Positions 1 to 64,000 of a stretch of DNA of 64,000 nucleotides are shown piece after piece (positions within the stretch are counted from its first letter, which is position 1; each line of letters starts with the position of its first letter). A program made the translations under genes and the position numbers. Below the pieces are notes generated by a model. It had not been told where the DNA came from. It made no database searches and saw only the letters and a program-made list of their open reading frames with translations. This stretch comes from Pseudomonas cavernicola (GTDB taxonomy: Bacteria; Pseudomonadota; Gammaproteobacteria; Pseudomonadales; Pseudomonadaceae): positions 698,501-762,500 of the forward strand of contig NZ_QYUR01000002.1 of the NCBI RefSeq assembly GCF_003596405.1, written 5' to 3'.

Positions 1-1081
1 CCTTGTTCGGCGTTGCGCCTTTTTCCAGGGTTAGATGGCGACGCATGTCGACGATGGCATCGACGTGCTCGATCATCATCGGGCATTCCTCGACACAGGC
101 ACGGCAGGTGGTGCAGGACCACAACGTGTCGGCTTCGAGCAGGCCTTTGCCTTGCAGAAACACAATCGGCTGATGGGGATCGCCGGCATGTTCACCGACC
201 GGAATGCCCGGATAGGGACTGCCGAAATAACCTTTGTCGCTACCGCCAGCCAGGCCGACGACCATGTCCTGAATCAGCTTCTTCGGGTTCAACGGTTGGC
301 CGGCGGCAAACGCCGGGCAGGCTGCTTCGCACCTGCCGCATTGCACACAGGCGTCGAAACCGAGCAGTTGATTCCAGGTGAAGTCCTTGGGCTTTTCCAC
401 GCCCAACGGCGCCATCGGGTCGCTCAGGTCCAGCGCTTTCAGGCCAGTCGAACGGCCACCACCGAAGCGTTCGGCGCGGCGGTGCCAGGCCAAATGCAGG
501 GCGCCGGCGAAGGCGTGCTTCATCGGCCCGCCCCAGGTCATGCCGAAGAACATTTCCGACACGCCCCAGGCCACACCAAGGGCCAACACCCCGGCCAGCA
601 GCCAGCCACCGAAGTTTTCCGGAAGGATGCCAGCCACCGGCAGGGTGGCGATAAAGAAGCTCACCGAGAAGGCCATCAGGCTTTTCGGCAGCCGGCTCCA
701 TGGCCCTTTCGACAGACGAGCCGGTGGATTGCGCCGACGTTTGGCCACGAACAGCGCGCCAACGAACATCAAGGCAGTGGCCGCCAACAGGGCGAAACCG
801 AGGATGCGGTTATGCAGGCCAAAGCCATGCACGATGATCGCCAGCAGCGCCGCCAGCACGAAGCCACCAGCCGTCGCCACGTGGGTCTTGGACATGTATT
901 TGTCGCGCTCGACCACATGGTGCAAATCGACCAGGTAGCGCCTTGGCATCGCCAGCAGGCCGCCAATCAAGTCGACCTTCGAGGCTCGACCCTGATTCCA
1001 CATCAGCATGCGTTTCACTGCACCAATGACGGCCAGCGCCAGGGCGGTGAACAGCAGGATAGGGAGAATGGTGTTCAACAT
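1..1081 (-). CDS. dgcB: Dimethylglycine demethylase subunit DgcB (partial, 3' end beyond window)
   Basis: Predicted membrane-anchored iron-sulfur electron-transfer subunit that works with DgcA to demethylate dimethylglycine to sarcosine and pass electrons on, probably via the ETF proteins. I translated the minus strand from the ATG at 1081-1079; the frame stays open to the window edge (about 360 codons). The N-terminal ~200 residues contain several hydrophobic segments. Two [4Fe-4S] motifs follow: CVQCGRCEAACP at about residues 245-256 and CTTCRACVEECP at about 321-332. The gene lies about 150 bp downstream of dgcA on the same strand, as in P. aeruginosa. A C-rich repeat fills the gap. Identification rests on the motifs, the membrane/Fe-S architecture and synteny; the C-terminus cannot be judged. 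Confidence 0.93.
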   Translation of the reverse strand, partial: MLNTILPILLFTALALAVIGAVKRMLMWNQGRASKVDLIGGLLAMPRRYLVDLHHVVERDKYMSKTHVATAGGFVLAALLAIIVHGFGLHNRILGFALLAATALMFVGALFVAKRRRNPPARLSKGPWSRLPKSLMAFSVSFFIATLPVAGILPENFGGWLLAGVLALGVAWGVSEMFFGMTWGGPMKHAFAGALHLAWHRRAERFGGGRSTGLKALDLSDPMAPLGVEKPKDFTWNQLLGFDACVQCGRCEAACPAFAAGQPLNPKKLIQDMVVGLAGGSDKGYFGSPYPGIPVGEHAGDPHQPIVFLQGKGLLEADTLWSCTTCRACVEECPMMIEHVDAIVDMRRHLTLEKGATPNK

Positions 1082-1122
1082 CGTTGGTCTCCTTCGCGGG
1101 ACCTAAAAGCAGCGCCAATCCA

Positions 1123-1216
1123 GTCCCCTCTCCACTTGGGGAGAGGGTTAGGGAGAGGGCAAGGTGTGGCAGCCCTCTCCCCCGGCCCCTCTCCCTGCTT
1201 TCTATAAAAGAATGGA
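1123..1216. repeat. C-rich dispersed repeat, copy 1 (dgcA-dgcB gap)
   Basis: About 95 bp built from alternating CCCTCTCC and GGGAGAGGG blocks that can form hairpins. Related copies lie at 3889-3999 and 8273-8376, with a short remnant at 59408-59434. All three full copies sit in gaps between co-directional catabolic genes. Confidence 0.8.
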
Positions 1217-1232
1217 GGGCGAGGGGAGGTCA

Positions 1233-3293
1233 TCAGAAGTCCTTACACAGCCGTATGGCGTCATAAATCGCCGCATGGGTATTGCGCTGTGCCACGCAGT
1301 CACCGATGCGGAACAGCAGGTAACCCTCACCCGGCTCGCTCAGGCACGGCTGCGGCTTGATCGCGAACAGTGCCTCGACATCGATTTGGCCGTTGTTGCG
1401 CGAGCCGGCTTTGAGCGCGTAGTAGATTTCTTCGTCGGGGCGCACGCCGTTTTCGATGACAACCTGGTCGATCACCCGCTCTTCCTTGGCGCCGGTGTAT
1501 TCGTTCTCGAGCACCGCGACCAGCTTGTCGCCCTCGCGATAGACCTTCTCCAGCATCATGTCGCCGGTCATGATCACTTCTTTCGGGTACATGCTGCGGT
1601 AGAAGGTCGGGAACGAGGTGCCGCCGACGGCCACGCCCGGCTTGATGTCGTCGGTGACGATCTCGACCTGGGCGCCTTTGTGGGCGAGGAAGTCCGCCAC
1701 CGACACGCCGCCGAATTCGCAGATGGTGTCGTAGACCAGCACGTTCTTGCCCGGCGCGACCTTGCCGTCGAGCACGTCCCAGCTGCTGACCACCAGGCCA
1801 TCGGCAGCGCCCCAATGTTCATTCTGCTCGAGGAACGGATGCCCGCCGTTGGCCAGCACCACCACATCCGGGCGCAGGTCGAGGATGGTCGCCGCGTCGG
1901 CGGCGGTGCCCAGGCGCAGGTCGATTTTCAAACGTGCCAGCTCCAACTGGTACCAGCGGGTGATGCCGGCGATCTGGTCGCGCTGCGGCGCCTTCGACGC
2001 GGTGGTGATCTGCCCGCCGAGGGCGTCCTTCTTCTCGAACAGGGTCACGTCGTGGCCACGCTCGGCCGCCACCCGCGCAGCTTCCATCCCGGCTGGGCCA
2101 CCGCCGACCACCACCACCTTGCGTTTCACGCCGGTGGTTTTCTCGATGATGTGCGGTACGCCCATGTATTCACGGGAGGTCGCGGCGTTCTGGATGCACA
2201 GAACGTCGAGACCCTGGTACTGGCGGTCGATGCAATAGTTGGCACCGACGCACTGCTTGATCTGGTCGACCTGGCCCATCTTGATCTTGGCGATGAAGTG
2301 CGGGTCGGCGATGTGCGCGCGGGTCATGCCGACCATGTCGACATAGCCGCCTTCGAGAATGCGTTCGGCCTGGTTCGGGTCCTTGATGTTCTGCGCGTGC
2401 AGCACCGGCACCTTGACCACTTCCTTGATCCCGGCCGCCAGGTGCAGGAAGGGCTCCGGCGGGTAGCTCATGTTCGGGATGACGTTGGCCAGGGTGTTAT
2501 GGGTGTCGCAGCCGGAACCGACCACGCCGATGAAGTCGAGCATGCCGGTGTCGTCGTAGTACTTGGCGATCTGCTTCATGTCCTCATGGCTGAGGCCGTC
2601 CGGGTGGAATTCGTCGCCGCAGATGCGCATGCCGACGCAGAAGTCGTCGCCGACTTCCTTGCGCACCGCCTTCAGCACTTCCAGGCCGAACTTCATGCGG
2701 CCTTCGAAGCTGCCGCCCCATTCGTCGGTACGCTTGTTGACCCGCGGGCTCCAGAACTGGTCGATCATGTGCTGGTGCACGGCGGACAGCTCAACACCGT
2801 CCAGACCGCCCTCTTTGGCACGCCGGGCCGCCTGTGCGAAATTGCCGATCACCCGCCAGATTTCTTCCGGCTCGATGGTTTTGCAGGTGGCGCGGTGCAC
2901 CGGCTCACGGATGCCGGACGGCGACATCAGGGTCGGCCAGTTGAAACCGTCCCAGCGCGAGCGACGGCCCATGTGGGTAATCTGGATCATGATCTTGGCG
3001 CCGTGCTTGTGCATGGCGTCGGCCAGATTCTGGAAGTGCGGGATGATCCGGTCGGTGGACAGGTTCACCGAGCTCCACCACTCCTGCGGGCTGTCGATGG
3101 CCACGACTGAGGAGCCGCCGCAAATCGCCAGGCCGATACCGCCCTTGGCCTTCTCCTCGTAGTACTTGATGTAGCGCTCGGTGGTCATGCCGCCATCGGT
3201 GGCATACACCTCGGCGTGCGCGGTACTGAGGACGCGGTTGCGGATGGTCAGTTTGCCGATTTGGATCGGCTGGAACAGTGCTTCGAAAGCCAT
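1233..3293 (-). CDS. dgcA: Dimethylglycine demethylase subunit DgcA
   Basis: Catalytic flavoprotein of dimethylglycine demethylation, a step of glycine betaine catabolism. The 686-residue protein has the trimethylamine dehydrogenase / old-yellow-enzyme layout: an N-terminal FMN TIM barrel (about 1-370), then an FAD/NAD(P)-binding part with a GGGPAGMEAARVAAERGH dinucleotide fold near residue 395. The family's [4Fe-4S] loop is present at about residues 345-365, but the second cysteine of the usual CxxCxxC pattern is alanine (CVGANYC), with a further Cys 12 residues on. The start ATG (3293-3291) gives MAFEALFQPIQIGK, a typical family start. It lies 30 bp downstream of the DUF5943 gene, so the dipeptidase-DUF5943-dgcA-dgcB genes probably form one operon, presumably GbdR-activated as in P. 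aeruginosa. Confidence 0.96.
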   Translation of the reverse strand: MAFEALFQPIQIGKLTIRNRVLSTAHAEVYATDGGMTTERYIKYYEEKAKGGIGLAICGGSSVVAIDSPQEWWSSVNLSTDRIIPHFQNLADAMHKHGAKIMIQITHMGRRSRWDGFNWPTLMSPSGIREPVHRATCKTIEPEEIWRVIGNFAQAARRAKEGGLDGVELSAVHQHMIDQFWSPRVNKRTDEWGGSFEGRMKFGLEVLKAVRKEVGDDFCVGMRICGDEFHPDGLSHEDMKQIAKYYDDTGMLDFIGVVGSGCDTHNTLANVIPNMSYPPEPFLHLAAGIKEVVKVPVLHAQNIKDPNQAERILEGGYVDMVGMTRAHIADPHFIAKIKMGQVDQIKQCVGANYCIDRQYQGLDVLCIQNAATSREYMGVPHIIEKTTGVKRKVVVVGGGPAGMEAARVAAERGHDVTLFEKKDALGGQITTASKAPQRDQIAGITRWYQLELARLKIDLRLGTAADAATILDLRPDVVVLANGGHPFLEQNEHWGAADGLVVSSWDVLDGKVAPGKNVLVYDTICEFGGVSVADFLAHKGAQVEIVTDDIKPGVAVGGTSFPTFYRSMYPKEVIMTGDMMLEKVYREGDKLVAVLENEYTGAKEERVIDQVVIENGVRPDEEIYYALKAGSRNNGQIDVEALFAIKPQPCLSEPGEGYLLFRIGDCVAQRNTHAAIYDAIRLCKDF

Positions 3294-3323
3294 GACGGCA
3301 CCTCAAATAAAAAGCGGCTCGAC

Positions 3324-3854
3324 TTAAAGGGGTTTAACGACGAACAGGCCGTCGTCGTGGCCTTCTTCGGAACCGCCGTAGACCTGCTCGGCGACGGTAC
3401 GCAGCGGGCTGCCTTTAGCCGCGAGGATCTGATCCATGGCGCCGGCGAACCAGCCAGTGAACATGTAGTCGACCTTGCGCCCGACCTTGCCGTAGACGTA
3501 AACGAATGCGGAATGCTTGAGGCGTACCGAGGCGGTGCCTTTGTCGAGGTCGATGGCTTCGATCTCGAACAGCCCCCAGCCGCGTTGCGACAGTCGTTTC
3601 ATGTAGTGCTCGAACACCGCTACGCCTTGCAGGCCGTGGCATTCGGCTTCTTTCTCGCACCAGTGCCAGGCGGACTTGTAGCCGGCCTTGTAGAGGATCT
3701 CCGCATAGGCTTCGGCGCCCAGCACCTCCTCGATGCCGATGTGGTTGTTGACGAAGAAATGCCGCGGCACGTAGAGCATCGGCAGAGCGTCGGTGGTCCA
3801 GACGCCGGTTTCGCTGTCGACTTCGATGGGCAGTTGCGGGGCAGTTTTAGCCAT
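3324..3854 (-). CDS. DUF5943 protein (PA5397-like)
   Basis: A 176-residue soluble protein of unknown function, conserved between the dipeptidase and dgcA genes in pseudomonads. The frame opens further upstream into the C-rich repeat, but the residues there (arginine/glycine rich) are repeat-encoded; the ATG at 3854-3852 giving MAKTAPQLPIEVDSETGVW is the sensible start. Visible features are a Cys/His pair (ECHGLQGVAVFEHYMKRL) and a C-terminal part resembling small-molecule-binding 4-vinyl-reductase-like domains; I infer that resemblance only loosely. Operon context ties it to betaine/dimethylglycine breakdown, but I see nothing that defines a reaction. Confidence 0.85.
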   Translation of the reverse strand: MAKTAPQLPIEVDSETGVWTTDALPMLYVPRHFFVNNHIGIEEVLGAEAYAEILYKAGYKSAWHWCEKEAECHGLQGVAVFEHYMKRLSQRGWGLFEIEAIDLDKGTASVRLKHSAFVYVYGKVGRKVDYMFTGWFAGAMDQILAAKGSPLRTVAEQVYGGSEEGHDDGLFVVKPL

Positions 3855-3888
3855 GGTGTTCAAACTCCAGAATTCGGTTTGGTCATAC

Positions 3889-3999
3889 CCTCTCCCCCGG
3901 CCCCTCTCCCGCATGCGGGAGAGGGGAGCAAAGCGGCCTCGGTGCTCGCCGGGCCGTCCCCTCTCCCATTCATGGGAGAGGGCTAGGGAGAGGGGCTTT
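3889..3999. repeat. C-rich dispersed repeat, copy 2
   Basis: About 110 bp with two hairpins, CTCTCCCGCATGCGGGAGAG and CTCTCCCATTCATGGGAGAG, in the gap between the dipeptidase and DUF5943 genes. It shares its building blocks with the repeats at 1123-1216 and 8273-8376. Confidence 0.8.
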
Positions 4000-4010
4000 T
4001 AAGAGGAGGT

Positions 4011-4988
<978 letters not shown>

Positions 4989-5159
4989 CGGGCGGTCCCC
5001 TTATCTAGATAGCACTAGGAGTTCAGTGCGCCGAATCTTCTGCCGGCGCTTTGGGGCCAGCATATCCCTGGGGGATTCGCCGCTATCGCGCAAAAACGAC
5101 AGGGGAATTGTCGAAAGCGTCAAACCGACGACCTTCGGCCTCCCCGGCGTGCCTCCCAG

Positions 5160-6146
5160 CTACGGAGCGGCGCTGATCTGTAGCCCGCAGGCTTGCCGGG
5201 AGCGCTCCGACAAGCCCTGGCGATCCTGGCTTGGGCAGAAGCCGAAACGCCCGCGATAGCTGCGGGAAAAGTACGACGGCGACTCGAAGCCGCAGGCCAA
5301 CCCGACCTCCAGCACACTCAGGTCGGTTTGCCGCAGCAGTTGACGGGCCCTGTCCAGACGCAAGTTGAGGTAGAAGTTCGACGGCGTGTCTTTTAGATGC
5401 AGGCGAAACAGCCGCTCCAGCTGGCGGCGGGTCACCTGAATGCGCTCGGCCAGCTCCAGGGTGCTCAGCGGCGGCTCGGTATGCCGCTCCATTTCACCGA
5501 TCACTTGCACCAGCTTCTTGTTGTTGACGCCATAGCGCGTAGCGATCTGCAGGCGCTGGTGGTCCTGGCGCGGACGGATACGGCCGAGCACGAACTGTTC
5601 GGAGACTTGCACCGCCAACTCGGCGCCGTGGGCCTGGCCGATCAGGTCGAGCATCAGGTCGATGGACGCGGTGCCGCCGGCCGAGGTGATCCGCGTGCGG
5701 TCGATCTCGAACAATTCCTGGGTCACATCCAGGTTGGGGTAGGACTCCTGGAAGGCGCTAATCGCCTCCCAGTGCAGCGTCAGCCGATGCCCGCCGAGCA
5801 GGCCGGCTTCGGCCAGCACGAAACTGCCGGTATCGATGCCGCCGAGGGTCACGCCTTCACGGTCGAGGCGTTTGAGCCAGTGTTCCAGCGCCGGGGTATA
5901 GGCCTTGAGCGGCTCGAAACCGGCCACCACCAGCAGCGTGGCGCCACGCTTGAGCGGTTCCAGCGCGCCATCGGCGTTTATCGACATGCCATTGCTGGCC
6001 AACACCGGACCACCGTCCAGACTCAGGACATGCCAGCGGTACAGCTCGCCGCGAAAACGATTGGCCACCCGCAACGGCTCGACAGCCGAGACGAAGCCCA
6101 TCACCGAAAAACCGGGTAGCAGGAGGAACCAGAAGTCTTGGGACAT
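5160..6146 (-). CDS. cdhR: Carnitine-responsive AraC/GlxA-family regulator CdhR
   Basis: A 328-residue transcription factor with an N-terminal DJ-1/PfpI-like (GATase1) sensing domain (about 1-190) and a C-terminal AraC helix-turn-helix pair (about 220-315; LAERIQVTRRQLERLFRLHL and a second helix set ending SYFSRSYRGRFGFCPSQ). It is divergently transcribed from caiX and the carnitine genes, the arrangement of cdhR in P. aeruginosa, where CdhR activates the carnitine operon. GbdR at 14.5-15.6 kb is a paralog, so the assignment relies on position. The 205-bp intergenic region carries two GGTCGCT direct repeats 21 bp apart that could be its binding half-sites. Confidence 0.9.
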   Translation of the reverse strand: MSQDFWFLLLPGFSVMGFVSAVEPLRVANRFRGELYRWHVLSLDGGPVLASNGMSINADGALEPLKRGATLLVVAGFEPLKAYTPALEHWLKRLDREGVTLGGIDTGSFVLAEAGLLGGHRLTLHWEAISAFQESYPNLDVTQELFEIDRTRITSAGGTASIDLMLDLIGQAHGAELAVQVSEQFVLGRIRPRQDHQRLQIATRYGVNNKKLVQVIGEMERHTEPPLSTLELAERIQVTRRQLERLFRLHLKDTPSNFYLNLRLDRARQLLRQTDLSVLEVGLACGFESPSYFSRSYRGRFGFCPSQDRQGLSERSRQACGLQISAAP

Positions 6147-6218
6147 GACAGGCGCTTTCGAAAGTTGGCCAGCGTATTTGCTGGCTTACGCGAGTCGAAG
6201 CGCTTTAGCAATCCATCA

Positions 6219-6246
6219 GGTCGCTACCGTGCAAGAGCTGGTCGCT
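6219..6246 (+). promoter_or_regulatory. Candidate CdhR half-sites upstream of caiX
   Basis: GGTCGCT occurs at 6219-6225 and again at 6240-6246, a centre-to-centre spacing of 21 bp (two helical turns), which is typical for AraC-type activators. They lie about 105 bp before the caiX start in the cdhR-caiX divergent gap. Assignment to CdhR is inferred from position only. Confidence 0.4.
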
Positions 6247-6350
6247 CAGGTGCGTTTTCGGCCCCGTGACGCTGCGTAATTTGTCTACACACGGCGTCAC
6301 CCGAACGCCGCTATCCCAACAACAATGATTAGCCGTACGAGGGAGCACGC

Positions 6351-7292
6351 ATGAAAAACTTTATCCGTCATCTCAGCTGCAGTGTGCTGATGCTCAGCAG
6401 TACCGCCCTACTCGCCGCCGAACCGGCCGAGTGCCAGAAGGTTCGCATGGGCGTGGTCAACTGGACCGACGTAATCGCCACCAGCGCGGTGGCCGATGTG
6501 CTCCTGCAAGGCATGGGCTATGAGGTCAAACAGACCAGCGCCGCCCAGCAAATCGTCTTCGGCGGCCTGCGCGACGACCGCCTGGACATCTTCCTCGGCT
6601 ACTGGCAACCGGCGATGGACAAGAACATCGCGCCGTTCCTCGCCGCCAAGCAAGTCAAGGTGCTCGCCCAGCCGAGCATGAGCGACGCCCAAGCGACCCT
6701 GGCCGTACCGGACTATGTAGCTGCAGGCGGGCTGAAAACCTTCGCCGACATCGCCAAATTCAAGGACAAGCTGGGCGGCAAGATTTACGGCATCGAACCC
6801 GGCACCGGGGCGAATGCCAATATCAAAGGCATGATCGACAGCAACCAATTCGGCCTGGCCGGCTTCCAGCTGGTGGAGTCCGGCGAAGCCGGGATGCTGG
6901 CCGCCGTGCAGCGTGCGGTCAAGCGCAAGGAGTGGGTGGTGTTCGTCGGCTGGACCCCACACCCGATGAATATCAACATGCACATCACCTACCTGACCGG
7001 CAGCCAGGACGTATTCGGCGCCAATGAAGGCGCCGCCACGGTATCGGTGGTGACCGCGCCGGACTATGCCGAGCGCTGCCCCAACGTCAGCCGCCTGCTG
7101 GAAAACCTCACCTTCAAGGCCGCCCAGGAAAGCCAGATGATGGTGCCGATCATGGAGCACCAAGAGCCGCAGGACGTCGCCCGGCAATGGCTGCGCGACC
7201 ACCCGGAAGACCTGCAGCGCTGGCTGGCCGGCGTGACCACCTTCGACGGCAAGGACGCTGCGAAAAGCCTGCAACTCAGCCTTAAACCTTAA
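6351..7292 (+). CDS. caiX: Carnitine/betaine ABC transporter substrate-binding protein CaiX
   Basis: A periplasmic binding protein (OpuAC / ProX-like family, 313 residues) that captures carnitine and delivers it to the CbcWV permease/ATPase encoded at 20.1-22.2 kb. A signal peptide is evident (MKNFIRHLSCSVLMLSSTALLAAEPAE, cleavage after ALLAA). The quaternary-amine-binding family pattern is visible: VNWTDVIATSAVADVLL, DIFLGYWQPAMD and VGWTPHPMN with its aromatic residues. The ATG at 6351 follows GAGGGAG. It is the first gene of the carnitine operon and a paralog of the two cbcX genes, with no permease of its own, in agreement with the interchangeable binding proteins known for P. aeruginosa Cbc. 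Confidence 0.93.
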   Translation: MKNFIRHLSCSVLMLSSTALLAAEPAECQKVRMGVVNWTDVIATSAVADVLLQGMGYEVKQTSAAQQIVFGGLRDDRLDIFLGYWQPAMDKNIAPFLAAKQVKVLAQPSMSDAQATLAVPDYVAAGGLKTFADIAKFKDKLGGKIYGIEPGTGANANIKGMIDSNQFGLAGFQLVESGEAGMLAAVQRAVKRKEWVVFVGWTPHPMNINMHITYLTGSQDVFGANEGAATVSVVTAPDYAERCPNVSRLLENLTFKAAQESQMMVPIMEHQEPQDVARQWLRDHPEDLQRWLAGVTTFDGKDAAKSLQLSLKP

Positions 7293-7323
7293 GCCGCAAC
7301 GCTCATCCACAACCACTGCCCAG

Positions 7324-7348
7324 CCCCTCAATCCCTGCGGTTGAGGGG
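7324..7348 (+). terminator. Intercistronic hairpin between caiX and cdhC
   Basis: CCCCTCAA (7324-7331) pairs with TTGAGGGG (7341-7348) around a 9-nt loop. No T-run follows, so it is more likely an mRNA-stabilising or partial-termination hairpin than a full terminator; it would favour caiX over the downstream enzymes. Confidence 0.5.
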
Positions 7349-7379
7349 TGCAACCTGAATGCTCGAAGGAAGTACCGCC

Positions 7380-8267
7380 ATGAACCACGACGTCATCATT
7401 ACCTGCGCCCTTACCGGAGCCGGCGACACGGTTGACAAGCACCCGGCGATCCCGGTCACCCCCAAGCAGATCGCCGCCGCCGCCGTGGAAGCGGCCAAGG
7501 CCGGCGCTACCGTGGTGCACTGCCACGTGCGCAACCCCGAGACCGGCAAGTTCAGCCGCGACACCGAGCTATACCGCGAGGTGATGGAGCGCATCCGCGA
7601 CTCGGGCGTCGACATGATAGTCAACCTCACCGCCGGCATGGGCGGCGACCTGGAGATCGGCCCAGGCGAGCAACCCATGGAGTTCGGCCCGGGCACCGAC
7701 CTGATCGGCCCGATGAGCCGCCTGGCGCATGTCGAAGAGCTGTTGCCGGAAATCTGCACCCTGGACTGTGGCACCCTGAATTTCGGCGACGGCAACAGCA
7801 TCTATGTCTCCACCCCGGCGCAACTGCGCGCAGGCGCCAAACGCATCACTGAACTGGGCGTGAAAGCCGAGCTGGAAATCTTCGATACCGGCCACCTGTG
7901 GTTCGCCAAACAGATGATCAAGGAAGGCCTGCTCGACAACCCGCTGTTCCAACTGTGCCTGGGCATCCCATGGGGCGCCCCGGCGGACACCACCACCATG
8001 AAAGCCATGGTCGACAACCTGCCCGTCGGCGCCACCTGGGCCGCTTTCGGCATTGGCCGCATGCAAATGCCGATGGCCGCGCAAGCCATGCTGCTCGGCG
8101 GCAACGTACGGGTCGGCCTGGAAGACAACCTGTGGTTGGACAAAGGCGTGCCCGCGAGCAACGGCCAACTGGTCGAGCGGGTCAGCGAAATCATCAGCCG
8201 CCTCGGCGGTCGTGTGCTCACGCCCGCCGAAGGCCGCGTGAAGATGGGCCTGAAACAGCGCGCCTGA
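7380..8267 (+). CDS. cdhC: 3-dehydrocarnitine cleavage enzyme (BKACE / DUF849)
   Basis: A beta-keto acid cleavage enzyme (295 residues) that condenses 3-dehydrocarnitine with acetyl-CoA to give betainyl-CoA and acetoacetate, the second step of aerobic carnitine breakdown. The BKACE fold signatures are visible: an N-terminal [11 protein letters not shown] segment, the zinc ligand region [17 protein letters not shown] (paired His residues), VNLTAGMG, and the C-terminal [14 protein letters not shown]. The frame is open from 7359, but the ATG at 7380, preceded by GAAGGA, gives the family start [13 protein letters not shown]. It lies between caiX and cdhA in the same order as P. aeruginosa PA5388-5386. 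Confidence 0.94.
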
Positions 8268-8272
8268 CGTCC

Positions 8273-8376
8273 TCCCCTCTCCCATTCATGGGAGAGGGGC
8301 CGGGGGAGAGGGACTGACTTGACGCCAAGTCGCCTGCTTTCCCGCTCCCCAACCCTCTCCCGCAAGCGGGAGAGGG
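8273..8376. repeat. C-rich dispersed repeat, copy 3 (cdhC-cdhA gap)
   Basis: Two hairpins (CTCTCCCATTCATGGGAGAG and CTCTCCCGCAAGCGGGAGAG) joined by about 60 bp, the same units as at 3889-3999 but in inverted order. It occupies nearly all of the 141-bp gap between two genes of one operon. Confidence 0.8.
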
Positions 8377-8408
8377 GGTATTCGACCTTATTGCTCAAAG
8401 GAGCCAAC

Positions 8409-9374
8409 ATGCCTTTTATCACCCAAATCAAAACCTTTGCTGCCCTCGGCAGCGGCGTTATCGGCAGCGGCTGGGTCGCCCGTGCCCTCGCTCACGGCCT
8501 CGATGTGGTCGCCTGGGACCCCGCGCCAGGGGCTGAAGCGGCTCTGCGCAGCCGCGTCGCCAACGCCTGGCCGGCGCTGGAAAAGCAGGGCTTGAAGCCC
8601 GGCGCGGCCCAGAGCCGCCTGCGCTTCGTCGCCACCATCGAGGAATGCGTACGCGACGCCGACTTCATCCAGGAAAGCGCGCCGGAACGCCTCGAATTGA
8701 AATGCGAGCTGCACGCCAAGATCAGCGCCGCCGCCAAACCCAATGCCCTGATCGGCTCCTCGACCTCAGGCCTGCTGCCGAGCGAGTTCTACGTTGACGC
8801 CACGCATCCCGAGCGTTGCGTGGTCGGCCACCCGTTCAATCCGGTGTATCTGCTGCCGCTGGTAGAAGTGGTCGGCGGCGTGAAGACCGCGCCAGAAGCG
8901 GTACAGGCGGCGATCCAGGTCTACGAATCGCTGGGCATGCGCCCGCTGCATGTACGCAAGGAAGTCCCTGGCTTTATCGCCGACCGCCTGCTCGAAGCGC
9001 TCTGGCGCGAGGCGCTGCACCTGGTCAACGACGGCGTTGCCACGACCGGCGAGATCGACGACGCGATCCGTTTCGGCGCGGGCCTGCGCTGGTCGTTCAT
9101 GGGCACCTTCCTGACCTATACCCTGGCCGGCGGCGATGCTGGAATGCGCCACTTCATGGCCCAGTTCGGCCCGGCCTTGCAGTTGCCCTGGACTTACCTG
9201 CCGGCGCCTGAACTGACCGAGGCCCTGATCGACAGCGTGGTCGAAGGCACCAGCGCGCAACAGGGCGAACGCAGCATTGCCGAGCTGGAGCGCTATCGTG
9301 ATGACTGCCTGCTGGCAGTACTCGACGCGGTGAAAGCGACCAAGGCCAAGCACGGGTTTGCGTTTGCCGAGTGA
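8409..9374 (+). CDS. cdhA: L-carnitine 3-dehydrogenase
   Basis: NAD-dependent oxidation of L-carnitine to 3-dehydrocarnitine. The 321-residue protein belongs to the 3-hydroxyacyl-CoA dehydrogenase family: a Rossmann motif [11 protein letters not shown] at residues 12-22, and the catalytic His segment [18 protein letters not shown] near residue 140, followed by the helical C-terminal domain with [18 protein letters not shown]. The open frame extends upstream through the repeat, but the ATG at 8409 has AAAGGAG just before it and gives the expected [14 protein letters not shown] start. It is flanked by cdhC and cdhB. Confidence 0.95.
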
Positions 9375-9392
9375 GTGTCGGCCCACCGCAAA

Positions 9393-9466
9393 CCTGTAGG
9401 AGCGAGCTTGCTCGCGAAGCGCTGCGTGAGCCCGTTCGCGAGCAAGCTCGCTCCTACAAAAGCTAG
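9393..9466. repeat. Pseudomonas REP pair (inverted)
   Basis: TGTAGGAGCGAGCTTGCTCG at the left is mirrored by CGAGCAAGCTCGCTCCTACA at the right, the classical Pseudomonas REP sequence in a head-to-head pair, in the cdhA-cdhB gap. Related copies lie at 39703-39776 and 50910-50984. Confidence 0.9.
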
Positions 9467-9498
9467 CCCGCGCAGCAAGAAAAACAGGAGTGTTCCCC

Positions 9499-9978
9499 AT
9501 GTCTGCAACAACCCCGCTCACCACCTATAGCACCGCCATCCTGCCCGAGTGGGTCGACTACAACGGTCACCTGCGCGATGCCTTCTATCTGTTGATCTTC
9601 AGTTATGCCACCGATGCACTGATGGACCACCTCGGCCTCGACAGTAGTGGCCGCGAGGCCAGTGGCAATTCCCTGTTCACCCTGGAATGCCACATCAACT
9701 ACCTGCATGAAGTGAAAGAAGGCGCCACGGTGGAAGTCCGCACCCAGCTGCTCGGCCACGACCGCAAGCGCCTGCACCTTTATCACAGCCTGCATCTAGC
9801 GGGGACCGAGGAGGCGCTGGCAGCCAGTGAGCAGATGCTGCTCCACGTCGACCTCGCCGGGCCGCGTTCGGCGCCCTTCGCTGGCACGGTGCTGGCCAAG
9901 GTCGAAGCCCTCGGCGAAGCTCATCGCCAGTTGCCCACACCCGCCTGCGTTGGCCGCGTGATCGGTCTGCCGGGTTAA
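9499..9978 (+). CDS. cdhB: Betainyl-CoA thioesterase
   Basis: A hot-dog-fold thioesterase (159 residues) that hydrolyses betainyl-CoA to glycine betaine and CoA, completing carnitine-to-betaine conversion. Visible features are the DYNGHLRDAFYLLIFSYATD opening typical of 4-hydroxybenzoyl-CoA-type thioesterases (catalytic Asp in the WVDYNGH segment) and the LFTLECHINYLHEVKEG strand. The frame also has an in-frame GTG at 9490, but the ATG at 9499 is preceded by AGGAG at an 8-nt spacing. It overlaps no neighbour; the esterase gene begins 4 nt after its stop, so the two are co-translated. Confidence 0.93.
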   Translation: MSATTPLTTYSTAILPEWVDYNGHLRDAFYLLIFSYATDALMDHLGLDSSGREASGNSLFTLECHINYLHEVKEGATVEVRTQLLGHDRKRLHLYHSLHLAGTEEALAASEQMLLHVDLAGPRSAPFAGTVLAKVEALGEAHRQLPTPACVGRVIGLPG

Positions 9979-9981
9979 ATC

Positions 9982-10926
9982 ATGACCAGCCCCTATCCGC
10001 TCTCAGCCGAACTCGCTGGGTTCGTCGCCCAGACCTTGGCTTTCAACGCGACGGAGCCTGGCCTGAACGGTATGCGTGAGGCTTATTCACGCATGAGCCG
10101 CGCCTTTACCCCGGAGCGGCCGGCCGGGCTCGCGGTGACCGAGCTGGAGCTGGGCGGCGTGCCCGCGCGACGTTACCAGCCGGGCGGCGTCAGGCCCGAA
10201 AACGGCTGGCCCGGTGTGCTCTATCTACATGGGGGCGGCTGGGTGGTGGGCGACCTCGACTCGCACGACTTCATCACCGCCGACCTGGCTGCGCAGCTGA
10301 ATGCCGTGGTCATCGCCGTCGACTACCGGCTGGCGCCCGAGCATCCGTTCCCCGCGGCATTCGACGATTGCCTGGCGGCCTGGCGTGGCATCAACGCCGC
10401 GCATCACGACCTCGGCATCGATCCCCGGCGCCTGGCCGTGGCCGGCGACAGCGCCGGTGGCAATCTCGCCGCCGCTCTTTGCCTGGCACTGCGCGACACT
10501 GGCGAACCACTGCCCTGCGGCCAGGCCTTGATCTATCCCGGCCTCGGCGGCGGCCACGACCTGCCGTCGCGCAGCCAATGCGCCGATGCACCGCTACTGA
10601 GTAGCGCCGATCTCGACTGCTATCTGGCGCTCTACCTGAGCGACGCGAGCCAGCAACACAACCCTTATGTCATGCCGCTACAGGCCTGCAATTTTGCCCA
10701 ACTACCGGCGGCTTTCATTGCCGTGGCGGAGTTCGATCCGTTGCACGATGACGGTTTGAGCTATCGCGATGCGCTGACCGCGGCAGGCGTGCCGGTGGCT
10801 TTTCACCCGGGCCTGGGCCTGGTCCACGGCTGCCTGCGCGCCCGTGGCCTGGCTGCCGAAGTCGACCTGCTGTATGCGCAGTTACTGGCGGCCTTGCGCC
10901 GCTTCCTCGGTCTAGGCGCAAGCTGA
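9982..10926 (+). CDS. Alpha/beta hydrolase (HSL family, PA5384-like)
   Basis: A 314-residue carboxylesterase/lipase-like enzyme of the hormone-sensitive-lipase (family IV) group. It shows the oxyanion-hole HGGGW motif near residue 86, the nucleophile elbow GDSAGGN near residue 155, then an Asp (EFDPLHDDG) and a His (GLVHG) completing the triad. Its operon position suggests it hydrolyses acylcarnitines or another ester to feed the pathway; that substrate is an inference. There is no signal peptide. Confidence 0.9.
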   Translation: MTSPYPLSAELAGFVAQTLAFNATEPGLNGMREAYSRMSRAFTPERPAGLAVTELELGGVPARRYQPGGVRPENGWPGVLYLHGGGWVVGDLDSHDFITADLAAQLNAVVIAVDYRLAPEHPFPAAFDDCLAAWRGINAAHHDLGIDPRRLAVAGDSAGGNLAAALCLALRDTGEPLPCGQALIYPGLGGGHDLPSRSQCADAPLLSSADLDCYLALYLSDASQQHNPYVMPLQACNFAQLPAAFIAVAEFDPLHDDGLSYRDALTAAGVPVAFHPGLGLVHGCLRARGLAAEVDLLYAQLLAALRRFLGLGAS

Positions 10927-10962
10927 AACAGTCTTCCCCAAACACCCTGCAAGGAGATCGCA

Positions 10963-12150
10963 ATGAACGCCGTGGATACGTCCCTCGAGGCGCCGGCCAT
11001 CGCCGACTGGCGCAACTATCCGGTCAGCGCCGGCCTCGCCACCCTGCGGCCCTCGGCCGAGCGCTTGGACGCGGTCTGGAGCGACGGCCGCGTCAGCCCC
11101 TTCCATCACCAATGGTTGCGTGACAACTGCCCCTGCTCCCGCTGCGTCTACAGCGTGACCCGCGAGCAGCTGCTGGAGATCGTCGACGTAGCGGAAGACC
11201 TGCACCCCCAGCGCACGCGCATCGACGACCAGGGCCACCTGTTGATCGACTGGCAGGACGGCCACCACAGCCGTTATCACCCCGGCTGGCTGCGCGCCCA
11301 TGCCTACGACGACGCCTCCCGCGCCGAGCGCCACGCGCAACGCCCGCAGAGCCGACTGTGGAACGCCAAGCTGAATGAGCAGCTGCCGCTGTTCGATTAT
11401 CAGGCCGTGATGGAGGACGAGCGCGCGCTCTTGGACTGGCTGCTGGCCGTGCGCGATATCGGCCTGACCCAGGTGCGCGGCGTACCGACCGCGCCGGGCT
11501 CGTTACAAGCCATCGCGCAGCGGATTTCCTTTATCCGCGAAAGCAACTTCGGCGTGCTGTTCAACGTACAGTCCAAAGCCGATGCCGACAGCAACGCCTA
11601 CACCGCTTTCAACCTACCGCTGCACAGCGACCTGCCAACGCGAGAGCTGCAACCGGGGCTGCAATTTTTGCACTGTCTGGTGAATGACGCAGTGGGCGGC
11701 GAGAGCATCTTCGTCGACGGTTTCTCCATCGCCGAGGCGCTGCGCCAGGAGGCGCCGGAAGACTTCCGCACGCTGTGCGAGATGCCGGTGGAGTTCCGCA
11801 ACAAGGACCGCCACAGCGACTACCGCTGTCTGGCACCGATCATCGCCCTGGATGCCTATGGCGCGGTCAGCGAGATCCGCATCGCCAACTTCCTGCGCGG
11901 GCCTTTCGACGTCGCGGCGCAACAGATGCCTCTGCTCTACCGCGCTTACCGGCACTTCCAGGCACTGACCCGCGACCCGCGCTTTCGCGTGATCCGCCGG
12001 CTGGATGCCGGGCAACTCTGGTGCTTCGACAACCGCCGCACCCTGCACGCGCGCAATGCTTTCGACCCGGCCAGTGGCGCCCGCCACTTCCAGGGCTGCT
12101 ATGTGGATCGCGATGAGTTGCTGTCACGGATTCATGTGCTTCAACGCTAG
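10963..12150 (+). CDS. Gamma-butyrobetaine hydroxylase-like 2-oxoglutarate dioxygenase
   Basis: A 395-residue Fe(II)/2-oxoglutarate dioxygenase of the gamma-butyrobetaine hydroxylase / TauD superfamily, expected to hydroxylate gamma-butyrobetaine to L-carnitine and so connect butyrobetaine to the genes upstream. The N-terminal ~100 residues form the GBBH-specific domain with WLRDNCPCSRCVYS (cysteine cluster), followed by the double-stranded beta-helix with iron ligands in LPLHSDLPTRE (HxD) and a distal His in RTLHARNAFDP with the 2-oxoglutarate-binding Arg nearby. AAGGAG precedes the ATG at 10963. It is the last gene of the apparent caiX operon. Confidence 0.9.
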   Translation: MNAVDTSLEAPAIADWRNYPVSAGLATLRPSAERLDAVWSDGRVSPFHHQWLRDNCPCSRCVYSVTREQLLEIVDVAEDLHPQRTRIDDQGHLLIDWQDGHHSRYHPGWLRAHAYDDASRAERHAQRPQSRLWNAKLNEQLPLFDYQAVMEDERALLDWLLAVRDIGLTQVRGVPTAPGSLQAIAQRISFIRESNFGVLFNVQSKADADSNAYTAFNLPLHSDLPTRELQPGLQFLHCLVNDAVGGESIFVDGFSIAEALRQEAPEDFRTLCEMPVEFRNKDRHSDYRCLAPIIALDAYGAVSEIRIANFLRGPFDVAAQQMPLLYRAYRHFQALTRDPRFRVIRRLDAGQLWCFDNRRTLHARNAFDPASGARHFQGCYVDRDELLSRIHVLQR

Positions 12151-12155
12151 CGTCA

Positions 12156-12273
12156 GTAGGCTGGCGTAGAGCGAAGCGACAAAACGGCAGGAAAACCGTT
12201 TTGCACAGCTTTAGCTGCCCGCAGGGTTGCCACGCTGGGTTTCGCCGAAAAACGGCTCTACCCAGCCTACGCC
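12156..12273. repeat. Imperfect inverted repeat downstream of the butyrobetaine hydroxylase gene
   Basis: GTAGGCTGGCGTAGAGC at the left is mirrored by GGCTCTACCCAGCCTACGCC at the right, enclosing smaller hairpins such as AAAACGG...CCGTTTT. It starts 6 bp after the stop codon and could act in 3'-end formation for the operon. Confidence 0.7.
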
Positions 12274-12286
12274 CTGAATCCCAGGC

Positions 12287-12325
12287 AAAAAAAGACCCCC
12301 GCAAAGCCGACACAAAGCGGGGGTC
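12287..12325 (-). terminator. Strong rho-independent terminator reading leftwards
   Basis: On the minus strand GACCCCCGC pairs with GCGGGGGTC around a 14-nt loop and is followed at once by TTTTTTT. The plus strand has no T-run after the stem, so the terminator works leftwards. No minus-strand gene lies upstream of it. Confidence 0.85.
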
Positions 12326-12450
12326 AAGTGTGGGTACTGTGCACGCGCCATAGAGTCACTCGTCCAGATTGGCGACCAACCAACCAGGCGGTTTGCACCG
12401 CAGACCAGGGACCTAGCTGAGGCCAATTGTGCTGGCTGGCCGCACGGATG
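12326..12450 (-). ncRNA. Possible small RNA ending at the 12287-12325 terminator
   Basis: A convincing minus-strand terminator must end some transcript, yet the minus strand between it and about 12570 has no credible coding frame. A short non-coding RNA is the simplest explanation. I could not identify a convincing promoter, so the 5' end is a guess. It could also be a remnant of a lost gene. Confidence 0.25.
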
Positions 12451-12570
12451 AATTAGTTGAAAGCGACCTGTTCATGTGCGTCCAAGCCACTCCCCGACCA
12501 ACACCCTTGTAGCGGCCTCGCCACATCACCAGAATCGATGCGACAACGACCCCGGATGAGGACCACCGCG

Positions 12571-12831
12571 ATGATGCATGCAGATTTGATCGACCAGGAC
12601 GACCTGCGTGAACGCCTGTTGGCTTTGGGTTTCGAAGTGCCGTCCGGCGCCAGTGCCGAGCAGGCTTGCGAACGGGTCTTGATGGGGCTTAACGAATCAC
12701 GCGCGGCGGCATTGCGCAGCCTGGTCGAACAGATGTTGGCCAGTGGCGCGGTGATGTTGCCAGCGGTGCGCGAGGCTATCGCCCGGCAGCTGCTACCGGC
12801 GCTGGCGGAATATAAGCAAAGCCATGGCTAA
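12571..12831 (+). CDS. Small hypothetical protein, 86 residues
   Basis: I do not recognise this family. The protein (MMHADLIDQDDLRERLLALG...) is acidic to neutral and probably all-helical, without signal peptide, transmembrane segment or cysteine pattern beyond a single Cys. The frame opens at 12457, but the ATG pair at 12571/12574 has AGGA about 9 nt upstream, so the shorter form is preferred. Third-position GC is high like that of true neighbours, which supports coding. It lies alone between the carnitine operon and the IS110 element. Confidence 0.6.
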   Translation: MMHADLIDQDDLRERLLALGFEVPSGASAEQACERVLMGLNESRAAALRSLVEQMLASGAVMLPAVREAIARQLLPALAEYKQSHG

Positions 12832-12847
12832 ACCGCGTAACGCGGTC

Positions 12848-12865
12848 GATACGCAGCTGCTCTCT
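12848..12865 (+). repeat. Possible IS110 right-end remnant
   Basis: GATACGCAGCTGCTCT here closely matches GATACGCAGGTGCCCT at 14310-14325, the right end of the IS110 element, and both are followed by the same palindromic repeat. No other copy of that repeat in the window has this leader, which suggests an older insertion scar. Confidence 0.4.
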
Positions 12866-12996
12866 TAGGTTGACGCTGAACGCAGTGATGCCCAACAAGG
12901 AGTCGCCTAGCGACTCCCGGTGCACCATCCCACGCACAAACAAGCCCGGCCTTGCAGGCCGGTTGTTGGGCATCGCCTTTGGCTCAGCACCAACCT
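12866..12996 (+). repeat. Palindromic repeat family A, copy 1 (left of IS110)
   Basis: A ~130-bp repeat bounded by TAGGTTG...CAACCT with internal GATGCCCAACA/TGTTGGGCATC, GGAGTCGC/GCGACTCC and CCGGCCTTGCAGGCCGG hairpins. Other copies: 14327-14461, 31523-31654, 37404-37550, 45735-45823 (half copy) and 47984-48114 (inverted). This copy ends where the IS110 element begins. Confidence 0.9.
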
Positions 12997-13265
12997 TGTA
13001 TGTTGTTTTCCGTCAACCGGGTTAACCTTTCAGGCCCTGCGCTTGACGCAGAGAAACAGTTACTGGGGAGGCCGTTCCAACCTGGAGGTGAGTTCACACT
13101 CAACCTCGCCCGTAGATTGGCCCCCCGCCTCATTGCCCACCGCGTGGAGTATCCGGAAGCCAGCTCATTGAGGTGGACTTCGCATCACAAGGTTGCAGCG
13201 GCAAGAAGTGCGAGGTCGGGGAACCGGTAGCTATTGTTGCTCAAATGCCGGGCGAGATGAAATCA
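12997..13265 (+). ncRNA. Candidate IS110 bridge RNA region
   Basis: The non-coding 5' end of IS110-group elements is known (IS621) to encode a bridge RNA with loops complementary to target and donor DNA. This stretch contains CCAACCT at 13078-13084, CAACCTCG at 13101-13108 and CGTAGATTGG at 13111-13120, all matching the palindromic target CCAACCT-CGT-AGGTTGG. The first two flank a small GTGA/TCAC hairpin. The RNA fold and its limits are inferred; I did not compute a structure. Confidence 0.4.
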
Positions 13266-14261
13266 ATGAGCGTATTTGTCGGTGTGGATGTGGGTGCCAA
13301 GACAGTTGTCTTGGCATGGCGAAAGGGTGGTCGCACGCGGGGCAAGCTGGACATCCAGCAAACGCCCGAGGGGCACGCCCAGGCGGTGGAGCGGATTAAA
13401 GCGCTAAAAGCCGTCCAAGTCGTGATGGAGGCCACCGGCGTTTACTACTTGGACTTGGCCGTTGCCTTGAGCAAGGCCGGGATCGTCGTGTCTGTCATCA
13501 ACCCCAAAAGCTTCCACCACTTTGCCCAACTCAAGTTGGCGCAAAGCAAGACCGACCCGCTAGACGCGGCCCTCCTGGCCGAGTACGCCGAGCGGATGAC
13601 GCCAGCCCCTTGGACTGCGCCGGATACCCTCCGTATGGCGCTGCGTGACATCGGCCGACAAATCAATCGGCTGACCGCGACCCGTACACAAGCCAAGAAC
13701 CGCCTGCACGCCTTGCGCTCCAAACGTGACACGCTGGCGCTGCTGATTGAAGACGAAGTTGAAGCGGTCGAGAGGCTGGATCAGCGCATCGAGCGACTCA
13801 GCAACGCTGCACAGCGCCTGATTGCCGAGGACGCCGTGTTGAACAGTCAGTTTCAGCATCTGCTGGCAGCCAAAGGTGTTGGCGTTGCCAGTGCTATTGC
13901 GTTACTGGCTGAACTCAGTGTCCTGCCCCAGCATCTGAAGGCGCCGCAAGTCAGTCGCTATGCCGGGCTAGATATCCGCCTGTGCCAATCGGGCAGTAGC
14001 GTCAATAAGGCTTCACGGCTGAGCAAGGCGGGTAATGCCTATCTACGAAGCGCCCTCTACATGCCGGCACTGAGCGCGGTACGACATGACCCAAACGCCA
14101 AGGCCTTCTACCTGTCCCTACAACGCCGTGGCAAAAAGAAAATACAGGCCGTATGCGCCGTCATGCGCAAGTACCTGACCGGGCTTTGGGCCTGCATCCA
14201 ACTGGGCGAACCCTTCGACTCCAGCAAGCTATTCAGCAAAATCCATCTGGCTGAAGCTTGA
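13266..14261 (+). CDS. IS110-family transposase (DEDD recombinase)
   Basis: The 331-residue recombinase has an N-terminal RuvC-like DEDD domain (FVGVDVGAKTVVLAWRKGG with the first Asp at residue 7, the Glu in VVMEATGVYY, and the Asp pair in SKTDPLDAALLAEYA), a central coiled-coil region and a C-terminal Transposase_20 domain with VSRYAGLDIRLCQSGSS and SKAGNAYLRSALYMPA. The serine in CQSGSS fits the position of the family's catalytic serine. The open frame begins at 13173, but MSVFVGVDVGAK starting at ATG 13266 is the normal family N-terminus. No frameshift or stop is seen, so the enzyme may be active. Confidence 0.95.
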   Translation: MSVFVGVDVGAKTVVLAWRKGGRTRGKLDIQQTPEGHAQAVERIKALKAVQVVMEATGVYYLDLAVALSKAGIVVSVINPKSFHHFAQLKLAQSKTDPLDAALLAEYAERMTPAPWTAPDTLRMALRDIGRQINRLTATRTQAKNRLHALRSKRDTLALLIEDEVEAVERLDQRIERLSNAAQRLIAEDAVLNSQFQHLLAAKGVGVASAIALLAELSVLPQHLKAPQVSRYAGLDIRLCQSGSSVNKASRLSKAGNAYLRSALYMPALSAVRHDPNAKAFYLSLQRRGKKKIQAVCAVMRKYLTGLWACIQLGEPFDSSKLFSKIHLAEA

Positions 14262-14326
14262 CGTCCAACAGAGTATCTACGGTTTTGCGCAGACTCACAG
14301 GTAACCGGTGATACGCAGGTGCCCTC

Positions 14327-14461
14327 GTAGGTTGGTGCTGAACGCAATAATGCCCAACAAGGAGTCGCTTTGCGACTCCCAGCGCACCATCCCATGCATC
14401 TACAAACCCGGCCTTGCAGGCCGGTTGTTGGGCATCGCCTTCGGCTCAGCGCCAACCTACG
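14327..14461 (+). repeat. Palindromic repeat family A, copy 2 (right of IS110)
   Basis: A full 135-bp copy from GTAGGTTGG to CCAACCTACG. Its right end touches the stop codon (TAA, 14464-14462) of gbdR on the opposite strand, so it lies directly at the gbdR 3' end. Confidence 0.9.
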
Positions 14462-15565
14462 TTACAAGCGCACGCTGGCAAAGGTCGACTCACTGCGCGC
14501 CTGACTCAAGGCCGACATGGCCCCGGACAACGGCGCCAGCACCAACGCCTGCGGGATAGGCAGCAACGCCACCTGCTGTGCGGTATTCGAGCCCATACGT
14601 TCGTCACGCGGAGGAATGCCGAAGTACTCGCGGTAGCACTTGGAGAAGTGCGGAGTGGAGACGAAACCACAGACCGAAGCCACTTCGATGATCGACATCG
14701 GCGTCTGCTTGAGCAGTTGACGGGCGCGCACCAGGCGCAGCTTCAGGTAATAGCGCGACGGCGAGCAATGCAGGTACTTCTGGAACAGCCGCTCAAGCTG
14801 GCGACGCGAAACGTTGACGTAAACCGCCAGTTCGTCGAGGTCGATCGGCTCTTCCAGGTTGGCTTCCATCAGCACGACGATTTCCTGCAGTTTCGGCTGG
14901 TTGGTGCCAAGCATGTGCTTGAGCGGCACACGCTGGTGGTCCTGTTCGTTGCGGATGCGCTCGTAAACGAACATTTCCGAAATCGCCGCCGACAACTCGC
15001 GGCCATGCTCGCGGGAGATCACGTGCAGCATCATGTCCAGCGGCGCGGTGCCACCGGAGCTAGTGAAGCGGTTACGGTCGAGGGTGAACAAGCGGGTACT
15101 CATGACCACCCGCGGGAAGGCTTCCTGCATCGCTGCCAGGCATTCCCAGTGCACGCTGCAATCGTAGCCATCGAGCAGGCCGGCACAGGCCAAGGCCCAA
15201 CTGCCGGTGCAGACCGCACCGAGTTTGCGCGACTGACGCGCCTGGGTTTGCAACCAGGCAACGTGTTCCCGAGTAACACTGCGCTGAATGCCGATACCGC
15301 CGCAAACGATCACCATGTCCAGTGGCGGCGCCTTGCTCACCGCGCAATCCGGGGTGATCTGCAGGCCATCGCTGGCCCAGACCTGGCCGCCATCGAGGGT
15401 CAGGGTGGTCCAACGATACAACTCACGACCGGATAGCTGGTTGGCCATACGCAGTGGTTCAACGGCCGAGGCCAATGAAATCAGAGTGAAATTATCCAGC
15501 AGCAGAAAACCGATGGATTGTGGAGCACGGCTCTGGGGTTGCGCCCCTTGGTTGAACGGCGACAT
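14462..15565 (-). CDS. gbdR: Glycine betaine/dimethylglycine-responsive activator GbdR
   Basis: An AraC/GlxA-type activator (367 residues) that in P. aeruginosa senses glycine betaine and dimethylglycine and switches on the cbc, dgc, sdaB and related genes. A DJ-1/PfpI-like N-terminal domain (QSIGFLLLDNFTLISLASAVEPLRMANQL... with CTGSWALACAGLLDG) precedes the C-terminal HTH (VNVSRRQLERLFQKYLHCSP and SIIEVASVCGFVSTPHFSKCY). The preceding codon is a GTG, but GAGGAG sits 8 nt before the ATG at 15565. Adjacency to sdaB and cbcX matches PA5378-5380. Its 5' region contains a BetI-like palindrome (15684-15700). Confidence 0.93.
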   Translation of the reverse strand: MSPFNQGAQPQSRAPQSIGFLLLDNFTLISLASAVEPLRMANQLSGRELYRWTTLTLDGGQVWASDGLQITPDCAVSKAPPLDMVIVCGGIGIQRSVTREHVAWLQTQARQSRKLGAVCTGSWALACAGLLDGYDCSVHWECLAAMQEAFPRVVMSTRLFTLDRNRFTSSGGTAPLDMMLHVISREHGRELSAAISEMFVYERIRNEQDHQRVPLKHMLGTNQPKLQEIVVLMEANLEEPIDLDELAVYVNVSRRQLERLFQKYLHCSPSRYYLKLRLVRARQLLKQTPMSIIEVASVCGFVSTPHFSKCYREYFGIPPRDERMGSNTAQQVALLPIPQALVLAPLSGAMSALSQARSESTFASVRL

Positions 15566-15683
15566 CACGGTATCTCCTCACGCAACGCAGGTATGGCCTC
15601 AGGCGAGGCTCTTGTTTTATTGCCATGGGCAGCGCGAACGACACCCTGGCTATGGGCTAACCCAACGCAATTGCCGTGCCTAA

Positions 15684-15705
15684 ATTGAACATGCATTCAA
15701 TAAAA
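15684..15705. promoter_or_regulatory. BetI-like palindrome upstream of gbdR
   Basis: TTGAACATGCATTCAATAAAA resembles the BetI-type site TTGAGCGTTCAATAAAA found at 27434-27452 before betI. Both end in TTCAATAAAA and have TTGA/TCAA arms. Position is about 120 bp upstream of the gbdR start. Control of gbdR by BetI is an inference. Confidence 0.4.
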
Positions 15706-15987
15706 CCTAAAAACGACGCCGCAAAGCCTCTAGTTGGCGGGCAGCCAGCAGCGAGGAGAGCGCCGGGCGCGAGACCTGGACACCCGACAGCGGCAGGGCT
15801 TGAGCACTTTCGTAGCACTTTAGAATTATAGCAAGCCGAGGCCTGGGCTAAGTGTCACCCCAAGCGCAATCGGTCCGTGTTCTGCGTACCGTTCAGTACG
15901 TGTTCAGGAGGGAAGCACCGCGCCAAAAGATGGCGCAGCGCGGCGAGCATGAGCGAAAAGCGTGCACGTTTTATGCGCTCTCCGCCT
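15706..15987. other. Intergenic stretch with no gene recognised
   Basis: Between the gbdR upstream region and the repeat at 15988 I see no credible reading frame, RNA gene or repeat. The frame at 15877-16062 runs into the repeat and lacks coding character. Confidence 0.6.
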
Positions 15988-16132
15988 CAGAGCCTGTTCA
16001 CGATCTCGCGAGCTAAGGTCAGGCAAGGCGAAATCGGGCGAAAAAGCGCAGTTTACACGTAGTAAATGAGCATTTTGAGCCCGATTTCAACGCCGCATGG
16101 CCGACGCGCAGCAGATCATGAACAGGTTCTCA
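15988..16132 (-). repeat. Stop-codon-anchored repeat family B, copy 1
   Basis: A 145-bp repeat. Read on the minus strand it begins TGAGAACCTGTTCA, where TGA is the sdaB stop codon (16132-16130), and ends with GTGAACAGGCTCTG. It contains the shared blocks GGCTCAAAATGCTCATTTAC and CGCCTTGCCTGACC. Copies 2 and 3 are at 54636-54844 and 59443-59587, each placed the same way relative to a gene. Confidence 0.85.
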
Positions 16133-17506
16133 GCACTCGATGGCGCTGACGGCCAAACCGCCGCGCGAGGTTTCCTTGTACTTGTCGTGCATGTCGGCGC
16201 CGGTGTCGCGCATGGTGCGGATCACCCGGTCGAGCGAGATGAAGTGTTCGCCGTCGCCACGCAGGGCCATCTGCGCCGCGTTGATCGCCTTCACCGCCGC
16301 TATCGCGTTGCGCTCGATGCACGGCACCTGCACCAGCCCGCCGACCGGGTCGCAGGTCAGCCCGAGGTTGTGCTCCAGGCCGATCTCGGCGGCGTTCTCC
16401 AGCTGTCCCGGCGTGGCACCGAGGATTTCTGCCAGGCCGGCGGCGGCCATCGCGCAGGCCGAACCGACCTCGCCCTGGCAGCCGACTTCGGCGCCGGAGA
16501 TCGAGGCGTTTTTCTTGCAGAGGATGCCCACCGCTGCGGCGGCAAGGAAGTAATCGACCACGTCCGCCTCGCTCACCGCCGGGCTGAAGCGCACGTAATA
16601 ATGCAGCACCGCCGGAATGATCCCCGCCGCGCCGTTGGTTGGGGCCGTGACCATTCGCCCACCGGCGGCGTTTTCTTCGTTCACCGCCAGGGCGAACAGG
16701 TTGACCCATTCCATACCGCTGAGGGTCGTGCCGATCACGTTGGGCTTGCCCAGCTCTTGCAGGCTGCGGTGCAGCTTGGCGGCGCGGCGCTTGACGTTGA
16801 GCCCGCCCGGCAGCACGCCTTCATGCTTGAGGCCCTGCTCGACGCAGTCGCGCATGGCCTGCCACAGGCGCATCAGGCCTTTGCGGATTTCCTCTTCGCT
16901 GCGCCAGGCCTTTTCGTTGGCCATCATCAGTTCGGACACCCGCAGGCCATGTTCCTGGCACAGGCGCAGCAGCTCGGCGGCGCTGGAGAAGTCGTACGGC
17001 AGCTGGGTCTGGTCCTGGTCGAGCACGCCGCTGGCGGCCTGGGCGGCATCCACCACGAAACCACCGCCGACCGAGTAGTAGGTGTCGCGGTGCAGTTCGC
17101 CGGCCGCGCCTTCGACGATCAGGGTCATGGCGTTCGGGTGGTAGGGCAGGTTTTCGTCGAGCAGCAGCAGGTCGCGCGTCCAGTCGAACGGCACCTCGAA
17201 GTGGCCATCGAGCAGCAGGCACTGGCTCTCACGCAGGGCGGCGATGCGCGGGCCGATCTGCGTCGGGTCGATCGCATCCGGCCACTCGCCCATCAGCCCC
17301 ATGATCACCGCGTTGTCGCTGCCATGCCCGACCCCGGTGGCGGACAAGGAACCGTACAGGCGCACCTCAACGCGGCGTACCTGCTGCAACAGACCGCGCT
17401 CGCGCAGGCCCTGCACGAACAGCGCGGCGGCGCGCATCGGCCCGACCGTGTGCGAGCTGGAGGGGCCGATACCAATCTTGAACAGGTCGAATACGCTGAT
17501 GGCCAT
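16130..17506 (-). CDS. sdaB: L-serine ammonia-lyase
   Basis: Single-chain iron-sulfur L-serine dehydratase (458 residues) that deaminates serine to pyruvate, the last step when glycine betaine carbon is funnelled through glycine and serine. The N-terminal domain starts [20 protein letters not shown], the hallmark of the beta region; the alpha region carries the [4Fe-4S] cysteines in KKNAS..., [13 protein letters not shown] and [24 protein letters not shown] precedes the ATG at 17506. It is divergent from cbcX1, sharing the promoter region with the tandem half-sites at 17690-17716, so GbdR probably controls both. Its stop codon overlaps a dispersed repeat. Confidence 0.96.
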
Positions 17507-17681
17507 AGCTGTCTCCTAAACCGAGCAACGCGGGCGCACACCAGATTGGCCAGCCCACTTATGCACGGATCATCCGGCTTTTCCCCGCCGCGCCGGTCTC
17601 CCAATCCGACCCGGCCATATCCACAAACGCCGCAGGTCCAGCTACGTCAAATACCCAGCCCTAGCCAGCGGGCAACGTCAT

Positions 17682-17719
17682 GCTGAATACGACTCCACTG
17701 TTGCCAAACGCGACTCACG
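17682..17719 (+). promoter_or_regulatory. Candidate GbdR site between sdaB and cbcX1
   Basis: GCTGAATACGACTCC begins the site; CGACTC occurs at 17690-17695 and 17711-17716, exactly 21 bp apart. The same layout (CGACGC twice, 21 bp apart, after GCTGGATA) is found before cbcX2. AraC-type spacing plus the regulon context suggest GbdR; the binding is inferred. Confidence 0.5.
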
Positions 17720-17828
17720 TCATAGTCGCCGCGGCAACCCTGGCCCATGATCCAGCCGCCCGGCACGCTTGCTGCGAGGCCGAAGAGCCCACCGGGACGC
17801 CCCCATTTACCAGCTAAGGATCGCGCCT

Positions 17829-18773
17829 ATGAAATGTTTCACCTCTTTGTGCCTGGCCTTGTGCCTAAGCTCGCCCGTGCTGGCCAGCGCGGCGGAAGCA
17901 GACAGCTGCAAGCGGGTGCGGTTTGCCGATGTCGGCTGGACCGACATCACCATGACCACCGCCGTGACCCGGCTGCTACTTGGCTCACTCGGCTACGTGA
18001 CCAACGTCAAACGCATGTCCGTGCCGCAGACCTACAAGGCGCTGGCAGATAACAAGCTCGACGTATTCCTCGGCAACTGGATGCCGAGCATGGAAAACGA
18101 CATCCGCCCTTATCTGGACAAAGGCAGCGTGGAGACGCTGCGGGCCAACCTGCACGGCGCCAAATACACCTTGGCCGTGCCGGAATACGCCTATGAGGGC
18201 GGTCTGAAGAGCTTCAACGACATCGCCAAGTTCGCCGACCAGCTGGACAGCAAGATCTATGGCATCGAGCCCGGCAACGATGGCAACCAACTGATCAGCA
18301 AGATGATCAAAGAAAACGCCTACGGCCTCGGCACATTCAAACTGGTGGAAAGCAACGAGGCGAAGATGCTCGCCAGCGTCGAACGGGCGGCGCATCTTAA
18401 TCAGTGGCTGGTGTTCCTCGGCTGGGAACCACACCCGATGAATACCCACAACAAGATGCGCTACCTGGAAGGCGGCGATGCGTTCTTCGGCCCCGACTAC
18501 GGTGGCGCCACCGTCTATACCAACGTGCGCAAGGGCTACAGCCAAGAGTGCGGCAACGTCGGCCAGTTGCTGAGCAACCTGGCGTTTGAGCTGCCGATGG
18601 AAAACCAGCTGATGGATGCCGTGCTGAACCAGAGCCTGAATCCGCGGCAAGCGGCCAAAGCCTGGCTACAGGCCAACCCCCAGGTGCTCGACGCCTGGCT
18701 GCGTGGGGTCTCCAGCCGTGACGGGCAGCCAGCGCTGGCGGTCGTCAAAACCAAACTGGAGCTGGCGCAATAA
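17829..18773 (+). CDS. cbcX: Choline/betaine/carnitine ABC substrate-binding protein CbcX, copy 1
   Basis: Periplasmic solute-binding protein (314 residues, OpuAC/ProX-type) for quaternary amines, partner of CbcW/CbcV. Signal peptide MKCFTSLCLALCLSSPVLASAAEAD is clear. Ligand-box segments are VGWTDITMTTAVTRLLL, DVFLGNWMPSMENDI and FLGWEPHPMNTHNKM with the conserved Trp residues. The ATG at 17829 has AAGGA eight nt upstream; the longer open frame upstream lacks a site. A close paralog follows at 19078 with its own promoter elements. Which of the two is the ortholog of PA5378 cannot be told from the sequence alone. Confidence 0.93.
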   Translation: MKCFTSLCLALCLSSPVLASAAEADSCKRVRFADVGWTDITMTTAVTRLLLGSLGYVTNVKRMSVPQTYKALADNKLDVFLGNWMPSMENDIRPYLDKGSVETLRANLHGAKYTLAVPEYAYEGGLKSFNDIAKFADQLDSKIYGIEPGNDGNQLISKMIKENAYGLGTFKLVESNEAKMLASVERAAHLNQWLVFLGWEPHPMNTHNKMRYLEGGDAFFGPDYGGATVYTNVRKGYSQECGNVGQLLSNLAFELPMENQLMDAVLNQSLNPRQAAKAWLQANPQVLDAWLRGVSSRDGQPALAVVKTKLELAQ

Positions 18774-18870
18774 CGCCGCCGAGCCGTCACGATTTGCCGC
18801 GAATTCGCTGACCAGAGTCTGCCAAGCCGCAACTTTGGTCGGCAAAAAGGCCGTAAACGACCTCACTAAT

Positions 18871-18909
18871 GCTGGATACGACGCCCTCTGCACTGGATGC
18901 GACGCACCC
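18871..18909 (+). promoter_or_regulatory. Candidate GbdR site upstream of cbcX2
   Basis: GCTGGATACGACGCC matches the element before cbcX1, and CGACGC occurs at 18879-18884 and 18900-18905, again 21 bp apart. It lies about 170 bp before the cbcX2 start codon. Confidence 0.5.
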
Positions 18910-19077
18910 TGTAGGCGTTTGTTTTTCACTGTTCCATGATCGTTCTCGACACGACCGCTAGGCTGAATGGCGGTGACGCTCAGAATCCCCCCTCTGAGTT
19001 CAACCAGCAGCACAAAAAAACCGGCAACTCGCGCTCAGTAGCACACTGCCGACAACAATTAGAAAGGAGTCCGTCCC

Positions 19078-20019
19078 ATGAAAGGTTCCACATCATTGCT
19101 GTTGGCCGCGTCGCTCAGCCTACCGCTGCTGGCCAACGCGGCAGAGCCCGAGTCCTGCGGCACCGTACGCTTCTCCGACGTCGGCTGGACCGACATCACC
19201 GTCACTACGGCGGTCACCAGCGAAGTGCTGGAATCGCTGGGTTACAAAACCAAGACCACCATGTTGTCGGTGCCCGTGACCTACAAATCCCTGGCAGTGG
19301 GCAAAGACCTCGACGTATTCCTCGGCAACTGGATGCCGACCATGGAAAACGACATCAAGGCCTACCGCGAAAAAGGCACCGTGGAAACCCTGCGCGCCAA
19401 CCTCGAAGGCGCCAAGTACACCCTCGCCGTACCGGACTACGCCTACGATGCCGGCCTGAAAAACTTCGCCGATATCGCCAAGTTCAAAGACCAGCTGGAA
19501 GGCCAAATCTACGGTATCGAGCCGGGTAACGACGGCAACCGCCTGATCCAAAGCATGATCGACAAGAACGCCTTCGGCCTGAAGGACTTCAAAGTGGTCG
19601 AGTCCAGCGAAGCAGCCATGCTCTCGCAGCTGAAACGCGCCACACGTAAAAACGAATGGATGGTGTTCCTCGGTTGGGAACCGCACCCGATGAACACCCG
19701 CAACAAGATGAAATACCTGGCCGGCGGCGACGATTATTTCGGCCCCGATCTCGGCCGCGCCACCATTTACACCAACGTGCGCAAGGGTTACACACAAGAA
19801 TGCAGCAACGTCGGCAAGCTCCTGCAGAACCTGGTGTTTAGCCTGGACATGGAAAACCAGCTGATGGACGCCGTGCTCAACGAAAACCAGAAACCGCGTG
19901 ACGCCGCCAAGGCCTGGCTGAAAGCCAACCCGCAGGTGCTCGACACCTGGCTGGCTGGCGTCAGCAGCCGTGACGGCAAGCCCGCGCTAGAAGTAGTTAA
20001 GGCCAAATTAGCACCTTGA
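19078..20019 (+). CDS. cbcX: Choline/betaine/carnitine ABC substrate-binding protein CbcX, copy 2
   Basis: Second tandem periplasmic binding protein (313 residues), with signal peptide MKGSTSLLLAASLSLPLLANAAEPE and the same ligand segments as copy 1 (VGWTDITVTTAVTSEVLESLG, DVFLGNWMPTMENDI, FLGWEPHPMNTRNKM). The two proteins look roughly two-thirds identical by eye. A good AAAGGAG precedes the ATG. It is directly followed by cbcW and cbcV and is therefore the likelier co-transcribed partner. Divergent ligand preference between copies is possible but not visible in the pocket residues. Confidence 0.93.
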   Translation: MKGSTSLLLAASLSLPLLANAAEPESCGTVRFSDVGWTDITVTTAVTSEVLESLGYKTKTTMLSVPVTYKSLAVGKDLDVFLGNWMPTMENDIKAYREKGTVETLRANLEGAKYTLAVPDYAYDAGLKNFADIAKFKDQLEGQIYGIEPGNDGNRLIQSMIDKNAFGLKDFKVVESSEAAMLSQLKRATRKNEWMVFLGWEPHPMNTRNKMKYLAGGDDYFGPDLGRATIYTNVRKGYTQECSNVGKLLQNLVFSLDMENQLMDAVLNENQKPRDAAKAWLKANPQVLDTWLAGVSSRDGKPALEVVKAKLAP

Positions 20020-20117
20020 TACAACCCGCAACCCAGGTCGTGTGAACGCGTTAAAGGCAACTCGCAGGCGCGTTCACCGATCTGCTTCCATCCCTCTGCA
20101 TGTGGACGTTCAATACC

Positions 20118-20966
20118 ATGCCGACTTTTGACAAAATCCCTCTGGGTCAAAACATAGCCGACTTCGTCGAATGGCTGACCCAGCACGGCGCCGCTTACTT
20201 CGATGCCTTCGCCGATGCGCTTGAGATGATGATTCATGGCGTGACCAACGGCCTGACCTTTTTCAATCCGCTGGTATTGATCGGTCTGTTCGGTTTGCTG
20301 ACTCACCTGATTCAACGCAAATGGGGCCTGACCCTGTTCTGCGTGCTGTCATTCCTGCTGATCCTGAACCTCGGTTACTGGCAGGAAACCATGGAGACCC
20401 TGGCGCAGGTGCTGTTCGCCACCCTGGTCTGCGTGCTCATCGGCGTGCCATTGGGGATATACGCCGCGCACAGACCGACCTTCTACACCGTGATGCAGCC
20501 GGTCCTCGACCTGATGCAGACGGTGCCGACCTTCGTCTACCTGATCCCAACCCTGACCCTGTTCGGTCTCGGCGTGGTGCCGGGGCTGATCTCCACCGTG
20601 GTGTTCGCCATCGCCGCTCCGATCCGCCTGACCTACCTGGGCATCCGCGATGTGCCGCAGGAGCTGCTCGACGCCGGCAAGGCCTTCGGCTGCTCGCGCC
20701 GCCAGCTGCTGACCCGTATCGAACTGCCGTATGCCATGCATAGCATCGCCGCCGGCATCACCCAGTGCATCATGCTGTCGCTGTCGATGGTGGTGATCGC
20801 CGCCCTGGTCGGCGCCGACGGCCTCGGCAAACCTGTGGTCAACGCCCTGAATACCGCCGATATCGCCCTCGGCTTCGAGGCCGGCCTGGCCATCGTGCTG
20901 CTGGCGATCATCCTCGACCGGGTGTGCAAACAACCCGAGTCCAAGCCGAAGGAGGCCGAGGCATGA
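20118..20966 (+). CDS. cbcW: Choline/betaine/carnitine ABC transporter permease CbcW
   Basis: Inner-membrane permease of the ProW/OpuAB type (282 residues from the ATG at 20118). Several hydrophobic segments are obvious, e.g. LVLIGLFGLLTHLI, LTLFCVLSFLLILNLGYW and VLFATLVCVLIGVPLGIYA, and the EAA-loop region DAGKAFGCSRRQLLTRIELP that contacts the ATPase is present. An in-frame ATG at 20100 exists; I prefer 20118 because family members begin just before the KIPLGQ segment. Its stop codon overlaps the cbcV start (ATGA), indicating translational coupling. Confidence 0.92.
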   Translation: MPTFDKIPLGQNIADFVEWLTQHGAAYFDAFADALEMMIHGVTNGLTFFNPLVLIGLFGLLTHLIQRKWGLTLFCVLSFLLILNLGYWQETMETLAQVLFATLVCVLIGVPLGIYAAHRPTFYTVMQPVLDLMQTVPTFVYLIPTLTLFGLGVVPGLISTVVFAIAAPIRLTYLGIRDVPQELLDAGKAFGCSRRQLLTRIELPYAMHSIAAGITQCIMLSLSMVVIAALVGADGLGKPVVNALNTADIALGFEAGLAIVLLAIILDRVCKQPESKPKEAEA

Positions 20967-22207
20967 GCATGATTCGCTTTGACAATGTTGACGTGATCTT
21001 CTCCAAGCAACCGCGTGAGGCGCTCGCCCTGCTCGACCAAGGCCTGAGCCGCGATGAGATCCTGAAGAAAACCGGCCTGGTGGTCGGCGTAGAGAAAGCC
21101 AGCCTGAGCGTCGAGCGCGGCGAGATCTGCGTGCTGATGGGCCTCTCCGGCTCGGGCAAATCCAGCCTGCTGCGCTGCATCAATGGCCTCAACACGGTCA
21201 GCCGTGGCCGTCTGTTGATCGAGCACGAAGGCGCCGAAATCGATATCGCTTCTTGCTCGCCGGCGACCCTGAAAGCCATGCGCACCAAACGCATCGCCAT
21301 GGTCTTTCAGAAGTTCGCCCTGATGCCCTGGCTGACGGTGCGCGAGAACATCAGCTTCGGCCTGGAAATGCAGGGCCGCCCGAGCGAAGAGCGGCGCAAG
21401 CTGGTCGATGAAAAGCTCGAACTGGTCGGCCTCACGCAATGGCGCAACAAGCGTCCGGACGAGCTGTCCGGCGGCATGCAGCAGCGCGTCGGGCTGGCCC
21501 GCGCGCTGGCCATGGACGCCGACATCCTGCTGATGGACGAGCCGTTCTCGGCCCTCGACCCGCTGATCCGCCAAGGCCTGCAGGACGAGCTGCTGGAACT
21601 GCAGCGCAAGCTGCACAAGACCATCGTATTCGTCAGCCACGACCTCGATGAGGCGCTGAAGCTCGGTTCGCGCATCGCCATCATGAAAGACGGGCAGATC
21701 ATCCAGTACGGCAAGCCGGAAGATATCGTGCTCAACCCGGCGACCGACTACGTGCGGATGTTCGTCGCCCATACCAACCCGCTCAACGTGCTCTGCGGCG
21801 AGAGCCTGATGCGCCCGCTGGAGCAATGCCGGCGCGAGGCCAACGAGGTCTGCCTCGACCAGGGCCGCGACTGCTGGCTTGGTCTGGCGGCCGACAACAG
21901 CCTCAATGGCGCCCGCCAGGGCAACCAGAACCTCACTCTGCAGCACTGGGAACCCGGCCAGTCGCTGGCCAGCCTGCACCGCGAGCCGACTCTGGTGGAC
22001 ATGCGCATCACCATGCGCGACGCCCTGCAGATCCGCTACCAGACCGGCCACAAGCTGGTGCTGCAAAACGGCAAGCGGGTGGTCGGCATCCTCGGCGACA
22101 GCGAGCTGTACCACGCCCTGCTCGGCAAGAACCTGGAAAAGAGTGAAGAGCCAGGCGGCGAAGCCGCCACGCTGACGACTCGCTCCACACTTTCCAACGT
22201 CAGCTGA
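20963..22207 (+). CDS. cbcV: Choline/betaine/carnitine ABC transporter ATP-binding protein CbcV
   Basis: ATPase of the Cbc importer (414 residues, ProV/OpuAA type). Walker A GLSGSGKSS is near residue 60, the Q-loop in MVFQKFALMPW, the ABC signature LSGGMQQRVGLARAL, and Walker B ILLMDEPFSALDP, followed by the H-loop VSHDLDEA. The C-terminal ~130 residues correspond to the regulatory CBS-type extension, though weakly conserved. AAGGAGG precedes the ATG, which lies inside the end of cbcW. A terminator hairpin follows at 22221. Confidence 0.95.
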   Translation: MSMIRFDNVDVIFSKQPREALALLDQGLSRDEILKKTGLVVGVEKASLSVERGEICVLMGLSGSGKSSLLRCINGLNTVSRGRLLIEHEGAEIDIASCSPATLKAMRTKRIAMVFQKFALMPWLTVRENISFGLEMQGRPSEERRKLVDEKLELVGLTQWRNKRPDELSGGMQQRVGLARALAMDADILLMDEPFSALDPLIRQGLQDELLELQRKLHKTIVFVSHDLDEALKLGSRIAIMKDGQIIQYGKPEDIVLNPATDYVRMFVAHTNPLNVLCGESLMRPLEQCRREANEVCLDQGRDCWLGLAADNSLNGARQGNQNLTLQHWEPGQSLASLHREPTLVDMRITMRDALQIRYQTGHKLVLQNGKRVVGILGDSELYHALLGKNLEKSEEPGGEAATLTTRSTLSNVS

Positions 22208-22220
22208 TTTGCTTTAACGC

Positions 22221-22255
22221 ACGGGGCGAGCAGGATGCTCTCCCCGTTGGGTTTT
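22221..22255 (+). terminator. Terminator downstream of cbcV
   Basis: ACGGGG (22221-22226) pairs with CCCCGT (22242-22247), with additional GAGCA/TGCTC pairing inside, followed by TGGGTTTTC. It closes the cbc operon. Confidence 0.7.
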
Positions 22256-22710
22256 CAAAGCGTCCTCGTTATTCCTTCCCCAGTTAGCCAAGCATCGTCC
22301 TTAATGGGACGACCCCCCCCGCCCTATCGAATGCCCCCGTTTACCACACGGCTCAGGTTGACCTGCCACGCCTACGGAAAACCGAATTCCCATTGTCACC
22401 GCACCAACCTCCGCCTGATCAAAGAGCTCAATCCAAATGGCCGCAACGCAAGGTTGTGAACATGTCGCTGGAAAACGGTCAACGCGAAATTTCCACTGAA
22501 ACAATCAGACCCTTCCTATTTATCGCTCTTCGCCTAATCCATACCGTCGGTCGCGGATGCCTGCGTCAGGCGCTGTGCCTGATCGAGCACTAGCTAGAAC
22601 CGGCACAACTTGGCACAGACTGGGGCCGTGGTCGTAGCGACTCTTTACCCGTAAAACTCGATAGGACGTCTCGTTAAATGGCCGAAGAAGACTGGGCTGG
22701 ACATCACTGA
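22256..22710. other. Intergenic stretch, boundary of a degraded accessory segment
   Basis: About 450 bp of lower GC with a run of eight C at 22312-22319. I see no gene with start, ribosome-binding site and coding character. The short frames on both strands look accidental. It may hold remnants of the missing 5' part of the pyocin gene. Confidence 0.5.
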
Positions 22711-23873
22711 AAGATTTGTTATGAGCAGTACATTCGATCTCGTTCAATACCAACCAAAGAACAAGAAATTCAGGCGCATGAGGAAGCGTCTCGTCGATAC
22801 CTCGCAGGTCTAGAAGCCGACCGCGCCCGAGAAGATGAGGCCAATCGCCAGTATGAAGAGCGCCAAAGGGCAGATAAGCCTGTCCGGACTGGCTGCGTGT
22901 TTGCCAAGTCCTGCAACTTGCCTGCGGGCATCATCAACCATCACAACCCGAGTGGCTTCGTTCCGCTTGAGCAGCTAAAGGACTACGGCGACTGGGCTGT
23001 CCTGGGCACCGGCAGCGCGGTTGCTGCGGGCGGGACACCGCTAAAGCTGATCGGTGGCTCAGCATCGGCCGCAGCCTTGGCGACGCGGTTAGGTGGCAAG
23101 TTGTCGCTCGGACTGGCTGAAGGGATATTGACCGCAGGTGTGGCCACGGGCGCTATCGTTGGCACCGTCGCCATGCTGTTGCCGAACAACACCTCAGCTG
23201 ACAGCGCCTTCTACACCAAAGAGCAGTTCGCAATGCTCACTGTCGCCAACACGCGTGTGCGGGTGAACATCAAGCAGCTGCCAGATGGCTCCGTCGATGC
23301 CTATGGCTTTTACACCGGCACCAAGCCCGCGTGGCAGAGCGTCCAGGTCATCAGAGCTAGTGCTCGTGGTGAGCAGTTCGTCGCTGATTTAGGCCAAGGA
23401 ATAGAGCTTATCTGGACGCCTGTCGCCAACCCTAACGAAACACTAGGCATACCAGCATTGGAAGGGGCGCCAAAGCTACCGACCGTGTGGGTCTATCCAC
23501 CAACCGAAAAAACCGTCCAGATTTTGGTTAACCCGGTGTATCCGTCGGATTACCAAGACGCCATTATTTGGTTCCCGAACACGGGTGTTCAACCGATCTA
23601 TGTCGCGCTGAGTGTGCCGGGAGATCATAAATACCATAGGCCGCCAGCAAGCTTCCCCGCTTTTCCTGACCTCAAACGGGCAACGCCTAAAACCCGAAAA
23701 AAAGGTGGAGTGCGTCCTAGGTGGAAAGACAAAACGGCAAGATTTATGAGTGGGACTACCAGCACGGCACACTAGAAAAGTATGACAAACACGGCAAGCA
23801 CCTAGGCGAGTTCGACCCTGTAACTGGCGATCAAACCAAACCGGCAAACAATGCTAGGGAAGTTGAAAAATGA
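22711..23873 (+). pseudogene. S-type pyocin / colicin E3-like ribonuclease bacteriocin, truncated and frameshifted
   Basis: A frame without a proper start (no ATG, GTG or TTG between the stop at 22708 and GTG 22897) encodes a coiled-coil tail rich in Arg/Glu and then the pyocin S translocation domain (TGCVFAKSCNLPAGIINHHN, NPSGFVPLEQLKDYGDWAVLG, and a C-terminal QDAIIWFPNTGVQPIYVALS). The receptor-binding N-terminus is absent. After GVRPRWKDK the frame breaks at the four-A run 23731-23734; one more A would restore GKIYEWDYQHGTLEKYDKHG and HLGEFDPVTGDQTKPA, the 16S-rRNA-cleaving E3 tip with its Asp, His and Glu catalytic residues intact. The tip's stop overlaps the following immunity gene (ATGA). 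Probably inactive. Confidence 0.8.
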
Positions 23874-24100
23874 CATATGAAGTATACGGAATACCTGCAA
23901 ACAGCGACTTAGCAGTGTTCGAGACAGATCTACCCTCTACTGTTAATACAGAAACCTTGGCATCGATAATGGGTTGGGAGAGCGAGGAGGATGCTTTTCT
24001 TGACTACCGCCTCACTCCCGAGCAAATCAGTGATATCGAGCACCTAGCAACGATAGAGCTCCCTAAGGAACTGGCGTTGTACCTGAGCTGTCACGCCTGA
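23870..24100 (+). CDS. Probable immunity protein to the E3-like tip, copy 1
   Basis: A 76-residue acidic protein (MTYEVYGIPANSDLAVFETD..., net negative, ending LALYLSCHA). Its ATG overlaps the stop of the toxin tip, the normal arrangement of bacteriocin and immunity genes. It is not like the colicin E3 immunity protein itself, but acidic small size and position support an immunity role. A paralog with about 60% identity lies at 24388-24630, equally coupled to a second toxin tip. The family assignment (DUF7683-like) is from memory and tentative. Confidence 0.65.
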   Translation: MTYEVYGIPANSDLAVFETDLPSTVNTETLASIMGWESEEDAFLDYRLTPEQISDIEHLATIELPKELALYLSCHA

Positions 24101-24241
24101 ACTACCTCCCCAAGACGGTGCGGAAAATTCAAACGAAGGTATCACCGAAACGGTCAAGGCATGGCGTGCTGCCAACAACTTGGCGGGGATTAAAAGCCAA
24201 TTCTAAACGCCCGCCTTGGCGGCGGCTTACGCGAGAGGTGA
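24101..24241. other. Spacer between the two toxin-tip/immunity units
   Basis: 140 bp with a short frame reading EGITETVKAWRAANNLAG that ends in TAA; possibly the tail of a lost gene. A CCGCC/GGCGG hairpin follows at about 24210-24226. Confidence 0.4.
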
Positions 24242-24391
24242 ACAGATAAAGACGGTACGATCTACGAATGGGACTCTCAGCACGGGGCTCTGGAGAAGTA
24301 CAACAAGCGCGGCAAGCACCTAGGCGAGTTCGACCCCACAACTGGCGAGCAAACCAAACCGGCCGACAAAACCAGAGAGGTTGAACCATGA
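24242..24391 (+). pseudogene. Orphan E3-like ribonuclease tip
   Basis: Directly after a TGA stop (24239-24241) a frame encodes DKDGTIYEWDSQHGALEKYN and GKHLGEFDPTTGEQTKPADK, a second E3-type cytotoxic domain with Asp, His and Glu of the active site present. It has no start codon or delivery domain. Its stop overlaps the start of the next immunity gene (ATGA). It looks like a silent spare tip left by recombination or duplication of the toxin 3' end. Confidence 0.75.
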
Positions 24392-24630
24392 AGTACGAGC
24401 TGAAATATGAAATACACGGCGCACCGGAAAACAGCGACCTAGCCGTGTTCGAGACAAATCCACCCTCTACTGTTACTACGGAGGCTCTGATGCCGATAAT
24501 GGGCTGGCAGAGCGAGGAGGATGCGGTGTCGACCTATCTCCTGTCCGCCGAGCAGACCAAAGCCATAGAGAGCCTCGCAGCGATTGAGCTTCCCAAAGAC
24601 CTGGAGCTGTACCTCAGTTGCTACGCCTGA
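24388..24630 (+). CDS. Probable immunity protein to the orphan tip, copy 2
   Basis: An 80-residue acidic protein, paralog of the product at 23870 (shared NSDLAVFET, PSTV, IMGW, SEEDA and ELPK segments). The ATG lies in the stop of the orphan toxin tip. It probably protects against the toxin variant to which that tip belonged. No independent promoter is evident. Confidence 0.65.
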   Translation: MKYELKYEIHGAPENSDLAVFETNPPSTVTTEALMPIMGWQSEEDAVSTYLLSAEQTKAIESLAAIELPKDLELYLSCYA

Positions 24631-24633
24631 ACC

Positions 24634-24720
24634 GTGAAATACGTCATTGAAGTTTTTGACAAAGACACCGATTTTCTAGCCTTTGAGATTGAGTTTCCAA
24701 ATGGTTGCATCGGTCAGCAG
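24634..24720 (+). pseudogene. Fragment of a third immunity-like gene
   Basis: GTG start at 24634, 3 bp after copy 2, encoding MKYVIEVFDKDTDFLAFEIE, which resembles the start of the two genes upstream (LAVFET versus LAFEIE). After about residue 27 similarity is lost and the frame continues as unrelated sequence to 24855, so the gene is interrupted by a rearrangement. Confidence 0.5.
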
Positions 24721-24804
24721 CAGCGGCTCAGCCCGGACAGTGTTGGGCCAATCGTATTGACCTCTCGGGGAACTTTCGCTGATTCGCTGATTGCGCTCAA
24801 GTTC

Positions 24805-25145
24805 ACCCGGACTCCCTCCTCGACTGCCTGCGCGCAGGCTCAGCCTGCTCCGTAGGAGGGAGGAGTCCAATTCATTGCGCTACAAACACCCCGTTTTGCC
24901 CCTCTCACCCCAAACAAGCACCCTGCCGCCCCTTGCCAACGGCTTGTCGCGACAAGCTATGTTCGGTCGGTTTTGTTGATTCCTCGTTCAATCAAAACTC
25001 AATAGACTGCCTGACACCTTCGCGATTCAGGCATCTGTAGGTGTTGGGGCCATAGCCGCGAATGCACATGCGCTCCCCAGCCTGCGAGCCTCACCTTGGT
25101 GAAAGGGATCGAGGTCCCCACCTCCAACCTGTAACCGGCACCCAT
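24805..25145. other. Gap between the pyocin scar and betT, mostly featureless
   Basis: An imperfect hairpin (GGACTCCCTCC at about 24808 against GGAGGAGTCC near 24860) marks the end of the accessory segment. The rest up to the betT terminator shows no gene. Confidence 0.5.
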
Positions 25146-25179
25146 AAAAAAGGCCCCACACCGTCACCGGCATGGGGCC
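25146..25179 (-). terminator. betT terminator
   Basis: On the minus strand GGCCCCA/TGGGGCC stem (25152-25158 with 25173-25179) followed by TTTTTT. It lies about 60 bp downstream of the betT stop. Confidence 0.85.
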
Positions 25180-25237
25180 CAGGTTTTACCAGGCGGTGCG
25201 CGCAATGCCCTTCACGAGGAAGGGCCGCGCGCCTCTT

Positions 25238-27259
25238 TTAGCAGTACACCCGGCTCAGGAGCTGCCGATGGTTCTCGTACTGATCCAGCACATCACGCGT
25301 GATCTGCTCCCTGGTATAGCCCATCAGGTCGTATTCCTGAGTCCCGTCGAACAGATACACCTCGGCACGGTAATAGCGGCACGGCTCGCTCGCCACACTC
25401 CCCGCTTCAGCCAGGGCCAACGTCTGCGGCGGCGCGAAGTAGCCATCCAGGCTCACCTCGTAAACGAACGGCTGGCCATCGGCATGTTCCACCCGCAAGC
25501 CCAACTCGTGCTGGCCCAGGCCCAGATGCGTCTGCACCTGCAGGCCACGACCACGCAGTTGTTCGGCGGCAGCCAGCAGGGCGGGGCGCACGTCGCTATC
25601 GAGGAACGCCTGCACCACTGCCTGCGCAGGTTGCTGCACCAGCTCAGCCATACGCTGACTGAAGGCGCGACGACCGTGGGTCAGTGGCTCGGCCTGTTCC
25701 TGACGCACCTGCTCGTCACGGATCAACGCCTTGTACAGGCCAACCATATACAGCAACAAGACCACCGAGAATGGCAGGCCGGCCAGCACCACCATGGTTT
25801 GCATGGCCGTGAAGTTACCGGCGAACAGCAGCCCGATGGTCACCAGGGTAATCACCGCCGACCAGAAGATCCGCAGCCAATGCGGCGCGTCCTCGTCCAG
25901 GTCACCGCCCTGGCGCGACAGGTTGGCGAGCATCACCGAACCGGAGTCCGCCGGCGTCAAGAACAATACGAAGCCGACGAAAATCGACATGCCAATGACG
26001 ATCTTGGCCAACGGGTAATGCTCGAGCAGCAGATAGATCGACATCGACGGCTGCTCCAGCGCCGCCTTGCCCAGCTCCACCGCGTTCTGGTTCATCACCA
26101 GATCCAGGGCGCTGTTACCGAAGATCGACAACCAGGCCAGGGTGAAGCCCAGCGGGATCAGCAGCACGCCGCCAACCAGCTCGCGAATGGTCCGACCGCG
26201 CGAGATACGCGCGATGAACATGCCCACGAACGGTGCCCAGGAAATCCACCAGGCCCAGTAAAACAGGGTCCACAGCCCCAGCCAGGCTTCGCTCTTGGTC
26301 GGCGCCCCGGTGTAGGAGTAGAGGTCGAAGGTCTTCAGCAGCAGGCCGTTGAGGTAATCGCCGACGTTCTGCACCAGGCCGTTCATCAGCATCAGCGTCG
26401 GTCCGCAGACCAGCACGAAGATCAGCAGGCTGCTGAACAGGATGATGTTCAGGTTGGACAAGCGGCGGATACCCTTCTCGATCCCGGAAACGGCCGCCAG
26501 GGTCGCCACCGCACTCATCACCAGAATCACCATCAGCAGCGCGGTCTGGGTATGCGGCAGGCCGAACAGGTATTCCAGGCCCGAAGACACCTGCAACGCG
26601 CCGATGCCCAAGTTGGTCACCAGGCCCAGCAGTGTGACGAAGATGCCGAAGCAATCCACCGCGTTACCCACCGCGCCTTTGACCAGGCGCTCGCCGAAGA
26701 TCGGCAGCAGCGCCGAACGCAGCGCCAACGGCTGGTTGTGCCGGTAAGCGAAATAACCCACGGCCAGGCCAACCAGCGCGTAGATCGCCCAGCCGTGCAA
26801 GCCCCAGTGCAGGAACGTCAGCTGCAACGCCTGGCGTGCGGCCGCATGGCTGCCGGGCTCGCCTTCCGGCGGATTGACCAGGTGATCGATGGGCTCGGAA
26901 GCGGCAAAATACAGCAGCGAAATGCCGATCCCGGAAGAGAACAGCATGCCCGCCCAGGCGCCGTAGCTGAAGACGGGCTTTTCATGGTCGGCACCGAGTT
27001 TGAGCGTGCCGAAGCGCGAAAAGGCAATCCACACAACGAAGACCAGGTAAGCCCCGATCGCCAGCATGTAGTACCAACCGAAGCTATGCGACAGCCACGT
27101 CTGGGCAAGACCCAGGAATTGGCCAGCGGCTTCGGGCGCGAGGATCAGGGCAGCGGTCAGAACCAGGATCAGCACGGTAGAACCGTAGAACACGACGGGG
27201 TTCAGACGCACCCGTTCAGGGTTTGTACTGATGGGAGAGATACTCAAGGGAGGCTCCAT
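25238..27259 (-). CDS. betT: High-affinity choline transporter BetT (BCCT family)
   Basis: Proton-coupled choline importer (673 residues from the ATG at 27259). It has twelve hydrophobic segments of the BCCT fold, with the Trp-rich family signature GLWTLFYWAWWISWAPFVGMF, and a ~150-residue hydrophilic C-terminal domain (RRAFSQRMAELVQQPAQAVV... to the end) typical of osmosensing BetT. The open frame starts at a TTG (27307), but MEPPLSISPISTNPERVRLNP is a more likely start; no strong ribosome-binding site helps the decision. It is divergent from betI, with a BetI operator between, as in P. aeruginosa (betT1). Confidence 0.94.
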   Translation of the reverse strand: MEPPLSISPISTNPERVRLNPVVFYGSTVLILVLTAALILAPEAAGQFLGLAQTWLSHSFGWYYMLAIGAYLVFVVWIAFSRFGTLKLGADHEKPVFSYGAWAGMLFSSGIGISLLYFAASEPIDHLVNPPEGEPGSHAAARQALQLTFLHWGLHGWAIYALVGLAVGYFAYRHNQPLALRSALLPIFGERLVKGAVGNAVDCFGIFVTLLGLVTNLGIGALQVSSGLEYLFGLPHTQTALLMVILVMSAVATLAAVSGIEKGIRRLSNLNIILFSSLLIFVLVCGPTLMLMNGLVQNVGDYLNGLLLKTFDLYSYTGAPTKSEAWLGLWTLFYWAWWISWAPFVGMFIARISRGRTIRELVGGVLLIPLGFTLAWLSIFGNSALDLVMNQNAVELGKAALEQPSMSIYLLLEHYPLAKIVIGMSIFVGFVLFLTPADSGSVMLANLSRQGGDLDEDAPHWLRIFWSAVITLVTIGLLFAGNFTAMQTMVVLAGLPFSVVLLLYMVGLYKALIRDEQVRQEQAEPLTHGRRAFSQRMAELVQQPAQAVVQAFLDSDVRPALLAAAEQLRGRGLQVQTHLGLGQHELGLRVEHADGQPFVYEVSLDGYFAPPQTLALAEAGSVASEPCRYYRAEVYLFDGTQEYDLMGYTREQITRDVLDQYENHRQLLSRVYC

Positions 27260-27433
27260 GGCAGTGAAAGCAGGCACCCGCTGGGTGCCAGACGACAGAC
27301 ACAGCAAAACACCACGCCCGCTCTTTCGTGGACTCTAGGACGGTCACAATGAAAAAACGACGTGATATAGGCGACGAAGCACAAGCGCACGCAAGGTCAA
27401 TGTCACATATTGTCGCAGAGCTTATTCGTTGTT

Positions 27434-27452
27434 GATTGAGCGTTCAATAAAA
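27434..27452. promoter_or_regulatory. BetI operator in the betT-betI divergent promoter
   Basis: ATTGAGCGTTCAAT (27435-27448) is a near-perfect palindrome followed by AAAAATAAAATAGACT; its form matches known BetI boxes. It lies about 75 bp before betI and can serve both directions. BetI releases the site when choline is present (family knowledge). Confidence 0.75.
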
Positions 27453-27520
27453 ATAAAATAGACTGGTTCACGCCAAGTCGGACGCCTGCCGTCCGTTACC
27501 AGGCCCAAGGAGATTTACAG

Positions 27521-28105
27521 ATGCCCAAGATCGGTATGCAGCCCATCCGCCGCTCGCAGTTGATCCACGCCACTTTGCAGGCGGTCGATCAGGTCGGCAT
27601 GAGTGATGCGAGCATCGCCTTGATCGCGAGGCTGGCTGGTGTGTCCAACGGCATCATCAGCCACTACTTTCAGGACAAGAACGGGTTGCTCGAAGCAACC
27701 ATGCGCCACCTGATGTCGGCGCTGAGTTTGGCCGTACGAGACCGCCGCCAGCTGCTGGGCGACGACAGCGCAGGCGCCCAGATCCGCGCGATCATCGACG
27801 GCAACTTCGATGACAGCCAGGTCAACGGCCCGGCCATGAAAACCTGGTTGGCCTTCTGGGCGACCAGCATGCATCAACCCTCGTTGAGCCGCCTGCAACG
27901 GATCAACGACCACAGGTTGTATTCCAACCTGTGCTGCCAGTTCCGCCGCGTATTGCCGCTCGCTGATGCGCGCAGCGCTGCTCGGGGCCTGGCGGCATTG
28001 ATTGACGGTTTGTGGTTGCGCGGCGCGCTGTCCGGAGAGGCCTTCGACATCAAGCAGGCACTGCAAATCGCTTACGACTATATGGACCAACAACTGGCCA
28101 AATAG
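27521..28105 (+). CDS. betI: Choline-responsive TetR-family repressor BetI
   Basis: A 194-residue TetR-type repressor of the choline-to-betaine genes. The N-terminal HTH is visible ([20 protein letters not shown] followed by [14 protein letters not shown]), and the C-terminal ligand/dimer domain includes the conserved [20 protein letters not shown] segment. AAGGAG lies upstream of the ATG. It is the first gene of betIBA and is 52 bp from betB. Confidence 0.96.
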
Positions 28106-28157
28106 GCGGGCCAATCAGACCCGTCAACGCCAGCCCACATGCACTTGCGAGGACACT

Positions 28158-29630
28158 ATGGCCCGTTTCGAACTGCAAAAACTCTACATTGACGGCGGTT
28201 ACGTGGATGCCACCAGCGGCACCACTTTCGAGTCCATCAACCCCGCCAATGGAGAAGTTCTCGCGCAGGTGCAACGCGCTTCGAAAGAAGACGTCGAGCG
28301 TGCCGTAGCCAGTGCCGAGAAGGGCCAGAAAGTCTGGGCCGCGATGACCGCCATGCAGCGCTCGCGCATCTTGCGCAAAGCAGTCGATATCCTCCGTGAG
28401 CGCAACGACGAGCTGGCCGAACTGGAAAGCCTGGACACCGGCAAGCCGCTCTCGGAAACCCGCAACGTCGACATCGTCACCGGCGCCGACGTGCTCGAGT
28501 ACTACGCAGGCCTGGTGCCCGCCATCGAAGGCGAGCAGATCCCCCTGCGTGAGACCTCCTTTGTCTACACCCGCCGCGAGCCGCTGGGCGTAGTCGCCGG
28601 TATCGGCGCCTGGAACTACCCGATCCAGATCGCCCTGTGGAAATCCGCCCCGGCCCTGGCCGCCGGCAACGCGATGATCTTCAAACCAAGCGAAGTCACC
28701 TCGCTGACCACCCTCAAACTGGCTGAAATCTACACCGCCGCCGGCCTGCCCGATGGCGTGTTCAACGTCCTGACCGGCAGCGGCCGCGAAGTCGGCACCT
28801 GGCTGACCGAGCACCCGCGCATCGAGAAAATCTCCTTCACCGGCGGCACCGACACCGGCAAGAAGGTCATGGCCAGCGCCTCCAGCTCCTCGCTGAAGGA
28901 AGTCACCATGGAGCTGGGCGGCAAGTCCCCGCTGATCATCTTCGAAGACGCCAACCTCAACCGCGCGGCCGACATCGCCGTCATGGCCAACTTCTACAGC
29001 TCCGGCCAGGTCTGCACCAACGGCACCCGCGTGTTCATCCCGCGTAGCCTGCAAGCGCGCTTCGAAGCCAAGGTGCTGGAGCGCGTCAAGCGCATCCGCC
29101 TGGGCAGCCCGATGAGCGAGACCACCAACTTCGGCCCGCTGGTCAGCTTCGCCCACATGGACAACGTGCTCGGCTACATCAGCAAGGGCAAAGCCGAAGG
29201 CGCACGCCTGCTGGCCGGTGGCGAGCGCGTGACCGAAGGCGAATACGCCAAGGGCGCCTATGTCGCACCGACCGTATTCAGCGACTGCACCGACGAGATG
29301 AGCATCGTGCGCGAGGAAATCTTCGGGCCGGTCATGAGCATCCTCGTCTATGACGACGAAGACGAAGTCATCCGCCGCGCCAACGACAGCGAATTCGGCC
29401 TGGCCGCCGGTGTCGTCACCCAGGACCTGAACCGCGCCCACCGCGTTATCCACAAGCTCGAAGCGGGCATCTGCTGGATCAACACCTGGGGCGAGTCGCC
29501 GGCAGAGATGCCGGTAGGCGGTTACAAGCAATCCGGTGTCGGCCGTGAGAACGGCCTGACCACCCTGGCTCAGTACACTCGGATCAAATCCGTGCAGGTC
29601 GAGCTGGGCGACTACGGCTCGGTGTTCTAA
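28158..29630 (+). CDS. betB: Betaine aldehyde dehydrogenase
   Basis: NAD(P)-dependent ALDH (490 residues, the usual length) that oxidises betaine aldehyde to glycine betaine. Catalytic Glu lies in MELGGKSP (about residue 252) and the nucleophilic Cys in [11 protein letters not shown] (about 286). The [11 protein letters not shown] cofactor loop and the [16 protein letters not shown] segment are typical. The frame is open upstream from 28002 within betI, but the ATG at 28158 with GAGGA in front gives [14 protein letters not shown], the family start. Confidence 0.97.
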
Positions 29631-29638
29631 ACGAACCC

Positions 29639-29728
29639 GTAGGGTGGATTAGCCGCATCGCGGCGTAATCCACCGCTCAGTTTCACGTTCGCCACGGTGG
29701 GTTACGGCTTCGCCTAATCCACCCTACG
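29639..29728. repeat. GTAGGGTGG inverted repeat in the betB-betA gap
   Basis: GTAGGGTGGATTAGCCGC and its mirrored counterpart CGCCTAATCCACCCTAC bound a ~90-bp double hairpin. A shorter relative is at 56088-56136. It nearly fills the gap between two genes of one operon. Confidence 0.85.
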
Positions 29729-29759
29729 TGCTGCACATGCCCATACGAAGGGTGCAACC

Positions 29760-31451
29760 ATGACCAAAGAATTCGACTACATCATCATCGGCGCCGGCTC
29801 GGCCGGTAACACCCTGGCCACCCGTCTGACCGAGGATGCCGACGTCAGCGTGCTGTTGCTCGAGGCCGGTGGCCCGGACTACCGCCTCGACTTCCGTACC
29901 CAGATGCCCGCCGCCCTCGCCTTCCCGCTGCAGGGCCGCCGTTACAACTGGGCGTACGAGACCGAACCAGAACCCTTCATGAACAACCGCAAGATGGAAT
30001 GCGGCCGTGGCAAGGGCCTGGGCGGCTCCTCGCTGATCAACGGCATGTGCTACATCCGCGGCAACGCCATGGACTATGACGGTTGGGCGAAAAACCCAGG
30101 TCTGGAAGACTGGACCTACCTCGACTGCCTGCCCTACTTCCGCAAAGCCGAAACCCGCGACATCGGCCCCAACGACTACCACGGCGGCGATGGCCCGGTC
30201 AGCGTGACCACGCCCAAGGCCGGCAATAACCCGCTGTTCCACGCCATGGTCGAAGCCGGCGTGCAAGCTGGCTACCCGCATACCGAAGACCTTAACGGCT
30301 ACCAGCAGGAAGGCTTCGGCCCGATGGACCGCACCGTCACCCCGCAGGGCCGCCGCTCCAGCACCGCGCGTGGCTACCTCGACCAGGCCCGTGGCCGGCC
30401 GAACCTGACCATCGTCACCCACGCCCTGACCGACCGCATCCTGTTCAAGGGCAAGCGCGCCGTTGGCGTTGCCTACCTCAAGGGCGACAGTGATGCGCGG
30501 ATCACCGCCAATGCCCGCCGCGAAGTGCTGCTGTGCTCCGGCGCCATCGCCTCACCGCAAATCCTCCAGCGCTCCGGCGTCGGCCCAGCCGCCCTGTTGC
30601 GCGACCTCGACATTCCGGTGGTTCACGACCTGCCAGGCGTCGGCGCCAACCTGCAGGACCACCTGGAGATGTACCTGCAATACCAATGCACCCAGCCGAT
30701 CTCGCTGTATCCGTCGCTGCAGTGGTGGAACCAGCCGGCGATCGGCGCCGAGTGGCTGTTCCTTGGTAAGGGCATCGGCGCCAGCAACCAGTTCGAGGCC
30801 GGCGGCTTCATCCGCACCCGTGACGAGTTCGAGTGGCCGAACATCCAGTACCACTTCCTGCCGGTGGCGATTAACTACAACGGCAGCAACGCGGTGAAGG
30901 AACACGGCTTCCAGGCCCACGTCGGCTCCATGCGCTCGCCCAGCCGGGGCCGCGTGCAGGTGCGTTCGAAGGACCCGCGCGAGTACCCGAGCATCCTGTT
31001 CAATTACATGTCCAGCGAGCAGGACTGGCAGGAATTCCGCGACGGCATCCGCATCACCCGCGAGATCATGCAGCAGCCGGCGCTGGACCCGTACCGTGGC
31101 AAGGAAATCAGCCCTGGCCTCGAGTACCAGAGCGATGCCGACCTCGACAAGTTCATCCGTGAACATGCCGAAACCGCCTTCCACCCCTCCTGCTCCTGCA
31201 AGATGGGCACCGATGACATGGCGGTAGTCGACGGCCAGGGCCGTGTGCACGGAATGGAAGGTCTGCGCGTGGTCGATGCCTCGATCATGCCGCTGATCAC
31301 CACCGGCAACCTCAATGCGCCGACCATCATGATCGCCGAGAAAATCGCCGACAAAATTCGTGGTCGCAAGCCATTGCCGCGCAGTACCGCCAAGTACTAC
31401 GTCGCCAACGGCGCACCGGTGCGTGGCAAGGCGCAACGCCCGGCCAAATAA
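29760..31451 (+). CDS. betA: Choline dehydrogenase
   Basis: Membrane-associated FAD-dependent GMC oxidoreductase (563 residues) that oxidises choline to betaine aldehyde (and can proceed to betaine). The Rossmann motif [15 protein letters not shown] is at the N-terminus, GMC signature [20 protein letters not shown] near residue 85, the second signature with [14 protein letters not shown] near 263, and the active-site His in [15 protein letters not shown] at 29760 fits. It is the last gene of betIBA; a family A repeat follows. Confidence 0.97.
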
Positions 31452-31522
31452 GCACTGCGCGGATTTGCGCGGCGTCTCGAACAGCAGGAAGCACGCAACG
31501 AGGACGCCGGTTGGCACTGAAC

Positions 31523-31654
31523 GTAGGTTGGTGCTGAGCAAAGCGATGCCCAACAAGGAGTCGCCCGCGACTCCCGAGGCTCGGCCCCACATTTGCAAGC
31601 CCGGCCTTATAGGCCGGTTGTTGGGCATCACCTTCGGTTCAGCACCAACCTACG
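31523..31654 (+). repeat. Palindromic repeat family A, copy 3
   Basis: A full copy (GTAGGTTGGTGCTGAGC to CAGCACCAACCTACG) with the internal GATGCCCAACA/TGTTGGGCATC and CCGGCCTTATAGGCCGG hairpins, 70 bp after the betA stop. Confidence 0.9.
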
Positions 31655-31688
31655 TTTTGTTCACCTGCGGAAATGCCTGCGCAGACCT

Positions 31689-32720
31689 TTATTCCGGGAG
31701 CTCCTGACGGATCATCCAATGCCCCCCCGGGGGCATCAGGCGGCTGATATCGAAACGCTCCAGGCTCTGTCGATCAAGCATCTCGATCTGCGGGCTGACC
31801 AGGCCTGGCAAGCTCTTGCTTTCCAACGCACGCACCGCCAGGTCGATGGCCACCCGCGCCTGGATCACCGGCGAGTCGGTGGGTGCGGCGAGGATCAGAC
31901 CGTCCTCGATAGCTTTCAGCACCCGTTCGGTGGCGTAGAACGAGAGCACCTGAGCGTGGTAGCGCGAGCGGTTCGAATTCACCAATTGGGCGGCGAAGGC
32001 GGCGGCCTCGGCATTGCCCAACAGGTAGTCGAGATCGGGCTCCCGAGTCAGCAGGTCACGCACCAGCAGCGCCTGGCTCGAGCGATCAACCGGCCCGTAA
32101 CCGCCCGGTACCAGAGTCACCGCGCTGCCCTGCAACGCCTCGCGCAGGCCGCGCTCACCGTCCGCCACCCAGCCGGCGTCCCGCGGCCCCGGCAACCAGC
32201 CGACGCGAATCGCCCGGCCCTGGCTATGGCGAACGATGTAGGCCAGCGCAACCTTGGCCATGGTGGCGAAGTCCACCCGCGAGCGCGCGGTGACGCCGGC
32301 GCATTCGATCCGGTTGACCAGATCGATCACCGGCACACCGGCCTTGTGCAACAGGCCAATGTCGTCACACAGCCTGTTGGTATTGATCGCCGCGATCACG
32401 TAGGCATCGGCGCCGAGCTGGATGCAGCGGGTCAGCTGGGCCCACTGCATATCCGGATACTGATAGCCGCCGGCCTCGTAGATACCCAGCTGCACGCCCT
32501 GACGCCGGGCCTCTTCATTCAGCCCCCAGGCCACGCCCCACCAGTAGCGATCCATGCCATGGGGCAACAGGGCGCAGATACGCCAAGGCTTGCTCGCCGC
32601 CGCCAGCGGCTGGTAGCTGGCCGCCTGGCCATCGGCAAGCACCGGATAGGGGAACCAGTCCGCCGCGCGCAAGGGTGCGGCAGCCATGACTAGCAACAGG
32701 AAGGTGCAGAACATCCGCAT
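31689..32720 (-). CDS. TorT-like periplasmic substrate-binding protein
   Basis: A periplasmic binding protein of the sugar-binding type I fold (about 343 residues from the ATG at 32720), of the kind annotated as TMAO-sensor partner TorT. A signal peptide is clear: MRMFCTFLLLVMAAAPLRAADW. Mature features include CALLPHGMDRYWWGVAWGLN, AGGYQYPDMQWAQLTRCIQ and AVIDLVNRIEC-like segments typical of the family. AAGG lies 9 nt upstream of the ATG; longer starts encode a hydrophilic leader. No torS/torR or transporter genes are next to it, so its partner and ligand are unknown. Confidence 0.75.
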   Translation of the reverse strand: MRMFCTFLLLVMAAAPLRAADWFPYPVLADGQAASYQPLAAASKPWRICALLPHGMDRYWWGVAWGLNEEARRQGVQLGIYEAGGYQYPDMQWAQLTRCIQLGADAYVIAAINTNRLCDDIGLLHKAGVPVIDLVNRIECAGVTARSRVDFATMAKVALAYIVRHSQGRAIRVGWLPGPRDAGWVADGERGLREALQGSAVTLVPGGYGPVDRSSQALLVRDLLTREPDLDYLLGNAEAAAFAAQLVNSNRSRYHAQVLSFYATERVLKAIEDGLILAAPTDSPVIQARVAIDLAVRALESKSLPGLVSPQIEMLDRQSLERFDISRLMPPGGHWMIRQELPE

Positions 32721-32881
32721 CGGCAGCGCCTTGTCCGGTTGGCGGGAGAGCAGGAAAGAACACTTTCCCAAGCCCGGCAGTCACTTGTTCGGGTTCGCCG
32801 CATATTCCATCAGGGCATTTGCGCTGGCAAGCAGCGGATCATCGGCCTAAAGTCCGAGCAGCCTCAGCACCAAGGACCCCC

Positions 32882-34309
32882 ATGCCCAGCCTTCCCAACC
32901 TGGACGCCCGCACTGCCCGCCTACTGCCCTGGATCGTCGCCATCGCGTTCTTCATGCAGACCCTCGACGGCACCATCCTCAACACCGCCTTACCCGCCAT
33001 GGCCCGCGACCTCGCCGAAGATCCATTGCGCATGCAGTCGGTGGTAATCGCCTACATGCTCACGGTGGCCCTGTTGATTCCGGCCTCCGGCTGGGTCGCC
33101 GACCGCTTCGGCACGCGGCGGATTTTCTTCGGTGCGATCCTGTTGTTCAGCTGTGGTTCGCTGCTCTGCGCGCTTTCCGAAAGCCTCAGCCAACTGATCG
33201 CCGCGCGGATAGTCCAAGGCCTAGGTGGCGCACTAATGATGCCGGTCGGGCGGCTAGTGGTGCTGCGCGCGTACCCGCGCTCCGAGCTGGTACGGATCAT
33301 GAGTTTCATCACCCTGCCCGGCCTGCTCGGCCCCTTGATCGGCCCGACGCTGGGCGGCTGGTTGGTGGAATACGCCAGCTGGCACTGGATCTTCCTGATC
33401 AACCTGCCGGTCGGTCTGCTCGGTTGCTACGCGGCGATCCGCTTTATGCCCGATCTACGCGGCCCGCAACGCAGCCGTTTCGATGGCGTCGGTTTCGCCC
33501 TCTTCGGCGCCGCCATGCTGCTGATCACCATCGCTCTGGAAGGCCTCGGCGAACTGCAACTTGCGCATATGCGCGTCATGCTGCTGTTGCTCGGTGGGCT
33601 GGCCTGCTTGGCCGCTTACTGGCTGCGCGCCGGACGGATCGAACAGCCGCTGTTTGCCCCCGAGCTGTTCCGTACCCGCACCTTTGCCGTCGGCATTCTT
33701 GGCAACTTGTTCGCCCGCCTGGGCAGCGGCGCCCTGCCGTTCCTGGTACCGCTGCTGTTGCAGGTGGCGCTGGGTTACTCGCCGGCGCAGGCCGGGATGA
33801 GCATGATCCCCCTGGCGCTGGCCGCCATGCTGGTCAAACCGCTGGCCAAGCCGCTGATCGAGCACCTTGGCTACCGCAACGTCCTGAGTGGCAATACCTT
33901 ACTGCTCGGCGCGTTACTCGCCAGCCTGGGCCTGGTCGGCGCGACTACACCGTATGCCCTCTTGCTGCTGCAACTAGCCCTGCTCGGCGCGGTCAACTCG
34001 CTGCAATTCACCGCGATGAACACCGTCACCCTGATCGACCTCGATGACACCTCCGCCAGCAGCGGCAACAGCCTGCTGTCGGTGGTGGTGCAACTGGCGA
34101 TCAGCCTCGGCATTGCCTCCGGCGCCGCTCTGCTCGGTGGCTTCAGCAGCGAGATCGGCAAAGGCACGGTCAACAGCCTGCTCGGCGCCTTCCAGCTGAC
34201 CTTTGCCTGCGTCGGGGTGTTGTCGATGCTCGCCGCCGCGATCTTCCTGCAACTCGCCCCCGAGGATGGTCGCCGGGCTCGCCGCCTCAATCCGGAGATC
34301 GACGGCTGA
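32882..34309 (+). CDS. mdtD: DHA2-family MFS efflux transporter (MdtD-like)
   Basis: A 475-residue drug:H+ antiporter of the EmrB/QacA (14-TM) group. The first helix contains the motif LDGTILNTALPAMARDL; motif A (GWVADRFGTRRIF) lies near residue 70 and motif C-like GPTLGGWLVEYASWHWIFLINLP near residue 140. Strongly hydrophobic throughout. The ATG at 32882 follows AAGGACCCCC. It is monocistronic, and its efflux substrate cannot be read from the sequence. The symbol is given by resemblance to enterobacterial MdtD. Confidence 0.85.
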   Translation: MPSLPNLDARTARLLPWIVAIAFFMQTLDGTILNTALPAMARDLAEDPLRMQSVVIAYMLTVALLIPASGWVADRFGTRRIFFGAILLFSCGSLLCALSESLSQLIAARIVQGLGGALMMPVGRLVVLRAYPRSELVRIMSFITLPGLLGPLIGPTLGGWLVEYASWHWIFLINLPVGLLGCYAAIRFMPDLRGPQRSRFDGVGFALFGAAMLLITIALEGLGELQLAHMRVMLLLLGGLACLAAYWLRAGRIEQPLFAPELFRTRTFAVGILGNLFARLGSGALPFLVPLLLQVALGYSPAQAGMSMIPLALAAMLVKPLAKPLIEHLGYRNVLSGNTLLLGALLASLGLVGATTPYALLLLQLALLGAVNSLQFTAMNTVTLIDLDDTSASSGNSLLSVVVQLAISLGIASGAALLGGFSSEIGKGTVNSLLGAFQLTFACVGVLSMLAAAIFLQLAPEDGRRARRLNPEIDG

Positions 34310-34412
34310 ACACCTCGGCCTTGCCATGGGAGTCGACCAGTGTGCTGGTCGGCTGAGGGAAACCCCGGGGTAGGGGACGTCGCAGTAAACGGAAAAAATC
34401 CTACGCCAAGCC

Positions 34413-34625
34413 CTACCCGCAGCACCCACGCTGCAGCTGAATCGGTGGGCACTTCACCGAGCCGAACGAACAGAACACACAGCAGTCACCGGGATTCGGG
34501 CGCAACAGGGCCTTGCAGTTGCTGCACTCGTAGAAGTACTGGCAGGCGTTCGTGGGCATGCTTTCTCGCTTGGCGAAGCCGCAGTGCGGGCAGGTCAGCA
34601 CGGATTCAAGAACGATAGCGCTCAT
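34413..34625 (-). CDS. GDCCVxC-domain small metal-binding protein
   Basis: A 70-residue cysteine-rich protein (ten cysteines). A CPHCG pair near the N-terminus and CSNC in the middle form a zinc-ribbon-like set, and the signature GDCCVFCSFGSVKCPP gives the family name. Such proteins are often encoded at the end of mercury operons, sometimes as selenoproteins; here all positions are Cys. It starts 8 bp after the merP stop. Function unknown; metal or mercury binding is inferred. Confidence 0.88.
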   Translation of the reverse strand: MSAIVLESVLTCPHCGFAKRESMPTNACQYFYECSNCKALLRPNPGDCCVFCSFGSVKCPPIQLQRGCCG

Positions 34626-34632
34626 CGTGGCG

Positions 34633-34908
34633 TCACTTCTGCACGGCGGAGGGGTAGCCCGCGTTCGTGGTCGCCTCGGTCAGCGCCTCGGGCTGGGCTT
34701 TGTCGGGGTCATAGGTCACGGTGGCCGTTTTCTTGTCGAAATCGACCTCGACGGCGTTCACGCCGGGCACCTTTTCCAGTGATTTCTTGACCGTGATCGG
34801 GCAGAGTTTGCACGTCATGTTCTGTACCTCGAGCGTGACGGTTTTCGGTGTGGCGGCCAACGCTGCGAGGGGTAAGGCGGCGAGCGCGGCAATCAGCAGT
34901 TTGCGCAT
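34633..34908 (-). CDS. merP: Periplasmic mercury-binding protein MerP
   Basis: A 91-residue periplasmic Hg(II) scavenger that hands mercury to MerT. The signal peptide MRKLLIAALAALPLAALA is followed by an HMA fold with the metal-binding MTCKLCP motif at about residues 31-37. GGAGAT precedes the ATG. It is placed between merT and the GDCCVxC gene in a single leftward operon controlled by MerR. Confidence 0.95.
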   Translation of the reverse strand: MRKLLIAALAALPLAALAATPKTVTLEVQNMTCKLCPITVKKSLEKVPGVNAVEVDFDKKTATVTYDPDKAQPEALTEATTNAGYPSAVQK

Positions 34909-34920
34909 GGCGATCTCCTT

Positions 34921-35268
34921 TCAGTAGAACAATGGGGCGAACCACGGCACGGCCAACAAGCCGAGCAGCAGGACGGCAACGACCCAGAACGTGAGCCGCT
35001 GCCGCTTGATCGTGCGCGGATCGACACACGGCGTGCCTGCTTTGCAGACCTGCGGCAGCCAGTAGAGCTTGCGCAAGGCCAAGCCGAGAAACAGCAGCGT
35101 CAGCCCAATGAAGATGGGCCGGTAAGGCTCCATCGCCGTCAGGTTTCCGACCCAAGCACCGCCGATGCCGAGCGCCAGCAGCACGAGCGGCCCGACGCAA
35201 CACAGCGACGCACCGATGGCGGCCAGCACGCCCGCGATTAGCGAGGCTTTTCCGCTGAATTGCGCCAT
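34921..35268 (-). CDS. merT: Mercury transport protein MerT
   Basis: A 115-residue inner-membrane mercury importer with three hydrophobic segments. The first carries the Cys pair (GASLCCVGPLVLLALG) and a second Cys pair lies in the cytoplasmic loop (PQVCKAGTPCVD), matching the known Hg relay sites. The open frame starts at 35295, but the ATG at 35268 with CAGGAG in front gives the usual start MAQFSGKASLIAGVL. Confidence 0.95.
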   Translation of the reverse strand: MAQFSGKASLIAGVLAAIGASLCCVGPLVLLALGIGGAWVGNLTAMEPYRPIFIGLTLLFLGLALRKLYWLPQVCKAGTPCVDPRTIKRQRLTFWVVAVLLLGLLAVPWFAPLFY

Positions 35269-35306
35269 GCCTGTCTCCTGGAGACTGTTTGCCAAGTGCT
35301 ACTCTA

Positions 35307-35332
35307 AACTCCGTACCTAAGTACGGGATCAA
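35307..35332. promoter_or_regulatory. mer operator/promoter (MerR site)
   Basis: CCGTACCTAAGTACGG (35311-35326) is the palindromic MerR operator. Read leftwards it lies between a -35 TTGATC and a -10 close to TAGAGT separated by about 19-20 bp, the over-long spacer that MerR untwists when mercury binds. Confidence 0.9.
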
Positions 35333-35342
35333 GGAGAATGTG

Positions 35343-35741
35343 ATGGCCGCAGAACTGACCATCGGCAGACTGGCGGATGCCGCCGGAGTGAACGTCGAGA
35401 CGATCCGCTATTACCAGCGGCTCGGCCTGCTGGATGAGCCGGCGAAGCCGCTGGGCGGGCATCGACGCTACGCGGCGGAACAGGCGAAGCGGCTGCGCTT
35501 CATCAAGCGGGCTCAGGCACTTGGCTTCACGCTGTCCGAGGTCGGCGGCCTGCTGCGGTTGGACGCGGGCTGCGCGTGCGCCGAGACGCGGGCATTGGCG
35601 GCCCGCAAGCTGGCGCTGATCGAACAGAAGATCACCGACCTTGCCGACCTGCAGAAGGTCTTGGCCGGGTTGGTGAAGCAATGCGATGCAGACGAAGGCG
35701 GTGCAGCCTGTCCGATTATCGACGTGCTGGCACAGGATTAA
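35343..35741 (+). CDS. merR: Mercury-responsive regulator MerR
   Basis: A 132-residue MerR activator/repressor, divergent from merT. The N-terminal winged HTH (LTIGRLADAAGVNVETIRYY and GGHRRYAAEQAKRLRFI) is followed by the dimer helix and the Hg-binding cysteines: one in DAGCACAETRAL, one in VKQCDADEG and one in AACPIID, the positions of Cys 82, 117 and 126 in Tn21/Tn501 MerR. The longer open frame from 35289 crosses its own operator, so the ATG at 35343 (AAGGAG upstream) is used. Confidence 0.93.
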   Translation: MAAELTIGRLADAAGVNVETIRYYQRLGLLDEPAKPLGGHRRYAAEQAKRLRFIKRAQALGFTLSEVGGLLRLDAGCACAETRALAARKLALIEQKITDLADLQKVLAGLVKQCDADEGGAACPIIDVLAQD

Positions 35742-35854
35742 GTCAGGTTGACCGATACCCGGGCATCAGGCGCGAGGTGCAAACCGCGTCAGGGCAGCGC
35801 TGGTTTCGGCATTGCCTGACGTCTGCGGCCTAATCGCTCAGGCTTCAACCTGAC
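35742..35854. repeat. Nested inverted repeats downstream of merR
   Basis: TCAGGTTGA (35743-35751) and TCAACCTGA (about 35845-35853) enclose a second pair, CGTCAGGGCA and TTGCCTGACG. It may be the merR terminator region or the end of the transferred segment; nothing identifies it further. Confidence 0.45.
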
Positions 35855-36014
35855 TGACCGTCCCTGAGCGTGCGATTCTTTCCATTGCCTGCGCTTGTAC
35901 GGTGATCATTCTTCTCAATGCCTCGCTGTCGCCCTCACCCCCGGTCGCGCCACGCCAACAGCCACAGGCCGGCCTGTTACACTGCACGCCATTTTCGTTT
36001 AGCAGGCCTGTCCC

Positions 36015-37394
36015 GTGACCTCCACCGCTTTCAATTCGCTGCCGCTGTCCGCCGCCATGCTGGCTAACCTCGAGTCCCTCGGTTATGCCCAGATGACGCC
36101 GGTTCAAGCGCAAAGCCTGCCGGTGATCCTCAAGGGCATGGACCTGATCGCCCAGGCCAAGACCGGCAGTGGCAAGACCGCCGCCTTCGGCATTGGCCTG
36201 CTCAACCCGTTGAACCCGCGCTACTTTGGCTGCCAGGCGCTGGTGCTCTGCCCGACCCGCGAGTTGGCCGACCAGGTGGCCAAGGAAATCCGCCGGCTGG
36301 CCCGTGGCACCGACCACATCAAGGTGCTGACTTTGTGTGGCGGCGTACCGTTCGGCCCGCAGATCGGCTCGCTGGAGCACGGCGCGCACATCATCGTCGG
36401 CACCCCCGGGCGGATTCAGGAGCACCTGCGCAAAGGCACCCTGAAACTCGACGGCCTCAACACCCTGGTGCTCGATGAAGCCGACCGCATGCTCGACATG
36501 GGCTTCTACGATTCCATCGCCGAGATCCTTCAGCAGACCCCGGCCAAGCGCCAAACCCTGCTGTTCTCCGCCACCTATCCGGCCAGCATCAAGCAGCTGT
36601 CGGCGGCGTTCATGCGTGACCCGCAGCAGGTGAAAGCCGAGGCGATGCACGCCGACAGCCAGATCGAGCAACGCTTCTACGAGATCGCTCCCGAGCAGCG
36701 CATGGAAGCCGTGACCAAGCTGCTGGCGCACTTCCGCCCGCAGTCCTGCGTCGCCTTCTGCTTCACCAAGCAGCAATGCCAGGAGCTGGTCGAACACCTA
36801 CAAGCCAGCGGCATTTCCGCGATGGCCTTGAATGGCGATCTCGAACAGCGCGACCGCGACCAGGTGCTGGCGATGTTCGCCAACCGCAGCTGCTCGGTAC
36901 TGGTGGCCACCGACGTCGCCGCCCGCGGCCTGGATATCGAAGCACTGGATGCGGTGATCAACGTCGAACTGGCGCGCGACTCGGAAATCCACATCCACCG
37001 CGTTGGCCGCACCGGCCGCGCCGGTGAAAAAGGGCTGGCGCTGAGCCTGGTGGCCCCGTCCGAAGGGCACCGCGCACAGGCCATCGAAGACTTGCAGAAG
37101 GCCCCACTGAACTGGCACCAACTGGACGGCCTGAAGCCACAAGGCGGTGGGCCGCTGCTGCCACCGATGGTTACCCTGTGCATAGGTGGTGGCCGCAAAG
37201 ACAAAGTCCGCCCCGGCGACATCCTGGGCGCCCTGACCGGGGATGCCGGCATCCCCGGCGCCCAGGTCGGCAAGATCGCCATCTTCGATTTCCAGGCCTA
37301 TGTCGCCGTCGAGCGCGGGGTCGCCAAACAGGCGCTGCAACGCCTGAACGACGGCAAAATCAAAGGCCGCTCGCTGCGCGTGCGAATTCTCTGA
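36015..37394 (+). CDS. dbpA: ATP-dependent RNA helicase DbpA
   Basis: DEAD-box helicase acting on 23S rRNA during 50S assembly (459 residues). Motifs: Q-motif MTPVQAQSLP, Walker A AKTGSGKT, PTRELA, DEAD, SAT and the C-terminal HRVGRTGRAG. The last ~75 residues match the DbpA-specific RNA-binding domain (VTLCIGGGRKDKVRPGDILGAL). The start is a GTG (36015), since no ATG lies at a suitable place. Same relative location as PA0455. Confidence 0.95.
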   Translation: MTSTAFNSLPLSAAMLANLESLGYAQMTPVQAQSLPVILKGMDLIAQAKTGSGKTAAFGIGLLNPLNPRYFGCQALVLCPTRELADQVAKEIRRLARGTDHIKVLTLCGGVPFGPQIGSLEHGAHIIVGTPGRIQEHLRKGTLKLDGLNTLVLDEADRMLDMGFYDSIAEILQQTPAKRQTLLFSATYPASIKQLSAAFMRDPQQVKAEAMHADSQIEQRFYEIAPEQRMEAVTKLLAHFRPQSCVAFCFTKQQCQELVEHLQASGISAMALNGDLEQRDRDQVLAMFANRSCSVLVATDVAARGLDIEALDAVINVELARDSEIHIHRVGRTGRAGEKGLALSLVAPSEGHRAQAIEDLQKAPLNWHQLDGLKPQGGGPLLPPMVTLCIGGGRKDKVRPGDILGALTGDAGIPGAQVGKIAIFDFQAYVAVERGVAKQALQRLNDGKIKGRSLRVRIL

Positions 37395-37403
37395 GACCGC
37401 CTC

Positions 37404-37550
37404 GTAGGTTGGCGCTGATGTAGGCTGGCGCTGAACGCAGTGATGCCCAACAAGGAGTCGCCCCGCGACTCCTATGCTCAGTCTCGAACTCGTAAGCCCG
37501 GCCTACAGGCCGGTTGTTGGGCATCGCCTTCGGCTCAGCACCAACCTACC
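37404..37550 (+). repeat. Palindromic repeat family A, copy 4
   Basis: Starts 10 bp after the dbpA stop. The left arm is duplicated (GTAGGTTGGCGCTGATGTAGGCTGGCGCTGAAC split over two units), then the standard internal hairpins and the right arm CAGCACCAACCTAC. Confidence 0.9.
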
Positions 37551-37560
37551 CTCACCGGCC

Positions 37561-38295
37561 TCAGAAACCGTGGCGCTGGAAAATCTGTGCGTAACTGCCG
37601 TCCCCGCGCATCTCCCGCATTGCCCGATTGAAGGCCGCGACTATCTGCCGATACTGCGGATGACTGCGACGCACCACGATGTGCAGCCCATTTTCGCTGA
37701 GCGGCTTGGGCAGGAATTCCAGCTGCCCTTGCAGTTCGTGCAACTCGCGCTTGAGGTAATGACGAGCCACCAATTCGTCCTCCAGGGTCAGCTGCACCCG
37801 CCCGGCGGCGAGCATCCGCGCGCCCATGGCGAAGCCCATTACCGGGATCTTGTGCAGCCGGGCATCCTGATCGAACTCTGTCTGGTAGGCATATCCACGC
37901 ACCGTCGCAATGCTGTAAGGGCGCAAGTCCTCCAGCCGTTCGAAATGAATGTCCGCGCCCTTGCGCTGCAAAAAACGGATGCGGTTGACCAGATAAGCCT
38001 CGGAATACAGCCCGTACTGGGTTCGCTGCGTGTCATACCAGGCGCTCAGCAGCACATCATAGTCGCCGGCCTGTAAGCCGCGTAATGCCCGCGCCCAGGG
38101 CACCTCATTGTATTCGCTGGTGTAGCCGGCACGCTGCAGCGCGATATTGACCAGGTCACTGGCCAAGCCATTGTTCGGCAGGCGGGCATCGGTAAACGGC
38201 GGCCAGGTGTCGGCCACCAAGCGCAGGGGCTCGGCGTTAACGGTGCAGCAACTGCAAAGCAATGCCCACAACGCGATACCGCGTGAAAGCCTCAT
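37561..38295 (-). CDS. Periplasmic solute-binding protein (SBP family 3), orphan 1
   Basis: A 244-residue amino-acid-type binding protein (SBP_bac_3). Signal peptide: MRLSRGIALWALLCSCCTVNA. Mature part begins PLRLVADTWPPFTDARLPNN, the start of the domain. A close paralog (over half the residues identical by eye) is at 46952-47695. Neither has permease or ATPase genes nearby, so it may supply a distant transporter or act as a sensor ligand carrier. Its Arg/Asp ligand contacts for amino acids cannot be confirmed by eye. Confidence 0.8.
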   Translation of the reverse strand: MRLSRGIALWALLCSCCTVNAEPLRLVADTWPPFTDARLPNNGLASDLVNIALQRAGYTSEYNEVPWARALRGLQAGDYDVLLSAWYDTQRTQYGLYSEAYLVNRIRFLQRKGADIHFERLEDLRPYSIATVRGYAYQTEFDQDARLHKIPVMGFAMGARMLAAGRVQLTLEDELVARHYLKRELHELQGQLEFLPKPLSENGLHIVVRRSHPQYRQIVAAFNRAMREMRGDGSYAQIFQRHGF

Positions 38296-38462
38296 GCCTA
38301 TCGTCCGTAGCCGGTTGCTGATTAAGGCAGCTTAGCCAGCCTGCACCACACAACACCAGACCAGCCGGCGGGAAACGCCAAGCATTACGCAAACCTTGCG
38401 GTAAACTGCCGCCCCCAGCGGACTCTACGCAGGGCTTTTATCAGGGTTTTGAGGATGTGGCT

Positions 38463-39641
38463 GTGCTCGGTACAGATGTAGTGATTCTTGGCGCCGGTGC
38501 CGCCGGCTTGATGTGTGCGCTGACTGCTGCCGGGCGCGGGCGCAAGGTCATGCTGCTGGACCACGCCAACAAGGCCGGCAAGAAAATTCTCATGTCCGGC
38601 GGCGGTCGCTGCAATTTCACCAATATGTACACCGAACCGAGCAATTTCCTCTCGCAGAACCCGCACTTCTGCAAATCCGCCCTGGCGCGTTACACCCAGT
38701 GGGACTTCATCGAGCTGGTGAGCAAACACCGCGTGCCTTACCACGAGAAAAAGCTCGGCCAGCTGTTTTGCGACAACAAGGCCAGCGACATCCTCGGCCT
38801 GCTGCTTGCCGAGTGCGAGCAAGTCGGCGTGCAACTGCTGCTGAACACCTCGATCCAGCAGATCGACAAGGCCACCAGCGGCTACCAGCTGCACACCAGC
38901 GCCGGGCCGCTGAGCTGCGAGTCCTTGGTGATCGCCACCGGTGGCCTGTCGATCCCGACCCTCGGCGCGACCGGTTTCGGCTATCAGGTGGCCAAGCAGT
39001 TTGGCCATAGCCTGCTGCCGACCCGCGCCGGACTGGTACCGTTAACCATCACCGATCAGCTCAAGGAGCTTTGCAGCGAGCTGTCCGGCACCTCGGTGGA
39101 TTGCCTGGTGAGCTGCAATGGCGAGAGCTTTCGCGAGAACATCCTGTTTACCCATCGCGGCCTTAGCGGCCCGGCGATCCTGCAGATTTCCTCGTACTGG
39201 CAGCCGGGCCATGCGGTGGAAATCAACCTGCTGCCCGACCATGACGTGCCGAGCTGGCTGCTGGAACAACAGACGGAGCGGCCAAACTCCGAGCTGAAAA
39301 CCCTGCTCGGGGAAATCTTCACCAAGAAGATGGCTAACCTGCTGGCCGAGCACTGGTTCGTCTCCAAGCCGCTGAAGCAGTACAGCCCGGGCGAGCTGAG
39401 CGCGATTGCCGAGAAACTGGCGAGCTGGCAGTTGGTGCCGGCCGGCACCGAAGGCTATCGCACCGCCGAAGTGACCTTGGGTGGCGTCGACACCAAGGAA
39501 GTTTCCTCGAAGACCCTGGAATCGCTGAAGTCGCCAGGCCTGTACTTTATCGGCGAAGTGCTCGACGTCAGCGGCCACCTCGGCGGCTTCAACTTCCAGT
39601 GGGCCTGGGCCTCGGGCTATGCGGCGGCGCAGTACGTCTGA
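38463..39641 (+). CDS. YhiN/HI0933-family flavoprotein
   Basis: A predicted FAD-dependent oxidoreductase (392 residues). The N-terminal dinucleotide motif VVILGAGAAGLMCALTAAGRG, GKKILMSGGGRCNFTN (HI0933 family hallmark) and the C-terminal GEVLDVSGHLGGFNFQWAWASG are visible. Two GTG starts are possible; GTG 38463 has GAGG at an 8-nt spacing, while 38457 is too close to it. Family members are widespread, and their physiological reaction is not established to my knowledge. Confidence 0.88.
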   Translation: MLGTDVVILGAGAAGLMCALTAAGRGRKVMLLDHANKAGKKILMSGGGRCNFTNMYTEPSNFLSQNPHFCKSALARYTQWDFIELVSKHRVPYHEKKLGQLFCDNKASDILGLLLAECEQVGVQLLLNTSIQQIDKATSGYQLHTSAGPLSCESLVIATGGLSIPTLGATGFGYQVAKQFGHSLLPTRAGLVPLTITDQLKELCSELSGTSVDCLVSCNGESFRENILFTHRGLSGPAILQISSYWQPGHAVEINLLPDHDVPSWLLEQQTERPNSELKTLLGEIFTKKMANLLAEHWFVSKPLKQYSPGELSAIAEKLASWQLVPAGTEGYRTAEVTLGGVDTKEVSSKTLESLKSPGLYFIGEVLDVSGHLGGFNFQWAWASGYAAAQYV

Positions 39642-39702
39642 GCAGTTGCAGGGCGGGCATTGGAAAGGCGCAAACCCGTTAAAGGTTGAACTGAGCTGCT
39701 CT

Positions 39703-39776
39703 TGGTAGGAGCGAGCTCTGCTCGCGAAAGCCCTTCAAGCCAGAGCTTCGCGGGCATGGCCCGCTCCTACAGGTTT
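39703..39776. repeat. Pseudomonas REP pair
   Basis: TAGGAGCGAGCTCTGCTCGCG and GCGGGCATGGCCCGCTCCTA arms in head-to-head orientation, in the convergent gap between the YhiN-type gene and ald. Confidence 0.85.
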
Positions 39777-39811
39777 TGCGCTCTTCCAATGAACAGCTAA
39801 CTCCCTTCCGC

Positions 39812-40933
39812 CTAGAGATGCTCCAGCACGCTGGTGGCCGACTGGAACGGCAAGCCGTGAGCCTCGGCCACGCTGCCGCAGGTAATCAAGCCTTTGGCGA
39901 CATTCAGCCCATTGAGCAGGTGCGGGTCGTCTTCCAGGGCGCGCCGTGTGCCTTTTTCCGCGAGCGCGATGACGAACGGCAGGGTCGCGTTGTTCAGCGC
40001 CAGGGTCGAGGTGCGCGCCACTGCCCCGGGCATATTGGCCACGCAGTAATGCACCACCCCGTCGACCACGTAGGTCGGATCGGTGTGGGTGGTGGCTTTC
40101 GAGGTTTCGGCACAACCACCCTGGTCGATGGCGACGTCCACCAGCACGGCGCCGGCCTGCATCTGCCGGATCATCTCCGCCGTGATCAGCTTCGGCGCCG
40201 CTGCACCGGGAATCAGCACCCCACCGATCACCAGATCCGCCGCCAGGACCTGCTCGCGCAGGGCCGCATGGGTCGAGTACAGCGTGGTGATGCGGTTACC
40301 GTACTGTGCGTCCAGACGGCGCAAGACATCCACGCTCTTGTCCAGCACCGTGACATTCGCACCCAGCCCCACCGCCATGGCCAACGCGTGGCTGCCGACC
40401 ACACCACCGCCAAGGATCACCACTTTGCCCGGAGCCACGCCGGGCACCCCGCCAAGCAGTACGCCGCGGCCACCTCGAGCTTTTTCCAGGCAACTGGCGC
40501 CGGCCTGGATCGACATCCGCCCGGCGACTTCGGACATCGGTGCCAGCAGCGGCAAGCGCCCTTGTGCGTCGGTGACGGTTTCATAGGCGATGCAAATCGC
40601 CCCGGAGGCCATCAATTCCTCGGTCTGTGGCAGATCCGGCGCCAGGTGCAAATAGGTGAACAGCGTGTGTTCCGGGCGCAGCCGGGCACGCTCGCCGGCA
40701 TGCGGTTCCTTGACCTTGACGATCAGTTGCGCCTCGGCGAACACCTGGGCGGCGTCCATGCCAATCTGTGCGCCGGCCGCGCGGTAATCCTCGTCGCTAA
40801 AGCCAATAGCCGCGCCCGCGTGGGTCTGCACCCAGACCTGATGACCGAGCCCGCTCAACTCGGCCACCGACTGCGGCGTCAGGCCGACGCGGTATTCGTG
40901 GTTCTTGATCTCCTTGGGTACTCCGATACGCAT
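39812..40933 (-). CDS. ald: Alanine dehydrogenase
   Basis: NAD-dependent oxidative deamination of L-alanine to pyruvate and ammonia (373 residues, usual length). Features: [20 protein letters not shown] start, Lys/His active-site region [19 protein letters not shown] with [31 protein letters not shown] (nucleotide-binding), and [23 protein letters not shown] precedes the ATG at 40933. Monocistronic and convergent with the flavoprotein gene. Confidence 0.96.
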
Positions 40934-41080
40934 GACAACCTCCGGGTCGATGAAGCGGGGCGCCGCACGCTTATGCCGCTTTTTGCAGTAAAGCCTAGAA
41001 AGCCGTCGCCGCGGAACGCCCTCGAAGACGTACTGGTTTTGCGCTGACTCAGCTAAAAACCGCGCCCTTTATCGGGCCGC

Positions 41081-41839
41081 TCAGGTCTTCGACGACAATT
41101 CGGCCATGCCCTTCAACAGCTCGATCGGCAGTGGGAAGACGATGGTCGAGCTCTTGTCGCCGGCGATGAGGCCGAGGGTCTGCATATAGCGCAGCTGCAT
41201 GGCGCCGGGCTGGCGGCCGAGCATCTCGGCGGCCATCATCAGCTTTTCCGAGGCTTGCAACTCGCCCTCGGCGTGAATCACCTTGGCCCGCCGTTCGCGC
41301 TCGGCCTCGGCCTGTTTGGCGATGGCGCGGATCATCGACTCGTTGAGGTCGACGTGCTTGATCTCCACGTTCGACACCTTGATGCCCCAGGCGTCGGTCT
41401 GCGAGTCCAACACTTGCTGGATGTCGGCGTTGAGCCGTTCGCGCTCGGCAAGCAGCTCGTCCAGTTCGTGCTTGCCGAGCACCGAGCGCAATGTCGTCTG
41501 CGCCAGTTGGCTGGTGGCCATCAGGAAGTCCTCGACCTGGATGATCGCCTTCTGCGCGTCGAGCACGCGGAAATAGATCACCGCGCTGACCTTCACCGAG
41601 ACGTTGTCGCGGGTGATCACGTCTTGCGTCGGCACGTCCAGCACCACGGTGCGCAAATCCACCCGCACCACCTGTTGGATCGCCGGGATGATGATCACCA
41701 GCCCCGGGCCCTTGACCTTCCAGAAGCGCCCGAGTTGGAACACTACGCCGCGCTCGTACTCACGGAAGATGCGGAACGCCGAGACGATCAGCACTATCAG
41801 CAGCACCAGCAGGGCGCCAAAACTCAGTGGAAAACTCAT
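41081..41839 (-). CDS. Slipin (stomatin-like SPFH protein)
   Basis: A 252-residue stomatin/SPFH-domain membrane protein, one N-terminal hydrophobic segment ([19 protein letters not shown]) then the band-7 domain ([39 protein letters not shown]) and a coiled coil with [17 protein letters not shown]. It starts 2 bp after the nfeD stop, a conserved gene pair in which NfeD is thought to process or partner the stomatin in lipid-raft-like domains. Matches PA0452-0453 order. Confidence 0.93.
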
Positions 41840-41841
41840 GA

Positions 41842-43230
41842 CTAGTCTCCTTGTGGCGGCATCTCGTCAGCCGCAGTTACATCCAGCAGCAGGCCGTTGC
41901 GCGCCAGCACCCGAACCCGTTGACCGGGCCGCAGCGGCGCCTGGCTGAGCACCTGCCAGTTTTCCCCTTGCAACTTCACCCAGCCGCCGAGCGGATTGCC
42001 CTCCTGCAGAGCGGCCACTTCCACCAGGCTGCCGACCAGTCCCGCATCGCCGCTCACCAGCCGCCGGCGCCGCGCCTTCAGCGCCATGCCGAGGATGGTC
42101 ACCATCAGCAGCGCGCTGACGAGGGCGACGCTGACGATCAACCCAAGCGGGATGCCTAAGCCCGGCACCTCGGTATCGATCAGGATCACCGCGCCGACCA
42201 CGAAGGCGACTATGCCGCCGAAGCCGATTACGCCGAAACTGGGCATGAAGGCCTCGGCGGCCATCAGCGCCATGCCGAGCAGAATCAGGGCGACCCCGGC
42301 ATAGTTCACCGGCAGCAGTTGCAGGGCGTAAAGCGCCAGGATCAGGCAGATGCCGCCAACTACCCCGCCGACGGCCGTACCCGGATTCATGAACTCGAAG
42401 AACAAGCCATAGATGCCGAGCATCATCAGGATCAGCGCCACGCTGGGGTTGGTGATCACCGCCAGCAGGCGCGTGCGCCAATCCGGCTCATGGCTGATCA
42501 GCGCGGCGCCGGCGGTATGCAATTGCACGGTCTGCCCGGCGGCGTTCAACTTCTTGCCGTCCAGCTGCTTGAGCAGGTCGCTCAGATCGTCCGCCACATA
42601 GTCGATCACCTTGAGCTTTAACGCTTCCTTGGCCGACAGGCTGACCGACTCGCGCACCGCCTGCTCGGCCCACTCGACATTGCGCCCGCGCAGTTGGGCC
42701 AGGCCGCGGATATAGGCGGCGGCATCGTTGATCTGCTTCTTGGTCAGGGCATCGTCCGACTCGGCGGCGGGCTTGGTTTTGTCGGCCTCGGGTGTAGTGG
42801 GTTGTTCCGGCTTCTGCGGTGGCGCGCCCGGCATGCCACCGATCTGCACCGGCGTGGCCGCACCGATATTGGTGCCCGGCGCCATGGCGGCGATATGACT
42901 GGCATAGAGGATGTAGGTGCCGGCACTGGCCGCCCGCGCGCCGCTCGGTGCCACATAGCTGGCCACCGGCAGCGGACTGGCGAGAATCGCCTTGATGATC
43001 TCGCGCATCGAGGTGTCCAGTCCGCCTGGGGTGTCGATGTTCAGCACCACCAACTGCGCACCCTCATCCACCGCCCGCGCCAGCCCGCGGACAACGTAAT
43101 CGGCACTGGCCGGGGCGATTGCACCGTCCACCGTCAGCACCACGACTGCGCCCGCAGCCGCCAGCGGCCCGACCGGTAACCCGGCCAGCACCAGCAACAA
43201 AAGTACACTGCGCCACCACTGACTGCTCAC
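41842..43230 (-). CDS. NfeD-type membrane serine protease
   Basis: Long NfeD (462 residues). Signal-like N-terminus ([20 protein letters not shown]), then a ClpP-like protease domain with the catalytic Ser at about residue 102 in [14 protein letters not shown] and a catalytic Lys in the [17 protein letters not shown] region; next four to five membrane helices ([19 protein letters not shown] onward) and a C-terminal OB-fold ([20 protein letters not shown]). It cleaves stomatin C-termini in related systems. Co-transcribed with slipin (2-bp gap). It is divergent from yccS. Confidence 0.93.
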
Positions 43231-43501
43231 ACGACCCTCCTGGCAGATACCCGTGGGCCGCCACGAACATCCCTGCCCCCTTTCGGCGGCGGCTGATAGC
43301 TGAGCGAACGCTGAAACAACCGCAGCGGTTTATGCGACGTTTGCTTACAACAGCGTTCGGTTACAGCTTAGTTGACGCAGGCCGTGGGCGAAGGCTGTCC
43401 GCTCAACGCACGATTTTTGCTAAAAAATTTGCACAGCCGGTTCGCAGCGGCGCGCATATCCGCTCTAATCGATCTTCCACCAATCAGGTCGTTAGCCTCT
43501 G

Positions 43502-45694
43502 ATGATGCCTTCCAGCTCACTCAGCCACTCCCTGCGCCGCCTGTGGGCGTTGGATAAGTTCAGCTATAGCCTGCGGGCGTTCATCGCGCTGACCGGCATC
43601 ATGGCGCTGTGCTGGGCGCAGGACTCGATGCACCAGCTGATTCCACTGTTCCTCGGCATCATCGCCAGCGCCCTGGCGGAAACCGATGACAGTTGGCAAG
43701 GCCGGCTGACGGCGCTGCTGGTGACGCTGGGCTGCTTCAGCGTGGCCTCGATCGCGGTCGAGCTGCTGTTCCCCTATCCCTGGTTATTCGTCTGTGCGCT
43801 GGCGCTGGCGAGCTTCAGCCTGACCATGCTCGGCGCTCTGGGTGAGCGCTACGGCAGCATCGCCCAGGCCACCTTGATTCTCTCGGTGTACACCATGATC
43901 GGGGTCGATCAACGCGGCGGCGCGACGGCGAACTTCTGGCACGAACCCTTGCTGCTGGTGGCCGGGGCGGCGTGGTATGGCCTGCTGTCGGTGATCTGGC
44001 AGGCACTGTTCTCGCATCAACCGGTGCAGCAGAGCCTGGCGCGCTTGTTCCGCGAGCTGGGCCACTACCTCAAGCTCAAATCCGCCTTGTTCGAACCGGT
44101 GCACGGGCTGGATGTGGAACAGCGCCGCCTGCAGCTGGCGCAACAGAACGGCCACCTGGTGGCCGCGCTCAACAGCACCAAAGAAATCATCCTGCACCGC
44201 GTCGGCAATGACCGGCCCGGGCCGAAAGTCAGCCGCTACCTGAAGCTGTACTTCATGGCGCAAGACATTCACGAACGCGCCAGTTCCTCGCACTACCCGT
44301 ACAACGAGCTGGCCGAGGCGTTCTTCCACAGCGATGTGCTGTTTCGCTGCCAACGCCTGCTGCGTCAGCAGGGCGAGGCCTGTCAGGCCCTGGCCCAGGC
44401 CATTCAGCTGCGCCAGACGTTCGAGTACGGCGGCCTGTCGGCCCAGGCCCTGAGCGATCTGCAAGCCTCGCTGGAACACCTGCGCATCCAGAGCAATCCG
44501 GCGTGGCGCAGCTTGTTGCGCTCGCTGCGCGCGCTGGCCAGCAACCTCGGCACCTTGAATGACCTGCTGTGTAACGCCAATAACCCGGATGCCCTGGCGG
44601 AGGAACAGGACAGCAGCCTGCTCGACCGGTCGCCGCATTCGCTGAAAGACATCTGGACGCGCCTGCGCCTGCAACTGACGCCCACCTCGCTACTCTTCCG
44701 CCATGCCTTGCGCCTGGCGATTGCCCTGAGCGCAGGCTACGGCGTGCTGCACCTGATCCACCCGAGCGAAGGCTACTGGATCATCCTCACCACACTGTTC
44801 GTCTGCCAGCCGAACTATGGCGCCACCCGGCGCAAACTGGTGCAGCGCATCAGCGGCACGGTGATCGGCCTGGTGCTCGGCTGGGCGCTGTTCGACCTGT
44901 TCCCCAGCGCACTGATCCAGGCCATGTTCGCGGTAGTCGCCGGCGTGGTGTTCTTCGCCAATCGGGCGACCCGTTACACCCTCTCTACCGCCGCCATCAC
45001 CCTGATGATCATGTTCTGCTTCAACCAGATCGGCGATGGCTATGGGCTGATCGTGCCGCGTCTGGTCGATACCCTGCTCGGCAGCTTGATCGCCGGCCTT
45101 GCGGTGTTCCTGATCCTGCCGGACTGGCAAGGTCGGCGGCTCAATCAAGTGGTGGCCAACACCCTCAGCTGCAACAGTCATTACCTGCAGCAGATCATGC
45201 AGCAATATGCCCGTGGCAAGCGCGACGACCTCGCCTACCGCCTGGCCCGGCGCAATGCGCACAACGCCGACGCCGCGCTCTCCAGCACCCTGGCCAATAT
45301 GCTCATGGAGCCCGGCCACTTCCGCAAAGAAGCGGATATCGGCTTCCGTTTCCTGGTGCTTTCGCACACCTTGCTCAGCTACCTCTCGGCCCTCGGCGCG
45401 CACCGGGGCGAAGCTTTGCCCAGCGCCGCGCCGCCCAGCCTGCTCAGTGACGCCGCCACGCGCCTGGCCGGCAGCCTCGATGAAGTGGCCCAGAGCCTGG
45501 CGAGCAAAACCCCGGTCACCATCCACAGCGATGCCGAAGAAAATCTCGCCAAGGAGCTGGAGCAACTGCCGGAAGAAATGGACGACCGCGAGCGCCTGGT
45601 GCAAAGCGAACTGGCGCTGATCTGCCGCCAACTCGGCCCGCTGCGCACCCTCGCCGCGCACCTGCTGCGTGACCGAGCGGCCATCAGCAGCTGA
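43502..45694 (+). CDS. yccS: YccS-family inner-membrane protein (FUSC-like)
   Basis: A 730-residue membrane protein of the YccS/YhfK (FUSC) family. Two hydrophobic blocks, each of several helices (about 20-170 and about 395-545), flank a long cytoplasmic part with NGHLVAALNSTKEIILHRVG. The second block includes GYWIILTTLFVCQPNYGATRRKL, characteristic of the aromatic-acid-exporter-like fold. Double ATG at 43502/43505; the first is used. Substrate unknown. Corresponds to PA0454. Confidence 0.92.
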   Translation: MMPSSSLSHSLRRLWALDKFSYSLRAFIALTGIMALCWAQDSMHQLIPLFLGIIASALAETDDSWQGRLTALLVTLGCFSVASIAVELLFPYPWLFVCALALASFSLTMLGALGERYGSIAQATLILSVYTMIGVDQRGGATANFWHEPLLLVAGAAWYGLLSVIWQALFSHQPVQQSLARLFRELGHYLKLKSALFEPVHGLDVEQRRLQLAQQNGHLVAALNSTKEIILHRVGNDRPGPKVSRYLKLYFMAQDIHERASSSHYPYNELAEAFFHSDVLFRCQRLLRQQGEACQALAQAIQLRQTFEYGGLSAQALSDLQASLEHLRIQSNPAWRSLLRSLRALASNLGTLNDLLCNANNPDALAEEQDSSLLDRSPHSLKDIWTRLRLQLTPTSLLFRHALRLAIALSAGYGVLHLIHPSEGYWIILTTLFVCQPNYGATRRKLVQRISGTVIGLVLGWALFDLFPSALIQAMFAVVAGVVFFANRATRYTLSTAAITLMIMFCFNQIGDGYGLIVPRLVDTLLGSLIAGLAVFLILPDWQGRRLNQVVANTLSCNSHYLQQIMQQYARGKRDDLAYRLARRNAHNADAALSSTLANMLMEPGHFRKEADIGFRFLVLSHTLLSYLSALGAHRGEALPSAAPPSLLSDAATRLAGSLDEVAQSLASKTPVTIHSDAEENLAKELEQLPEEMDDRERLVQSELALICRQLGPLRTLAAHLLRDRAAISS

Positions 45695-45734
45695 AAAAAG
45701 CGCTAAGGACAACTCGCACGCAGGAGACCGCCTC

Positions 45735-45823
45735 GTAGATTGGCGCTGCTGATGTAGGTTGGCGCTGAAGTAGGTTGGCGCTGAACGCAGTGATGCCCAA
45801 CAAGGAGTCGCTTAGCGACTCCC
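45735..45823 (+). repeat. Palindromic repeat family A, copy 5 (left half only)
   Basis: Three tandem left arms (GTAGATTGGCGCTG, GTAGGTTGGCGCTG twice), then the GATGCCCAACAAGGAGTCGC hairpin half; the right half is absent. About 40 bp after the yccS stop. Confidence 0.85.
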
Positions 45824-45862
45824 AATTCTCGATCCCGCGCTTAAGGAAGTTCTAGAAAGCCC

Positions 45863-45932
45863 ATCATCCCCGCACAGGCGGGGATCGGGTGCCGGCGCAA
45901 CAACTGGGTTCCCGCCTTTGCGGGAACGACGG
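45863..45932. repeat. Two GC-rich hairpins
   Basis: ATCCCCGCACAGGCGGGGAT and GTTCCCGCCTTTGCGGGAAC, separated by about 25 bp, in the convergent gap yccS-HDOD. They look like a second dispersed hairpin family and could serve as terminators. Confidence 0.7.
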
Positions 45933-45950
45933 AAGGAAGTTAATTCAGCC

Positions 45951-46808
45951 TCAACGCAGGGCATCCGCGAGCGCATGAATCTCCGCCCGATGGCTGATCA
46001 GCAACGCCAACTCGTCGTTATCACCGATAACGTTCAACGGCGGCAACAGCTTCGCGTAGGCCGCCAGGGACGACAGCTCCGGCAGATCCGCCTCGGCATT
46101 CATGCCCTTGACCGAGTGATAGAGGCTGAGATTGACCAGGTCAATCAATTCGAGGTGGTAGCGCTCCCGATGGAGCCAGTTGCCGGTGTTACGGATGATG
46201 CCGATGAACTCCTCATCCACCGCCCACTTCTTCAATAGGATGACCCCCAGCGATTTGCTGTAATCGCGACACAGGCGGTAATACAGCTCGCGCGAAGGCG
46301 CGACCGGGTCGTCCCTGAACGCCGAAAGCACCGCTAGCGAGCCCAGCTCGCTCAACAAGCTGGCGAGAAAAGCGTGATCAGGCTGCGTGTAACCGACCAG
46401 CCGAGCCAGGAAGGCGCAGGTACTGGCCTTCAGAATCAGCCGCTCCCAGGCCTCTATAAACAGCTTCTTGTGCCCTGGGCTGTGCAGGGTGAACAGGCTT
46501 TTGATGCTGTGGATCATCGTCACCCGATCCACCTGCGCAAGGCCCAACACCTGCAGCACGTCTTGTAGGGTTTTCGGCGGCCGGCTGCTGCGCAACATCG
46601 CGCTGGCGGCGTACTTCATCAGCAGCGCGCTAAGGGCCGGGTCTTTGCTGATCAAACCGCTCAAGGTGCCCAGGCTGACCTCCGGGCTGCGCAGCGACCG
46701 GCGAATTTCCAGAGTGATCACCGGCAGGCTGGGCAACTGCTCATCGCCACACATCAACTGCGAAACCACCTGCCGATACCTGGCATAGCCAGTCTGCTCA
46801 GCGTCCAT
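45951..46808 (-). CDS. HDOD-domain signalling protein
   Basis: A 285-residue protein consisting almost entirely of one HDOD domain (metal-free HD-like output domain of signalling proteins). The PSLPVITLEIRRSLRSPEVSLGTLSGLISKDPALSALLMKY opening, split here as seen in LPVITLEIRR and SKDPALSALLMKYAAS, is typical, with a later AFLASLLSELGSLAVLSAF corresponding to the GLLHDIG-like helix. No receiver or GGDEF domain. Likely partner in stress, motility or biofilm signalling; specific role unknown. Confidence 0.85.
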   Translation of the reverse strand: MDAEQTGYARYRQVVSQLMCGDEQLPSLPVITLEIRRSLRSPEVSLGTLSGLISKDPALSALLMKYAASAMLRSSRPPKTLQDVLQVLGLAQVDRVTMIHSIKSLFTLHSPGHKKLFIEAWERLILKASTCAFLARLVGYTQPDHAFLASLLSELGSLAVLSAFRDDPVAPSRELYYRLCRDYSKSLGVILLKKWAVDEEFIGIIRNTGNWLHRERYHLELIDLVNLSLYHSVKGMNAEADLPELSSLAAYAKLLPPLNVIGDNDELALLISHRAEIHALADALR

Positions 46809-46951
46809 GAGAGCCTTCTCTTGAGATTACACACAGCCGCATAGGCTAAACGCTAGCGGGCACTTTGCCCACCCGCCGCGGGTCACGCCAGCACGGTCAG
46901 CGCCACGCGCAGCATGCAAAAAATAGCGGCGCCGCACCGACGGCAAAGTGC

Positions 46952-47695
46952 CTACATCCCATGGCGTTTGAACAACGCAGCATAACTGCCGTCGGTCTTC
47001 ATCGCCTTGATCGCGCGGTTGAACGCCGCGACGATCTGCGCATGCCGCGGGTTATGCAGGCTGACCAGAATATGCAGGTTGTTTTCGCTGAGCGGCTTGG
47101 GCAAAAACTCCAGGTCATCGCGTACGCTGCTTGGCTCGCGGTTGAGGTAATAGCGCGCGACGAACTCATCCTCCAGCGTCAGGTTGACCCGCCCGGCATG
47201 CAGCATCCGCGCCGCGCTGGCAAAGCCGAGCACCGGGATCTTGCGCAAACTGCTCGCGCTATCGAACTCCGCTCCATAGGTATATCCGCGCACCACCGCG
47301 ATGTTGAAGGGCTGCAAGTCCGCCAGCGAGGTGAAACCAATCGGCGAACCCTTGCGCTTGAGCAAGCGCACTCGGTTGACCAGATAAGGCGAGGAAAACT
47401 GCCCGACTTGGGTACGTTCCTCGGTGAACCAGGCGTTCACCAGCACATCGTAGCTGCCCACCCCAATCCCATGCAGCGCTCGCGCCCAAGGCACCTGCGC
47501 GTACTCCGTGGCGTACCCGGCGCGGGCCAAGGCGGTGCTGACCAAATCGGTGGCCAAGCCGCCGTTCGGCAAGTTCTGATCGGTAAACGGCGGCCAGACA
47601 TCCGCCACCAGACGCAACGTCTCTGCTGACGCGCCGGTCGTCAGCAGCCACAACACACACAACAGCACAAGCACAGTGCGCGGCACGGGTCTCAT
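46952..47695 (-). CDS. Periplasmic solute-binding protein (SBP family 3), orphan 2
   Basis: A 247-residue paralog of the protein at 37561-38295. Signal peptide MRPVPRTVLVLLCVLWLLTTGASA; the mature part starts ETLRLVADVWPPFTDQNLPN. Shared blocks include VPWARALHG, SPYLVNRVRLLKRKG and NLTLEDEFVARYYLNRE. No transporter genes adjacent. Duplication within about 9 kb suggests a recent local expansion with rearrangement. Confidence 0.8.
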   Translation of the reverse strand: MRPVPRTVLVLLCVLWLLTTGASAETLRLVADVWPPFTDQNLPNGGLATDLVSTALARAGYATEYAQVPWARALHGIGVGSYDVLVNAWFTEERTQVGQFSSPYLVNRVRLLKRKGSPIGFTSLADLQPFNIAVVRGYTYGAEFDSASSLRKIPVLGFASAARMLHAGRVNLTLEDEFVARYYLNREPSSVRDDLEFLPKPLSENNLHILVSLHNPRHAQIVAAFNRAIKAMKTDGSYAALFKRHGM

Positions 47696-47983
47696 CCTTT
47701 TTTATCCTTCGCGATCCATGCAGGCCAAGAGCTGTAACCCGCTACTCCCAACGCAGGGTCGCAACCCCATCCGAACCAGGCGTCGCAGCAACCGCCACAC
47801 CACTAATGGCCACCTGCCATTAATAGACCAGATTATGGCGCCAGGATAGTGGCGCTCAATGATTCATCCAAGTGGCCCGCAACGGTTCCAGCAACACTCC
47901 CAGCCCAGAGCCTTCGCCCCTTCAGCCCCCGACGCTGGCCAAACGGCCAAAACGGTGCCGCGTCGGTCAACCGCATCGAAGCA
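47696..47983. other. Intergenic stretch, nothing recognised
   Basis: About 290 bp upstream of the SBP gene without a credible gene. The family A repeat follows. Confidence 0.6.
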
Positions 47984-48114
47984 GTAGGTTGGTGCTGAGC
48001 CGAAGGTGATGCCCAACAACCGGCCCGCAAGGCCGGGCTGTCAAACGCGAGTCGGTGAGAGGGAGTCGCTGGGCGACTCCTTGTTGGGCATCACTGCGTT
48101 CAGCGCCAACCTAC
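47984..48114 (-). repeat. Palindromic repeat family A, copy 6 (opposite orientation)
   Basis: GTAGGTTGGTGCTGAGC to CAGCGCCAACCTAC with internal order reversed: the CCGGCC/GGCCGG hairpin comes before the GGAGTCGC/GCGACTCC hairpin. About 100 bp downstream of the DUF3422 stop. Confidence 0.9.
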
Positions 48115-48215
48115 TTCAGCGCCAACCGACAGGCTGCCTCTTGCCTGCGAATTGTCCTTAACTGACTGGCATTAGCTCATCGAGCGGTTTTTCTGTGGCT
48201 GATCCAGCAACGCAT

Positions 48216-49454
48216 CTAGTGGCTCTTCGCCTGGCGGATGCGCAAGGCGATGAAGCCAAGAATGAACAGCGCGATAGGCGTCATATAGGTTGCAGCGGTC
48301 AGTGGCTCGATCTTCAGCCCGATGGTGTGCAGCCCTTCCAGCACCAGCTTGAACAGGCTGAGCAGGTAGTAACTGATGGCGATCAGCGAGAGCCCTTCGA
48401 CAGCCTTCTGGATCTTGATCTGGGTATTGGCTCTGCTGTTCAGGCTATGGAGGATTTCCGAGTTTTGCGCTTCAACCTCGACCTGGACCCTGGCCTGGAG
48501 CAACTCGCTCAGGTTGGCGACGCTGTGCCCCAGGCGTTGCAGGCGTTGATCCGTCGCCGCGCAATAGCGGACTGTCGGTTTGAACCGTCTTTCGATGAAT
48601 ACGCCCAGCCGCTGACAGTCGCCCAGATGGGCCTCGCGTAGCTCGCCGATGCGCTCGAAGACGATCTTTGAATAGGCTTCAGTCGCGCTGAAGCGACGGC
48701 GCGAGCGTGCCGTGCAGCGCACGATGCGCGCGGAGAGTGCGGCGATGTCGTTGAGCAGGCGCTTGGCATCGCAGGAGGCGGTTTCCGCATTGCTGTCGGA
48801 AAGGCCGGTCAGTTCCTTGTCGAACTCCTTCAGCGAGGCGCTGATGGACTGCGCGACCGGAAGCGTCAGTGACGCCATCATGCGATAGGTTTCGATCTCC
48901 AACAGGCGCCGGATCATGCGGCCCAGGCGATAGGCATTCAAGCCGCGATTGACCAGCAGAATACGGTTCATGCCCTCCTGATCGAGCTTGAAGTCACTCC
49001 AGACCGTGGCATCGCCGCCGCCGACATTCGAGCCGGCTGGGTCCTTGAACCCATAGAAAGCATAATCGCCGGCCCAGCTCTGCTCCGTTTCAACCTGGAT
49101 CAGGTCGGCGTTGATAATCAGGTCGCGGTGGGCTGCGACGATGTCCCTAAGCACCGCGGGAAGTGGCTGCCAGATACCAGCGGTCTCGCTGTCGGACTTG
49201 GGCGCGACCAACGTCAGGGTGAAAAACTCAGTGTGCCGCTCCCACTTCAACGCAAACGTCCCAAGCTTGATCAACCCTTGAGGCGTGCTGCGATCATAAA
49301 GCGCGTCGGTCTGCTCATAGAGGCTACTGATTATGCCGTCGCACTGATCATCGGGGTCGATGAAGGCCAAGTGGTAGACATAAGCGGGCCCTTCGAAATA
49401 GATCGAGGGGCGCGAATGCAGTTCGTTATGCAGCGCTTTTCTCAGAGGGTGCAT
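48216..49454 (-). CDS. DUF3422 membrane protein
   Basis: A 412-residue protein of the DUF3422 family. It begins MHPLRKALHNELHSRPSIYF, the most conserved region of the family, continues with a long helical middle part and ends in two transmembrane helices (AISYYLLSLFKLVLEGLHTI and TAATYMTPIALFILGFIALR) separated by a short loop. Function not established. The ATG at 49454 is followed by the family start, so the assignment is firm while the role is open. Confidence 0.88.
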   Translation of the reverse strand: MHPLRKALHNELHSRPSIYFEGPAYVYHLAFIDPDDQCDGIISSLYEQTDALYDRSTPQGLIKLGTFALKWERHTEFFTLTLVAPKSDSETAGIWQPLPAVLRDIVAAHRDLIINADLIQVETEQSWAGDYAFYGFKDPAGSNVGGGDATVWSDFKLDQEGMNRILLVNRGLNAYRLGRMIRRLLEIETYRMMASLTLPVAQSISASLKEFDKELTGLSDSNAETASCDAKRLLNDIAALSARIVRCTARSRRRFSATEAYSKIVFERIGELREAHLGDCQRLGVFIERRFKPTVRYCAATDQRLQRLGHSVANLSELLQARVQVEVEAQNSEILHSLNSRANTQIKIQKAVEGLSLIAISYYLLSLFKLVLEGLHTIGLKIEPLTAATYMTPIALFILGFIALRIRQAKSH

Positions 49455-49772
49455 CGGCAGTTCACTTCAAGACGGGAGAGGGCTTAAGTGGTGACGTGCC
49501 TGGCCTTGAATAGGGTCACAGGCAGCGCATAAGTTTCTAGGCTGCAAAGAGTGATTCGGCTCCCACGCGCGCCACCCGACCGGCTCTGTAACCCGTCTAT
49601 TGCTTGGGGCGAAAGCCCCCTCTTAGGCCAATCACCGCTATCGACAGCGGCCCATAGCATCAAGTGTTACAGCCGCCCAGCCGCCGCCGCCCCTCGCACT
49701 GCCTAAACTTTTATCAGGGGAGTTCTGATAACCAGTAGCCCTAGAGCATTCGACAGGGCGTGGAGGTGCATC
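49455..49772. other. Intergenic stretch, nothing recognised
   Basis: About 320 bp between divergent genes (DUF3422 and YbaK); it must carry both promoters, but I found no strong sigma-70 pair or operator. Confidence 0.6.
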
Positions 49773-50234
49773 ATGCGTATGGCAAAAACTTTACAGCGCA
49801 GTCTAGAGCAGGCGCATTGCGAGTTCGACATCGTTGCGCACCCGCATTCGGCGAGCAGCCTAGAAACCGCTCGCGCGGCCGGCATTCCGGCGGAACGGGT
49901 GGCCAAATCGGTGATTCTGGATGATCGGCACGGTCACTACCTGATGGCGGTGGTGCCTGCCAGTCAGAACCTGGATCTGGGCAAAGTGCGTGGCGCAGAG
50001 GAATGGCAACTCACCAACGAAAGCACGATCGCCGGTCTGTTCACGGACTGCGAGCGCGGGGCCGTGCCGGCGTTGAGCGAACCTTACGGGATGAACATGG
50101 TGGTCGACCCTCTGCTGACCCGGCAGCAGGACATCTACCTGGAAGCCGGCGATCACAAGAGCCTGGTACACATGCGCATGGATCAGTTCCTCAAACTGGT
50201 GCCCAGCGCCGAGGTGCGCGAGGTCTGCCGCTAA
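49773..50234 (+). CDS. YbaK/EbsC-type aminoacyl-tRNA deacylase
   Basis: A 153-residue trans-editing-domain protein (YbaK/ProX family) likely to remove mischarged amino acids from tRNA. The conserved Lys region AERVAKSVILDD and a later GTLVVDP-like stretch (PYGMNMVVDPLL) plus the loop YLEAGDHKSLVHM are visible. Subfamily cannot be fixed by eye (YbaK, YeaK or ProXp-type). ATG at 49773 is followed by a typical start; upstream GGAGG with 5-nt spacing. Confidence 0.85.
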   Translation: MRMAKTLQRSLEQAHCEFDIVAHPHSASSLETARAAGIPAERVAKSVILDDRHGHYLMAVVPASQNLDLGKVRGAEEWQLTNESTIAGLFTDCERGAVPALSEPYGMNMVVDPLLTRQQDIYLEAGDHKSLVHMRMDQFLKLVPSAEVREVCR

Positions 50235-50673
50235 GGGTCGCCATGCGGCTGCACACGCCAGCACAACGTCAAGTTGACGCGACTCGCGCTCAGCTTGGTG
50301 GGGGTGGGGGTTGTTGTTACTGTGTGAGCAAACCCGCTGCGCCCGCGCAGTTTTACTTCCGGCGCTCGATCGGTGGCCGCCAGCCACACCGGGTGGGTCG
50401 AGGCAATCCGAAGGCCTGAGCCCGTGACACGTGGACTCACGTCGGCGGAGGAGCGGTGTGGGTAGAGCTGAGTGAGCGACGCTATTCAAATCGGCTTACT
50501 GAGCCCGGAGGGGAATATTTACGTCCCACCGAGACCCGCCACGCACCGCCTATGAGAGGAACAAATCGCCCCGCGGCTGTCGATCTGCGCTACGGTTTTA
50601 TCTTAGGCGGCGACTGCCGGGCCGAGCGTCTGCGGCGCACACACCAACCCAAGCCTGATCTGTGGAGAACCTC
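50235..50673. other. Intergenic stretch, nothing recognised
   Basis: About 440 bp. A GTGGGGGTGGGGG run occurs near 50297-50310. The reading frames present have no start signals or coding character. Confidence 0.6.
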
Positions 50674-50907
50674 ATGCAATCACCAACGCACAATCTCCCG
50701 TCCTTGTTCAAACAACTGGGGCTGCCTGCTGACCCCGCCGGCATCAATGCCTTCATTTCCACCCACTCGCCCCTGCCGGCCTCATTGTCCCTGGCGGACG
50801 CGTCGTTCTGGACAGCGGCGCAAGCGGATTTTCTGCGCGAGGAAATCCTTGAGGATGCCGACTGGGCCGAGGTCGTCGATCAGCTCAATCTACTGCTGCG
50901 CAAATAA
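50674..50907 (+). CDS. DUF2789 small protein
   Basis: A 77-residue protein of the DUF2789 family (MQSPTHNLPSLFKQLGLPAD..., with FWTAAQADFLREEILEDADW). All-helical, acidic, no cysteine or signal peptide. A GTG at 50662 is also in frame, but GTGGAG stands in front of the ATG at 50674. Function unknown. Confidence 0.88.
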   Translation: MQSPTHNLPSLFKQLGLPADPAGINAFISTHSPLPASLSLADASFWTAAQADFLREEILEDADWAEVVDQLNLLLRK

Positions 50908-50909
50908 CT

Positions 50910-50984
50910 GTAGGAGCGAGCTCTGCTCGCGATGCTTCTCTGCCATGCCCGATCGCGAGGCGGCAGCCGTTCCTACAAGAGCAA
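50910..50984. repeat. Pseudomonas REP pair
   Basis: TAGGAGCGAGCTCTGCTCGCG and, mirrored, GCAGCCGTTCCTACA, imperfect second arm. It starts 3 bp after the DUF2789 stop and lies between convergent genes. Confidence 0.8.
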
Positions 50985-50997
50985 AGGCGACAGCACA

Positions 50998-51516
50998 CTA
51001 GCGGGAGGTGTCCGACGGCGGGCGACCTTGCAGCTCGCGATAGGTCAGATACACGCGCAAATCAAACTCCAACTGGTGATAGCCCGGCTGCATGTATTCG
51101 CAGAGCTGGTAGAACGCCTTGTTGTGCTCGTGCTCCTTCAGATGCGCCAGCTCATGCACCACGATCATCCTGAGAAACTCCGGCGGCGCCTCCTTGAACA
51201 AGGACGCCACACGAATCTCCTTCTTCGCCTTGAGCTTGCCGCCTTGCACCCGCGAGATCGCCGTGTGCAAACCCAAGGCACGATGCGTCAGGTCGAGGCG
51301 ATTATCGAACAGCACCTTATCAATGCTCGGCGCGTTCTTCAGGTGCTCCTGCTTTAACGCCAGGGTATAGGCGTACAGCGCCTTATCGCTTTGCACCGCA
51401 TGCCGTGCCGGGTAGCGCTGACCCAGGTAGTCGCCCAGGCGATTGTGCGCGATCAGCTGGCGCACCTGATCCTGCAATGCGGGGGAATAAGCGTTGAGGT
51501 ATTTGAGCGGGGTCAT
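50998..51516 (-). CDS. YgjP-like metallopeptidase (M48/DUF45)
   Basis: A 172-residue zinc-dependent peptidase-like protein. It carries the HExxH motif in VVHELAHLKEHEHNKAFYQL, with the downstream His/Glu of the DUF45 group in the same segment. No signal peptide, so cytoplasmic. Corresponds to the Ygj P/WLM-type group whose substrates are unknown. The start ATG at 51516 is followed by a conserved MTPLKYLNAYSP. Confidence 0.85.
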   Translation of the reverse strand: MTPLKYLNAYSPALQDQVRQLIAHNRLGDYLGQRYPARHAVQSDKALYAYTLALKQEHLKNAPSIDKVLFDNRLDLTHRALGLHTAISRVQGGKLKAKKEIRVASLFKEAPPEFLRMIVVHELAHLKEHEHNKAFYQLCEYMQPGYHQLEFDLRVYLTYRELQGRPPSDTSR

Positions 51517-51692
51517 GGGTGTTGTCGAGGCTAGCCGAATCTATTCGCCGAAGGATCGCTGGGTGAAGGTTCTTGCGGAGCCCGCGGCCCCTACAAAAGC
51601 CTTATACGCGGCGGAATTTCAAAAGCGCGCCAGTGTAGCTGAGCCGCCGACTCTCGGCAGCCGCTCTCCGCCCTGAGACAGCGCGCCGCGGC

Positions 51693-53318
51693 TTAGAAGC
51701 TGAAGCGCCGGATAATGCCTTGCAACCCATCGGACATGCTCTTGAGCGCCTGGGTTGCCTGCACGATCCCACCCTGGGCCGCGGAGTTCTCCTCGACGAT
51801 CTGCGCCACCTTTTCCACGCTGCAAGCAACTTGCTCACTGGCCGCGCGTTGCTCCTGCAATGACAGGGAAATGAAGCTCACGGCCGCGAGCGACTCATCC
51901 AGCGCACTCTTGATCCGGCCCATCGATGCGCCTGCGCTTTCCACCAGTTGCCGACCATTGTCCACCCGCTCGCAGCCGGCGGCCATGCTGTTCTTGGCCT
52001 TGGCCATGCCGCTTTGAATGGCGTCGACCAGGGTGACGATCTCCGTGGTGGACTGGGCCGTGCGTCCGGCCAGGCTGCGTACCTCATCGGCCACCACGGC
52101 AAAACCACGGCCCTGCTCGCCTGCTCGCGCCGCCTCGATAGCGGCATTCAGCGCCAACAGGTTGGTCTGTTCGGCTATACCACGAATCACACCGACAATC
52201 TGGCTGATGTTGTTCGACTGGATCGCCAACTGATCGATATCGGCCGAGCTTTGCGCGACCAGATCGGCGATATGGCCCATTTCATGGATGGACTCCTGCA
52301 TCACGGCCATGCCGTCATCGGTGATCTCACCGGCCTTCTTCGCCGTGCTCTGGGCCTGCTGAGCGTTGCCCGCGATGTGGTTGATGCTTACGGACAGCTG
52401 CTCGACCGTAGCCGCCATGGACGCAGCGGTATCGCTCTGCAGGTTGGCGCTTTTCAGCACCTGCTCGGAAGATGCGGCCAATTGCAGGGCGGCGCCCTCT
52501 ATCTGCTCGGAGGCCTGGCCGATATTGCCAATCATGTCGCGCAGGCTGTGGCGCATGCGGTGCACCGACTGCAGTACGCCGGTTGCGGCCTTGTGCTGGT
52601 CGAGCTGCGCGCCGGCCAGTTGCCCCTGGGCGATGTTCGAGCTGATGGCCGCGAGCTCGCCCGGCTCAGCGCCGAGTTGGCGACCCAACAGCCTGGTGAA
52701 GAAGAACGCATAACCGCCGCCCAAGGCTAGTGCCAGCGACAAGACCAGAAGGCTGAGCTTGAGATTGAAGGCATAGGCGCTCTGGCCCTGCTCGAACTGG
52801 TGCTTGGCCTCGACCAGCTGCACCTCGATAAGTTCGGAAAATTTAGCCGACAAGGGATCGATCAACGGATACAGCCGCTGGTCGGCGAAGTGCTCGACGC
52901 CCGCGACGTCGCCCTTGCGCAGCATGCCCTGCAACTCCTGCAGCGGACCTTGGGTGGCCTCCATCAGTGGGCTGATTTGCGCGATCAGACGGTTTTCTTC
53001 CGTTGTCAGCTCGGTCGCCTTATAGGCCTGCCAGGTCTGGCCGATGGCCGCCTGAGCCTGCTCTAGCTGCGCCAGCGCTTCGGTATGGGTGGAGCTGCCG
53101 TCGTGCGCCTTGTGGGTGGCATCGACAATGCTCACCGCATACAGGTCGGCGATTTTTTTCAAATCCCGCAAGGGCACGACCCGATCGAGATAAACGGTCT
53201 GCAGGCCATACACGGTGGTCTGCAGACCATAAAGTCCGAGCCCGCCGACACAGAGCAAACCCAGGAGCAGAGAGCCGGCTAGCAGGAACAGGTGGGTTCT
53301 GATTTTCCAGTTGTTCAT
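51693..53318 (-). CDS. Methyl-accepting chemotaxis protein
   Basis: A 541-residue chemoreceptor: N-terminal TM helix ([22 protein letters not shown]), a four-helix-bundle periplasmic sensor (4HB_MCP, about 35-190), second TM ([20 protein letters not shown]), a short linker without a clear HAMP domain, and the cytoplasmic signalling domain with the hairpin tip [20 protein letters not shown] and [17 protein letters not shown]. There is no C-terminal CheR-tethering pentapeptide. Ligand unknown. No chemotaxis genes adjacent. Confidence 0.94.
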
Positions 53319-53951
53319 GATGAGTCATTCCTTGATCGAACTATCCAATACGGCTAGCGGGGTTGAAAATTCAGCCTTGCCATGCGTTGCCCGCAGGAAG
53401 TTTAGGCGACGATTTAATCAAGTGGGAAGGGATTGAAGAGTTTGCCTGACTTTGTGTTTCAACCCGTCAGTCCGTCGCTTGAAACTCGCCCGAAGTGGTC
53501 ACCTGGAGCATTCTGGACGTGGTTCAGGGGCGCCAGTGTAGCGCGGTGGGATTAGCAACCGATGGGCCAACTCTTGCGAAAAACGGGGGGCACCAAATGC
53601 CCGCACGGGAGGGCCGCTGGTCGGACCGAAGCTTTATTCGCTCTGTGCTGTTGGGGCTTTCACGTTCAAGTTCGGGGGCGCGGAAAATGCCTTTGCGCTC
53701 AACCTGCTTCAGAGCTTTCCTATAATCCTCAGTATCTGCCTGCTTTCTGACGCCACGATATCGACGGGCGGTCATCAAGCGCGGCCCCGCCATGCCGATA
53801 CTACCTTCGCGAGGCAGCTTCAAGCACAACGAGCAGCGCCTAGAAACCCTTTTAGTTCGTGCGTCACTGGCTGGAACGCCGAGTAAGCCCTTACTGACTC
53901 GAGGATGAGTCGTGCCACCCGACTGAAACCTTCTCCCGCGGAGAATCAGTC
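53319..53951. other. Long non-coding gap, nothing recognised
   Basis: About 630 bp between the divergent chemoreceptor gene and the alginate lyase gene. A minus-strand frame at 53524-53829 is long enough but lacks start signals, and its composition does not look coding. It may be an insertion scar preceding the lyase gene. Confidence 0.5.
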
Positions 53952-54638
53952 ATGATCGACCTTGCCACCTGGAACCTCACCATCCCTGTGGGCGTACCTG
54001 CCACCACCATCGACACCCCGCTACTGGTGGGCGGTTATCAGGACCACTACTTCAAATCCACCCCGGACACGCTGTTCTTCTGGGCGCCGGTAAACGGCAC
54101 CACCACTGCCAACGCCAGCTACCCGCGCAGCGAACTGCGCGAGACCTTCGCTGACGGCGCGCTGCGCAACTGGGCCTACCCGGCAGCCGACAACTCCCTG
54201 AGCGCGGCGCTGAGCGTCGGCCAGGTTCCATCGACCGGGAAGATCGTGATCGGCCAGATCCACGCATACGGCAGTAACAAACCGCTGCTCAAGCTGGAGT
54301 ACCAGTACAAGACCACCAGCGCCAGCGCCAACATCGTCGCCAAAGTGCGCATCACCCCGTTGGACGAGGTCGGCCAGACCATCACGGTGCTCAAGGGCAT
54401 TGCGCTGAACCAGCGCTTCACCTACGTGCTCAACCTGTCGCCGACGGGGCGCCTCAGCGTGATGATCAATAGCACCCTCTGGAGCCAACAGTTGGACTCC
54501 AGCTGGGCACCCAAGCCGCTGTACTTCAAGGCCGGCGTCTACCCCCAGGACAACACCGGCTACGAAACCGAAGCCGGCAACGCGACCTTCTACAACCTGA
54601 AGATCGACCACAAGCCGCTGCCTGTCGGCACGCCCTGA
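53952..54638 (+). CDS. Polysaccharide lyase family 7 alginate lyase
   Basis: A 228-residue single-domain PL7 lyase (jelly-roll) that cleaves alginate by beta-elimination. All three family motifs are present: RSELRE near residue 57, QIH in GKIVIGQIHAYG near 100 (Gln and His of the active site; the Ile variant is usually linked to polyguluronate preference), and YFKAGVYPQ near 196 (catalytic Tyr). No signal peptide is seen (MIDLATWNLTIPVG), so the enzyme would stay in the cytoplasm or be released in another way. It stands alone; its TGA stop is the first codon of repeat family B copy 2. Confidence 0.92.
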   Translation: MIDLATWNLTIPVGVPATTIDTPLLVGGYQDHYFKSTPDTLFFWAPVNGTTTANASYPRSELRETFADGALRNWAYPAADNSLSAALSVGQVPSTGKIVIGQIHAYGSNKPLLKLEYQYKTTSASANIVAKVRITPLDEVGQTITVLKGIALNQRFTYVLNLSPTGRLSVMINSTLWSQQLDSSWAPKPLYFKAGVYPQDNTGYETEAGNATFYNLKIDHKPLPVGTP

Positions 54639-54844
54639 GAACCTGCTCAGCATCTGCTAGGGCTTCGCGCGTGATGCTGCGTTAAAAATGGTTTCGGAAT
54701 GCTCATTTACAGCTCGTAAATTCTGCTTCCTCAGCCATTTTGACTCACTACGTTCGCCCTGCGGGCCAGCCTACGGCTGTTACTCCGCGTCGCTACGTTG
54801 CGCCTTGCCTGACCTTCGCTCGCTTAGATCCTGAACAGGTTCTA
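54636..54844 (+). repeat. Stop-codon-anchored repeat family B, copy 2
   Basis: Begins TGAGAACCTGCTCA, with TGA the lyase stop (54636-54638), and ends CTGAACAGGTTCTA. Contains GGAATGCTCATTTAC and CGCCTTGCCTGACC as in the other copies, plus about 64 extra bp (ACTCACTACGTTCGCCC... to CGCTACGTTG) making it 209 bp instead of 145. Confidence 0.85.
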
Positions 54845-54851
54845 AGAACGC

Positions 54852-54874
54852 AAAAAGCCCGCATCGCTGCGGGC
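54852..54874 (-). terminator. fba terminator
   Basis: On the minus strand GCCCGCA/TGCGGGC (54857-54863 with 54868-54874) followed by TTTTTG, 30 bp beyond the fba stop codon. Confidence 0.85.
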
Positions 54875-54904
54875 CTTTCGTTTAGTGCGATGAACGCGCG
54901 GTGA

Positions 54905-55969
54905 TCAGTTCACCTTGGCGTTCAGTTCACCTTTGGCGTAACGCTGGAACATGTTTTCCAGGGAGATCGGCTTGATCTTCGAGGCGTTGCCGGCGGTGCC
55001 GAAAGCTTCGTAACGGGCGATGCAGACATCGCGCATGGCCTTGACGGTTTCGCCAAAGAATTTACGCGGGTCGAATTCGCTCGGGTGCTGGGCCATGTAA
55101 CGGCGCATGGCACCAGTGGACGCCAGACGCAGGTCGGTGTCGATGTTGACCTTACGCACGCCGTGCTTGATGCCTTCGACGATTTCTTCGACCGGCACGC
55201 CGTAGGTTTCCTTAATCTCGCCGCCGTATTGGTTGATGATCGCCAGCCACTCTTGCGGGACCGAGGACGAGCCGTGCATCACCAGGTGGGTGTTGGGGAT
55301 GCGCGCGTGGATCGCCTTGATCCGGTCGATGGCGAGGATGTCCCCGGTCGGCGGCTTGGTGAACTTGTAGGCGCCGTGGCTGGTGCCGATGGCGATGGCC
55401 AGGGCGTCGACCTGGGTCTTCTTGACGAAGTCGGCGGCCTCTTCCGGGTCGGTCAGCATCTGGCTGTGATCGAGCACACCTTCGGCGCCGATGCCGTCTT
55501 CTTCGCCGGCCATACCGGTTTCCAGGCTACCCAGGCAGCCCAACTCGCCTTCCACCGACACGCCGCAGGCGTGCGCCATGGCCACGGTCTGCTGAGTGAC
55601 GCGAACGTTGTATTCGTAGTCGGTCGGGGTTTTACCGTCTTCGCCGAGGGAGCCGTCCATCATCACCGAGCTGAAGCCCAGCTGGATCGAGCGCTGGCAC
55701 ACGTCAGGGCTGGTGCCGTGGTCCTGGTGCATGCACACCGGGATGTGCGGGAACTCTTCGATCGCGGCGAGGATCAGGTGACGCAAGAACGGCGCACCGG
55801 CGTATTTGCGCGCGCCGGCGGAGGCCTGCACGATCACCGGGGAGTCGGTCTTGTCGGCCGCTTCCATGATGGCGCGCATCTGTTCCAGGTTGTTGACGTT
55901 GTAAGCCGGAACGCCGTAGCCGAATTCGGCGGCGTGATCCAGCATCTGGCGCATGCTGATAAGTGCCAT
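54905..55969 (-). CDS. fba: Class II fructose-bisphosphate aldolase
   Basis: Zinc-dependent aldolase of glycolysis/gluconeogenesis (354 residues). Conserved segments: [14 protein letters not shown], Zn-binding [47 protein letters not shown] and [11 protein letters not shown], plus a [19 protein letters not shown] stretch. ATG at 55969. Cleaves fructose-1,6-bisphosphate into the two triose phosphates. In pseudomonads, which use the Entner-Doudoroff route, it serves mostly gluconeogenesis. Gene order towards tktA matches PA0555-0548. Confidence 0.97.
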
Positions 55970-56087
55970 GGTTTACCTATCTCCCGGTTGGGGTCGTTAA
56001 TCGTGCAAGCCTGCCACAGGGCAGGCCATGTTCAAGTGTTTGAGGAGCGGGGGCGACCCCGCTACCCAGATATTTCGACAAGTCTGC

Positions 56088-56136
56088 GTAACCCATGCGG
56101 TGGGTTACGCCGCTGTGCGGCTAACCCACCCTACGG
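56088..56136. repeat. GTAGGGTGG-type hairpin downstream of the MliC gene
   Basis: GTGGGTTACGCCGC and GCGGCTAACCCACCCTAC arms; related to the repeat between betB and betA (29639-29728). Confidence 0.75.
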
Positions 56137-56448
56137 GGATTTGCAGCCCCGGCCAATCAGGTCGTTGTTGGCGACCCAGTAGAGCAAACCTTCCTCGCCC
56201 TTGCTGTGAAAGGCCAGGACGCCATCGCTATAGAACGCTCCCGAGGCGGCCGGTTCCTGCTTGAGACGGTAGACGATATCACCGCCGGCGAGACGCAAAT
56301 CGACCGCTTCCTGACTGCTGTCGGCGAAACGCCAGAGCACTTCGGCCTGGCTGTCGCAGACCCAACGCGTCCACTGCTCCGTCGGCTGCGGCGAGCCGGC
56401 ACAGCCGACCAACAGCGCGAACGCCGCCACGACAATAAAGCCCTTCAT
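56131..56448 (-). CDS. MliC-family lysozyme inhibitor lipoprotein
   Basis: A 105-residue lipoprotein resembling MliC/PliC, membrane-bound inhibitors of C-type lysozyme. Lipobox: FALLVGCAGS with the lipidated Cys at residue 16. The mature part has the small beta-barrel pattern WVCDSQAEVLWRF and AFYSDGVLAFHSKGEEGLLYW; two further Cys (about 31 and 102) could make a disulfide. ATG 56448, AGGAGT upstream. Confidence 0.85.
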   Translation of the reverse strand: MKGFIVVAAFALLVGCAGSPQPTEQWTRWVCDSQAEVLWRFADSSQEAVDLRLAGGDIVYRLKQEPAASGAFYSDGVLAFHSKGEEGLLYWVANNDLIGRGCKSP

Positions 56449-56501
56449 CCAACACTCCTTGTGTACGAACCAGCACTAGCCGCTCGTCCTTACATGGTTA
56501 T

Positions 56502-56714
56502 TCAGGGGCAATGCTGCTCCTGACTGTCGTCGTCGCCCGGCTCACCACTGCCCTGTGCCTCGATCCGCTGATCGTCCTGCGTGGTTGGCTGGGGAAACTG
56601 CCCTGGGCTCCACACTTCACAGGTGCTCGGCGATCTACCCTCGGCACAGCCTGCAAGCCCCAAACACAGCAGCATCAGAGTCGCCGCGCAAGACTTTGCA
56701 AGGTAGCTATTCAT
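56502..56714 (-). CDS. Small lipoprotein, 70 residues
   Basis: Predicted outer- or inner-membrane lipoprotein. MNSYLAKSCAATLMLLCLGL is the signal, LAGC (residues 20-23) the lipobox. The mature part of about 48 residues is hydrophilic with an acidic tail (GEPGDDDSQEQ). No family recognised. Neighbours are also lipoprotein genes. Confidence 0.7.
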   Translation of the reverse strand: MNSYLAKSCAATLMLLCLGLAGCAEGRSPSTCEVWSPGQFPQPTTQDDQRIEAQGSGEPGDDDSQEQHCP

Positions 56715-56797
56715 AGTGAGGCCCTCCTTTTACGGTTAACCCACTACAAAGACCTCTGTCGGCCGCGGTTGGTTGCCTGCCCTGCTAAGCGCCTGGA

Positions 56798-57049
56798 CTA
56801 TGGACACTCGTCCATCGACGGCATGGCACTGAGCGGCTCCCCTTCCTTGAGTGCCGGCTTCGGCATGTCGTCCTCGCCGAAGCGTCGGTAGATCACCGCG
56901 GCCGTCTCCGCCCACCAACCCGCCTGGTAGCAACTGCGCTCGCGCGCCTGGGGCTGGTCCTGGCCAGCCTCCTCGGCTTGCCCCTCTGGAGCGCCCGCGC
57001 ACCCTACAGCAAGTCCCGCGCTCAACAAAATCAGCAGGGGCTTGAGCAT
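56798..57049 (-). CDS. Small lipoprotein, 83 residues
   Basis: The ATG at 57049 gives MLKPLLILLSAGLAVGCAGA with lipobox AVGC at residues 14-17; the longer open frame above overlaps the pgk end and is not real. Mature part: Gln/Glu-rich linker, then SCYQAGWWAETAAVIYRRFGE and an ending MPSMDECP, so two Cys could pair. Matches the position of the small lipoprotein gene near pgk in P. aeruginosa. Function unknown. Confidence 0.75.
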   Translation of the reverse strand: MLKPLLILLSAGLAVGCAGAPEGQAEEAGQDQPQARERSCYQAGWWAETAAVIYRRFGEDDMPKPALKEGEPLSAMPSMDECP

Positions 57050-57125
57050 GTGCAACACCCTCTTCTTAGCCCTGGCGCTTGCCTGACCAGACACCCCCGC
57101 TTCGCTGCGCAGGGATATCAGACAC

Positions 57126-58289
57126 TCAGGCTTTGGCGCGTTGTTCCAATACTTCCACGGCTGGCAGGACTTTGCCCTCGACGAATTCGAGGAAAGCGCC
57201 ACCGCCGGTGGAGATGTAGGAGATCTGCGCAGCAACGCCGTATTTGTCGATCGCCGCCAGGGTGTCGCCACCGCCAGCGATGGAGAACGCCGAGCTTTCG
57301 GCGATGGCCAGGGCCAGGGCCTTGGTGCCTTCGCCGAACTGGTCGAACTCGAAGACGCCGACCGGGCCGTTCCAGAGGATGGTCTTCGACGACTTCAGCA
57401 GTTCGGCGAACAGCGCGGCGCTTTGCGGGCCGATGTCGAGGATCATGTCGTCTTCGGCGACATCGGCGATGGCCTTGACTGTCGCGGCGGCGCTTTGCGC
57501 GAACTCCTTGGCCACCACCACATCCACCGGCAGCGGCACGCTGACCTTGGCGGCGATGGCTTTGGCGGTGTCGAGCAGATCCGGCTCGTACAACGACTTG
57601 CCGACCGGATAACCGGCAGCTGCGAGGAAAGTGTTGGCAATGCCACCACCGACGATCAGCTGATCGCAGATCTCGCTCAGGCTGTTCAGCACGTCGAGCT
57701 TGGTCGAAACCTTGGAGCCGGCGACGATCGCTGCCATCGGCTTGGCCGGGGCGCCCAGGGCTTTGCCCAGCGCGTCCAGTTCGGCGGCCAGCAGCGGACC
57801 TGCGGCGGCGACTTTGGCGAACTTGGCTACGCCGTGGGTCGAGCCCTCGGCGCGGTGCGCGGTGCCGAAGGCGTCCATGACGAACACATCGCACAGCGCC
57901 GCGTATTGCTGCGCCAGCTCATCGCTGTTCTTTTTCTCGCCCTTGTTGAAACGCACGTTCTCGAACAGCACGATTTCGCCGGCTTTGATCTCAACACCGT
58001 CGAGGTAGTTGGCCACCAGCGGCACTTCACGGCCAAGGGCCTTGCTCAGGTAGTCGGCCACCGGCTTGAGACTGTTCTCAGCGCTGAACTCGCCCTCGCT
58101 CGGGCGACCGAGGTGCGAGCAGACCATCACGGCGGCGCCCTTCTCCAGCGCCAGCTTGATGGTCGGCAGGGAAGCCAGGATGCGCGCATCGCTCGTCACC
58201 ACGCCGTCTTTCACCGGCACGTTGAGGTCTTCGCGGATCAGTACGCGCTTACCTTGGAGGTCGAGGTCGGTCATCTTCAACACGGTCAT
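57126..58289 (-). CDS. pgk: Phosphoglycerate kinase
   Basis: Glycolytic/gluconeogenic kinase interconverting 1,3-bisphosphoglycerate/ADP and 3-phosphoglycerate/ATP (387 residues). Start [20 protein letters not shown] with the signature [30 protein letters not shown], the hinge region [16 protein letters not shown], and the nucleotide site [13 protein letters not shown] are visible. ATG at 58289. Cotranscribed with epd (29-bp gap). Confidence 0.97.
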
Positions 58290-58318
58290 CAGGGTCAGTC
58301 CTTCACGGGGCTGGTTAA

Positions 58319-59380
58319 TTAAAGGCTTTTAAGTTTCGCAGCGGCGGCGACGCGCAGATAGTGGTCGGCGACGTCGAGCATACGGTTGGCGAAGCCCCAT
58401 TCGTTGTCGAACCAGGCCAACAGGTTCACCAGCCGGGGGCCGGAAACGCGGGTCTGGCTACCATCGACAATCGCCGAATGCGGATCGTGATTAAAGTCGC
58501 AGCTGGCGTGCGGCAACTCGGTATACGCCAGCAGGCCTTGGAGCGGGCCCGACTCGGCGGCCTGCCTGAGCACGCGGTTGATTTCGGCCGCGTCGGTATC
58601 GCGAGCGGTCTGGATAGTGATATCCAGGCAGGACACATTCACCGTGGGCACACGCACGGCTTTGGCCTGAATCCGCCCGACAAGTTCCGGCAACAGCCGT
58701 TCGATGCCACGCGCCAGACCAGTGGACACCGGAATCACCGACTGGAAAGCCGAGCGCGTGCGGCGCAGGTCTTCATGGTGATAGGCGTCGATTACCGGCT
58801 GGTCGTTCATCGCCGAGTGGATGGTGGTGATGGAGACGTACTCCAAACCCACCGCCTCATTCAGCAGCTTGAGCAATGGCACGCCGCAGTTAGTGGTACA
58901 GGAGGCGTTGGAGACCAGCAGTTCGGCGCCGCTCAACGTCTGCTGATTAACCCCGAAGACGACGGTGGCATCGATATCCGCCTCGCTGGCCATCGGCTGC
59001 GAGAACAGCACGCGCGGCGCGCCGGCGTCGAGAAAGCGCTGGGCGTCGGCACGAGTGTGGTAGGCGCCAGAACATTCGAGCACCAGATCGACACCCAGCG
59101 CGGCCCAGTCGACGCCCTCCGGCGTGGCGCTACGCAGGACTTGCACGCTAGCGCCATTGATATGCAGGCAATCGCCTTCGATCCGTACGTCGCCAGGAAA
59201 ACGACCGTGGGTCGAGTCGAAGCGCGTCAGGTACTCGAGGCTGGCCAGATCGGCCAGGTCATTCAGTGCCACCACGTCGAAACAGGCCTTCGTCCCGCGC
59301 TCATACAACGCGCGCAGCACACAACGACCGATCCGGCCATATCCGTTGAGGGCGACTTTGTAGGGGCGGGTGCTGGGCAT
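58319..59380 (-). CDS. epd: Erythrose-4-phosphate dehydrogenase
   Basis: A 353-residue GAPDH-family enzyme oxidising erythrose-4-phosphate to 4-phosphoerythronate for pyridoxal-phosphate synthesis. Nucleotide motif [18 protein letters not shown]; catalytic Cys in [18 protein letters not shown]; the [20 protein letters not shown] segment separates Epd from Gap. ATG 59380 ([15 protein letters not shown]) is preferred over the open frame up to 59422, which runs into a repeat remnant. Location between pgk and tktA fits (PA0551). Confidence 0.93.
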
Positions 59381-59407
59381 AAGGTTCTCAATGTGCGGGC
59401 TTTTGTT

Positions 59408-59434
59408 CCCTCTGCCATTCATGGGGAGGGGCGC
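59408..59434. repeat. Remnant of the C-rich repeat
   Basis: CCCTCTGCCATTCATGGGGAGGGG, a decayed version of the CTCTCCCATTCATGGGAGAG hairpin seen at 3889-3999 and 8273-8376. Confidence 0.6.
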
Positions 59435-59442
59435 TAGAGCAC

Positions 59443-59587
59443 TCAGAACCTGTTCAAGGTCGTCGCGAGCGCAGGTCAGGCAAGGCGAAAATAGGCGAGG
59501 AAGCGGAGTTGACTGCAGTCAATGAGCATTCCGAGCCTGTTTTCAACGCAGCATCACCAAGCGCAGCAGACATTGAGCAGGTTCTCA
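59443..59587 (-). repeat. Stop-codon-anchored repeat family B, copy 3
   Basis: Read on the minus strand it begins TGAGAACCTGCTCA, with TGA the tktA stop codon (59587-59585), contains GGAATGCTCATTGACTGC and CGCCTTGCCTGACC, and ends CTTGAACAGGTTCTGA; 145 bp, same length as copy 1. Confidence 0.85.
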
Positions 59588-61582
59588 GCCTTCCAGCAGT
59601 TCGGCGGCGGTATCCAGGATGTTCTCCAGGGTGAAGCCGAAATGCTCGAACAACGCCGGTGCCGGTGCCGACTCACCGAAGGTGGTCATGCCGATCACCC
59701 GACCTTCGAGGCCGACGTACTTGTACCAGTAATCGGCATGGGCCGCTTCGATGGCGATCCGGGCACCGACTTGCAACGGCAGCACGGACTGCTTGTAGCC
59801 GGCGTCCTGGGCGTCGAACACGCTGGTGCAAGGCATGGAGACCACACGCACCTTACGGCCTTGCTCGCTGAGTTTGTCGAATGCCTGTACCGCCAGACCG
59901 ACTTCCGAGCCGGTGGCGATCAGGATCAGCTCCGGCTCGCCGGCGCAGTCCTTCAGCACGTAACCGCCACGGCTGATGCTGGCGACTTGCTGCACATCCC
60001 GCGCCTGATGCGTCAGGTTCTGCCGGGAGAAGATCAGTGCGGACGGGCCGTCGTTGCGCTCGATGGATTGTTTCCAGGCCACCGCGGACTCCACCGCATC
60101 GCAGGGACGCCAGCAGTCCAGATTCGGCGTCATGCGCAGGCTGGCCAGTTGCTCGATCGGCTGGTGGGTCGGACCGTCCTCGCCCAAGCCAATGGAGTCA
60201 TGGGTGTAGACGAACAGCACGCGCTGCTTCATCAGCGCGGCCATGCGCACGGCGTTGCAGGCGTATTCCATGAAGACCAGGAAGGTCGCGCCGTAGGGGA
60301 TGAAGCCGCCGTGGCGAGCGACGCCGTTCATGATCGCGCTCATGCCGAACTCGCGCACGCCGTAGAACATATAGTTGCCGTTGGCGTCGTCGGCGGTCAC
60401 GCCCTTGCAGCCCTTCCACAGGGTCAGGTTGGAACCGGCGAGGTCGGCCGAACCGCCGAGGAATTCCGGCAGCAGCGGGCCGAAGGCGTTAAGCGCGTTC
60501 TGGCTGGCTTTGCGGCTGGCGATGGTTTCGCCCTTGTTGGCGACGTCGGCGATATAGACCGCGGCCTTCGCAGCGAAGTCGGCCGGCAGCTCGCCCTTGA
60601 CTCGCCGGCTGAACTCGCTGGCCAGTTCCGGATAAGCGGCGGTGTATGCGGCAAAGCGCTGGTTCCATTCGACCTCGGCGGCGGCGCCAGCTTCCTTGGC
60701 ATCCCACGCGGCATAGATCTCACTCGGCACTTCGAACGGGCCGTGAGTCCAGCCGAGGGCGGCACGGGTCAGGGCGATTTCGTCGTTACCCAGTGGCGCG
60801 CCGTGGCAGTCTTCCTTGCCTTGCTTGTTCGGCGAACCGAAGCCGATCACGGTTTTGCAGCAGATCAGGGTCGGCTGCTCGCTCTTGCGTGCGGTGTCGA
60901 TGGCGATCTTGATTTCTTCCGCGTCATGCCCGTCGACGTTGCGGATCACCTGCCAGCCGTAGGCTTCGAAGCGCTTGGGCGTGTCGTCGGTGAACCAGCC
61001 ATGCACTTCACCGTCGATGGAGATGCCGTTGTCGTCGTAGAAGGCGATCAGTTTGCCCAGGCCCAGCGTGCCCGCCAGCGAGCAGACTTCATGGGAGATG
61101 CCTTCCATCATGCAGCCGTCGCCCAAGAAGACGTAGGTGTGATGGTCGACGATGTTGTGGCCATCGCGATTGAACTGCGCCGCCAGGACCTTTTCCGCCA
61201 AGGCCAAGCCCACGGCATTGGCCAGCCCCTGGCCGAGCGGGCCGGTGGTGGTCTCGACGCCGGCGGTATAGCCGAATTCCGGGTGGCCCGGGGTACGAGA
61301 GTTGAGCTGACGGAAGTTTTTCAGGTCATTGATGGTGACGTCGTAGCCGGTCAGGTGCAGCAGCGAGTATTGCAGCATCGAGCCATGGCCGTTGGACATC
61401 ACGAAGCGGTCGCGGTCGGCGAACTCCGGGTTGCTCGGGTTGTGCTTGAGGTAATCGCGCCACAACACTTCGGCGATGTCGGCCATGCCCATTGGGGCGC
61501 CGGGGTGGCCGCTGTTGGCTTTCTGCACAGCATCCATGCTGAGGGCACGAATGGCATTGGCACGCTCACGACGGCTGGGCAT
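59585..61582 (-). CDS. tktA: Transketolase
   Basis: Thiamine-diphosphate-dependent two-carbon transfer between sugar phosphates in the pentose phosphate pathway (665 residues, normal). N-terminal [37 protein letters not shown], ThDP motif [18 protein letters not shown]...DDN, and the pyrimidine domain with [19 protein letters not shown] and [20 protein letters not shown] are present. GGAG precedes the ATG at 61582. The stop codon lies in a family B repeat. Confidence 0.97.
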
Positions 61583-61843
61583 CGCTGATCTCCTGGGAGG
61601 GCTGCATTAAAACAGCGGGTCGAAAAAAGGCGGCTATTTTCGCCCAGCCAAGCCTGCGGGGGCAATCACAGATGGTCATGCGCCGGCCAAAAGCTCACTT
61701 ATTTGTCGCGCGACCGCAGGTTCTCCCGCGCCTCAGTGACAGGCGTTTGCTCACTCAGCAAGGCTGACCGGGTCAGCGAGCGACCGTTTATCAGAAGAGT
61801 TGGCAGTGGCGGCCGTCCCCCAGCAATGCTTAGCCGCCCATCA

Positions 61844-61871
61844 GCCAATATCAAAACTTTTTGATATTGGC
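61844..61871. promoter_or_regulatory. Perfect palindromic operator upstream of sahR
   Basis: GCCAATATCAAAA (61844-61856) and TTTTGATATTGGC (61859-61871) form a perfect 13-bp inverted repeat with a 2-bp centre. It ends 38 bp before the sahR start codon, the position of an ArsR-type repressor site. I infer autoregulation. Confidence 0.75.
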
Positions 61872-61909
61872 ATTGCGAGCAGCAAAACCGGGGGCTAGAC
61901 TGCCGCCCC

Positions 61910-62923
61910 ATGAACTTGCGCGCGCCCTTAATCCGCCATGACGACTGCGACGAACTGGCTGCCCTGTGCAAAGCCGGTGGCGACCCGTTGCGCTTGAATG
62001 TGTTGCGCGCACTGGCCAACGATTCCTTTGGCGTACTGGAACTGGCACAGATCTTCGCCACCGGCCAGTCCGGTATGAGCCACCACTTGAAGGTACTCGC
62101 CCAAGCCGGGCTGGTAGCCACCCGCCGCGAAGGCAACGCGATTTTCTATCGCCGTGCCTTGCCGCAGGGTGAGTTGTTCGGTGGCACGTTGCACGCGGCG
62201 CTATTGGAAGAGGTGGATGAACTGACCCTGCCGCCGGATGTGCAAGCGCGCATCGGCGAGGTGCATGGCCAGCGCGCAGCGGCCAGCCACGACTTCTTCG
62301 CGCGGATGGCGGCCACCTTCCAGGCGCAGCAGGATTTGATCGCCGGGCTGCCACAGTATCGCGATAGCGTGTTGGCCTTGCTCGATGCGTTGAGCTTCCC
62401 CGCCGGTGCCACGGCGCTGGAAGTCGGCCCAGGTGATGGCGGTTTTCTGCCGGAACTGGCCCGGCGTTTCAGCCGGGTCACGGCGCTGGATAACAGCCCG
62501 GCGATGCTCGAACTGGCGCGTCTGCGCTGCGAGCGCGAAGGGTTGGGCAATGTCGATTTACAGCTGGCCGACGCCTTGGGCTCCGCCTGCGAGACCGCCG
62601 ACTGCGTGGTGTTGAATATGGTTCTGCACCATTTCGCCGCGCCGGCCGAAGCGTTGAAGCAACTGGCGCCGCGCGTACGTCCCGGCGGCAGTTTGTTGAT
62701 CACCGAGTTGTGCAGCCACAATCAGAGTTGGGCCAGGGAGGCCTGCGGTGATCTCTGGTTGGGCTTTGAACAGGACGACTTGGCCCGCTGGGCCTCAGCC
62801 GCAGGGCTTACGCCCGGTGAAGGCCTGTATGTGGGCTTACGTAATGGTTTCCAGATTCAGGTCCGACATTTTCAGCGGCCAGCTGGCGACACTCACCCAT
62901 CGGTGCATCCATCGATAAACTAG
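61910..62923 (+). CDS. sahR: ArsR-family regulator with methyltransferase domain (SahR-like)
   Basis: A 337-residue fusion: N-terminal ArsR winged HTH (about 15-105; FGVLELAQIFATGQSGMSHH, then LKVLAQAGLVATRREGNAIF) and a C-terminal class I SAM-dependent methyltransferase domain (motif I ALEVGPGDGGFLPELA near 167, then ALDNSPAMLELAR and VVLNMVLHHFAAPAEAL). The neighbour metK makes S-adenosylmethionine, and SahR regulators of proteobacteria are known to sense S-adenosylhomocysteine and repress SAM-cycle genes, which fits. metK begins 12 bp after it, so the pair is co-transcribed and likely controlled by the palindrome upstream. Confidence 0.85.
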   Translation: MNLRAPLIRHDDCDELAALCKAGGDPLRLNVLRALANDSFGVLELAQIFATGQSGMSHHLKVLAQAGLVATRREGNAIFYRRALPQGELFGGTLHAALLEEVDELTLPPDVQARIGEVHGQRAAASHDFFARMAATFQAQQDLIAGLPQYRDSVLALLDALSFPAGATALEVGPGDGGFLPELARRFSRVTALDNSPAMLELARLRCEREGLGNVDLQLADALGSACETADCVVLNMVLHHFAAPAEALKQLAPRVRPGGSLLITELCSHNQSWAREACGDLWLGFEQDDLARWASAAGLTPGEGLYVGLRNGFQIQVRHFQRPAGDTHPSVHPSIN

Positions 62924-62935
62924 GAAACCGTCGAG

Positions 62936-64000
62936 ATGAGCGAATACTCTCTTTTCACCTCCGAGTCCGTGTCTGAAGGACATCCGGACAAGATTGCTGA
63001 CCAGATTTCTGATGCGGTGCTGGACGCCATCATCGCCCAAGACAAGTTCGCCCGTGTGGCATGCGAAACCCTGGTTAAAACCGGCGTGGCGATCATCGCC
63101 GGCGAAGTCACCACCAGCGCCTGGATCGACCTCGAAGACCTGGTGCGCAAGGTCATCACCGACATCGGCTACAACAGCTCCGACGTCGGCTTCGACGGCG
63201 CCACCTGCGCGGTGATGAACATCATCGGCAAGCAGTCCCCCGACATCAACCAGGGCGTTGATCGTTCGCGGCCTGAAGATCAGGGCGCTGGCGACCAGGG
63301 CCTAATGTTCGGCTATGCCAGCAACGATACCGATGTACTGATGCCAGCGCCGATCTGCTACGCCCACCGCCTGGTCGAGCGCCAGGCCGAAGCGCGTAAA
63401 TCCCACCTGCTGCCGTGGCTGCGTCCGGATGCCAAGTCGCAGGTCACCTTCCGTTACGAAAATGGCAAGCCGGTCGCCGTCGATGCCGTGGTGCTGTCGA
63501 CCCAGCACAGCCCGGAGGTGTCCTACAAGGACCTGCGTGAAGCCGTGATGGAGCTGATCATCAAGCACGTGCTGCCGGCAGAATGGCTGCACAAAGATAC
63601 CCAGTTCCACATCAACCCGACCGGCACTTTCGTCATTGGCGGCCCAGTGGGTGACTGCGGTCTGACCGGCCGCAAGATCATCGTCGATTCCTACGGCGGC
63701 ATGGCCCGTCACGGCGGCGGCGCGTTCTCCGGCAAGGACCCGTCGAAGGTTGACCGTTCGGCCGCTTATGCCGGTCGATATGTGGCGAAGAACCTCGTCG
63801 CCGCCGGCCTGGCCGAGCGCTGCGAAATTCAGGTGTCCTACGCCATCGGCGTGGCGCAACCGACTTCGGTTTCGATCAACACCTTCGGCACCGGCAAGCT
63901 GAGCGATGACAAGATCGTCCAACTGGTGCGCGAGCATTTCGATCTGCGTCCGTACGCCATCACTAAGATGCTCGACCTGCTGCACCCGATGTACCGGGTA
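62936..64000 (+). CDS. metK: S-adenosylmethionine synthetase (partial, 3' end beyond window)
   Basis: Makes S-adenosylmethionine from methionine and ATP. The window holds 355 of the roughly 396 codons. Conserved parts: [52 protein letters not shown] and the P-loop-like [19 protein letters not shown]. The ATG at 62936 gives the standard [15 protein letters not shown] start; only a weak ribosome-binding site is seen (GAAACCGTCGAG), in keeping with coupling to sahR, 12 bp upstream. Confidence 0.97.

Follow-up and report, generated by a model that had tools for sequence, protein, structure and literature searches.

Pseudomonas genomes carry REP sequences and REPINs, short palindromic intergenic repeats with a tetranucleotide foot and no target duplication. 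RUP, Correia and similar small bacterial repeats are described, in the excerpted report on them, as non-coding sequences with inverted ends for which mobilisation in trans is assumed, in the case of RUP by IS630-Spn1 (PMC2229807). MITEPsy1 of Pseudomonas syringae, 100 nt long, moves in vivo and is thought to be derived from the IS5-family element ISPsy2, as far as the available text of the report goes (PMC3189936). The IS1031 group of the IS5 family includes ISLrh, an autonomous element of 857 bp with two overlapping ORFs, for which the accessible part of the description gives a preference for TNA, a 3-bp repeat and 17-bp ends GAACCTGTCTAGTATCT (PMC12016507). No description of stop-codon placement of a bacterial MITE was found in the open-access literature searched.

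The repeats analysed here, from the genome of Pseudomonas cavernicola (5.63 Mb, 8 contigs), are miniature inverted-repeat elements with ends GARCCTGYTCANNATC, flanked by a 3-bp TNA target duplication. These duplications and the 17-bp ends set them apart from REP sequences and REPINs, which lack a duplication, and a scan for the element ends in 80 named loci matched only REP-like pairs GGAGYGAGCCTGCTCGCGA (9). They resemble RUP, Correia and similar repeats in being apparently non-coding, in their inverted ends and in their presumed movement in trans, but those have mostly TA-type ends or targets, and no stop-codon rule is described for them in the excerpted report (PMC2229807). MITEPsy1 is likewise a Pseudomonas MITE linked to the IS5 family, but it has ends GGAAGGTCTGAAAAAGCC, a 4-nt duplication CTAG or YTAA and six copies in strain 1448A, again according to the available text (PMC3189936). 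The ends of ISLrh agree with one class-A element sequence at 13 of 17 positions; in the accessible part of its description a single insertion is reported, into a TGA on a plasmid, and stop codons are not mentioned (PMC12016507). Similar to the elements is also an IS5-family insertion sequence of 846 bp on the Xanthomonas hortorum plasmid pICMP7383.2 (transposase WP_095575269.1; locus L505), with ends GAACCTGTTCAAAGTCT / GAGCCTGTTCAAAGTCT and the duplication TAA, which differs in encoding a transposase and in its host; the ORF that terminates at this duplication is 10 codons long.

Three copies lie in the window, the whole 64-kb stretch of DNA that was analysed, together with the following features:

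15987..15989, no strand: distal target duplication TCA of copy 1, same as 16130-16132
15990..16129, minus (core strand, read in the sdaB direction): element copy 1, 140 bp, ends GAACCTGTTCATGATC / GAGCCTGTTCACGATC
16130..16132, minus: target duplication of copy 1, the TGA stop of the serine dehydratase gene (ORF and Pfam)
16130..17506, minus: serine dehydratase gene (sdaB-like), PF03313 and PF03315
53952..54638, plus: alginate lyase gene, PF08787 (alginate lyase 2 domain)
54636..54638, plus: target duplication of copy 2, the TGA stop of the alginate lyase gene (ORF end)
54639..54842, plus: element copy 2, 204 bp, long form (sequence, alignment)
54742..54800, plus: insert of about 59 internal bases that marks the long form, missing from copies 1 and 3 (alignment)
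54843..54845, no strand: second target duplication of copy 2, TAA, one base off (sequence)
54857..54874, plus: terminator-like stem-loop just beyond copy 2 (consensus scan)
59443..59445, no strand: distal target duplication TCA of copy 3, same as 59585-59587
59446..59584, minus: element copy 3, 139 bp (sequence)
59585..59587, minus: target duplication of copy 3, the TGA stop of the transketolase gene (ORF end)
59585..61582, minus: transketolase gene (tktA-like), PF00456 and others

The lyase we take to be a PL7 enzyme. An earlier note, made from the letters of the window, had described these copies as a dispersed repeat, family B, and much of that description stands: all three are present, read in the direction of the gene each opens TGAGAACCTG(T/C)TCA, the inner blocks are shared, and the adjoining TGA is in all three cases the stop codon of the ORF (16130-17506 on the minus strand, 53952-54638 on the plus strand and 59585-61582 on the minus strand). 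The terminal inverted repeats are found as well, the end motif AGAACCTGNTCA lying at both ends of each copy; with at most one mismatch it has 8 matches in the window (0.61 expected), of which 6 are these ends. The note was wrong, however, in letting the repeat start with the TGA. Copies 1 and 3 are bordered on either side by the same three bases (TCA/TCA on the plus strand), and the stop codon is therefore one copy of the 3-bp TNA target duplication and lies outside the repeat; the flanks of copy 2, TGA/TAA, differ by one base. The extra length of copy 2, about 59 internal bases in the alignment of the three copies, is shared with other elements: a long form with about 58 bp added at one fixed point of the core (54742-54800; L032, L042) is found with the ends described here, in copy 2, and with ends CAGRCYGTGTGAAAAC.

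In the whole genome, the end pattern with TNA in front has 165 matches at up to two mismatches (82 forward, 83 reverse), and the reversed-pattern control gives 0 and 1. Taken together, 100 of these 165 matches and earlier loci yielded at least 62 complete elements, 41-303 bp long; two copies on contig C4, one inverted duplicate of a locus in the same genome and one element without flanking TNA were removed. The 15.6-kb contig C4, which holds two inverted copies of a stretch also present at C2:1915695 with the same element, is a duplicated or chimeric contig. TNA stands on both sides of 46 elements, with identical triplets in 36, different ones in 9 and merely reverse-complementary ones in 1, so that the triplet is a duplication and not a part of the inverted repeat. 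Without the TNA filter, a TNA adjoins at least one end of 58 of 59 distinct elements. CTNAG is the favoured target, and insertions that do not lie at stops share this preference (C before and G after: 0.68, n=11). Minimal elements of 41-65 bp, about two ends back to back, are common (C2:290645, 394011, 1762121, 2966057 and others). In some single elements (L005, L025, L271, L279) both ends deviate from the consensus in the same way, for example GAATCGGTT / AACCGATTC, as if matched to each other.

The same procedure was applied to two further, related genomes, G001 and G144, in 60 and 40 regions around end matches, a subset of the matches; elements with TNA at neither side and repeated flanks were left out of the three-genome set. 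Pooled, the triplets are identical in 85 of the 105 elements with TNA at both flanks. Lengths reach 553 bp in G001, where five elements of 500-553 bp (L317, L324, L326, L333, L366) have the same ends and related interiors, and inspection of their six reading frames revealed nothing recognisable as a transposase. An end match with at most one mismatch occurs in 109 of 199 genomes of the genus, about 30 of which have three or more, although single matches can be due to chance, as the reversed control also gives singles in some genomes. High counts are restricted to a few genomes: 126 in P. cavernicola, 97 in G144, 84 in G001, 69 in G114, 57 in G168 and 51 in G139.

The ends and the target match insertion sequences of the IS5 family of IS1031 type. 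A scan of viral contigs found a complete insertion sequence of 848 bp with ends GAACCTGTCTAAAATCT and GAATCTGTCTAAAATCT and the duplication TTA, encoding DUF4096 and DDE proteins, whose transposase led to the 846-bp insertion sequence of the Xanthomonas plasmid (ends GARCCTGTTCAAAGTCT, duplication TAA). Nine of 260 element ends are identical to those of the latter over 17 bases and all 260 lie within 6 mismatches, of which only the close or identical matches carry weight, the 260 ends being those of 130 elements preselected by a similar pattern. Complete insertion sequences of 843-873 bp with such ends, carried by plasmids or viral contigs, are flanked by TNA at either end, with identical triplets at 16 of 18 distinct sites, and three insertion sequences with transposases about 40-44% identical to that of an insertion sequence with such ends have clearly different ends. 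Mobilisation by an enzyme of IS1031 type would fit these ends and targets. In the P. cavernicola genome no parent insertion sequence with these ends was found; PF13340 has one match there, with other ends, and the resident DUF4096 insertion sequence was rejected as parent, its ends being GGGRCTGTTGACGTTTC. DUF4096 matches occur in 16 of 57 genomes, and the 30 loci examined, including that of P. cavernicola, have other ends wherever these are readable. Of 32 PF01609 places listed for six genomes, 30 yielded loci, and at none of these is a transposase convincingly enclosed by a pair of the element ends; at one PF01609 locus a 303-bp element adjoins the transposase. Phage records gave no match to copy 1. 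With no parent found there, the copies in the P. cavernicola genome may be relics of a lost one.

The inner part of the element has a wider distribution than its ends. About 106 bp common to copies 1 and 3 also occur inside elements with other transposon ends (L028, L053, L281, L282, L283, L284, L416, L417, L418). The same core is found in elements of about the same length whose ends, CAGRCYGTGTGAAAAC, are also those of two resident insertion-sequence loci, and in often CTAG-flanked elements with ends GGYTCTGTACGAAAA, like those of DUF4096-carrying insertion sequences of relatives, which we take to be of IS427 type. A copy on a Halomonas plasmid has yet another, fourth end type, and further copies are carried by Pseudomonas and Fukatsuia plasmids. 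It seems that a single core has acquired the ends of several different transposases. In an alignment of 55 distinct cores, Watson-Crick pairs fill 1496 of 1646 stem cells, and at least two different Watson-Crick forms are seen for 16 of the 30 pairs; these counts are biased in favour of the structure, which had been predicted from this very alignment. Two PF01609 loci (L312 and L313, at C6:230235 and C6:1124225) have ends CAGGCTGTGTGAAAAC, the same as small elements with this core, and 4-bp flanking repeats GGTC and GACC; an insertion sequence of this type is the likely mobiliser of those small elements.

Occupied and empty orthologous sites, the comparison that the earlier note had proposed, were examined for sdaB and tktA, and clean empty sites were found for both: the genes of relatives stop at the corresponding position and carry no element there. 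An element stands at the stop in 0 of 29 other sdaB-like loci and in 0 of 104 other transketolase loci; five of these loci have an end-like match within 200 bases. The P. cavernicola genome itself contains an sdaB paralogue, 96-97% identical, with TGA at the same place and no element, and the homology between the window gene and this paralogue ends at the element edge, one base inside the element. The two sdaB genes (C2:662194-662965 and window 16130-17506) lie about 52 kb apart on C2, with an element at one stop only. At the sdaB and tktA sites the stop codon pre-dates the insertion and was not brought by the element.

Across the three genomes, the duplication is the exact stop codon of a called gene in 73 of 130 elements (P. 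cavernicola 29/57, G001 24/36, G144 20/37), gene ends being taken from an automatic caller that scores codons after training on long ORFs; when the three genomes share a single codon table, the count is 75 instead of 73. The remaining insertions are intergenic elsewhere (50/130), 15 of these 50 sitting 2-16 bases beyond a stop, or inside called genes (7/130). These mobile-element-like repeats are placed at stops far above chance, in agreement with the earlier note, although its three of three holds for the window copies and becomes 29 of 57 for the family in this genome. The stops used are TAA (41) and TGA (32) and never TAG, which makes up 68 of 381 other stops at the same loci (P about 6e-7). 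TGA and TAA are TNA and TAG is not, so TAG is spared, which fits a TNA rule and not a general stop-codon rule. Insertion targeted to TGA stops as such, as the note had suggested, does not agree with these counts: the target is TNA, at best CTNAG, and TAA is used more often than TGA. Elements with a CTAG target were at TAG stops in 0 of 5 cases scored, a result of little weight, as the pattern missed other such elements.

The TNA target rule alone does not fully explain the stop placement. Of the TNA sites in non-coding DNA of the window, 6% are gene stops, a share that rises to 14-15% for CTNAG or weighted sites; among the insertions observed, 28 of 53 are at stops. When CTNAG sites are pooled over the three genomes, stops have 43 insertions and 68 unused sites and intergenic positions 18 and 263, an odds ratio of 9.2 that missed genes may inflate, since 13 kb of the 64-kb window remain intergenic after gene calling. 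In convergent gaps of up to 200 bp between confident genes, TNA is used at 18 of 85 stop sites and at 5 of 133 others (p=7e-5), an excess at stops of about sevenfold, and CTNAG alone, in small numbers, at 10 of 27 against 0 of 9 (p=0.04). Within the gaps of the P. cavernicola genome that were actually hit, 16.6 (all TNA equal) to 22.4 of 53 insertions are expected at stops, the upper figure resting on weights partly learned from the same sites, and 28 are seen.

The stop-located repeats are very probably MITEs spread in trans by an IS1031-type transposase of the IS5 family that cuts TNA, with an excess at stops that arises mainly from selective loss elsewhere. Such a MITE would be a miniature transposon that is non-coding and bounded by the terminal inverted repeats GARCCTGYTCANNATCT, and the transposase would move it in trans by cutting TNA, best CTNAG, the three target bases being duplicated on insertion. 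When the target is a TGA or TAA stop, this duplication would keep the in-frame stop intact and so leave the protein unchanged. The excess would then come mainly from the loss of insertions at more harmful sites and not from recognition of the stop, which is the explanation favoured here. It is supported by the near emptiness of coding sites (7/130) and by the distribution of end mismatches, copies with at least two mismatches being at stops more often (23/34) than mismatch-free copies (23/51; p=0.048). Against it stand the convergent gaps, where insertions should be harmless and TNA is nevertheless used far less than at stops, and age as judged from identity to the nearest copy, which shows little difference and no clear young/old trend (old 32/54, young 19/38 at stops; p=0.40). 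The missing parent in the P. cavernicola genome and the deviating ends of the three insertion sequences with about 40-44% identical transposases also count against this reading.

A less probable explanation is that the integration machinery itself prefers gene ends, so that CTNAG sites at stops are chosen more than equal sites, for instance because the uncoupling of transcription and translation at stops exposes DNA or an RNA-DNA hybrid. The odds ratio of 9.2, the replication of stop placement in all three genomes, the excess in short convergent gaps and the 15 of 50 intergenic insertions just past a stop would all be in line with such targeting, as would the failure to find a longer DNA motif that separates hit from spared stops. 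However, the CTNAG numbers in convergent gaps are small, part of what the automatic gene calls leave as intergenic may be missed genes, and the excess becomes much smaller when conditioned on the gaps that were hit. Mismatch-free copies are also less stop-biased than mismatched ones, and only 1 of 18 distinct sites occupied by complete insertion sequences with such ends coincides with the stop of an ORF of at least 100 codons, though these insertion sequences come from other hosts and from plasmid or viral-contig records (19 rows, 18 sites, with L495, L502, L503, L504 and three alphaproteobacterial insertion sequences left out). In addition, we know of no way for a DNA transposase to read a stop codon, which was counted against targeting. 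That DNA transposition is steered to stops, with target choice coupled to the ending of translation or transcription, is thus considered unlikely.

The earlier note had also raised selection for a function at the 3' end (termination, mRNA stability). In this reading a hairpin directly behind the stop codon would protect the mRNA or terminate it. The elements do fold strongly by prediction (z -7.10 for copy 1, -3.65 for copy 2), and many lie directly 3' of genes. The fixed orientation to the gene holds for the three window copies but not for the family: among 28 stop-located elements of P. cavernicola the core runs in the same direction as the gene in 12, in the opposite direction in 7 (p=0.36) and is unreadable in 9. 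Copies at random distance or orientation to coding ends had been named as the observation that would speak against the note, and orientation is indeed free while the distance to the coding end is not random. RNA of the gene-sense strand is the more stable of the two in only 10 of the 28, mismatches between paired ends are divided equally into 22 G.U and 22 A.C, and elements of 42-65 bp with no readable core stand at stops too (8/28). A search for intrinsic terminators (a G+C stem followed by a T run) found no terminator-like site inside copies 2 or 3; the one just beyond copy 2, in a scan giving 6 sites in the stretch scanned against 4.7 expected, places this copy between the alginate lyase stop and the terminator-like site. 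In the Rfam scan of the window nothing reached the gathering threshold, and two weaker matches, below threshold, lie around copy 1. Of 16 elements that combine the same core with ends CAGRCYGTGTGAAAAC, one directly adjoins a stop and one more is a single base off, compared with 73 of 130 (p=1e-4), although fewer stop positions would be expected there anyway because these elements have no TNA target. Nothing among these data suggests selection for an RNA hairpin; strand stability, orientation and the balance of G.U and A.C give the proposed 3'-end function no support, and we regard it as quite improbable. Chance or an artefact of ORF calling, which any TNA might invite because it always reads TAA or TGA on one strand, is extremely unlikely, given that the same caller yields the 6% and 14-15% above against 28 of 53 observed, that Pfam domains extend close to the C-terminus in all three window genes and that the sdaB and tktA stops of relatives stand at the same place without an element.

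Spread of a MITE by a TNA-cutting transposase accounts for the stop pattern without an RNA function, and its predictions, namely no use of TAG, either orientation and pre-existing stops, are borne out where tested. The residual excess at stops turns the choice between selection and targeting into a measurable question. If targeting were true, it would represent a safe-site strategy in which a target that rebuilds the stop is combined with a process mark that finds the stop. In a compact genome, a duplicated target that covers two of the three stop codons would offer a transposon a simple route to harmlessness.
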